From Rhodothermaceae bacterium (lineage in GTDB: Bacteria > Bacteroidota > Rhodothermia > Balneolales > Cyclonatronaceae), in contig JAIVHB010000170.1 in the NCBI GenBank assembly GCA_020201275.1, positions 997 through 36,524 on the forward strand: DNA of 35,528 nucleotides. The letters are read 5' to 3'. This document shows, piece after piece, positions 1 through 35,528 of the stretch; the first letter of the stretch is position 1; each line of letters opens with the position of its first letter. The notes under the pieces are model-generated. The model searched no databases, was not told where the DNA came from, and saw only the letters and a program-made list of their open reading frames with translations. Both the position numbers and the translations under genes were made by a program.

Positions 1-1293
1 GAAATTGAAAGTTCCGATAACAACCTCTCCTTTTCATACCTTGGGCTGAACTACAGGGATCCCGCCTTTACGCGTTACCGCTACCGGATTGACGGGTACG
101 ATGACGACTGGAATACCGTGGGAACCCAGCGGCGGGTTTTTCTGGCCAATCTGCCTCCGGGCCAGTATACTTTCCAGGTACAGGCCGCACCCCGGTTTGG
201 TCCGTACAGTGAGTCAACGGCAACCATCCTCTTTACCATACTGCCGCCCTGGTGGAAAACGTTGCCTGCCTATTTTCTCTATTTCGTGCTGTTTGCCGGC
301 CTGATTTTTGCCATCGACAGGGTGCAGCGCAAAAGGGTGGTCAACCAGGAGCGGGAGCGGGCACGGGAAAAAGAGCTGGAACAGGCCCGGGTTATCGAAG
401 TCGCGTATGAAAACCTGAAAGCGGCCAAAGAGCAGCTCGTACAGCAGGAAAAGCTGGCCTCTCTTGGTCAGCTCACGGCCGGAATAGCACACGAGATCAA
501 AAATCCGCTTAACTTTGTCAATAATTTTTCTGATTTAAGCATCGAGCTGATTGAAGAAGCGCGGGAGGAACTGACGCGGTTGACCGGAAAAACCGATAAA
601 GAAACCACCGGGAAGGAAATGACCGAACAGGTAAAACCGGGGAACATCAGCGGCAATCCGGACTCCGGCGATCCCGAAAACCTGGTTCAGATTCTGAACG
701 ACATTGAATCGAACCTCCGGAAAATCCACCTGCATGGAACACGAGCCGACGGGATTGTAAAATCGATGCTGATGCATTCGCGGGGTGGCAGCGGTGAAAT
801 AAAGCCCGCCGACCTGAATGCCGTCATCCGGGAGTACGTCAACCTGTCGTTCCACGGCATGAGGGCTGGCAAGAATCCTATTAATGTTGATATCCGCCTC
901 GACCTCGACGAGAAAGTCGGGGAGGTGCCGCTTATTACCGAAGATTTCAGCCGGGTTTTACTGAATCTTTGCAACAACGCTTTTGACGCAATGAGGCAAA
1001 AACTGCGTGACCTCGACGATTCCAGGCAGGAATCCTCCTACGAACCGGTACTTACCGTAAGGACACGCGAACAGAATGGCAACGTTCGTATTGACGTTGA
1101 GGACAATGGCCCCGGTATACCTGAAGAGCTTCAGGACAAGATTCTCCAGCCGTTCTTCACTACCAAAAAAGGGACCGAGGGAACCGGCCTGGGACTCAGT
1201 ATTTCGCACGATATCATCAAGGCCCACGGCGGGGAGATAGCGGTTGCATCCTCTCCTGGAAGTACTGTTTTCAGCATCTTTCTGAAGAGGTAA
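1..1293 (+). CDS. Sensor histidine kinase with Y_Y_Y domain, 5' end outside window
   Basis: The frame is open from base 1, so the gene starts upstream; an internal ATG at 118 is not the true start. Codons 1-75 encode the end of a Y_Y_Y (triple-Tyr) domain, the immunoglobulin-like module that usually follows a sensory beta-propeller in periplasmic sensor kinases. A single membrane helix (nt ~270-320, YFLYFVLFAGLIF) is followed by a charged coiled coil (nt 330-450). The HisKA box has its phospho-acceptor His at nt 490-492 (GIAHEIKNPLNF). The HATPase_c domain shows the N box (NLCNNAFDAM, nt 964-993), G1 box (DNGPG, nt 1102-1116) and G2 box (GTGLGLS, near nt 1180). The kinase part is complete and probably active. 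Likely partners are the two receiver proteins encoded downstream. The propeller itself is inferred, not seen. Confidence 0.93.
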   Translation, partial: EIESSDNNLSFSYLGLNYRDPAFTRYRYRIDGYDDDWNTVGTQRRVFLANLPPGQYTFQVQAAPRFGPYSESTATILFTILPPWWKTLPAYFLYFVLFAGLIFAIDRVQRKRVVNQERERAREKELEQARVIEVAYENLKAAKEQLVQQEKLASLGQLTAGIAHEIKNPLNFVNNFSDLSIELIEEAREELTRLTGKTDKETTGKEMTEQVKPGNISGNPDSGDPENLVQILNDIESNLRKIHLHGTRADGIVKSMLMHSRGGSGEIKPADLNAVIREYVNLSFHGMRAGKNPINVDIRLDLDEKVGEVPLITEDFSRVLLNLCNNAFDAMRQKLRDLDDSRQESSYEPVLTVRTREQNGNVRIDVEDNGPGIPEELQDKILQPFFTTKKGTEGTGLGLSISHDIIKAHGGEIAVASSPGSTVFSIFLKR

Positions 1294-1294
1294 T

Positions 1295-1334
1295 GCAGCA
1301 TCGGCATGGCGCTGATTGCATCCGGTGATGCTGC
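1295..1334 (+). terminator. Possible hairpin after the kinase gene
   Basis: GCAGCATC (1295-1302) and GATGCTGC (1327-1334) form a perfect 8-bp stem just after the kinase stop codon. The loop is 24 nt and no T-run follows, so this is a weak terminator or mRNA 3'-end structure at best. Confidence 0.25.
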
Positions 1335-1524
1335 AAGCTTGGCAATCTGTGCCTGTTGACATCCCGGCTGATATGAGGCAAACATACCCTTTATTAACGG
1401 GGCATGTTCTAACAACCGGGAGCCATTGACCACACAATTTTATGTCGTAAAAAAGCACTGAACGATTTGATTTAAAGTATTGCTTAATTAAAGCAGGAAC
1501 AGAAAATGGATATCAAACATTACA

Positions 1525-1812
1525 ATGAAACACAATCCTAAAGCCCACGAGACTGACCGGATAATCGGGATGGCATGGGAAGACAGAACACCCTTTGAAG
1601 CCATTGAAGCCCAATTTGGGTTAAGTGAAGGTGATGTGATCGATCTCATGCGGCATAATCTCAGGGAAAAGAGCTTCAAGCGTTGGCGAGGACGTGTATC
1701 CGGACGAAAAACCAAGCATAGAAAGCTTCGAAAAGATGAGGTAAATCGTTTTGTCTCCCCTGCACAAAATCCGACTACAAATAATCGGATCTCTAAAAAA
1801 AAGTATTCCTGA
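1525..1812 (+). CDS. TIGR03643 / DUF2805 family small protein
   Basis: A 95-residue basic protein. The segment DRIIGMAWEDRTPFEAIEAQ, followed by FGLSEGDVIDLMR and then WRGRVSGRKTKHRKL, matches the TIGR03643 family, short proteins of unknown function. The N-terminal half looks like a helix-turn-helix (FGLSEGDVIDLMRHNL); the C-terminal third is rich in Lys and Arg, so nucleic-acid binding is possible but unproven. The start at 1525 is the first ATG that keeps the family N-terminus; the ATG at 1506 is in another frame and stops quickly. No clear ribosome binding site is visible. It stands alone between the kinase and the response regulators, so a role in that pathway cannot be assumed. Confidence 0.8.
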   Translation: MKHNPKAHETDRIIGMAWEDRTPFEAIEAQFGLSEGDVIDLMRHNLREKSFKRWRGRVSGRKTKHRKLRKDEVNRFVSPAQNPTTNNRISKKKYS

Positions 1813-1855
1813 CAGATTCTCTTTGGTAGCCCAACTTTCAGAACCGAACTGGCCA

Positions 1856-1927
1856 TCACGTCTCACGTCTCACGTCTCATGTCTCATGTCTTATGTCTCA
1901 TGTCTCATGTCTTGTGTCTTGTGTCTC
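1856..1927 (+). repeat. 7-bp tandem repeat (TCACGTC / TCATGTC), about 10 copies
   Basis: Ten contiguous heptads: three TCACGTC, two TCATGTC, one TTATGTC, two TCATGTC and two TTGTGTC, then a partial unit. It lies in the gap between the TIGR03643 gene and the response-regulator gene. The same unit on the same strand recurs at 24711-24787. Small open frames across it (HVSCLMSYVSCLMS) are just translated repeat. Confidence 0.95.
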
Positions 1928-2098
1928 CCACTTATTGCGGAAAATAGCCGGATTACTGATTTGAGACTCTCATCCGCCGATCTTATTATGGGAACCAGAT
2001 GTGTGCGTATAATTAATGAAACATTATAGATGTATGGAAACAAATTGATTATTACATTAACACCCTGACAGAGGCTGAAAATTTAATCTTTTGGGACT

Positions 2099-2485
2099 AT
2101 GAAGTTTTTAATCGTTGATGACGAAAAAGATGTGAAGGACCTGTTCCTCCAGCAATTCCGCCGGGAAATACGTGCCGGAAGTATTGAGCTTCATTTTGCC
2201 TTTTCAGGCAAGGAGGCTATGGAGATACTGGCAAGCAACGATCCCCCCGACGTGGTCTATGTCTTTTCCGACATCAACATGCCCGGAATGTCGGGACTTC
2301 AGCTGTTGGAACTCATAAAGGAAGAACATCCGCAAATCAGGGTAAGCATGATCTCGGCATACGGAGACAGTGATAATTACAACAAAGCCAAATCGTCGGG
2401 CGCCGAAGGCTTTTTTACTAAACCCATTGATTTTAAGGATCTGAAGATGAAGATCAATGAATTCCTGAATAACCAAGATAACTGA
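2099..2485 (+). CDS. Single-domain response regulator (CheY-like receiver)
   Basis: 128 residues forming one receiver domain with no output domain. Visible landmarks are the acidic pair D7-D8 with E9, the phospho-acceptor D58 in the segment FSDINMPGMSG, S86 in the switch position (ISAYGD) and the conserved K108 in FFTKPID. It resembles the receiver of the next protein closely, including the SAYGD and TKPIDF segments, which suggests a duplication. Only 9 bp separate it from the downstream receiver-phosphatase gene, so the two are probably co-transcribed. A phosphate shuttle or competitor role beside the upstream histidine kinase is plausible but inferred. The upstream gap holds the heptad repeat and no clear promoter match. 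Confidence 0.92.
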   Translation: MKFLIVDDEKDVKDLFLQQFRREIRAGSIELHFAFSGKEAMEILASNDPPDVVYVFSDINMPGMSGLQLLELIKEEHPQIRVSMISAYGDSDNYNKAKSSGAEGFFTKPIDFKDLKMKINEFLNNQDN

Positions 2486-2494
2486 GCAACATAT

Positions 2495-3658
2495 ATGTAT
2501 TCAATTCTGATAGTAGACGACGAGCCTGATGTACGGGTTTTGATGGAACAAAAATTTCGCAGACAGTTACGCGATGAGAAATTTACACTGCAGTTTGCCG
2601 GCGACGGCGTGGAAGCCCTGGAAGTTCTCAGCAGTGATGACAATATCGCGATGGTGCTTACCGACATCAACATGCCCCGCATGGATGGCCTCACACTTCT
2701 TGATGAGATTCAGAAACTTACAGACAGCCACCTGAAAACCGTTGTGGTATCGGCCTACGGCGATATCGCCAACATCCGTACCGCCATGAACCGCGGGGCG
2801 TTCGACTTTGTGACCAAGCCGATCGATTTCGGCGATCTGGAAATGACTATCCAGAAAACACTGGACGAAATTCACCGGCTCAGGGAAGCGCTACAAGCCC
2901 AGACCCAGCTCAGCAGTCTTCAGTACGACCTCTCCACGGCTGCCCGTATACAGCAGAAAATCATCCCGAAAATATTCCCGCCGTTTCCCGACAAAAAGCA
3001 GATCGACATATATGCCAGTATGGATGCGGCCAGGGATGTAGGCGGCGATTTTTATGATTATTTTTTCATCGACAACGAACGGCTTGCGTTTCTGATCGGT
3101 GATGTGTCCGGTAAAGGCGTACCTGCAGCCATCTACATGGCCATCTGCCGTACCATGATGCGTGCGGTCGCCTCACAGGTGGCCGATCCCGGCGAGTGCC
3201 TGCGACGGGTAAATAAAATGCTCATCCCCGACAGTGACCTTACAACGTTCGTCACGGTATTCTACGGCGTACTGAACATCCGCACCGGTTCAGTCAAGTA
3301 CTGCAACGGCGGCCACGATCTGCCCATTGTACTCCGGGCCGATGGCTCAACCGATACACTGGAGGATACCCAGGGCCTGCTGCTTGGCAAGTTCGAACCC
3401 ATCGATTTCGAAACCGAACGCGTAAACCTGAACAAGGGCGATATCATGGTGCTCACTACCGATGGTGTTGCCGAAGCCATGAACAGGGAACAGGATTTCT
3501 ATACCACCGAAAAACTGGAAGAAACCTTGAAAGAGATCGGCGGCGGAAAAACCCCGAAAGAGGTAACCGAGGGGATCATCGCATCCGTTAAGGGTTTTGT
3601 GAACGGCTACGAACAGAGCGACGACATCACGATGCTGCTTGTACAGTACAAAGGGTGA
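2495..3658 (+). CDS. Response regulator with PP2C (RsbU/SpoIIE-type) phosphatase domain
   Basis: 387 residues. Residues 1-120 are a receiver domain (D8-D9, phospho-acceptor D57, T/S switch in VVSAYGD, K108). A helical linker (121-160) leads to a PPM/SpoIIE serine phosphatase domain (165-387). Metal-binding motifs are GGDFYD (183-188), GDVSGKG (202-208), TDGV (322-325) and SDDIT (375-379), all intact, so an active phosphatase is expected. Proteins of this architecture (RsbU-like, HsbR/RssB-like) dephosphorylate anti-sigma-factor antagonists and link two-component sensing to partner switching. No antagonist or anti-sigma gene is in the window. It follows the lone receiver by 9 bp, so they likely form one transcript with the upstream kinase as a candidate partner. 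Confidence 0.93.
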   Translation: MYSILIVDDEPDVRVLMEQKFRRQLRDEKFTLQFAGDGVEALEVLSSDDNIAMVLTDINMPRMDGLTLLDEIQKLTDSHLKTVVVSAYGDIANIRTAMNRGAFDFVTKPIDFGDLEMTIQKTLDEIHRLREALQAQTQLSSLQYDLSTAARIQQKIIPKIFPPFPDKKQIDIYASMDAARDVGGDFYDYFFIDNERLAFLIGDVSGKGVPAAIYMAICRTMMRAVASQVADPGECLRRVNKMLIPDSDLTTFVTVFYGVLNIRTGSVKYCNGGHDLPIVLRADGSTDTLEDTQGLLLGKFEPIDFETERVNLNKGDIMVLTTDGVAEAMNREQDFYTTEKLEETLKEIGGGKTPKEVTEGIIASVKGFVNGYEQSDDITMLLVQYKG

Positions 3659-4117
3659 TGAACAGGGAGGATTTGGGTTGTTAACACCACGACTTTGATA
3701 GCATGTTTTGAGTTCAGGAAATACGGAACAAGCGAACAATTGAGTTTGGAAGTGGTCACCGGTGCTCCCCCCGTCATGGTGAGCACAGCCCGAAGGGCGT
3801 AGTCGAACCACACGAGCAAGTGCCACGCACTGCTCATCGACGCTCGCCAGGGATCTTGCGCTGTACATCACCATATACAGCCCCCTGCGCTATGCAACGG
3901 GAGGGGGACAGGTGATCAGGTTTACACCAATCGACTAAACCCCGACTGTCCCGCTTCGCCGTTCCATCAGCACGATATCCTTCCACTCCCCGTTACGGTG
4001 GCCCAGCTTTTCTCACAATGTGCTAAAATCGTCTAAAGACACATAATTTGCTTATATTTAACAGCATTTTTTTTATCTGCCACACTGAAATCGATACACG
4101 GATCGGCCGACTTATTC
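3659..4117. other. 459-bp intergenic region upstream of metH
   Basis: No convincing gene on either strand. It contains a dispersed GTCATGGTGAGC-type repeat (see 3773-3811) and an AT-rich stretch just before metH (4030-4080). I looked for a cobalamin or SAM riboswitch, since metH is often so regulated, and could not recognise a B12 box or SAM-I core by eye. A covariance-model search would settle this. Confidence 0.6.
3773..3811 (+). repeat. Dispersed GTCATGGTGAGC...TAGTCGAACCA repeat, copy 1
   Basis: The segment starting GTCATGGTGAGC and ending TAGTCGAACCAC is a copy of a degenerate repeat that recurs at 22970-23161 and 30201-30367, where it occurs as inverted pairs. It includes a small inverted repeat, GCCC GAA GGGC, at its centre. 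Confidence 0.7.
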
Positions 4118-7100
4118 ATGATTGAACATCCAGTCTCCAAACTGCTCGAAAAACGAATCCTTCTGCTTGATGGCGCCATGGGCACCCTCATCCAGCAGCA
4201 TAAACTGACCGAAGAGGACTTCCGGGGCGAGCGCTTCAGGGACCATCCCAAAAACCTCCGGGGCAACAACGACCTGCTCAGCCTCACCCGGCCCGACATC
4301 ATCAGTGCGATCCATACCGAATTTCTGGCGGCCGGTTCCGACATCATCGAAACGAACACGTTTAATGCCAATCCGGTTTCATTGGCCGACTACGGTCAGT
4401 CGGACCTGACCTATGAGCTCAATCTTACCTCGGCGCGGCTGGCAAGGGAAGCGGCCGACCGCTTTACGGAGGAAAATCCTTCAATACCGCGTTTCGTGGC
4501 CGGTGCCCTGGGCCCGACAAACCGGACGCTCTCCCTGTCGCCCGATGTGAACGATCCCGGCTACCGGGCCATTACCTTTGATGAACTGCGCGATGCCTAC
4601 GAAGAGCAGGTACGCGGCCTGGCCGACGGCGGCGTCGACATTCTGCTGGTAGAAACGGTCTTCGACACGCTGAATGCCAAAGCGGCCCTGATGGCCATCG
4701 ACCGCCATCGACAAAAAACGGGTAAGGTGCTACCTGTGATGATATCCGGAACCATTGTGGACAACAGCGGGAGGACCCTATCCGGACAAACCACCGAGGC
4801 GTTCTGGACCTCCCTCTCCCACACCCCCAACCTGCTGAGCATCGGCCTGAACTGTGCCCTGGGATCCGCCCAGATGCGTCCCTACATTGAGCAGCTCAGC
4901 AAGGTGTCGGATTGCTTCACCAGTCTGTACCCAAATGCCGGCCTGCCCGACGAATTCGGCGCCTACAACGAGGATCCCGGATTCATGTCGCGCTATCTGG
5001 GCGACTATATCGACAACGGCTTCGTGAACATAATCGGCGGTTGCTGTGGCACCACGCCCGACCATATCAGGGCATTTGCGAATATCATCAGGGGTAAAAA
5101 ACCGCGCCGCCCGTTTGCCCAGGAACCACTGATGAAACTGAGCGGTCTTGAACCGCTGGTAATCCGTCCTGAGACCAATTTTGTAAATGTGGGTGAACGC
5201 ACCAACGTTACCGGATCCCCAAAATTTGCCCGCCTCATCAAGGAGGGCGATTTCGAAGGTGCGCTCGGCATTGCCCGCCAGCAGGTGGAAAACGGCGCCC
5301 AGATTGTTGATATCAATATGGATGAGGGCCTGCTAGACTCTGAAAAGATGATGGCACGATTCCTGAACCTGCTCGGATCGGAACCGGACCTCTCAAAAGT
5401 GCCCATCATGATCGACTCATCCAAATGGAGTGTGATCGAGGCGGGACTCAAGTGCATACAGGGCAAGGGCATAGTGAACTCCATCAGCCTGAAGGAGGGC
5501 GAGGAGGCCTTCCGGGAACAGGCACGGACCATCCTGGCTTACGGAGCTGCAGCCGTTGTGATGGCCTTCGATGAAACCGGTCAGGCCGATACGTATGAGC
5601 GTAAGATAGCGGTATGTGAACGGGCATACAGGATTCTTGTTGATGAGGTCGGTTTTCCTCCGCAGGACATAATCTTCGATCCCAACGTACTTACCGTGGC
5701 AACCGGCATCGAGGAGCACAACAATTACGCGGTCGATTTTATAAAAGCAACCAAATGGATAAAGGAGAACCTGCCACTTGCCAAGGTGAGTGGCGGAATC
5801 AGCAACATCTCCTTCTCCTTCCGCGGTAACAACCCCGTTCGCGAGGCTATGCATTCGGCGTTTCTCTACCACGCGATCAAAGCCGGGCTCGACATGGGCA
5901 TCGTTAATGCCGGGATGCTTGAAGTGTATGAGGAGATCCCGAAAGACCTGCTCGAACATGTGGAAGATGTACTGCTGAACCGCCGGCCCGACGCAACCGA
6001 AAGGCTGGTCGACTTTGCCGAAAAATACACCTCCGACAAGGTGGCCGATGTTACCAAAAAAGACGCCTGGCGCGAGGGAACCGTCGATGAGCGGCTCCGG
6101 CACGCCCTGATAAAGGGTATCGTAGACTACATCGACGAAGACACCGAAGAGGCACGGCAGAAGTATCCCGAAGCCCTTGCCGTGATCGAAGGCCCGCTTA
6201 TGGCCGGAATGAACGTGGTGGGCGACCTGTTCGGCGAAGGAAAGATGTTCCTGCCGCAGGTGGTTAAGAGCGCCCGGGTTATGAAAAAATCGGTGGCCAT
6301 TCTCATTCCCTACATCGAGGAGGAGAAGAAGAAAAACCCAAACGCGAAGCCCCGTGCAAAGGTGCTGATGGCCACGGTAAAAGGGGATGTTCACGATATC
6401 GGAAAAAACATCGTGGGCGTGGTACTTGCCTGCAACAACTATGAAGTGATCGACATGGGTGTGATGGTGCCCACAGAAAAAATCCTTGAAGAGGCGCGGA
6501 ATCAACGGGTGGATGTAATCGGGCTGAGCGGCCTCATCACCCCGTCGCTCGATGAAATGGTGCACGTGGCCTCCGAAATGCAGCGCGAGGGCTTCACACT
6601 CCCGCTGATGATCGGTGGCGCCACCACCTCACGTGTGCATACCGCGGTTAAAATAGCCCCGATGTACAGTGGTACGACCGTTCACGTGCTGGATGCCTCC
6701 CGCAGTGTACCGGTTGTAAGCAGCCTCACATCCGAGATCCACAAGACCGAATTTGTGAAGAACCTTCGTAACGAGTACAAAAAGGTGCGTGAAGATCACG
6801 CAAAACGGCAAGACCGCAAGGAGATACTGCCCTTTGAGGAGGCCGTTGCCAACCGCACCCGCATCGACTGGGCGAAGTCCGAAATCACCAGGCCTGCCAA
6901 TACAGGAATTAGCCACTGGGACGACTACCCGATCGAAGAAATCCGTGAATACATAGACTGGACACCGTTTTTCATCTCCTGGGAGATGGGCGGCAAATAT
7001 CCGGCCATCCTTGAGGATCCCGTTTCAGGCCAAGAGGCCCGGAAACTGTTTGCCGATGCCAACCACATGCTCGACCGCATCATCACAGAAAAATGGCTTC

Positions 7101-7825
7101 AGGCAAGGGCGGTTACCGGGATTTTTCCCGCAAATACCAGCGGCGAAGATATAGAGGTCTACACGGATGAGTCGAGGAAAACCGTTCAGAAAACACTCTG
7201 CATGTTGCGGCAGCAGGTGAAGAAGCGCAGGGGGCAGCCCAACAAATCGCTTGCCGACTTCATCGCCCCGAAAGAGACCGGCATCAGTGACTATATAGGT
7301 GGCTTCGCCGTGACTACCGGTATCGGCATTGAAAAAAAGCTGAAAGAGTTCGACGACGCGCTCGACGACTACAGTTCCATCATGCTGAAAGCCCTCGCCG
7401 ACCGTCTGGCCGAAGCATTTGCCGAGCTGATGCACAAAAAAGTGCGCACCGACATCTGGGGATATGCCCGCAATGAAAAACTCAGCACCGAAGAGCTGGT
7501 TAAAGAGACCTACCGCGGTATCCGCCCGGCACCCGGTTACCCCGCCAATCCCGATCACACCGAAAAACGGATCCTTTTCGATCTGCTGAAAGTGGAAGAG
7601 CACACCCGCATCACCCTCACCGAAAGTTATGCCATGTATCCCGCATCATCGGTAAGCGGGCTCTATTTTGCCCATCCCGAATCAGATTATTTTGCTGTGG
7701 GTCAGGTGGGCCGTGATCAGATCGAAGACTATGCACGCCGAAAGAGTATGGAGGTTGGGGAAGTTGAAAAGTGGCTGTCTCCGATTCTTGGTTACGAAAA
7801 AACGCCCGAATTGGCACAACCATAA
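4118..7825 (+). CDS. metH: Cobalamin-dependent methionine synthase
   Basis: 1235 residues, against 1227 in E. coli, and full length. The enzyme moves a methyl group from methyltetrahydrofolate to homocysteine via methylcobalamin in the cytoplasm. Order of domains: homocysteine-binding barrel (~1-330) with zinc ligands C246 (GLNCALG) and C309-C310 (GGCCGTT); pterin-binding barrel (~345-620, with [11 protein letters not shown]); four-helix cap (~645-740); cobalamin domain with the D757-x-H759 lower-ligand motif ([11 protein letters not shown]), the same number as E. coli H759; and the reactivation domain (~900-1235) with RPAPGYP near 1136-1142. The ATG at 4118 gives the usual N-terminus. The hemolysin III gene follows 98 bp later. 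Confidence 0.98.
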
Positions 7826-7923
7826 CCAACACGGGCAGATTGTATGTCGGATGCCCGTCGTCAGCCACTGAACAACCTCCGCCGGGCGGCAATAAAAACA
7901 TCACTGGCAAGGGATTTCAGAAT

Positions 7924-8586
7924 ATGCGCGGCCTGCTGAATACAATCAAAGAACCTGTTAGCTGCCTCACCCATCTGTTCGGGGCCATATTGTCGGTGGT
8001 AGCCATGGCCCTGATGGTCTGTGAGGCCACAACCCTGCAGAAGCCCGTTCACGCTTTATCGTTCGCCATCTTCGGACTCAGCCTGATCCTGCTCTACAGT
8101 GCCAGTTCCGCCTATCACATGTTCAACCTGTCGGAGAAGGGTACGCTGCTCCTCAAGAAAATTGATCACATGATGATCTACGTGTTGATTGCGGGTACCT
8201 ATACGCCATTCTGTCTGATCGCGCTCGATGGAACCGTGAAATGGGTACTCTTCGGTACTATTTGGTCGCTGGCAGTAATCGGTATTTTATTCAAGATTCT
8301 CTGGATCAATGCCCCGCGGTGGATATCCACAGCCTTCTATCTGTTCATGGGATGGCTGGCCGTGTTCACCATTCCAGACCTGATTGGTTCTGTGCCCGCC
8401 GGGGCTATAACCTGGACCGTAACCGGCGGGCTCAGCTATTCAGTGGGGGCTGTGATCTACGGCATAAAAAAACCCGATCCCTTTCCTGAGGTATTCGGGT
8501 TCCATGAGATATGGCATCTGTTTGTGCTCGGGGGCAGCTTCAGCCATTTCTGGGTGATGTACCGGTATTTGATGTATGTAGGGTGA
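7924..8586 (+). CDS. Hemolysin III / TrhA (PAQR superfamily) membrane protein
   Basis: 220 residues with seven predicted membrane segments. Family signatures are LTHLFG near residue 16, the SSAYH motif after helix 2, KIDHMMIYVLIAGTYTPF in the middle, and FHEIWHLFVLGGSFSHF near the end; the conserved His and Asp residues of the PAQR/CREST metal site are present. Hemolysin III proteins are inner-membrane proteins of uncertain function; E. coli TrhA has been linked to membrane energetics, and hemolysis is not a safe inference. The frame is open upstream to 7771, inside metH, but the family N-terminus (MRGLLNTIKEPVSCLTHLFG) and an AAGGGA element upstream favour 7924. It converges with the TPR gene, 31 bp away. 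Confidence 0.93.
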   Translation: MRGLLNTIKEPVSCLTHLFGAILSVVAMALMVCEATTLQKPVHALSFAIFGLSLILLYSASSAYHMFNLSEKGTLLLKKIDHMMIYVLIAGTYTPFCLIALDGTVKWVLFGTIWSLAVIGILFKILWINAPRWISTAFYLFMGWLAVFTIPDLIGSVPAGAITWTVTGGLSYSVGAVIYGIKKPDPFPEVFGFHEIWHLFVLGGSFSHFWVMYRYLMYVG

Positions 8587-8617
8587 AGTAAAAAAATAAC
8601 TTGTTAATCAAATTCAT

Positions 8618-10237
8618 TCAGTTGCCAGCAAGAATTGACGTAACCTGTTTAAGCTCGGCACGCGGGCTTTCTTCGGGTACCGTAATTGAATGAAGGCTTG
8701 TGAAGTAGTCTTTTGCCAGTTCTGAATTACCCGCCATATTTGCCGCCATCCCTGCGCCATACAGACTGTTGAATCGGTTGGGAGAAACATCCAGCGTTTT
8801 TCCGTAAGCAGCGAGGGCCTCATCAGGCTTTTCCTGCAGAAGCAACATATCGCCCAACAGCTCCCTGGCCGGCAATACGGCACTCGGCGTTACCGGATGC
8901 TTGTCTACAGTGTCCTCCTGATCTGCGGCTTTTTGCATCATGGCAAGGGCATCTTCGTATTTGCCTTCTTCCTGCAAAATCCAGGCTTCCACTGTTTTGC
9001 GTTGAACATCAACTAGCAAAGCCCAGTAATTCTCGCCTTTTTGAAGGGTCATCTCGTGGAGATTCTTCAATCTCTTCACGGCTTCCCGGGCAGTCTCTCT
9101 ATTTCCGGATCTTGCTGCCCCAAGACCGCGGGCCCACCAGGTAATGGCTTCAAACTCCGGGTAATCGTCCCACGGAAATTCGCTGTGAACACGCAAGGGG
9201 AGTTTTGCGGCCTTTTCCCATTGCCTTCTCTCAAGCGGATAGCGTGCCTGGGCGGCTGTAATATTATAGGCGGCCACACCCGGTTGATAGTTTTTAGTTG
9301 TGTTAAGTTCATCAAGTACCTCGCGTGCATGCTTGTCGCGCCCCTGCTGCAAGTAGGCATACATCATGTAATCCAGTGCATGGGCATGGTGCATGGAGGT
9401 CATATTCCCCACCGGCTGCTTAAGGGCCGCATCGGCCGATCGGCGGTTCCAGTCGATGGTTTCATCCCATTCACCGATACGCACAAATATGTGGCTGGGC
9501 ATGTGCAGTGCGTGCGGCACATTCGGGGCAAGCTTGTCGTAGCCATGCGCAAACGTAACTCCTTTATCAGCCAGTACCGGATTGTCATAGGCATGGATGG
9601 TGTAGTGAAACAACCCGGGATGCTCGGGCGACCTCTCAAAGAACGCTTCGAGCAGTGCGCCGGCTTTTTCCTGCTGGCTGAATGTTTCATCGTCGCGGGG
9701 TGCTGTTGCCAGCAGCGACAAACAGTAGAATGCGCCGGCATCAATATCGTCCGGATATTTTTTGTGTACGTTTTCTAGCGCACGTTCCCAGGCCTTGAGA
9801 CCTTCCCTGAAACCGGATTCCTCCATAGTTGCATAGTATGCATTAAGGGCATTGATATAGTCGAGCTCCTTCTCTGTAAGATTTCCGGTTTCAAGTCCCT
9901 TCCTGATGGCATCATATCCTTTTTCGAAGGTCTTTTCATTGGGTGGCGCCCAGAGCGGGTTTAACTGCGTCATTGCAACTCCCCAATATGCCATGGCACA
10001 GTCCGGATCGGCTTCCAGGGCTTCATTAAAGATCTCGTTCGCCTGATCATACATCATATGATGAAGCATTCCCAGGCCGTGAGTAAACCGGGACTGGGCT
10101 TCCATATTGCAGGAGGTTTCAAAATTAACCTTTCCATGTTCATTCATGTTCCGCTGGTGTCCGTGCTGAGCCGCAGCGGTTTCCAGCAACAAAATCATAA
10201 CGATTATTATGACAGTATAAATTCCTGTTATTTTCAT
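8618..10237 (-). CDS. Secreted tetratricopeptide-repeat protein, function unknown
   Basis: 539 residues. A signal peptide (MKITGIYTVIIIVMILLLET, cleavage after AAAQ) indicates export. The body is helical TPR-like repeats: residues ~50-90 hold the phrase FNEALEADPDCAMAYWGVAM, typical of a family of uncharacterised bacterial TPR proteins, and the last repeats are at ~470-520 (KPDEALAAYGKTLDVSPNRF). His and Met are frequent near the N-terminus (HGHQRNMNEHGK, GMLHHMMYDQ), and His-rich stretches recur (MPSHIFVRIG, MTSMHHAHALDYMMYAYLQ), so metal binding is possible but not shown. A purine-rich GAGGAA precedes the start by about 8 nt. Monocistronic as far as can be seen. I do not know a specific function. 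Confidence 0.88.
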   Translation of the reverse strand: MKITGIYTVIIIVMILLLETAAAQHGHQRNMNEHGKVNFETSCNMEAQSRFTHGLGMLHHMMYDQANEIFNEALEADPDCAMAYWGVAMTQLNPLWAPPNEKTFEKGYDAIRKGLETGNLTEKELDYINALNAYYATMEESGFREGLKAWERALENVHKKYPDDIDAGAFYCLSLLATAPRDDETFSQQEKAGALLEAFFERSPEHPGLFHYTIHAYDNPVLADKGVTFAHGYDKLAPNVPHALHMPSHIFVRIGEWDETIDWNRRSADAALKQPVGNMTSMHHAHALDYMMYAYLQQGRDKHAREVLDELNTTKNYQPGVAAYNITAAQARYPLERRQWEKAAKLPLRVHSEFPWDDYPEFEAITWWARGLGAARSGNRETAREAVKRLKNLHEMTLQKGENYWALLVDVQRKTVEAWILQEEGKYEDALAMMQKAADQEDTVDKHPVTPSAVLPARELLGDMLLLQEKPDEALAAYGKTLDVSPNRFNSLYGAGMAANMAGNSELAKDYFTSLHSITVPEESPRAELKQVTSILAGN

Positions 10238-10625
10238 TGATTCATTCCTCTAAAAAATTAAAATCATCAACATAGCTTTTACGGCCGGGCTGCTTTCACT
10301 GAACTGACAGATTCCTGATTCTCTCAATGAGTTTTGAAGGCACAGCGCTGACCAAGTGTTGCATATCACTAACAGTGCACGGTGTCAACAACTGCCAATG
10401 GCCGTATTTTGAAGTCTGAATGCATATTTACCAACATCAGAAATCACCTTCTTTATGATAAAGCCTTTTTTTTGTGTATTTCCTGTCATGTGTTTACAAA
10501 ATAATATCACATCGGTGAAAGCCTGCACCGTTTTGCGTTATACATCAGAAATTTTGGGCAAGCGGAGTGACCAACTTCCTTAATTAAAGGGGTACTCGAT
10601 CTATTGAAGAGCCGCCCAACGAACC
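10238..10625. other. 388-bp gap, no gene seen
   Basis: It separates the 5' end of the TPR gene from the 3' end of the MoxR/DUF58 operon, both on the minus strand. It should therefore hold the TPR promoter and perhaps the operon terminator. I see AT-rich stretches and a weak CTTTA/TAAAG hairpin followed by a T-run near 10455-10475 on the plus strand, but no exact TAnnTTTG element and no coding sequence. Confidence 0.5.
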
Positions 10626-11725
10626 CTATAACAACCCTCTTGATTTTATTTCCAGGTATTTATTGACCGAGTCCACCGTCAGATTTTCTGGCGATGTAAG
10701 GATGGTGGTGATGCCATACCGGTTCAGCTCTTTCACTATTTCCCTTTTCTCGTAGATATACTTCTCAAGAGTCGTTTTATAATAGATGTCCCACAGTTTC
10801 CGGGTCGGCTTGTGCAGTTCTTCGCTGAGTTCGATATTTTCAAAAAAGACCGTCACAAGCAGGTGTCGTCTGTTTATGGCCCTCAGATACGGCAGATTGG
10901 GGCAACGTTGCTCATCACCAGTCCGGCGTTGATGGCATAGTCGAGCAGGGTCATTCCGTTGAAGGGCATCTTCATTACCCGGCCCATATCTATCACGCTG
11001 TACACCTCCTGGGCCCGTTCGTCCTGGTACTGGTTTACCATGAGGGATGTGCTGCGTGAAGTGGCTTTCCAGTTAACCGTGCGGATATCATCGCCTTTCA
11101 CATATTCGCGGATCTGATCATACTCCATGGAGTGGCCGCGGCGGCGCACACGCTTGATGCCGATTTCATCGAGGCGGTTGGCACGGGCAAGCAGTTCAAA
11201 ACGGCGCATCTGCAGGAATGAGGGGTATACCGGCACATTCTGTTCGGCCGGCACCGTATAGCGTCTTCTTGCCAGCTTCAGGTTTGTACTTACGAATACA
11301 TGGATGCGGCCAAAACGGTATTCGCCCCGCTCGGTCGGAACAACCTTGTATACATGGTGACGCACCTCTCCTGGCATCAGCCGGAGCGCAAACATCTGTT
11401 CACGGGCCTGGAACTGAAAGGGCTGTTCATCGATCACCTGCAGATCAACGGGCAGCGGGTAGCCGCTCTTCAGCTTGAGTGTGACCTCATTCTCATCACC
11501 GTTCGACAGGCGGGCCGGCAGAAACCGTTCGGCTTCGAAGGTGTCGCCCCGGCCGTATAGTATCACCAGATCGATCAGTAGCAGTACGGTAAGTATCCAC
11601 AGCGATGCCGTCGCTGCACTCTGCATGGGCGGAAACGAGTATCCCAGGGCGAAGAATGCCACTACCAAAAGCAGCAAAGCCACCAGACGTCCGGTTATGA
11701 ACAGGCTGCGGATAAAGCGGATCAC
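10626..11725 (-). pseudogene. DUF58 family protein gene with out-of-frame internal deletion
   Basis: Two adjacent frames together match one DUF58 protein. The first (11725 to 10883) gives two N-terminal membrane helices, the beta domain and the DUF58 core through RRGHSMEYDQIREYVKGDD and DYAINAGLVMSNVA, then runs out of frame to ICRI and a stop. The second, in another frame from about 10900 to 10626, resumes with NLPYLRAINRRHLLVTVFFE and runs to the family C-terminus KYLEIKSRGLL. In intact relatives about 80 residues lie between SNVA and LPYLR (a segment beginning like LRKQDKAG, ending at the TNFE strand); they are absent here. So this is not a single-base frameshift but a deletion, with the junction near 10897-10904. 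DUF58 proteins sit beside MoxR ATPases in envelope-linked operons. The gene overlaps moxR by 4 bp. It cannot make the normal protein unless the assembly is wrong. Confidence 0.85.
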
Positions 11726-12708
11726 CGGGGTACCTCGGTCGATTCTATTATCTGACGGATCACATCGTCGGGGGTTGTTCCCTCCATCTCTTTTTCGGGG
11801 GTCAGCAGAAGCCGGTGTCGCATTACCGGGCGGGCCACAAACTGTACATCCTCGGGGGTTATGAAATCACGGCCGTCCATGGCCGCAATGGCCTTGCCGG
11901 CGTTCATAATGGCCAGCGAGGCCCTCGGCGAAGCCCCCAGATAGAGCGACGGGTGGTTCCTGGTTGCCGTTACCAGCCGGGCGATATAACCGAACAGCTG
12001 CCCGTCGACCTGCACCTGCGATACGGTATCGATGTAACCGAGCAGCTCCTTCTCCGTAATTACCGCGCCAATGGAGTCGAGCGGATTTACATTCCCCCGC
12101 TCATGGAAGGTAGACAGGATGGTGGCCTCATCTTCGACCCCGGGATAGTTCACAAATATCTTGAACAGGAAGCGGTCGAGTTCGGCTTCGGGCAGGCGGT
12201 AGGTGCCCTCGTGTTCAATCGGGTTCTGGGTAGCCAGCACCATGAACGGCTGCTCCATGGGGTAGGTTTTACCGTCAATGGTGATCTGCCGCTCCTCCAT
12301 CACCTCAAACAGGGCCGACTGTGTTTTCGCAGGCGACCGGTTGATTTCATCAATCAGCACAAAATTGGAGAATATTGGGCCATTTACGAACTGAAATTCA
12401 AGGGTTTTGGGGTTGAAAATGCTGGTGCCGATCACATCCGATGGCATCAGGTCGGGAGTGAACTGCACTCGTGAAAATCCGCTGGAAAAACATTTGGTGA
12501 GAATACGGGCGGTCATCGTTTTAGCTATGCCCGGCACCCCCTCAATAAGTACATGTCCGCGTGCGAGCGTGGCCGCTATCAGCAGGTCGATCATATCCGT
12601 CTGGCCGATGATCACCTTGGATGCTTCGGCCCGTATTTTGTCAACGGCGGTGCGGAGTTCATCCAGGTTTAACCGGCTTTCAAAAGGCTGTTCTGATTCC
12701 ATATCCAT
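11722..12708 (-). CDS. MoxR family AAA+ ATPase
   Basis: 328 residues, the usual length. Walker A is GVPGIAKT (57-64), Walker B is FVLIDEINR (116-124), and sensor 1 is [12 protein letters not shown] (159-170); the C-terminal lid helical domain follows from ~240 ([18 protein letters not shown]). MoxR ATPases are cytoplasmic chaperone-like machines thought to remodel or load partners, often vWA/DUF58 proteins encoded next door. The gene is translationally coupled on both sides: its ATG overlaps the stop of the DUF4350 gene (TAATG) and its end overlaps the DUF58 start by 4 bp. The ATPase is intact although both immediate neighbours carry internal deletions. Confidence 0.96.
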
Positions 12709-13684
12709 TAACGTTGGGTTGTTTGGTAGAAGGTTTCTATTTGCGCATTGAGCGATTTCAGGTCGTTCGCCCCGATGAAGCTACGTTCGCTGACCGACGC
12801 TATGGTGCTGAAAAGTTCTTCTATCTTCAGCTCATCGATACCCGAACGGGCCGCCACCGCCCCTGGTGTGATTATTTCGCCGGGCACCTGCTCCAGCCCA
12901 AGCTCTTTCCTGAAGTAGTTGAACAGGTAGATAATTTTGCGCTCGGCGAGATCCTTGTGGTCGGCCCTGCCAAAAAACAGGTTGGTCACCGTTTTCACAA
13001 AGGCAACCGTGGCGTTTACCGGCTTCCGCTTCCCCGTTTTACGGCAATATAATTCACAGCTGCCCCCTCACTGAACCCAAATGACGCCCGTTCTCTCATC
13101 CCCAGAACTTCTGTGTTCAGCGTATCGTACCGTGTTATGACGGATGTAACCATAAAGGAGGGAAACCGATATATCGGTGCTTCAACACCGATTTGTTCCA
13201 GCACCACCGATATACCCGTACTGTCTGAAACATGGTCGCCCAGCAGATCTATTCCCCTCAGACCCATATTGCTCAACATCCCTTCTTCAATCCTGATTCC
13301 GAGCGAGTCTTTAAGCGGGTCTGAAAACTGCTCGGCCGAGAGAAATACCGTTCCCCCGTTCTCTGCAAATTCAAGCAGCAACCCCGTTTCGTACTGGTCA
13401 AAAACAAGGTTGTTGTTGATGTAGATGAGCATCGATTCTGCATCCTGCCCTGAATTCCGCCTGCTCAGCCAGTCATAGGCCGGAAGCTGTACGGTGGAAA
13501 CATCCGATCCGGGGAAAAGCTCAGGAATTACCCTGAACAGTCCGTAGGCGCCGTAAGGAATGGTATCGCGGCTGGAATAGGATTGTGTCCAGTCGACCGG
13601 CCGGGGTTGCATCCAGTCGGCTATCACTATTACAACCAGGGCAACGGCAATGAACAGCAATAGTTTACGATCTTTGTTCATCAC
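12708..13684 (-). pseudogene. DUF4350 membrane protein gene with out-of-frame internal deletion
   Basis: The 5' part (13684 to 13016, 222 codons) encodes an N-terminal membrane helix (LLLFIAVALVVIVIADWMQP) and the DUF4350 periplasmic domain (GAYGLFRVIPELFP, LLLEFAENGGTVFLSAEQF), ending abnormally at AVKRGSGSR. The 3' part (about 13016 to 12708) lies in another frame and matches the cytoplasmic C-terminus, NATVAFVKTVTNLFFGRADH then KDLAERKIIYLFNYFRKELG. Intact relatives have roughly 100-115 residues in between, including a second membrane helix and a Lys/Arg-rich segment; none of it is here. The junction is near 13017-13024. The rest of both halves lacks stops and is well conserved, so the deletion is recent or an assembly error. 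The gene overlaps DUF4129 upstream (4 bp) and moxR downstream (1 bp). Confidence 0.82.
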
Positions 13685-14553
13685 CCGCCCCCCGATCCGA
13701 TCTGTTTCTCGACCGACTTCAAACTGTCGACGGCCCGGGCGTAGGTTACTTCATCCAGATCGAAATGGCCGTACCAGGTGTAGTTGAACAGGTAGGTCAT
13801 GTACCGGAACGCCTCTCTGACTTGTGTGCCGGCAAGTTCACGCAGGTAATCGTGGTTCGTTTTGTCGGGCCTCCAGACGATGAGTTTACCCGCGGCCAGC
13901 AACTGAATAAGGTGCAGGTAGCGGTAGCGGAGTGCCGACCGGTAGTCCCCTTTTTCAGCCATTTCCCCGGCCATATTCAGAAAATCACGGTCCCTGATGT
14001 CATCCACATCCCAGTTAACCGGGCCTGTTTCAACCTTCGGATCCCGAATCTTGAAAACCGCGTTTATCTCGCTGCGGAATATGAGAATGATGGCAAAAAG
14101 CAGCAGGATTCCGAAGAATATATACCACGCATAGGTGTAGATGTCGGCTGCAACACGATTACTGAAAAAACGGAAGATCTGTTCAAAAAACCAGGCACGC
14201 AGCCGCTGAAGCAGCGTCGGCGACTGATCGGGTGCACGTTCATAGACCAGCTCCGATTGCAGTTCCTGTATGGTCTGTTGGGACGGTTTCCTCAACTCAC
14301 GATTTACATCAACAATGGCACTTGAACTTGAACTGGTACCGGAATTCGCATTGACACCGGCACCGACACTGGCATTCGCACTGGTACCGGCATTCGCATT
14401 GACACCGGCAACGACACTTGCACTGACGCTGATGCTGACATTCGCACTGGTAACGACACTGGCATTCGCACCGGCACCGGCAACCGGCGTTACGGACATA
14501 AGAAAAAAGGCTGTAAGTAACGATGCCAGCAATATTGATGGAATGTTTTTCAA
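13681..14553 (-). CDS. DUF4129 domain membrane protein with repetitive N-terminal linker
   Basis: 290 residues. Signal peptide (1-27, ending PVAGA), then a low-complexity Ala/Ser/Val/Asn/Gly segment (27-78), a short linker, one membrane helix (~141-160, YAWYIFFGILLLFAIILIF) and a cytoplasmic DUF4129 helical domain (~185-285, with GDYRSALRYRYLHLIQLLAA and FNYTWYGHFDLDEVTYA). DUF4129 proteins are constant members of the Bacteroidota MoxR/DUF58 operon; their function is unknown, though transglutaminase-linked relatives exist. The low-complexity stretch is unusual for the family and comes from in-gene repeats. The gene overlaps both neighbours by 4 bp, indicating coupled translation. Confidence 0.88.
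   Translation of the reverse strand: MKNIPSILLASLLTAFFLMSVTPVAGAGANASVVTSANVSISVSASVVAGVNANAGTSANASVGAGVNANSGTSSSSSAIVDVNRELRKPSQQTIQELQSELVYERAPDQSPTLLQRLRAWFFEQIFRFFSNRVAADIYTYAWYIFFGILLLFAIILIFRSEINAVFKIRDPKVETGPVNWDVDDIRDRDFLNMAGEMAEKGDYRSALRYRYLHLIQLLAAGKLIVWRPDKTNHDYLRELAGTQVREAFRYMTYLFNYTWYGHFDLDEVTYARAVDSLKSVEKQIGSGGG
14320..14475 (-). repeat. In-gene minisatellite encoding Ala/Ser/Val/Asn/Gly-rich segment
   Basis: Short degenerate repeats built from hexamer-like units (GCGAATGCC, GGTACCAGT, GTCAATGCG) keep the frame and encode residues 27-78 of the DUF4129 protein. Two longer near-identical copies of about 24 bp encode VNANAGTS and VNANSGTS. Slippage here would change length in multiples of three and may vary between strains. 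Confidence 0.8.
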
Positions 14554-15395
14554 TCGGCTGTTTTCAGGTTTTCAATGTCTTTGGAAAGTCCCGGGGCATA
14601 CTTTCTTTCCATAATGTTGAAGTATTGATAGGCTGTGGCTGTTACCGGCAGGATGATAGCAACATAACTGACCGACGATATAAGGGTTATTACAAAGGAA
14701 AGCAGATAGCTGATATTGGTTTCTCCTCCGCCGGTGGCAAGAATTCCGATCACAGCCCCGTATATAAGTGCCGGAAGACCAAAAAGCATCGATATTATGT
14801 AATAGATCACATAGGCCAGCAGAAGCAGCCCAAAGGTGTTCCACCAGTGGCCCTGTACAAAATCATAGCACCTGCTCACAGCCCCCGCGAAGGAACGGTC
14901 CTCAAGAAAAGCAACAGCGTAGACAAAGGAGAGAGTTACGGCCAGGTAGATGCCGGGAACAACGAGAAAAAGAAAACCGATAAAGGTGATGATGCCGGTT
15001 AATACCGAAAATAATATGTAAAGGGCGATCCGTTTTTTAACCGCATACCATACCTCATCGACCCCGTACTCCCGTATACCCTGCCGGTAACACAAAAAGA
15101 TATACTCATACATTACCGCTACAATCACGATAGTAACCAATAATGCAAGCAGATTATTTATGAAAAACAGCAGCATATATCCCGCTGACCCTGCGGTGAA
15201 CGGGTCTGCTCCGGCCGAAAATTCACCGGCCACATAAAACGAACTGATTACAACCACAGCTATAAGCACCGGTCCGGCGATATAAATGATCGACCGCAAA
15301 ATCGGTTTGAAATGATCTCTGATGAAATACATCGAGGCGTTCAGTACTTCACCGATATCGCGGGTGCGGAGGAATTCAATATGGGCGTTCGACAT
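14550..15395 (-). CDS. Polytopic membrane protein of the MoxR operon, unknown function
   Basis: 281 residues with about six to seven hydrophobic helices (residues ~35-55, 70-100, 128-160, 195-225 and 230-265). The opening phrase IEFLRTRDIGEVLNASMYFI is the pattern seen in membrane proteins occupying this operon slot in related bacteria, sometimes labelled glycerophosphodiester-phosphodiesterase-like membrane domain proteins. No catalytic motif is visible. It overlaps the SpoIIM gene by 20 bp and DUF4129 by 4 bp, so it is certainly co-translated with them. A structural or scaffold role for the MoxR complex is an inference only. Confidence 0.85.
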   Translation of the reverse strand: MSNAHIEFLRTRDIGEVLNASMYFIRDHFKPILRSIIYIAGPVLIAVVVISSFYVAGEFSAGADPFTAGSAGYMLLFFINNLLALLVTIVIVAVMYEYIFLCYRQGIREYGVDEVWYAVKKRIALYILFSVLTGIITFIGFLFLVVPGIYLAVTLSFVYAVAFLEDRSFAGAVSRCYDFVQGHWWNTFGLLLLAYVIYYIISMLFGLPALIYGAVIGILATGGGETNISYLLSFVITLISSVSYVAIILPVTATAYQYFNIMERKYAPGLSKDIENLKTAD

Positions 15396-16350
15396 AGGTT
15401 TTTTTATTGGATATTTGGGCAGGGTAGATAAGAAAGTACCAGATCACAAAGAGGAGCGACAACAGGATTATACCCGTCTTCAACAGGTCGGGCAATTCAG
15501 TGAGCCGTGTGACATACGACTCCAGAAAACCCGCAACAAAAAAAACCGGGATCAGGGCAACAACCATCTTCAGGCCCTCCCTGGCTCCCGTCTGAAATGA
15601 GTGCAGCCTGCTGAATGTACCCGGAAACAGAAGGCTGTTACCCATAACCATGCCCGCCGCACCGGCAACAATAATCGCCGAAATTTCGAGTGTGCCGTGA
15701 ATCCAGATCGTAAGCACGGAGGTGAGCAGAAGCTCCTGATCATAAAAAAAATACTGGAACGACCCCAGCATCACCCCGTTGTAGAAAAGAATGAGCCCCG
15801 TACCGAATGAAAACAGAAGTCCGGCCCCGAAAGCCAGCAGCGACACGCGTACGTTGTTGAAGGTGATACCCAGAAACATGTCGGTTTGATGCATCGACTT
15901 GTATACGGCCATGGGGTCTCCCTTGCCGATGTTCTCAAGGGTCATGTTCACATACTGGTCGCCCATTATAAGCCGCACGAACATGGGATCGTTCGCGGCC
16001 GAAAAGGCACCAATGCCGCAGGACACGGCGAAAATGATGAAGGAATACAACAGCATCAGGCGATGCTTGTGCATAATGTGCGGAACTTCATCCACCCAAA
16101 AGGTTTTAATGCGTGCGAAGGGCTCGCGGCGGTCACGGTACAGTTTGTTGTGTGCCCGCCGGGCCAGCCCGTTCAGGTACTGATGGGTGCGGCTGCCATT
16201 GTAGAATGTCTGGGCATAGGCCAGATCGTCGGTTATCTGCGTATAAAGATCGGATATAACCCGCGGATGCGCGTCACCCCCCGACAACAACAGCTGCTCA
16301 AACTCCGACCATTTTTTTTCGTTATTGCGAAGAAAAGTAACTTCCCTCAT
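15376..16350 (-). CDS. SpoIIM (stage II sporulation protein M)-like membrane protein
   Basis: 324 residues. A cytoplasmic N-terminal helical domain (1-95: FLRNNEKKWSEFEQLL, YNGSRTHQYLNGLARRAHNK) precedes five to six membrane helices (from ~100). Family landmarks are NNVRVSLLAFGAGLLFSFGT near 188, and IWIHGTLEISAIIVAGAAGM near 235. The SpoIIM fold is widespread outside sporulating bacteria; here it leads an envelope-associated MoxR operon and no sporulation is implied. It is the first gene of the leftward operon; its start is 40 bp from the divergent RDD gene, so that short gap must hold both promoters, although no exact TTG/TAnnTTTG pair is visible there. Confidence 0.92.
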   Translation of the reverse strand: MREVTFLRNNEKKWSEFEQLLLSGGDAHPRVISDLYTQITDDLAYAQTFYNGSRTHQYLNGLARRAHNKLYRDRREPFARIKTFWVDEVPHIMHKHRLMLLYSFIIFAVSCGIGAFSAANDPMFVRLIMGDQYVNMTLENIGKGDPMAVYKSMHQTDMFLGITFNNVRVSLLAFGAGLLFSFGTGLILFYNGVMLGSFQYFFYDQELLLTSVLTIWIHGTLEISAIIVAGAAGMVMGNSLLFPGTFSRLHSFQTGAREGLKMVVALIPVFFVAGFLESYVTRLTELPDLLKTGIILLSLLFVIWYFLIYPAQISNKKTYVERPY

Positions 16351-16390
16351 CTTCCGTTACCATCCTGTTTATTTACCGTAAATTACACCG

Positions 16391-17119
16391 ATGTCTGACC
16401 TGAGAATAGAAACCGCCCAGAATATAGGCATTGATTATACCATTGCCACCATTTCCGACAGGATTCTTGCCACCTTGCTCGACGGTCTGATCATGATCGG
16501 CTATCTGGTTTTTATGGGATTGTTGTTTTCCGCCAACATCCTGCAGATAACAACCGGGCTGATGGTGATTCTGTTCATGTTTCCCCTGTTTGTCTACCAC
16601 CCCTTTTTTGAAATTATGCTGCAGGGCCAGAGCCCCGGCAAAAAAATTATGAACACCCGGGTTATGACGGTAGACGGCACCGAAGCGGGTATCGGCGGAT
16701 ATTTGCTGCGCTGGCTGCTGGGTATTATCGAAATCCAGGCGTTTACTGGATCTATCGCGCTCATAACCATCATTGTGAGCGGTAAAGGGCAGCGCCTGGG
16801 GGATATGGCAGCAGGCACCACTGTGGTTAAGCTAAAAAGAGAGTTGACCCTGCACGATACCATGCTCACCGCGCTTGATGAAAATTACAAACCGGTGTTC
16901 CACCAGGTTGAACGGCTCTCCGACCGGGATATCAACATGATCAAAAACATTCTCGACCGCACGGGTCGCCATTACGACTGGAGTACCTATGAAAAGCTGG
17001 CAGTTGAGCTGAAATCCGTACTTGAACACAAGATGGATATCCGCTCGGACCTACAGCCTTTTTCCTTTCTCACTACCGTAATGAAAGACTATAACCACCT
17101 GGCCGGCCGCCTGGGCTGA
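16391..17119 (+). CDS. RDD family membrane protein
   Basis: 242 residues. The RDD domain occupies 1-145: the family Arg-Asp-Asp pattern appears as ISDRILATLLDGLIM near residue 20, followed by two long hydrophobic helices (38-75) and the conserved GQSPGKKIMNTRVMTVDG (80-97). A third helix pair lies at 105-135 and GQRLGDMAAGTTVVK at 136-150. The C-terminal ~90 residues are soluble (DRDINMIKNILDRTG) and resemble the extension seen in RDD proteins next to SpoIIM and MoxR genes. It is divergent from, and probably functionally linked to, the leftward operon. RDD proteins are of mostly unknown function; some act in transport. Confidence 0.92.
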   Translation: MSDLRIETAQNIGIDYTIATISDRILATLLDGLIMIGYLVFMGLLFSANILQITTGLMVILFMFPLFVYHPFFEIMLQGQSPGKKIMNTRVMTVDGTEAGIGGYLLRWLLGIIEIQAFTGSIALITIIVSGKGQRLGDMAAGTTVVKLKRELTLHDTMLTALDENYKPVFHQVERLSDRDINMIKNILDRTGRHYDWSTYEKLAVELKSVLEHKMDIRSDLQPFSFLTTVMKDYNHLAGRLG

Positions 17120-17171
17120 CGGTTCATAATCGCCCACACATGATCTGATGATGCCGGAATGACCTTTTAAT

Positions 17172-17843
17172 TTGCCCTTATTCCTCTTAACTTTGCCCTT
17201 CATAAAAATACCCCACCCGTTGGATATCCTTTTTTACCTGTTCACGAGTTTCATCTCCATTTTTGCCATTGTCAACCCCCTGACGGCAATGCCCGTTTTT
17301 CTTGCCCTCACCCAGGACAGTACACGGGCTGAGAGAACACGACAGGCCTTCAAGGCATCGGTATTCATGGTGTTCATCCTTTCGGCATTCCTTTACGGGG
17401 GTACCTATATCATCAATTTTTTCGGCATTACCCTGGAGGGGATCCGAATCGCCGGCGGGTTGCTCATTATGCGATGGGGCTATTCCCTGCTGAATCCGGA
17501 TGAAGGTGGGCGGAAGCTTACCGATGAGGATGAAGTCGAAGCACGGTTGAAGCCCGATATCTCCTTCAGTCCGCTGGCCATGCCCCTGCTGTCGGGGCCG
17601 GGCAGTATCGCCGTTGTGCTTGGCCTTGCCTCACAAGCCGATTTCCCGTTCGATTACCTCGCCCTTACTGTCGCCATCATTATGGTAAGCATGGCCACGT
17701 TCACCGTTCTATTTCTGTCGGAGAGAATGGTAAAAGTGCTGGGCAACACAGGGATGACCGCGCTCACGAGGATGATGGGTTTTATAGCCCTCTGCATCGG
17801 GGTTCAGTTTATCATAAACGGAATTTTACCACTGGTTCCCTGA
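17172..17843 (+). CDS. MarC family integral membrane protein
   Basis: 223 residues from a TTG at 17172, with six membrane segments. MarC landmarks are SFISIFAIVNPLTAMPVFLA near residue 25, IRIAGGLLIMRWGY near 90, PLAMPLLSGPGSIAVVLGLA near 135, and MMGFIALCIGVQFIINGI at the end. The function of MarC proteins is unresolved; the old link to multiple antibiotic resistance has been withdrawn. The start is uncertain: a TAACTTTG element at 17188-17195 resembles a Bacteroidota -7 box, and if it is used, translation would begin later, for example at TTG 17220 (LDILFYLFTSF), which also fits family N-termini. There is no good ribosome binding site for either. Confidence 0.88.
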   Translation: MPLFLLTLPFIKIPHPLDILFYLFTSFISIFAIVNPLTAMPVFLALTQDSTRAERTRQAFKASVFMVFILSAFLYGGTYIINFFGITLEGIRIAGGLLIMRWGYSLLNPDEGGRKLTDEDEVEARLKPDISFSPLAMPLLSGPGSIAVVLGLASQADFPFDYLALTVAIIMVSMATFTVLFLSERMVKVLGNTGMTALTRMMGFIALCIGVQFIINGILPLVP

Positions 17844-17904
17844 TCGGGGGTACAGACTTGGCGGTGTGATCAGCAATATGACTGTCAGGTCTAAAGGGAA
17901 CAGA

Positions 17905-18900
17905 CTAACACGCCGCATCGTTGAGTGGCACATTCCCGGTTATTACCTTTTTCCCGTCGATGATTTCCGTTTGGGCAAAACCCTCATTAATGGCCCTGTC
18001 TACATATCCGGTTACCTCCGATATGCATAAAAATGTGAGTTCAGGGCGCTCGATTTCGGGAAACATTTTTTTTGCGGTATCGAACAGTGATGCGGGTCCA
18101 CCGGAGAGAACCTCAAGTACTTTCATGTACCGTTTTTCCTGCGATTCCAGGTGGTGCTGAACCGTTTCGGCGGCACGGGAAAATGGCAGTCCGTGGCCCG
18201 GATACACCATGCCGGTTACGGAGGTCATCTTTTTCATTGAATCACGCAATTCCCTCAGTGAATTCTGCCGTTTACCGGTGTCGGTATCAAAGGTGATGAT
18301 CGCATTCGACGATATGCGCTGCAGCAGTACATCTCCCGAAAAGATATGCCCGTTTTCATCGGCAAATGCGAGGTGCCCCGGACTGTGACCCGGCAGATGG
18401 TGGGCCGTAAAGCGGTGTCGGCCGGTGGTAAGTTCGTCGCCATCCTCAATCCATCCGTCCACCTCTGTAGCGTCTGTATATACATCGTACCACTTGCGCT
18501 GCATGTCCATCTCATGGATCAGATAGTCGGGTACGCCGGCATCTTCAAAAAAATTGCTGAACAGCCGGCGGTCGGGATTCTTTAGAATATTTCGCTTTTC
18601 CCCGCGATGGGCAAACAATCTGACATCATGCTTATCGCGCATCATGGACGCAAGTCCGCAGTGATCGGGGTGGCCGTGAGTAAGCCATATTTCATCAATA
18701 TCGCCGGGTTTTAGCCCCGCTTCCCCCAGTTGGGTAATCAGGGTCTGTGCGGCGATCCTGGTTTTGGGCCCGCAGTCGATAAGTACGTTCTTCTCATCTC
18801 TGATGAGGTATACATTAACGTCGCCAACGGCAAAGGGCGTTGAAATCTGAATATGGAGGTAATCGGGATGACCACCCGCAGAACGGTCCGGAAGACTCAT
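17905..18900 (-). CDS. MBL-fold metallo-hydrolase
   Basis: 331 residues. The metallo-beta-lactamase core spans 15-250: H75-x-H77-x-D79-H80 (LTHGHPDHCG), the next metal-binding His in HLPGHSPGHLAF near 170, the bridging Asp in IFSGDVLL near 191 and the last His in VYPGHGLPF near 241, so a two-metal site is complete. The C-terminal 80 residues form a helical/winged-helix-like domain, as in LACTB2/hydroxyacylglutathione-hydrolase-like MBL proteins. The substrate is unknown; thioester, phosphoester or nucleic-acid hydrolysis are all possible. No signal peptide, so cytoplasmic. It stands alone, convergent with marC. Confidence 0.92.
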   Translation of the reverse strand: MSLPDRSAGGHPDYLHIQISTPFAVGDVNVYLIRDEKNVLIDCGPKTRIAAQTLITQLGEAGLKPGDIDEIWLTHGHPDHCGLASMMRDKHDVRLFAHRGEKRNILKNPDRRLFSNFFEDAGVPDYLIHEMDMQRKWYDVYTDATEVDGWIEDGDELTTGRHRFTAHHLPGHSPGHLAFADENGHIFSGDVLLQRISSNAIITFDTDTGKRQNSLRELRDSMKKMTSVTGMVYPGHGLPFSRAAETVQHHLESQEKRYMKVLEVLSGGPASLFDTAKKMFPEIERPELTFLCISEVTGYVDRAINEGFAQTEIIDGKKVITGNVPLNDAAC

Positions 18901-19124
18901 GTTATCAGGATATAGCTTGGTTTAAAAGGACTTCTTTTTATATCAGTAGCTGAATCTCTATAGGACCTCCGGAATGAAATTCGGAATAAAACCGGCGTAT
19001 CGGACGTTCTGTTCAGTTATTGCCTGTTTCATACTTCAGAGTTTATCCTCTTTTTGCAAAAAAAACAAACCACCGTCATTTGGCCGGGCCAATGGCATTT
19101 GCGTCTGAAAGCATCAATTATATG

Positions 19125-19156
19125 TTGATTTTGTGCATAACATGTGGGTATATTTG
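19125..19156 (+). promoter_or_regulatory. Bacteroidota-type promoter for tRNA-Lys
   Basis: TTG at 19125-19127, 21 nt, then TATATTTG at 19149-19156, matching the TTG / TAnnTTTG primary-sigma consensus of Bacteroidota. The expected transcript start near 19163 lies about 13 nt before the tRNA 5' end, a reasonable leader. A second TTG at 19131 is too close to the -7 box. Confidence 0.6.
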
Positions 19157-19175
19157 AAGTCTTTGGAAATTCTAT

Positions 19176-19251
19176 GAATCGGTAGCTCAGCTGGTAGAGC
19201 AACGGCCTTTTAAGCCGTGGGTCGTGGGTTCGAGCCCCACCCGATTCACCA
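19176..19251 (+). tRNA. tRNA-Lys (anticodon UUU), CCA encoded
   Basis: The acceptor stem GAATCGG (19176-19182) pairs with CCGATTC (19241-19247), followed by the discriminator A and an encoded CCA. The D arm contains AGCTCAGCTGGTAGAGC. The anticodon stem ACGGC/GCCGT encloses CTTTTAA with anticodon TTT (Lys). The T arm GTGGG-TTCGAGC-CCCAC is perfect. It has its own promoter and terminator, so it is a single-gene unit. Confidence 0.98.
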
Positions 19252-19265
19252 GCGTATTATTCGGT

Positions 19266-19300
19266 TAAAGCCGCCCGGTCTCCGGTAGCGGCTTTTTTTA
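19266..19300 (+). terminator. Rho-independent terminator after tRNA-Lys
   Basis: A GCCGC/GCGGC stem (extended by AAA on the 5' side), with CCGG/CCGG pairing in the loop, is followed directly by seven T residues. It starts about 15 nt after the tRNA CCA end. Confidence 0.9.
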
Positions 19301-19559
19301 TTAATAACCATTATCCAGTAAAAGGCTTCGGATATCAGAATTGGGCCCGTCGAGCACTTGGGTCTGGTTACGGTTTACAGCATAATTACGCACCGGAATT
19401 CCCAAATGTTGTTTACGCTAAAAAGCTCTGTTATGAAAAAAATGTGTTCACCTCTATATTCATACTGCCGGGGGATGTGGTTTGACGTACCACCAAGCAA
19501 GGCAACATGATCTTCAAAAGCATTCAAATACAACAAAATCAACCAACAGTGAGGGTTTT

Positions 19560-19967
19560 ATGGATAATTATGCAGGCTTCTGGAAACGATTTATTGCGCT
19601 AATCATCGACGGTATTCTGATCTCATTTCTCATCTCTATTCTGCTTTTTCTGCGGTCACTTCTTACGGGCGGGGCAGCCTACGATCCCGGTGCATTCAGC
19701 AATGTTACCACATTTATAATATCCCTGGCCTATTTTGCTTATCAGGAGAGCTCCGAAAAGCAGGCCACGATTGGTAAAAGCATTATGGGTATCAAGGTGA
19801 CCGACCTGCACGGAAACCGCATTTCCCTGATGAACGCCGTCGGGCGCCATCTGGGTAAAATTCTGTCATCCGCTATCTTGATGATTGGATACATCATTGC
19901 CGCCTTCACCCCAAGAAAACAGGCCCTGCACGATATGCTAGCCAGCACGCTGGTGCTCAACAAGTAA
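19560..19967 (+). CDS. Short RDD family membrane protein
   Basis: 135 residues. The RDD signature is near the start (FWKRFIALIIDGILISFLIS), with helices at ~12-35, ~55-75 and ~100-122, and the family motif ATIGKSIMGIKVTDLHGNRI near 75-95. The C-terminus AFTPRKQALHDMLASTLVL matches the conserved HDxxAxTxVV pattern. It is the minimal single-domain RDD form; no substrate can be assigned. The frame is open upstream to 19482, but a GAGGG element 5-9 nt before the ATG at 19560 and the family N-terminus fix that start. It is distinct from the longer RDD protein at 16391. It stands alone between tRNA-Lys and a convergent gene. Confidence 0.9.
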   Translation: MDNYAGFWKRFIALIIDGILISFLISILLFLRSLLTGGAAYDPGAFSNVTTFIISLAYFAYQESSEKQATIGKSIMGIKVTDLHGNRISLMNAVGRHLGKILSSAILMIGYIIAAFTPRKQALHDMLASTLVLNK

Positions 19968-20041
19968 GTATCTCTGCAAACAGGCATCTCAGTTAAACCG
20001 GATTCATCACCCGTGTTAAAACTGTGCCTGTAATGTACAGT

Positions 20042-20944
20042 TTATTTTGGCTGCAGGGACGACAGAATCGCCGGTGTGATGTCGGTAATGGACTTCACTT
20101 CGCTGAAATCGCGGGCGTGTTTACCTATGGCAACCAGGGGTATATCGTTCAGAGTATGGGTTTTAATACCCAGGTCTTCCAGATTACCATGGTCACTTGT
20201 AAGCAGCAGTGTATCGGTGGATGTGTCCATTAAACGCAGAATGGCGAGGATGAAAGCATCCAGCCGTTCAAGGGCCCAGACAGCCATTTCAGGATCCATT
20301 GAATGACCCGCTTTGTCGGTTAAATAGTATTCATAGAGCACCAGGTCATATTTTTGGGCTTTATTAACCACTCTTCCGGCCGCTACTGCAGGTGTTATTT
20401 CGGGTACTTCAAGACTGAGTTGCGACCTCCACACATCCTGCATGATTTCGGCGGTTACAGCCACTCCTTTCAATACATCATCAACACGATTTAGTGCAAG
20501 CCCGGCACTGCGGGTCATTAGTGTGGTACAGCTCCAGCGGTTCCTGGCACTGGCCCTCTCAAAAAAGATATCCGGATAGGCATTTATAAAATGGGTAGTC
20601 AGATTCTGTTCACAGGCCTTTATGAACAGGCTTTGTTCTTCAAGCAGATAACGGATTGCAGAATGGGGATAGGGTCCAAAGTGCCGACCAATAATTTCGG
20701 AGGCATTTTTCCCCGAGAACAACGCTGCCTGGCCGGTTCCGCTTTGCGGGAGGCCATCCACCTTCATCCTGGCATCAATCGCTTTATACTGATGACCGGT
20801 CTCATTTATCCGGTCGGATGATGCGGTCATTTTCTGTCCGGCGGTAAGCATTGAAAAACCGGGCAGTGTGTTGCTTTCAAAGGGATTTCTAATGCCCGGT
20901 GAACCAAGCCCGATTCCATCGATAAAGAGAAATATGAGACCCAT
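20042..20944 (-). CDS. Phosphoglyceromutase/alkaline-phosphatase-superfamily metalloenzyme
   Basis: 300 residues without a signal peptide. It has the metal-binding pattern of the phosphopentomutase / cofactor-independent phosphoglycerate mutase / alkaline phosphatase superfamily: D9 in LFIDGIGLG, a likely catalytic T70 in PQSGTGQAAL, a D and H pair in YYLTDKAGHSMD near 205-215, and TSDHGNLED near 250. It is much shorter than true GpmI (~510 residues) and lacks that enzyme's second domain, so the substrate is unknown; it should be read as a metalloenzyme-domain protein, not a glycolytic mutase. Its ATG overlaps the stop of the upstream dtd remnant (TGATG), so the two were one operon with coupled translation. 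Confidence 0.85.
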   Translation of the reverse strand: MGLIFLFIDGIGLGSPGIRNPFESNTLPGFSMLTAGQKMTASSDRINETGHQYKAIDARMKVDGLPQSGTGQAALFSGKNASEIIGRHFGPYPHSAIRYLLEEQSLFIKACEQNLTTHFINAYPDIFFERASARNRWSCTTLMTRSAGLALNRVDDVLKGVAVTAEIMQDVWRSQLSLEVPEITPAVAAGRVVNKAQKYDLVLYEYYLTDKAGHSMDPEMAVWALERLDAFILAILRLMDTSTDTLLLTSDHGNLEDLGIKTHTLNDIPLVAIGKHARDFSEVKSITDITPAILSSLQPK

Positions 20945-21148
20945 CAGCGGTCCAGTATTATGGTTACGGGTCCGTCGTTCACCAGCGATACCTCCATCAT
21001 TGCACCAAAAACACCCTCCTCAACCTTCAGGTTACTGTTTTCCTTCAGATAATTAATCAGATCATTGTACATCATTTCTGCCTTTTCAGGAGGGGCTGAT
21101 TCTATATAGCTGGGGCGTGTGCCCTTACGGGTATCGCCCTGCCCTCAT
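20944..21148 (-). pseudogene. dtd: D-aminoacyl-tRNA deacylase gene, 5' part deleted
   Basis: The frame ending at the TGA 20946-20944 reads GDTRKGTRPSYIESAPPEKA and then, after a linker, GVFGAMMEVSLVNDGPVTII-LDR, the unmistakable C-terminal half of Dtd (with its VNDGPVT signature). Dtd hydrolyses D-amino acids off tRNA as a cytoplasmic homodimer. Only about 64 of ~150 residues remain in that frame. Directly upstream, in another frame, ATGAGGGCA encodes MRA, the usual Dtd start, so about 75-80 codons between the start and GDTRKG are missing, including the SQFTL catalytic strand. The junction is near 21139. A TAnnTTTG box lies 76 bp upstream of the ATG. Not visible as a normal open frame. As drawn it cannot make Dtd. 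Confidence 0.82.
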
Positions 21149-21223
21149 TTTGTCTGTTTTATATGTTGAAAAGTGTGTTAATAACCGGCCTGCAAGTTGT
21201 GGGGTACCTCATAATTTAAAATG

Positions 21224-21231
21224 CAAATTTA
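21224..21231 (-). promoter_or_regulatory. Possible -7 box for the dtd / metalloenzyme transcript
   Basis: On the minus strand this reads TAAATTTG, an exact TAnnTTTG match, 76 bp upstream of the dtd ATG. No TTG at the ideal distance is present (the nearest is 11 nt away), so this is a partial promoter match. Confidence 0.35.
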
Positions 21232-21389
21232 CTTATGCAGATCAACGAACACCCGGAACCGGCAGGCCAACAAGTTATCATCAGTACTGCCGGATGTGGG
21301 TTAAAAAAAAGGAAATTCTGTGCGGAATATATGCAGATGTTATAAACGTGATTTTAAAACGGGTTAAGTTCAGCTTTTATTCAAGCTCG

Positions 21390-21584
21390 ATATCCACATT
21401 TTTATAAACAATTCCACATTTTAGAAAGAACCTCTATTAATAAACCTGTTTATCCACATATACACACGGTATACTATAATTACTAAACCTATTTTTAAAA
21501 TATATACTTATTGAAAACCCCTGTGGAAAAACTCTTTTTATTGCATTCCATAATTTCAAATCACTTTGGTTAACTTGTGGCAAA
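21390..21584. other. Candidate chromosomal replication origin (DnaA-box cluster)
   Basis: In an AT-rich gene-free stretch there are five DnaA-box-like sites in under 200 bp: ATATCCACA (21390-21398), AATTCCACA (21410-21418), a perfect TTATCCACA (21450-21458), and on the minus strand TTTTCCACA (21530-21522) and TTTGCCACA (21584-21576). The first three point one way and the last two the other. Between them lies a very AT-rich segment (about 21466-21515), a plausible unwinding element, and the sequence after the perfect box (TACTATAATTACTAAA) resembles a DnaA-trio. The site sits between leftward dtd and rightward purM. dnaA is not in the window, which is not unusual for oriC in this group. Inference from motifs only. 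Confidence 0.6.
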
Positions 21585-21593
21585 GGAGTTCAT

Positions 21594-22622
21594 ATGAGCA
21601 AAAAGGAATTTACATACAAAGACGCCGGGGTTGATATACAGGCCGGAGAAAAGCTGGTCGAATCGATAAAGGATATGGTGAAGCAGACCCATACTCCAGG
21701 AGTACTAACAAATATTGGTGGATTCGGGGGATTGTTCAGGCCCGATTTTACAGGATACAGGGATCCGGTACTGGTAAGCAGTGTTGATGGTGTTGGAACA
21801 AAGTTGAAAGTGGCCTTCATGGCCGGAAAATACGATACCGTTGGTCAGGATCTTGTGAACCATTGTGTGAACGATATTGCGGTATGCGGCGCTGAGCCAC
21901 TATTCTTTCTGGATTACTTTTCCACAGGTAAACTTGAACAGAATGTGGCTTTTGATGTGATCAAGGGATTTACCATTGCCTGCCGCGAAAATGATTGCGC
22001 CCTTATTGGCGGAGAAACAGCTGAAATGCCCGATCTGTACAAAGCAGGCGAATTTGACCTGGCCGGAACGGTTGTAGGAGTGGTTGACCGGTCCGAAATC
22101 ATAGACGGAAGGGATGTGGGCGAAGGCGATATACTGGTAGGCTTCCGCAGCTCCGGCTTGCATACAAACGGATATTCTTTGGCCAGAAAGGTACTGTTTA
22201 GCAACTACAAGGTAGATGAATTTGTGGATGACCTCGGTAAAACAGTCGGTGAGGCACTTCTTGCGGTGCACCGGTCCTACCTGGGCATCATACGAAAGCT
22301 GAAATCACTCGACGGAATCAAGGCACTTTCACACATAACCGGCGGAGGAATCATCGGTAACACCAAACGCGTGACCCCGGATGGCTTTGAACTGGATATA
22401 GACTGGGGCAGCTGGGACCGTCCCGCCATTTTTGATCTGATTAAGAAAACGGGAAATGTTCCGGAAGAGGATATGAGAAAGACATTTAACCTTGGTATCG
22501 GGCTGATTGCCATAACAGACCAGCATCGGGTGCACGACATCAGGGAGTTGCTTGCGGAAGAAAATGAGATGGTTTACGAAATCGGACGGGTGGTAAGAAA
22601 GCAGGAAAATGAAAAAGGTTAA
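21594..22622 (+). CDS. purM: Phosphoribosylformylglycinamidine cyclo-ligase (AIR synthetase)
   Basis: 342 residues, against 345 in E. coli. It makes aminoimidazole ribotide from FGAM with ATP, the fifth step of purine synthesis, as a cytoplasmic dimer. Signatures are TYKDAGVDIQAGEKLVESIK at the N-terminus, SVDGVGTKLKVAF near 63-75, NDIAVCGAEPLFFLDYF near 93-109, LIGGETAEMPDLYKAGEFDL near 137-156, FRSSGLHTNGYSLARKVLF near 184-202 and ITGGGIIGNTKRV near 248. A strong ribosome binding site, AAAGGAG (21582-21588), precedes the ATG. The downstream AtuA-like gene overlaps its end by 14 bp. Its upstream region is the candidate origin; other pur genes are not in the window. Confidence 0.98.
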   Translation: MSKKEFTYKDAGVDIQAGEKLVESIKDMVKQTHTPGVLTNIGGFGGLFRPDFTGYRDPVLVSSVDGVGTKLKVAFMAGKYDTVGQDLVNHCVNDIAVCGAEPLFFLDYFSTGKLEQNVAFDVIKGFTIACRENDCALIGGETAEMPDLYKAGEFDLAGTVVGVVDRSEIIDGRDVGEGDILVGFRSSGLHTNGYSLARKVLFSNYKVDEFVDDLGKTVGEALLAVHRSYLGIIRKLKSLDGIKALSHITGGGIIGNTKRVTPDGFELDIDWGSWDRPAIFDLIKKTGNVPEEDMRKTFNLGIGLIAITDQHRVHDIRELLAEENEMVYEIGRVVRKQENEKG

Positions 22623-22959
22623 ACTCATTGAAATCGCCCACGGGCGCAGCGGCGACAAGGGAAATGCCAGCAATGTTGGAATTATTGCACGGCATCCGGA
22701 TATCTATCCTTTTCTTGTGGATAAGCTCACCACTGATGTGGTCAAGGAGCATATGAAAAACATCTGCATGGGCAAAGTGGAGCGTTTTGAGATGCCCAAC
22801 ATTGGTGCCCTCAATTTTCTGCTGCACGAAAGCCTCGGCGGCGGCGGAACCGTTTCCCTCAAACTCGATGCCCAGGGTAAAACACACGCCTCCATGCTCC
22901 TCAGAATGGAAATGGAAGTCCCCGACGAGCTCTTAAACAAAGCCCGCTCCCATACATAA
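22609..22959 (+). CDS. AtuA C-terminal ferredoxin-like-fold protein (stand-alone)
   Basis: 116 residues. The opening KLIEIAHGRSGDKGNASNVG and the later NIGALNFLLHESLGGGGTVS, ending in LKLDAQGKTHASMLLRMEME, match the domain that forms the C-terminus of AtuA/DUF1446-type proteins and also occurs as a separate small protein. In actinobacteria and pseudomonads AtuA belongs to acyclic terpene degradation, but the biochemical role of this domain is unknown and no terpene genes are visible here. It overlaps purM by 14 bp, so it is translationally coupled to a purine gene, an odd pairing. The usual DUF1446 partner is absent from the window. The gene ends just before a hairpin-rich convergent gap. Confidence 0.85.
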   Translation: MKKVKLIEIAHGRSGDKGNASNVGIIARHPDIYPFLVDKLTTDVVKEHMKNICMGKVERFEMPNIGALNFLLHESLGGGGTVSLKLDAQGKTHASMLLRMEMEVPDELLNKARSHT

Positions 22960-22969
22960 GCCCCCCTCC

Positions 22970-23161
22970 GTCACCCTGAGCGCAGGCTTTCGCGAAGCGA
23001 AAGCCGAAGTCGAAGGGCCTCGGAGGCTTTCCCAAAAGCCTCCACTGTGTTGGTTAAGCCCGTATTTTTAAAATTACCAAATACGTGCCCGTGTGCAGTG
23101 CGCAGCACTGCACGCATGGTTCGACTTCACTTCGCTTCGCTACGTTGCGCTCACCATGACG
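22970..23161. repeat. Inverted pair of dispersed repeats plus hairpin array
   Basis: The left arm starts GTCACCCTGAGCG and reaches AGTCGAAGGGC (23014); the right arm, in opposite orientation, runs from ATGGTTCGACTTC (23116) to GCTCACCATGAC (23160). Between them are perfect hairpins: GGCTTTCGC/GCGAAAGCC (22985-23005), GGAGGCTTT/AAAGCCTCC (23022-23043), CGTATTT/AAATACG (23061-23085) and GTGCAGTG/CACTGCAC (23093-23113). It separates the convergent AtuA-like and outer-membrane-barrel genes and may act as a two-way terminator. Confidence 0.8.
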
Positions 23162-23203
23162 GGGGGCGCTCAGATGTGGGTGTGGTCCGATGATGATTAC
23201 CCC

Positions 23204-24682
23204 TCACCAGAAGATTATCAGTTTTCCAAACCCTCCGTCAAACCTTCTCGTGGCCCGTTCGACCATATAATCCAAATAACCCTGTTCACGGTCACCATCC
23301 ACATCATATGATGCACCAATCTCAAACCTTGACATTTTGTTGAAGCGGTATCCCAGTATCAGTGTGAGACGTTCATTGATGGATGCTAGTTCATAAAGCT
23401 GACGGTAATCGAACGCCCGTACCGGATTTTCCCTGAACTCAAATTCAAAATCACTGCCCATATCGTGATATATGGATGCCCACTCCAGTGATGCGGTTAA
23501 TCCCGACCAATCCGGTATCCAGCTGAGTCTGTGTCTGAGTATCCATCTCCGCTCACGATAATCAAATGGCGCGTAGATGATATCGGAATACCATTGAGAG
23601 GGTCTGTCGTTAATATCCCGTTCGCGATCGCGAATCCAGCTGTGCTGAACCTGATTGTAAAAATGGAAGGACCCGTAATTCACACTCAGAACTCCGCCAA
23701 GTGTATTTTCCCATTGAAAATTTCCATATCTGATCTCATCGTCCGGACCGGACAAAAGGTCTTTAAAGCGGCTATTTGATCTGCGAAAATGGGCATAACG
23801 GGTCTGCCAGGTCAGGGCAGTGGAAAAATGGGTATTTCCCCATTCGGCCAATGCCCCGATCCAATGTGCCCGTTGGCGGTCGATGGTATTTAACTCATCA
23901 TTATCAAGGGGACCCACTTTTGAACGCGACCGTGTGATGAGGGCTCCCATCAGTTCACCTCTGAATCCGTTCCATACAGGTGATGCAGCCTTGAATGACA
24001 GCAACCGGGGGTACTGTTCATGTTTACGGCTGTTTTCATAGCCCGTGCCGCGGAATTCACCTAAACCATAAATGGCGTTATTGGCCCAATCCATAAAAGT
24101 AAGTTCAGCCTGTACCCAGCCCGCAGAAAGTGAGCCATAACGGTAGTATATCATCCCGTTTAAATCGGCTTTTTGTTCCGATACCGACTGCCGGAAGCCC
24201 GCTGCATGCAGATCATTAAACTGATAATCAAGGCCCAGCCATACAACGGTCCGGTCGGTTCGCATATCATAGCGACGGTCGATTTCCAGCGGCAGAACCA
24301 ATCCTTTTGCAACCGGAATGTAATTACGGATGGTCACCCCGTGCAGAAATTCACCCAGGTCAAAGCTGCCCACATACATTTTGACACTGTTTTGTTGATG
24401 GTAGTGCCAGGAATAGTCATCAAAAACGGAAAAATCGTAGGTGACCAGGTCCAGATCATGCTCCTTCGACATGGCCGGGGTGTACATGCGAAACAGCCCC
24501 CGGTCATAAAATGGTCCGCCATAGTTCTGGTACTGGTTCAGCGAAATCTGCAAGGTTCGCTCATGCCAGCCGAACAGTGAGATACGCGATTGCGCGATAG
24601 TATCGGAAAAGTGGAACAACAGAATAAAAATTCCGCAGATCAAGCTAATAAGGAGCCGATTATTGTAGTAAGCTTTTTTCAT
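23204..24682 (-). CDS. Outer-membrane beta-barrel protein, unknown function
   Basis: 492 residues. A signal peptide (1-30, LLISLICGIFILLFHFSD, cleavage after TIAQ) is followed by a long series of amphipathic strands with alternating aromatic and polar residues (for example WVQAELTFMDWANNAIYGLG and LGGVLSVNYGSFHFYNQVQH) and the protein ends in IIFW, the terminal aromatic typical of outer-membrane barrels. About 14-18 strands would fit. I see no plug, TonB box or catalytic motif. It may belong to the broad class of barrels that includes capsule-assembly Wzi-like proteins, but no specific motif supports that. It stands alone; its upstream gap holds the compound heptad repeat. Likely an expressed porin-like or structural envelope protein. 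Confidence 0.82.
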   Translation of the reverse strand: MKKAYYNNRLLISLICGIFILLFHFSDTIAQSRISLFGWHERTLQISLNQYQNYGGPFYDRGLFRMYTPAMSKEHDLDLVTYDFSVFDDYSWHYHQQNSVKMYVGSFDLGEFLHGVTIRNYIPVAKGLVLPLEIDRRYDMRTDRTVVWLGLDYQFNDLHAAGFRQSVSEQKADLNGMIYYRYGSLSAGWVQAELTFMDWANNAIYGLGEFRGTGYENSRKHEQYPRLLSFKAASPVWNGFRGELMGALITRSRSKVGPLDNDELNTIDRQRAHWIGALAEWGNTHFSTALTWQTRYAHFRRSNSRFKDLLSGPDDEIRYGNFQWENTLGGVLSVNYGSFHFYNQVQHSWIRDRERDINDRPSQWYSDIIYAPFDYRERRWILRHRLSWIPDWSGLTASLEWASIYHDMGSDFEFEFRENPVRAFDYRQLYELASINERLTLILGYRFNKMSRFEIGASYDVDGDREQGYLDYMVERATRRFDGGFGKLIIFW

Positions 24683-24710
24683 TATACATACACGGATAAT
24701 AACAAAGTCT

Positions 24711-24787
24711 CAAATTTCAAATTTCAAATTTCAAATTTCAAATCTCATGTCTCATGTCTCACGTCTCACGTCTCACGTCTCACGTCT
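24711..24787 (+). repeat. Compound 7-bp tandem repeat (CAAATTT to CATGTCT to CACGTCT), 11 copies
   Basis: Eleven heptads in perfect register: four CAAATTT, one hybrid CAAATCT, two CATGTCT, four CACGTCT. The second half is the same unit, same strand, as at 1856-1927. It lies about 30 bp upstream of the barrel gene start and thus probably in its promoter or leader. Confidence 0.95.
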
Positions 24788-24835
24788 CATACTATCAAAA
24801 TAATGTAATAAAACCATCCATCCTGTTCATCTGAA

Positions 24836-24865
24836 TTGAAAATTGAGCCACCGGTCGTATCTTTA
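24836..24865 (+). promoter_or_regulatory. Candidate promoter for the esterase / aminopeptidase genes
   Basis: TTG at 24836-24838, 19 nt, then TATCTTTA at 24858-24865, one base off the TAnnTTTG consensus. The predicted start near 24872 precedes both possible esterase start codons. Confidence 0.4.
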
Positions 24866-24984
24866 GCATTTCCGGTCATTTTTCAGATTGAAAATAATCA
24901 CATTCACGAGCCGTTTCCTGACGTTTGCATCAATCCGCTTCCAAAACCACCCGTAAAGAGGGTCAGGACTACAATCCGGCCCAG

Positions 24985-25737
24985 ATGCCACTGATAGACA
25001 TCATCAGTGAGGCCTTCGAGATACCCCAGCTTATCAAAACGAGGCGCATAACCGCATTACTGCCGTTCGATTATCACGAAACGGACCGCCGTTATCCCGT
25101 TCTCTACCTGCAGGATGGCCAGAACCTGTTCGACGACTACGCCCCGTTCGGCAGCTGGGAACTGCGGCGCCAGCTTGCACGGCTTACCGAAAAGAATCTC
25201 GGGAATGTGATTGTGGTGGCCATCGACCATGCCGAGGAGGAGCGGATAGCTGAATTCACTCCTTCGCAGAAAACAAAGCTGGGAGTTGGAGATGGCAAAA
25301 ACTACGCCCGTTTCCTGGCCGAAACGCTGAAGCCATGGATAGATCTGAACTACAGAACACTTCCCGAAGCTGAGCATACCGGAATAGGAGGCAGCTCCAT
25401 GGGCGGCCTCATCAGTATCTATGCGGTTATACAGCATCCGGAATTATACAGCCGGCTTATGATATTCTCGCCATCGTTGTGGGTTAGTCCCTCGTTAACC
25501 AGGCTATTCAATAAGGTTACGCCTGGCTTTTCGGGCAGGATTTACCTGTACGGCGGCCGAAAAGAAGGTGATGAATTGATCACGCTGCTCAACAGCTTCA
25601 AAAACAGCCTCGACCGGAATCCGAACCGGGATTTCATCGAAGTGGAACTGAATATCAGCGACTATGGCGAACACAATGAAAATGCCTGGGGACAGGAATT
25701 TCCCCGTGCACTTGAATGGCTTTATTTCAAACATTGA
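24985..25737 (+). CDS. Alpha/beta-hydrolase esterase (enterochelin-esterase-like, D-family)
   Basis: 250 residues from ATG 24985. An upstream in-frame TTG at 24925 would add 20 residues without family resemblance. The fold starts with RRITALLPFDYHETDRRYPV and LYLQDGQNLFDD, the classic opening of the Fes/IroE-like 'putative esterase' family. The nucleophile elbow is GIGGSSMGGL with S138; the catalytic His is H230 in DYGEHNENAWGQEFPRAL. The acid is probably in the YGGRKEGDE loop near 190-197. No signal peptide, so cytoplasmic. Substrate unknown; siderophore ester hydrolysis is one member activity but no siderophore genes are here. 12 bp separate it from the M17-like gene, suggesting one operon. 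Confidence 0.88.
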   Translation: MPLIDIISEAFEIPQLIKTRRITALLPFDYHETDRRYPVLYLQDGQNLFDDYAPFGSWELRRQLARLTEKNLGNVIVVAIDHAEEERIAEFTPSQKTKLGVGDGKNYARFLAETLKPWIDLNYRTLPEAEHTGIGGSSMGGLISIYAVIQHPELYSRLMIFSPSLWVSPSLTRLFNKVTPGFSGRIYLYGGRKEGDELITLLNSFKNSLDRNPNRDFIEVELNISDYGEHNENAWGQEFPRALEWLYFKH

Positions 25738-25749
25738 ACAAGGTAAACC

Positions 25750-27075
25750 GTGAAAATACGCACTACAACCAAACCCGATGACCTCTCCGGCGACCTGATC
25801 GTTCCGGTAACACCATCAATGGCTCCCCTGGATCAGAATGAGTTGCTTGGCACCCTCACCGGAGGCCATCAGCAGCGGTTTCTGAAAGACCTTGATACGG
25901 GTAAAGGGGAAGTCAGCATCACCTATAATGGCAATAAACGGATCATATTCCTCGGCCTTGGTGATAAACCGGGTTTCGGCTCATATTATGCAGTATTCAG
26001 AAGTTTTTCCCGCAAACACGGTAAAAAACCGGGTAAAACGATATCCCTGTTTCTCGATATACCAAAAGCAGATCACACCGGGTTAGCCGAAGCAGCTGTT
26101 AACGGACTGATTACCGGATCGTACGAAAGCGGCATACTCAAATCAGGCCAGGGTAATGGAAACGGGAATGCATTCGGGGATCCCGGCACCAGGCTGACCG
26201 TTTATTCTGCCCATGCAGGTGAAAAGGGATTCGGGAATGCCTGCAACCACGGGCAGGTAATAGCCGAAACGCAAAAAAGGGTGATGGAGCTCATCAATAT
26301 CCCGTCGAACCGCAAATCCCCCGATTTTATGATCAAATGGGTACAGGAATCGGCGCGGAAATACGATTACCAGGTTGAGGTATTCGACCTTGAACGCATC
26401 CGGAAAGAGGGGATGTCGGCATTGGAGGCGGTAAACAGGGGCAGCGAACACCCGGCTGTCTTTATCGTAATCAGATACAAAGGCAAGAAGGCCGGAAAGG
26501 CTGCAAATATCGGCCTGGTGGGCAAGGGTGTATTGTACGATACCGGCGGTCTTTCCATCAAGCCCACATCCAGTATGCAGTTTATGAAGAGCGACATGTC
26601 GGGTGCGGCCACGGTGATGGGAACCATGGAAGCGGCTGCGCGTCTTAAGCTTCCGGTATCGCTCATGGCGGTGATACCAGTTACCGACAACCTGATCGAT
26701 TCCCGTTCTGTTAAGCCGGGCGACGTTTTCAGCAATGATGATGATCTAGCGGCACAGCTTACAGCAGCGGGAAGCCGGTGCGGGGAGCGTCTCTGGCAGA
26801 TGCCGCTCTGGGAGGAATACCTCGATGAACTGGGCAGCGACGTGGCCGACCTCAGGAATCTTGGTACCAAACCGGTAGGCGGGGCGATTACAGCCGCCAA
26901 ATTCCTGGAACAGTTCATCGGCAGTCATCCATCCTGGGCCCATCTCGATGTGGCCGGAACGGCATTCGGTGATACCGAGTTCGGAAAGCAGAAAAACGCC
27001 ACCGGATTTGGCATCAGACTGCTGCTTACCTTTATTGAAGATGTGGTGAATAAACGGGCTAAACACGCATATTAA
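25750..27075 (+). CDS. M17 leucyl aminopeptidase relative lacking the catalytic core segment
   Basis: 441 residues from a GTG start. The N-terminal domain (1-165) and the metallopeptidase domain are recognisable: metal- and substrate-binding K259 (GKGV), D264 (YDTGG), K271 (IKPTSS) and D282 (KSDMSGAA) are present, as are the C-terminal GERLWQMPLWEEY (345-357), LRNLGTKPVGGAITAAKFL and WAHLDVAGTAF segments. But after RSVKPGDV (residue 326) the chain jumps directly to FSNDDDLAAQL, skipping about 60 residues that in the family carry the NTDAEGRL signature (two metal ligands and the catalytic Arg) and the DLATLTG strand. The deletion is in frame (junction near 26725-26730), so the frame stays open but an active peptidase is not expected. 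It may be an artefact, as three other genes here show similar losses. Confidence 0.88.
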   Translation: MKIRTTTKPDDLSGDLIVPVTPSMAPLDQNELLGTLTGGHQQRFLKDLDTGKGEVSITYNGNKRIIFLGLGDKPGFGSYYAVFRSFSRKHGKKPGKTISLFLDIPKADHTGLAEAAVNGLITGSYESGILKSGQGNGNGNAFGDPGTRLTVYSAHAGEKGFGNACNHGQVIAETQKRVMELINIPSNRKSPDFMIKWVQESARKYDYQVEVFDLERIRKEGMSALEAVNRGSEHPAVFIVIRYKGKKAGKAANIGLVGKGVLYDTGGLSIKPTSSMQFMKSDMSGAATVMGTMEAAARLKLPVSLMAVIPVTDNLIDSRSVKPGDVFSNDDDLAAQLTAAGSRCGERLWQMPLWEEYLDELGSDVADLRNLGTKPVGGAITAAKFLEQFIGSHPSWAHLDVAGTAFGDTEFGKQKNATGFGIRLLLTFIEDVVNKRAKHAY

Positions 27076-27186
27076 ACAATTTACAATACCGCTGTACTGT
27101 GCCCCCCCCATTAATTACATTCTGCAGATTAATACTATGTAATAATCTATTGTCATAAACATGCCAATAAATCAATACGTCCCGCA

Positions 27187-28401
27187 ATGAAAAAACCACT
27201 CACATTCCTGTGCATATCCTTCTACTTCAAGGGCGGGGAATTTCTGAAGGCCTGCAAAGAAGATGGTAACAGGGTATTTCTGCTTACGTCCCGCAAGCTG
27301 GAACATCGTCCGTGGCCGCGTGAATCGATCGATGAGTTATTTTTCATGGATAATATTGAAAACACGCCCGAAAATATCGCCGACATCACCAGGGGGGTGG
27401 CCTGGCTTATGCGCGAAAAGAAAATCGACGCCATTGTTGCTCTCGACGATTTTGATGTGGAAAAGGCCGCATCCGTGCGCGAGGAACTGCGAATTCCGGG
27501 AATGGGCCTCACTACATCGCGCTATTTCCGCGACAAGCTGGCCATGAGGATACAAGCCGATGAGGCGGGTATACGGGTTCCCCGGTTCACATCTCTCTTC
27601 CACAACGCCGACATCAACCGCTTTGCCGATGAGGTGCCGGCACCATGGCTGGTAAAACCACGGGGGGAGGCATCGGCAACCGGCATCAAAAAAGTATACA
27701 ACAAAGAGGAGTTCTGGGATCACATCAACACCCTGGGCGATCGCCGGCACCAGTTTCTTGCAGAACAGTTCCGGCCCGGTGATGTCTACCATTCTGATTC
27801 GCTCATATTCAACGGGGATGTGGCCTTCTGCTGGTCATCAAGGTACCTGAACACTCCTTATGATATCGCCCACCATGCTGGCATTTTCAGGTCGGCAACG
27901 CTCGAACAGGACAGTGACGAGGCAGTAAAACTGCAAAGGCTTAATGCTTCCGTGATGAAGGCATTTGGCATGCGACACAGCGCTTCGCATACCGAGTTCA
28001 TCCTGTCGAAAGAGGACGGCGAGTTTTACTTCCTAGAAACCTCATCACGGGTGGGAGGCGCGCATCTGAGTGTAATGGTGGAGGCCGCCTCCGGCATCAA
28101 CCTTTGGCGTGAATGGGCAAGGATCGAGTCGGCCGTGCGGCGGGGTGAACAATGGACACTGCCGGAACCACGGAAGGATTTCGCCGGCATTCTGATCTCG
28201 CTTGCCCGCTTCGAAGTGCCGGACACTGCGGTATTCGATGCCCCGGAGATTATATGGCGCATGAACGAAAAACACCATGTGGGCATGGTGTTGCGGTCTG
28301 ATAGCCGCGGCCGGATTATGGAGCTGTTAACCGGTTACGCCCAAGTCGTACAACGCGATTTCCACGCCAGCGCACCGATCGGCGACAAACCGTCGGCGTA
28401 A
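27187..28401 (+). CDS. ATP-grasp domain protein
   Basis: 404 residues. A Rossmann-like pre-ATP-grasp domain (1-110, with FLCISFYFKGGEFLKACKED) is followed by the ATP-grasp fold: phosphate loop LVKPRGEASATGIKKV near 155-170, adenine-contact segment FLAEQFRPGDVYHSDSL near 191-207, and metal-binding FYFLETSSRVGGAHL near 280-294 (Glu and the Ser-Arg pair). It resembles biotin-carboxylase-like / carboxylate-amine ligases that join an acid to an amine with ATP. The acceptor is unknown. Cytoplasmic. It follows the M17-like gene after 111 bp and is alone in its unit, so the neighbourhood does not reveal a pathway. Confidence 0.9.
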   Translation: MKKPLTFLCISFYFKGGEFLKACKEDGNRVFLLTSRKLEHRPWPRESIDELFFMDNIENTPENIADITRGVAWLMREKKIDAIVALDDFDVEKAASVREELRIPGMGLTTSRYFRDKLAMRIQADEAGIRVPRFTSLFHNADINRFADEVPAPWLVKPRGEASATGIKKVYNKEEFWDHINTLGDRRHQFLAEQFRPGDVYHSDSLIFNGDVAFCWSSRYLNTPYDIAHHAGIFRSATLEQDSDEAVKLQRLNASVMKAFGMRHSASHTEFILSKEDGEFYFLETSSRVGGAHLSVMVEAASGINLWREWARIESAVRRGEQWTLPEPRKDFAGILISLARFEVPDTAVFDAPEIIWRMNEKHHVGMVLRSDSRGRIMELLTGYAQVVQRDFHASAPIGDKPSA

Positions 28402-28637
28402 TCCCAAATCAGGCCATCAGCAACTTATTTTGCCCAAAAGCAGCAAACACTATTGGGTGGTGACAAAAAATGTGACCGATAGGTGTGATATCGTTTTCAT
28501 AAAAAGTTGTAAACAGACCCCCTAAAAAGTAAAAAAAAGCTGTTTGTAAGATTTATGCCACATAACTGACAGTCATTTCGGGGGGATTTTTGTATTCTGC
28601 GCCTGAATTTATCATTTGCAAACAAAATCCGAAAGTC

Positions 28638-30191
28638 ATGAGAAAACAAGCTTTTACCCTTGTCACCGTTTTTCTGATCACCATCAGTTCAGCCATTGCG
28701 CAGGACCGTGACGCACTGATCCAAAGCATCATGGATGAAGCCAGTAACAATTCACATCTCGAAATGCTGGCCCATGAGCTGCTTGATGTTATTGGTCCAC
28801 GTCTGGTTGGTACCCCCCAGATGCAGCATGCCCACGACTGGGCCGTGTCAACCTTCGAAAGCTGGGGCATATCTGCCCGGAATGAACAATGGGGCGAATG
28901 GCGCGGCTGGGAACGCGGCATAAGCCATATCGTTCTGGTTTACCCGCGGGTGGTATCTCTTGAGGGGATGCAGCTGGCCTGGAGCCCTTCCACACCAGAG
29001 AACGGTGTTACGGCAGGGCTGGTGATTATTCCCGACCCGGAAAACGCGGAGGCATTCAATAGCTGGCTACCAAACGTGGATGGAAAATTTGTGATGATCT
29101 CCATGAACCAGCCAACCGGCCGCCCCGACTACAACTGGGAAGAATTTGCAACGGAAGAGTCGTTCGAAAAGATGAAGTCCCACCGCGACTCGCTGAACAG
29201 TGCCTGGTCAGATCGCATCCGCAAAACGGGACGTAACAATCGTGAACTTGCCCGGGCACTTGAAGAAGCCGGTGCGGCAGGTATCGTTCAGTCGAACTGG
29301 TCGCGAGGATTCGGCACAAACAAGATTTTCGGTGCCAATACCCGAAATGTACCCACCATCGATCTCTCCCTGGAGGATTATGGTATGCTCTACAGAATGG
29401 TTGAAAGCGGTGTTGATCCGCAGATAAGGGTTCGTGCCGAATCGAAAGAGCTGGGTTCTATGCCCGCCTTCAATACGATCGCCGAGATTCCGGGTACTGA
29501 ATTGCCCGGTGAGTATATCATACTTTCAGCCCATTACGACTCTTGGGACGGGGGAACAGGCGCCACCGACAACGGAACGGGATCCATCACCATGATGGAG
29601 GTTGCCCGGATACTTAAAAAAGTCTACCCGAATCCGAAACGGACCATTCTGATTGGCCTGTGGGGCAGTGAGGAGCAGGGGCTTAACGGCTCACGCGCAT
29701 TTGTGGAAGACAACCCCGAAATTGTGGATAACCTTCAGGCCCTGTTCAATCAGGACAACGGCACGGGGCGGGTGGTGAACATCAGCGGTCAGGGCTTTTT
29801 ACACAGTTATGACTTTATAGGCAGATGGCTTGCAGCCGTACCCCGTGAGATCACCGGCGGCATCACCACCACATTCCCCGGCTCGCCCAGTGGTGGTGGT
29901 TCAGATCACGCTTCGTTCGTGGCAGCAGGTGCACCGGCCTTTTTTCTCAGTGCCCTAAGCTGGTCGTACTGGAACTACACCTGGCACACTAACCGCGACA
30001 CCTACGACAAGATTGTGTTCGATGATGTTCGCAACAATGTAATTCTGACCGCTATACTCACCGTTATGGCAAGCGAAGACACCGAGCGCACTCCCCGCGA
30101 CAAACGCGTATTGCCGGTCAATTCGCGCACCGGCGAGCAGATGAACTGGCCCCCGGTTCGATCGCCGAACCGCAGCGGCGGTATGGATTAA
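28638..30191 (+). CDS. Secreted M28-family zinc metallopeptidase
   Basis: 517 residues from ATG 28638, chosen because it gives a clean signal peptide (MRKQAFTLVTVFLITISSAI, cleavage after AQ); a 16-codon upstream extension has no such function. A PA-like insert (~100-270) precedes the M28 catalytic domain. Zinc and catalytic residues visible: H299 and D301 (SAHYDSWDGG), D311 (TDNG), E345-E346 (WGSEEQG), the Asp in LFNQDNGTG and the final His in TWHTNRDTYDK. The site is complete, so an active aminopeptidase or carboxypeptidase in the periplasm or outside the cell is expected. It is convergent with the 5'-nucleotidase gene, with an inverted repeat pair between them. The 236-bp gap upstream holds no gene. 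Confidence 0.94.
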   Translation: MRKQAFTLVTVFLITISSAIAQDRDALIQSIMDEASNNSHLEMLAHELLDVIGPRLVGTPQMQHAHDWAVSTFESWGISARNEQWGEWRGWERGISHIVLVYPRVVSLEGMQLAWSPSTPENGVTAGLVIIPDPENAEAFNSWLPNVDGKFVMISMNQPTGRPDYNWEEFATEESFEKMKSHRDSLNSAWSDRIRKTGRNNRELARALEEAGAAGIVQSNWSRGFGTNKIFGANTRNVPTIDLSLEDYGMLYRMVESGVDPQIRVRAESKELGSMPAFNTIAEIPGTELPGEYIILSAHYDSWDGGTGATDNGTGSITMMEVARILKKVYPNPKRTILIGLWGSEEQGLNGSRAFVEDNPEIVDNLQALFNQDNGTGRVVNISGQGFLHSYDFIGRWLAAVPREITGGITTTFPGSPSGGGSDHASFVAAGAPAFFLSALSWSYWNYTWHTNRDTYDKIVFDDVRNNVILTAILTVMASEDTERTPRDKRVLPVNSRTGEQMNWPPVRSPNRSGGMD

Positions 30192-30200
30192 TCCCCCCCT

Positions 30201-30367
30201 GTTATTCTAAGCGTGGCCTTAGCGTGGCCTGAGCGTAGTCGAAGGGTGGAGTCGAAGGGCGCAAGTTTTTGCGAAGTGGATAAATAATGCCGGGCCCGGC
30301 GCCGCCGGGCCACATCTTCGACTTCACTGCACTGCGCTTCGCTTCGTTCCGTTGCGCTCAGAATGAC
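30201..30367. repeat. Inverted pair of dispersed repeats between convergent genes
   Basis: The left arm runs from GTTATTCTAAGCG to AGTCGAAGGGC and includes two direct copies of GCGTGGCCT; the right arm, inverted, runs from ATCTTCGACTTC to GCTCAGAATGAC. Between them GGCCCGG/CCGGGCC forms a GC-rich hairpin near 30293-30312. The right arm overlaps the 3' end of the nucleotidase gene and encodes its last ~14 residues. Confidence 0.8.
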
Positions 30368-32342
30368 GAGGGGAAGGAAGCTCGCTCCCGGGGCCCTGTG
30401 CTTTTTTCCGCCGGCGCCGCCGGCGGATGAACCATACCAAAACACCGGTTAACACAACCAGCCCTACCAACGGCCACACCCATAGCGGCAAGGTTGTGCG
30501 AATGATCAGCCGCTGGTCTGATACCCTGTAATATTCCGGAATCTCCGGTAGCGCGCCGGAGCCTGTGTCAAGGTCCATCGCGTATGTTAGCACGGCCTGC
30601 CACACCTTCAGTTCATCACCGTTGTTCATGATGATCCGTTCATCCAGATTTGCCGGATTTCCGTTTTCGTCGCGAAGCACAAGGGCCAGGTTAGGAAGCA
30701 TATCGCCCACCATGGGCAGAAAGCCGGCAATGTAGTAATCGGTTATAATGTGAAAAAGCCGGTTACCCCCTTTATTCAGAGGCTCAAAGGAATCCCCCTG
30801 CTGTACACCCTCGCCCGTGTAGCGTTCGGCGCTCAGGATAGCACGTGAGGTTGGCAGGGGCGTACCCACAAAGGGAACCCTCATAAGGATGGCCCGGTCG
30901 GGATCATATACGAGCCTCGTGCCTGAGTATTGAAGATAATAGGTATTTGACAATAGCTCCGAAAGCAGCACCGATATCTCCATCGCCCGCCGCACTTCAT
31001 CCTCCGTCAAATATACAGATACCATGGGATAGCCCGGGTTGCCGTCGAGCCCCGCGCCCAGACCGGTGGTAACAATCAGGTCATAAAAGGTGATTTCACC
31101 CTCCGACCAGGGCGTTTGTCCGGGCACGAGATCTGCCCGGATCACCCCGTTGGCCTGTACGGCCATGTCGACTTTGTGTCCGGTGGCCTCTTCGCCGATA
31201 ATCCGCATGGCATCGGTGATAAAGTTGCCCAGTGCGGTCTCCGTTTTCTGCGGCCCTCTCGGAAGCGTAAAATCCGATGCAGCAACCGTTTGCCGAACAT
31301 CGGTCACGCGGCCATTTGTCAGGCCGGCCACCATATCGTTGAGCATCCGTTCATAGGATGCCACCATTTCCGCTATTTCGGGATCTTCAGGAACCGTATG
31401 GTCGAGTTTTTTCAAAAAAGGCGTTCCGTTCTCTCCGTTCCGGATGTACACCCGGTCCTCATCCCGGTCGTACGACAGTTCCAGCATACCCAGGTAGCGC
31501 AATTCCGATCCTGCCTGCACAATAACCGTGTTCCCCTCCATGACGGGCTCATGCAGGGGCACGTGGGTGTGCCCACCAACGATCACATGAATACCCGGTA
31601 CCTCGCGGGCCATTTCGGCATCCTCGCCCTCGCCGGCATGTGTGATGGCCACAATCACATCAACCCCTTCGGCCTGCAATTCCGCTACAGCCAGCCGGGC
31701 CGTTTCTATGGGATCTTCAAAACCGAACGGATCGGTGAAGGCGGTTACACGGATGGCATCATACCCGATAAGACCGAAATATCCTACCCGCAGCCCGTTT
31801 TCAAGGGTTTTTATGTGGATTTGCTGCAAATCCGCACGGCTCGCCGGATGGTTGTCGGGGATGACGGTATTCGTGGCCAGCAGGGGTGTATGTTCGTGCG
31901 CCTCAGGATATCCGGCCGCCGCGAGATAACGGGCCAGCACATCGGTGTTGTAGTCATATTCGTGGTTGCCAACGGTTATACCGTCGTAGCCCAAAGCCTG
32001 CATCAGTAACAATTCTGGAGCCTGATCGCGGAGCGCCAGCCATCCGAAAGCGGGTCCGCCGATGATGTCGCCGCCGGAAAAAAGCAGTACCGGTTCGCCG
32101 GCCTCCTCCTTTTGCCCCCGGATGATGCCGATCGCTCCGGCAAGCCGGGCAAAACCGCCCACTGCAGGGTTCTCACTATCCGGTTTGTAATCACCCGCCG
32201 GATGGGCGATCAGGTGAGAGTGTTCATCGTTGGTATGGAGAATGGTGAAATGGAGTGGGGATGTACCCTGCTGCGCCTCGGAAGTGGCAACGGCAGTTAT
32301 CAACACAAAAATGGCGAAACATGTGGATTTCATAAGCGGCAA
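30324..32342 (-). CDS. 5'-nucleotidase / UshA-like metallophosphoesterase with C-terminal membrane tail
   Basis: 672 residues; the true start may be Met4 (32333). Signal peptide (MKSTCFAIFVLITAVATSEA). Metallophosphatase domain (~28-330): LHTNDEHSH, FSGGDIIGGP, VGNHEYDYN, ITHAGEGEDAE and VGGHTHVPLH give a complete two-metal site. The 5'-nucleotidase C-terminal domain (~370-600) follows, with TALGNFITDAMR and QANGVIRADL. It should release phosphate from nucleotides outside the inner membrane. Unusually, a membrane helix (LWVWPLVGLVVLTGVLVWFI, ~625-645) and an RRRRRRKK cluster follow, which would anchor the enzyme. The final RHSERNGTKRSAVQ is translated from a dispersed repeat. Confidence 0.93.
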   Translation of the reverse strand: MPLMKSTCFAIFVLITAVATSEAQQGTSPLHFTILHTNDEHSHLIAHPAGDYKPDSENPAVGGFARLAGAIGIIRGQKEEAGEPVLLFSGGDIIGGPAFGWLALRDQAPELLLMQALGYDGITVGNHEYDYNTDVLARYLAAAGYPEAHEHTPLLATNTVIPDNHPASRADLQQIHIKTLENGLRVGYFGLIGYDAIRVTAFTDPFGFEDPIETARLAVAELQAEGVDVIVAITHAGEGEDAEMAREVPGIHVIVGGHTHVPLHEPVMEGNTVIVQAGSELRYLGMLELSYDRDEDRVYIRNGENGTPFLKKLDHTVPEDPEIAEMVASYERMLNDMVAGLTNGRVTDVRQTVAASDFTLPRGPQKTETALGNFITDAMRIIGEEATGHKVDMAVQANGVIRADLVPGQTPWSEGEITFYDLIVTTGLGAGLDGNPGYPMVSVYLTEDEVRRAMEISVLLSELLSNTYYLQYSGTRLVYDPDRAILMRVPFVGTPLPTSRAILSAERYTGEGVQQGDSFEPLNKGGNRLFHIITDYYIAGFLPMVGDMLPNLALVLRDENGNPANLDERIIMNNGDELKVWQAVLTYAMDLDTGSGALPEIPEYYRVSDQRLIIRTTLPLWVWPLVGLVVLTGVLVWFIRRRRRRKKAQGPGSELPSPRHSERNGTKRSAVQ

Positions 32343-32404
32343 AACTGGCTCGGGTTTTTGGTGAAGATAATAACAATTCCACGAATCGGTTTTGTTGGGC
32401 TTTG

Positions 32405-33199
32405 TCAGTCCTGTTCGCTTAATCCGATCATCCAGTTCCTGAAACCGCGGGTGCCGTAATCGGCGATCCCCTCCCGTTTGTAAACGACCTGCCCCTGGCG
32501 TGAGATCACCCAGGTTGTGGGCAGCACAGATCCCTGCAGGGCGTTCGGCATCTGCGTTACCGGAAAATGATACGGCATGCTAAACCCCCGGCGCTCCATG
32601 AAACGGACGGCCAGATCGGGATCCTCATCCACACACAGCATAAGAAAACGGATGTTTTCACGATCTTGCAGGCTGTTGTGGAGTTTTTCGATGGTCGGCA
32701 TCTCGGCCACACATGGCGGACACCACGACGCCCACACATTCACGAAAACCACATCCCCCCGGTAATCAGCCAGACGAAGGGTTTCACCGTCCGACGTCGT
32801 AAAGGTGAAATTGTAATCGCTGTCGGCGAGCAATGGCCCGTCGGTCATCTCCACATTCACTTTTGCGTTGAAGATGCCGGTCCATAGCAACACCCTTTGC
32901 AGGGTTCCGATCACCTCTACATGCAGGCCGGTCAGGTAAAGAGTGCCCGCCACCACGATGATACCAACCCACTCATAGATGGCACGCCTCGTGCCGGATT
33001 TTTTGGTGCTTACATTCTTATCAGGTTTGTTGTTTCCGCGACTATATTTACCGCGATCGTTGTTATCGGGATCCCTGTTGCCGCGATTGTTCATATCAGA
33101 TTCGTTGTGAATGCGACTGTTCTTATCGCGATCGTTGTTATCGCGATCGTTATTATCATGATCGCTGTTTTCAGGATCGTCTTTACTGTTACTGGTCAT
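32405..33199 (-). CDS. TlpA/ResA-like membrane-anchored thioredoxin
   Basis: 264 residues from ATG 33199; a longer frame to 33328 exists but its extra 43 residues look non-coding. A hydrophilic, repetitive N-terminus (Asp/Asn/Arg pentapeptides, ~15-64) precedes a single membrane helix (~77-93, VGIIVVAGTLYLTGL). The periplasmic part is a TlpA-type thioredoxin fold with the redox pair C160-C163 in WASWCPPC and the cis-Pro loop VLPTTWVISRQGQVVYKREG. It probably reduces or maintains thiols on exported proteins or cytochromes c. By topology the repeats are cytoplasmic. No obvious ribosome binding site for either start. It lies upstream of the 5'-nucleotidase gene on the same strand (62 bp), possibly co-transcribed. 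Confidence 0.88.
   Translation of the reverse strand: MTSNSKDDPENSDHDNNDRDNNDRDKNSRIHNESDMNNRGNRDPDNNDRGKYSRGNNKPDKNVSTKKSGTRRAIYEWVGIIVVAGTLYLTGLHVEVIGTLQRVLLWTGIFNAKVNVEMTDGPLLADSDYNFTFTTSDGETLRLADYRGDVVFVNVWASWCPPCVAEMPTIEKLHNSLQDRENIRFLMLCVDEDPDLAVRFMERRGFSMPYHFPVTQMPNALQGSVLPTTWVISRQGQVVYKREGIADYGTRGFRNWMIGLSEQD
33008..33157 (-). repeat. 15-bp in-gene minisatellite encoding DNNDR-type pentapeptides
   Basis: About ten 15-bp units of the type GATAACAACGATCGC encode pentapeptides DNNDR, DNNDR, DKNSR, IHNES, DMNNR, GNRDP, DNNDR, GKYSR, GNNKP, DKNVS in the cytoplasmic N-terminus of the thioredoxin protein. Purity falls along the array, as expected for an ageing tandem repeat. Confidence 0.85.
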
Positions 33200-33524
33200 G
33201 GGATGATGTGATGATGAATTTCCTGTAAAATACGGGTATTGCCACCATTTATTTATATACGGAAGCAACCGGTTCCCGATGCGGTCCGGCTTGAAACTGA
33301 AAATGGCGGTTGCAACCCCAGTGTTCATTCCATTTTAGTGCCGGGGCAGGAAAAGCCGTATTTTACGGCTCGTAAAAAAACAACCCTGCCCGTTATAGAA
33401 TTTTCAAATCCTTAAAAGCGTAATAGTGCTACTTTTAATGCTGTTGCAAACGCTTGTAAAAAACAAGGCTGTCGTAACAAAATCCGGCATTTCCGCATCC
33501 AAATAATCTCCACCCTGTTCATCC

Positions 33525-35417
33525 ATGACCTACCTCTCTGTTGAAAATCTTTCGAAGCACTACGGCATGAAGGTGCTGTTCGACGGTCTAACATTCGGCA
33601 TCTCCAAAGGCAACAAAATGGCCCTGATTGCCCGTAACGGCACAGGCAAATCGAGCCTGCTGCATATTCTGGCCGGATTTGAAAAACCGGACGACGGGCA
33701 GGTCATGGTCCGGAACGGTATCCGGATCGGCTACCTTGAGCAGGAGCCCCGGCTGGATGAGGCCCTCACTATCAGCGAATTTATCTCGAGCGGGCACTCC
33801 GACCTGGCCCGGATCGTGCTACAATACGAAAAAGCGGTTGACGACCAGGCCGAGGCCTACAACGAGGAGACCCATACCGCATTCGAAAAAGCATCCGCGG
33901 CGATGGAGGCGGCAAATGCGTGGGATTATGAGCAGCGCATGGTGCAGATTCTCGGCAAACTCGACATCCACAACCTGGATCAGCCGATAGCTTCCCTCTC
34001 GGGGGGCGAGCGCAAGCGCGTGGCCCTGGCCTTCGTGCTGCTCGACAGCCCCGACCTGCTGCTGCTCGATGAGCCTACCAACCACCTGGATGTGGAGATG
34101 ATTGAATGGCTGGAATCGTACCTGATAAAAAATAACCTGACCCTGCTCATGGTCACTCACGACCGGTACTTTCTGGACCGCGTCTGCAACCACATCCTTG
34201 AGATCGAGGGTGGCAAGCTCTATCATCACAAGGGGAATTACAGCTACTTCCTGCAGAAACGGGCTGAGCGCGAAGAAGTGATGAAGACCGAAAAGGCCAA
34301 GGCGGGTCAGCTGTTCAAAAAGGAGCTGGAGTGGATGCGCCGCGCCCCGAAAGCCCGAACAACAAAATCGAAATCGCGCATCGGAGCCTTTTATGATACG
34401 AAGGAAAAGGCCGAAGCACGATCCGGCGGACCGGAGCTGCGCCTCGAAACAACCATGACACGCATGGGCAGCCAGATACTTGAACTGAAAAATGTTTCGA
34501 AACGGTTCGGCGACCTCACGATCATGGACAAATTCGAATACTCGTTCAGCCGGGGCGAGCGGATCGGCATTATCGGTAAAAACGGGGTTGGGAAAACGAC
34601 ATTTCTGAATGTAATAACCGGCAGGGAGCCCTCCGACTCGGGGGAAATTCGCAAGGGATCGACTATCGTATACGGATATTACAGCCAGCAGGGTATAAAA
34701 ATTGATGAAAGCCAGCGGGCGATCGATGTGCTGAAAGAGGTTGCCGAAGTGATTGAACTGGCCAACGGCAACCGCATCTCCGCGTCGCAGTTTCTGGAGC
34801 ATTTCATGTTCACATCCGAGATGCAGTACACACCGGTTGCCAAACTGAGCGGGGGCGAAAAACGCCGGCTTGCACTGATGATGGTGCTGATCCAGAACCC
34901 CAATTTCCTCATCCTCGATGAACCCACCAACGACCTCGACCTGATCACCCTCAACATCCTCGAGGAGTTCCTGCTGGATTTCGGCGGATGCCTGATTGTG
35001 GTTTCCCACGACAGGTTTTTTATGGACAAACTCGTTCAGCACTATTTTGTTTTTGAGGGCGACGGAGTGATCCGCGATTTCAATGGCAACTGGCAGGAAT
35101 ACCGCGAAATGATGGCCGACGAGGAATCGGAGCGTAAAAAAGAGGGGAAATCAACCAAAAAGACGGAGGTGGCGGTACCCGTGCCAACGGAATCCAAAAC
35201 CGGGGATGTACTCAGCTATGCCGAACGGAAGGAGTATTCAAATCTGGAAAAGGAGATTGCCAGCCTCGGGGAGGAGCAGAAGTCGCTTGAGACAACTATA
35301 GGCAGCGGCAAGCTCGGCCTGAAGGAGCTCGAGGATAAATCAAAACGCTACGGGGAAATACTCGCGGAGATCGATGAGAAAACCGCACGTTGGGTGGAGC
35401 TGGCTGATCGGGCTTGA
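33525..35417 (+). CDS. ABC-F family ATPase (Uup-type)
   Basis: 630 residues with two ABC domains and no membrane segments. NBD1: Walker A ARNGTGKSS (36-44, where the usual first Gly is Ala36), signature LSGGE (157-161), Walker B DEPTNHLD (181-188). A linker of ~80 residues (245-315) includes the basic RRAPKARTTKSKSR stretch. NBD2: Walker A GKNGVGKTT (350-358), LSGGE (440-444), DEPTNDLD (464-471). The C-terminal ~55 residues (575-630) form a charged coiled coil, as in Uup. ABC-F proteins act on the ribosome or, for Uup, in genome stability and translation; resistance function is not implied. The start ATG 33525 gives the usual MTYLSVENLSKHYG opening. A terminator follows. Confidence 0.95.
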   Translation: MTYLSVENLSKHYGMKVLFDGLTFGISKGNKMALIARNGTGKSSLLHILAGFEKPDDGQVMVRNGIRIGYLEQEPRLDEALTISEFISSGHSDLARIVLQYEKAVDDQAEAYNEETHTAFEKASAAMEAANAWDYEQRMVQILGKLDIHNLDQPIASLSGGERKRVALAFVLLDSPDLLLLDEPTNHLDVEMIEWLESYLIKNNLTLLMVTHDRYFLDRVCNHILEIEGGKLYHHKGNYSYFLQKRAEREEVMKTEKAKAGQLFKKELEWMRRAPKARTTKSKSRIGAFYDTKEKAEARSGGPELRLETTMTRMGSQILELKNVSKRFGDLTIMDKFEYSFSRGERIGIIGKNGVGKTTFLNVITGREPSDSGEIRKGSTIVYGYYSQQGIKIDESQRAIDVLKEVAEVIELANGNRISASQFLEHFMFTSEMQYTPVAKLSGGEKRRLALMMVLIQNPNFLILDEPTNDLDLITLNILEEFLLDFGGCLIVVSHDRFFMDKLVQHYFVFEGDGVIRDFNGNWQEYREMMADEESERKKEGKSTKKTEVAVPVPTESKTGDVLSYAERKEYSNLEKEIASLGEEQKSLETTIGSGKLGLKELEDKSKRYGEILAEIDEKTARWVELADRA

Positions 35418-35429
35418 TACATCCGGATA

Positions 35430-35466
35430 AAAAAAAGGCCGCTCCCTTTCAGAAACGGCCTTTATT
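35430..35466 (+). terminator. Bidirectional terminator after ABC-F gene
   Basis: AAAGGCCG and CGGCCTTT form a perfect 8-bp stem around a ~14-nt loop. A run of A residues precedes it and T residues follow, so it can terminate the ABC-F gene on the plus strand and the partial gene on the minus strand. Confidence 0.88.
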
Positions 35467-35483
35467 TGGTAAAAGCAGGGGAA

Positions 35484-35528
35484 TCAGTTCACGGTGATCG
35501 GTACAACCACTTTGGTGTCTTCCCAAAT
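35484..35528 (-). CDS. C-terminal end of a gene leaving the window
   Basis: On the minus strand the sequence reads IWEDTKVVVPITVN and then TGA (35486-35484), 18 nt before the convergent terminator. The frame is open to the window edge. Too short to name; the position next to a two-sided terminator supports a real gene 3' end. Confidence 0.5.
   Translation of the reverse strand: MWEDTKVVVPITVN

Follow-up and report, generated by a model that had tools for sequence, protein, structure and literature searches.

Does the stretch between dtd and purM serve as the origin of chromosome replication in a Balneolales bacterium, at a site removed from dnaA? The window analysed here is the whole stretch of DNA of 35,528 bp, positions 997-36524 of contig C121 in a genome of 3.42 Mb assembled in 253 contigs (G000); the nearest named relative is the Balneolaceae metagenome bin DLM2.Bin41, whose PurM is 91% identical to that of the window, and on this basis the order is taken as Balneolales. 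The start of dtd (21148, minus strand) is separated from purM (21594) by 445 bp with no evident gene. A preliminary description, made from the letters of the window, proposed this gap as a candidate oriC, and we now put the probability that it is the chromosomal origin at about 0.93, as judged from sequence comparison. The evidence from the window taken by itself is modest; it is comparison with relatives that settles the call: box clusters conserved among them, a core that has a unique match in the genome, and minima of GC skew in two complete relatives all back the proposal. The element is well supported as an ordinary bacterial origin, one predicted to fire in the cell from a conserved address far from dnaA.

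DnaA boxes and core of the window

The gap has a G+C content of 33%, versus 49% in purM, and its AT content reaches 70-78% per 50 bp across 21391-21540, in keeping with the AT-rich, gene-free region first described. The one perfect and four near DnaA boxes reported there are all located (Table 1), provided that two mismatches still count as near. They fall into the two opposing groups that had been noted, with plus-strand boxes on the left side of the AT-rich core and the reversed box on the right. With three boxes within one mismatch over 141 bp, this is the densest cluster of the 35.5 kb scanned. Block-shuffled copies of the window never contained more than two boxes per 150 bp (60 trials), and shuffles of the intergenic sequence contained 0.2 boxes on average and 1 at most (n = 100), versus the 3 observed within one mismatch; the density is, as claimed, above chance. 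Three such boxes are fewer than most relatives have.

Table 1. Features of the dtd-purM region, in window coordinates
Feature	Position	Strand	Basis or remark
oriC region (probable), dtd start-purM gap	21149..21593	none	Arrangement in 46 of 59 relatives; two complete relatives have their skew minimum at the homologous gap or close by
oriC core: tandem DnaA boxes, trio-like run, AT-rich stretch, reversed box	21450..21530	+	Model R1 match and aligned cores
DnaA box ATATCCACA, 1 mismatch	21390..21398	+	Kept in G001
Weak DnaA box TTATAAACA, 2 mismatches	21402..21410	+	Present in G001 sequence too
DnaA box TTATCCACA, perfect	21450..21458	+	Sequence match
Second tandem DnaA box ATATACACA, overlapping the first, 2 mismatches	21458..21466	+	Reads ATATCCACA in sister genome G001
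DnaA-trio-like run ATA CTA TAA TTA CTA AAC CTA	21471..21491	+	Register broken twice
AT-rich presumed unwinding element	21471..21515	none	Composition; function inferred
Reversed DnaA box TTTTCCACA, 1 mismatch, closing the core	21522..21530	-	GTGGA invariant in aligned cores
purM (AIR synthase), neighbour on the right	21594..22622	+	Pfam AIRS, AIRS_C
dtd remnant: start region and 66 C-terminal codons	20944..21148	-	About 236 bp missing versus G001

In the relatives a typical core has TTATCCACA and, 8 bp further along, a second box; a few bases separate these from CTA repeats, which are followed by an AT-rich stretch and by TGTGGAAAA, a DnaA box on the opposite strand. The core of the window reads TTATCCACATATACACACGGTATACTATAATTACTAAACC...CCCCTGTGGAAAA. 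Aligning the cores reveals which of the box, trio and AT parts are nearly invariant. In 28 aligned cores from three families of the order (f3-f5; the family of the window is f1), the TCCACA of the second box, the C and the A of the first CTA, and GTGGA do not vary at all. A DnaA-trio-like run had been reported close to the perfect box, and in the window it does start after a spacer of 12 bp, within the limit set by a published trio search rule (a spacer no longer than 16 bp and three trios or more; PMC8287927). The register of the run is broken: the trios read ATA CTA, break, TTA CTA, break, CTA, so that a run of three is interrupted. Uninterrupted CTACTACTA runs are found in several relatives (e.g. 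G013 and G038).

The other reservation within the window concerns skew. A switch between metH and purM had been suggested by eye and is not seen; cumulative GC skew across the window has no minimum at dtd-purM, its minimum being at 34197, and is flat locally.

As for the left neighbour, dtd sequence is there as described, reduced to a remnant with 66 codons of the C-terminus. Compared with G001, the gap in dtd joins ATGAGGGCAG to GGCGATACC out of frame. A search of the same genome for another copy of dtd found none, and the loss may be either a real deletion or an assembly artefact.

Conservation of the element across Balneolales

We looked for PurM and Dtd in the genome of the window and in 59 relatives from the order. 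The two genes are divergent neighbours on a single contig in 46 of the 59, in most cases with 0.4-1.3 kb between them (2.8 kb in G018). All 46 of these gaps, and that of the window, contain from 3 to 12 boxes within one mismatch, versus 0.1-1.1 expected from shuffles, and all contain a comparable core. The core starts 285-312 bp from the start of dtd in most genomes, at about 400 bp in G018 and about 350 bp in G052; those of G006 and G010 are at the usual place.

Since DnaA boxes can regulate promoters, and the gap is common to two divergent genes, the cluster might instead be a DnaA-controlled promoter of purM or dtd, or a site that titrates DnaA, with the origin elsewhere. Several genomes of the order bear on this. 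In G030 a DinB-like gene stands between the core and purM. G058 and G004 have dtd and purM on separate contigs, with the box cluster adjoining dtd in the first and purM in the second. The displaced purM of G030, together with clusters that follow a single neighbour, argues against the element being simply the promoter of purM. Regulation or titration would also have to accommodate a cluster that persists where one or other neighbour is missing or has been displaced, an AT-rich core with trio-like repeats laid out as in an origin, and skew minima that, in two complete relatives, fall within the homologous gap or close to it (see below); we regard it as very unlikely. The usual spacing of 285-312 bp from the start codon of dtd may have been held across families despite an insertion on the purM side or a neighbour moving away. 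Loci of dtd fetched from other orders and classes had no box cluster; therefore the link to dtd looks order-specific.

The preliminary description had warned that similar box clusters at many intergenic sites would count against an origin; neither these nor a skew minimum elsewhere, the other adverse result it named, turned up. We searched with a sequence-only model (R1), constructed from the 28 cores of families f3-f5 and including no member of f1, in a procedure that scores only the best first-look candidates. R1 yields a single strong match in the genome of the window, at contig positions 22443-22526 (window 21447-21530; 41.8 bits, E 3.8e-10), and the next independent site, C238:52146, scores 14.2 bits (E 0.15). 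The five f1 genomes searched have one strong match apiece, and in all of them the best match is the core beside purM. R1 matches most sampled genomes of Balneolales, and finds a match at E 0.01 or better in 124 of 146 genomes of the class, mostly one per genome.

Skew minima and the distance to dnaA

Cumulative GC skew had been proposed as a check on this site, with a minimum elsewhere as a result that would speak against it. The 253 contigs preclude a skew curve for the genome of the window, and skew was instead followed in relatives, by partial scans plus samples rather than whole-genome curves. G007 (family f1) is a single contig of 4.29 Mb, and a scan of a gap-free stretch of 454 kb places the minimum at 267,792; the core, at 270,011-270,102, lies 2.2 kb away. 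Coarse samples from the same genome are mostly positive to 2.15 Mb and mostly negative from 2.4 Mb, with exceptions; the opposite turn, between these two points, is about half a genome away. In G030 (family f4, one contig of 3.49 Mb), a scan of 180 kb places the minimum at 955,882, inside the dtd-purM gap (955,348-956,306); the core (955,623-955,715) is about 0.2 kb away. In both complete relatives, then, the minimum is at or near the homologous gap. G181, an f4 genome outside the training set of R1, becomes sharply positive in skew from its core at 320 kb, and its minimum in a 200-kb scan is 37 kb to the left of the core, on a broad plateau.

The gene dnaA, as had been pointed out, is not near the site. 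It is on contig C40 in the genome of the window, and its distance to the core is about 270 kb in G007 and about 345 kb in G030, the two complete relatives in which it was measured. In many bacteria oriC lies at dnaA, and the region upstream of dnaA has boxes of its own. On C40 there are three, perfect or near-perfect and all on one strand, at 575, 728 and 827 (C40:575-835), and their spacing of about 98 and 153-166 bp is common to G000, G007, G017, G030 and G036, across families. No other comparable group of perfect boxes was seen in the genome of the window. An origin at dnaA was nevertheless rejected on the skew of the two complete relatives: in G007 dnaA lies near 1.5 kb, at the start of the contig, where there is no minimum, and skew falls for about 268 kb further, and in G030 dnaA, at 1.301 Mb, comes 345 kb after the minimum. 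R1 has no match at the array. The simplest reading of these boxes would be autoregulation of dnaA, which would account for the array, and we find an origin upstream of dnaA scarcely credible.

Conservation of both arrays might also be taken to mean a bipartite origin, made of the dtd-purM core plus the distant array at dnaA. The parts would be about 270-345 kb apart in the complete relatives, and we know of no bipartite origin whose parts are not far closer than that. Such an arrangement strains belief most of all, even with the precedent of Helicobacter pylori, whose origin is described as having two parts (PMC8235120).

The assembly around dnaA has peculiarities of its own. On C40 (L218:924-2462) dnaA runs into folB, such that the N-terminal and ATPase parts of DnaA are fused to most of FolB, and the fused gene is left without the DNA-binding domain; in G001, dnaA and folB are intact and separate. 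The fusion is probably an assembly artefact. The sequence upstream of dnaA is present in near-identical copies, in opposite orientation, on two contigs (L219:1-400 on C1 and L218:500-830 on C40), a sign that the assembly may mix strains.

Likely mechanism, known systems and other orders

The dtd-purM origin likely works by ordinary unwinding through DnaA boxes and DnaA trios, despite the broken trio run of the window. DnaA would occupy the tandem boxes at 21450-21466, aided by the box at 21390, and would extend along a single strand of the AT-rich region with its trio-like run (21471-21515), which would thereby melt. At 21522 the reversed box would close the element and may hold a second group of DnaA molecules; helicase loading and two-way replication would then follow. 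We infer DnaA binding, melting and firing at the gap from this layout.

The core resembles the basal unwinding system of the Bacillus subtilis type (PMC6669920, PMC8287927) in its tandem boxes, of which the upstream one is the better match, in a spacer within the range of 10-13 bp (12 here), and in CTA-type repeats in an AT-rich stretch. It differs from that system by the addition of a conserved reversed box and by the remoteness of dnaA, and in the window the register of the trios breaks after two units. Origins linked to dnaA, as in B. subtilis and many others, have the same boxes and the same presumed initiator, but the gene context here is dtd and purM, with dnaA about 270 or 345 kb off. 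Computed origins of the Ori-Finder/DoriC type (PMC10225481) depend on the same criteria as those applied here (skew minimum, box cluster and trios), with dnaA as the default indicator gene. Looking for oriC at dnaA would lead to a place roughly 270-345 kb off.

A literature search, which covered papers, found none that links oriC with purM or dtd. The titles and abstracts it returned held no description of a Balneola origin, and neither oriC nor dnaA occurs in the main text of a paper on soda-lake Balneolaeota (PMC6243061). It would appear that the oriC address across Balneolales is undescribed in the papers searched, DoriC aside. A conserved address is usable across an order rich in metagenome-only members, and would aid coverage-based estimates of growth rate, the numbering of chromosomes once assembled, and the design of replicating plasmids for cultured Balneolales.

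Many genomes from other orders also have R1 matches, several of which lie next to pgi, moeA, a gene for a universal stress protein, comEC or nusB (loci L258-L277; Pfam was run on two, and neighbours were otherwise recognised by sequence resemblance). Extension of the origin call to the sister order, most of whose genomes R1 matches, was dropped, as the one skew test there failed: G087, a complete genome, has no skew minimum within 100 kb of its R1 match. It is conceivable, if short of probable, that the origin has stayed fixed beside dtd, far from dnaA, in Balneolales and that a related module, with the sister-order sites as candidates, has changed its gene neighbourhood between orders.
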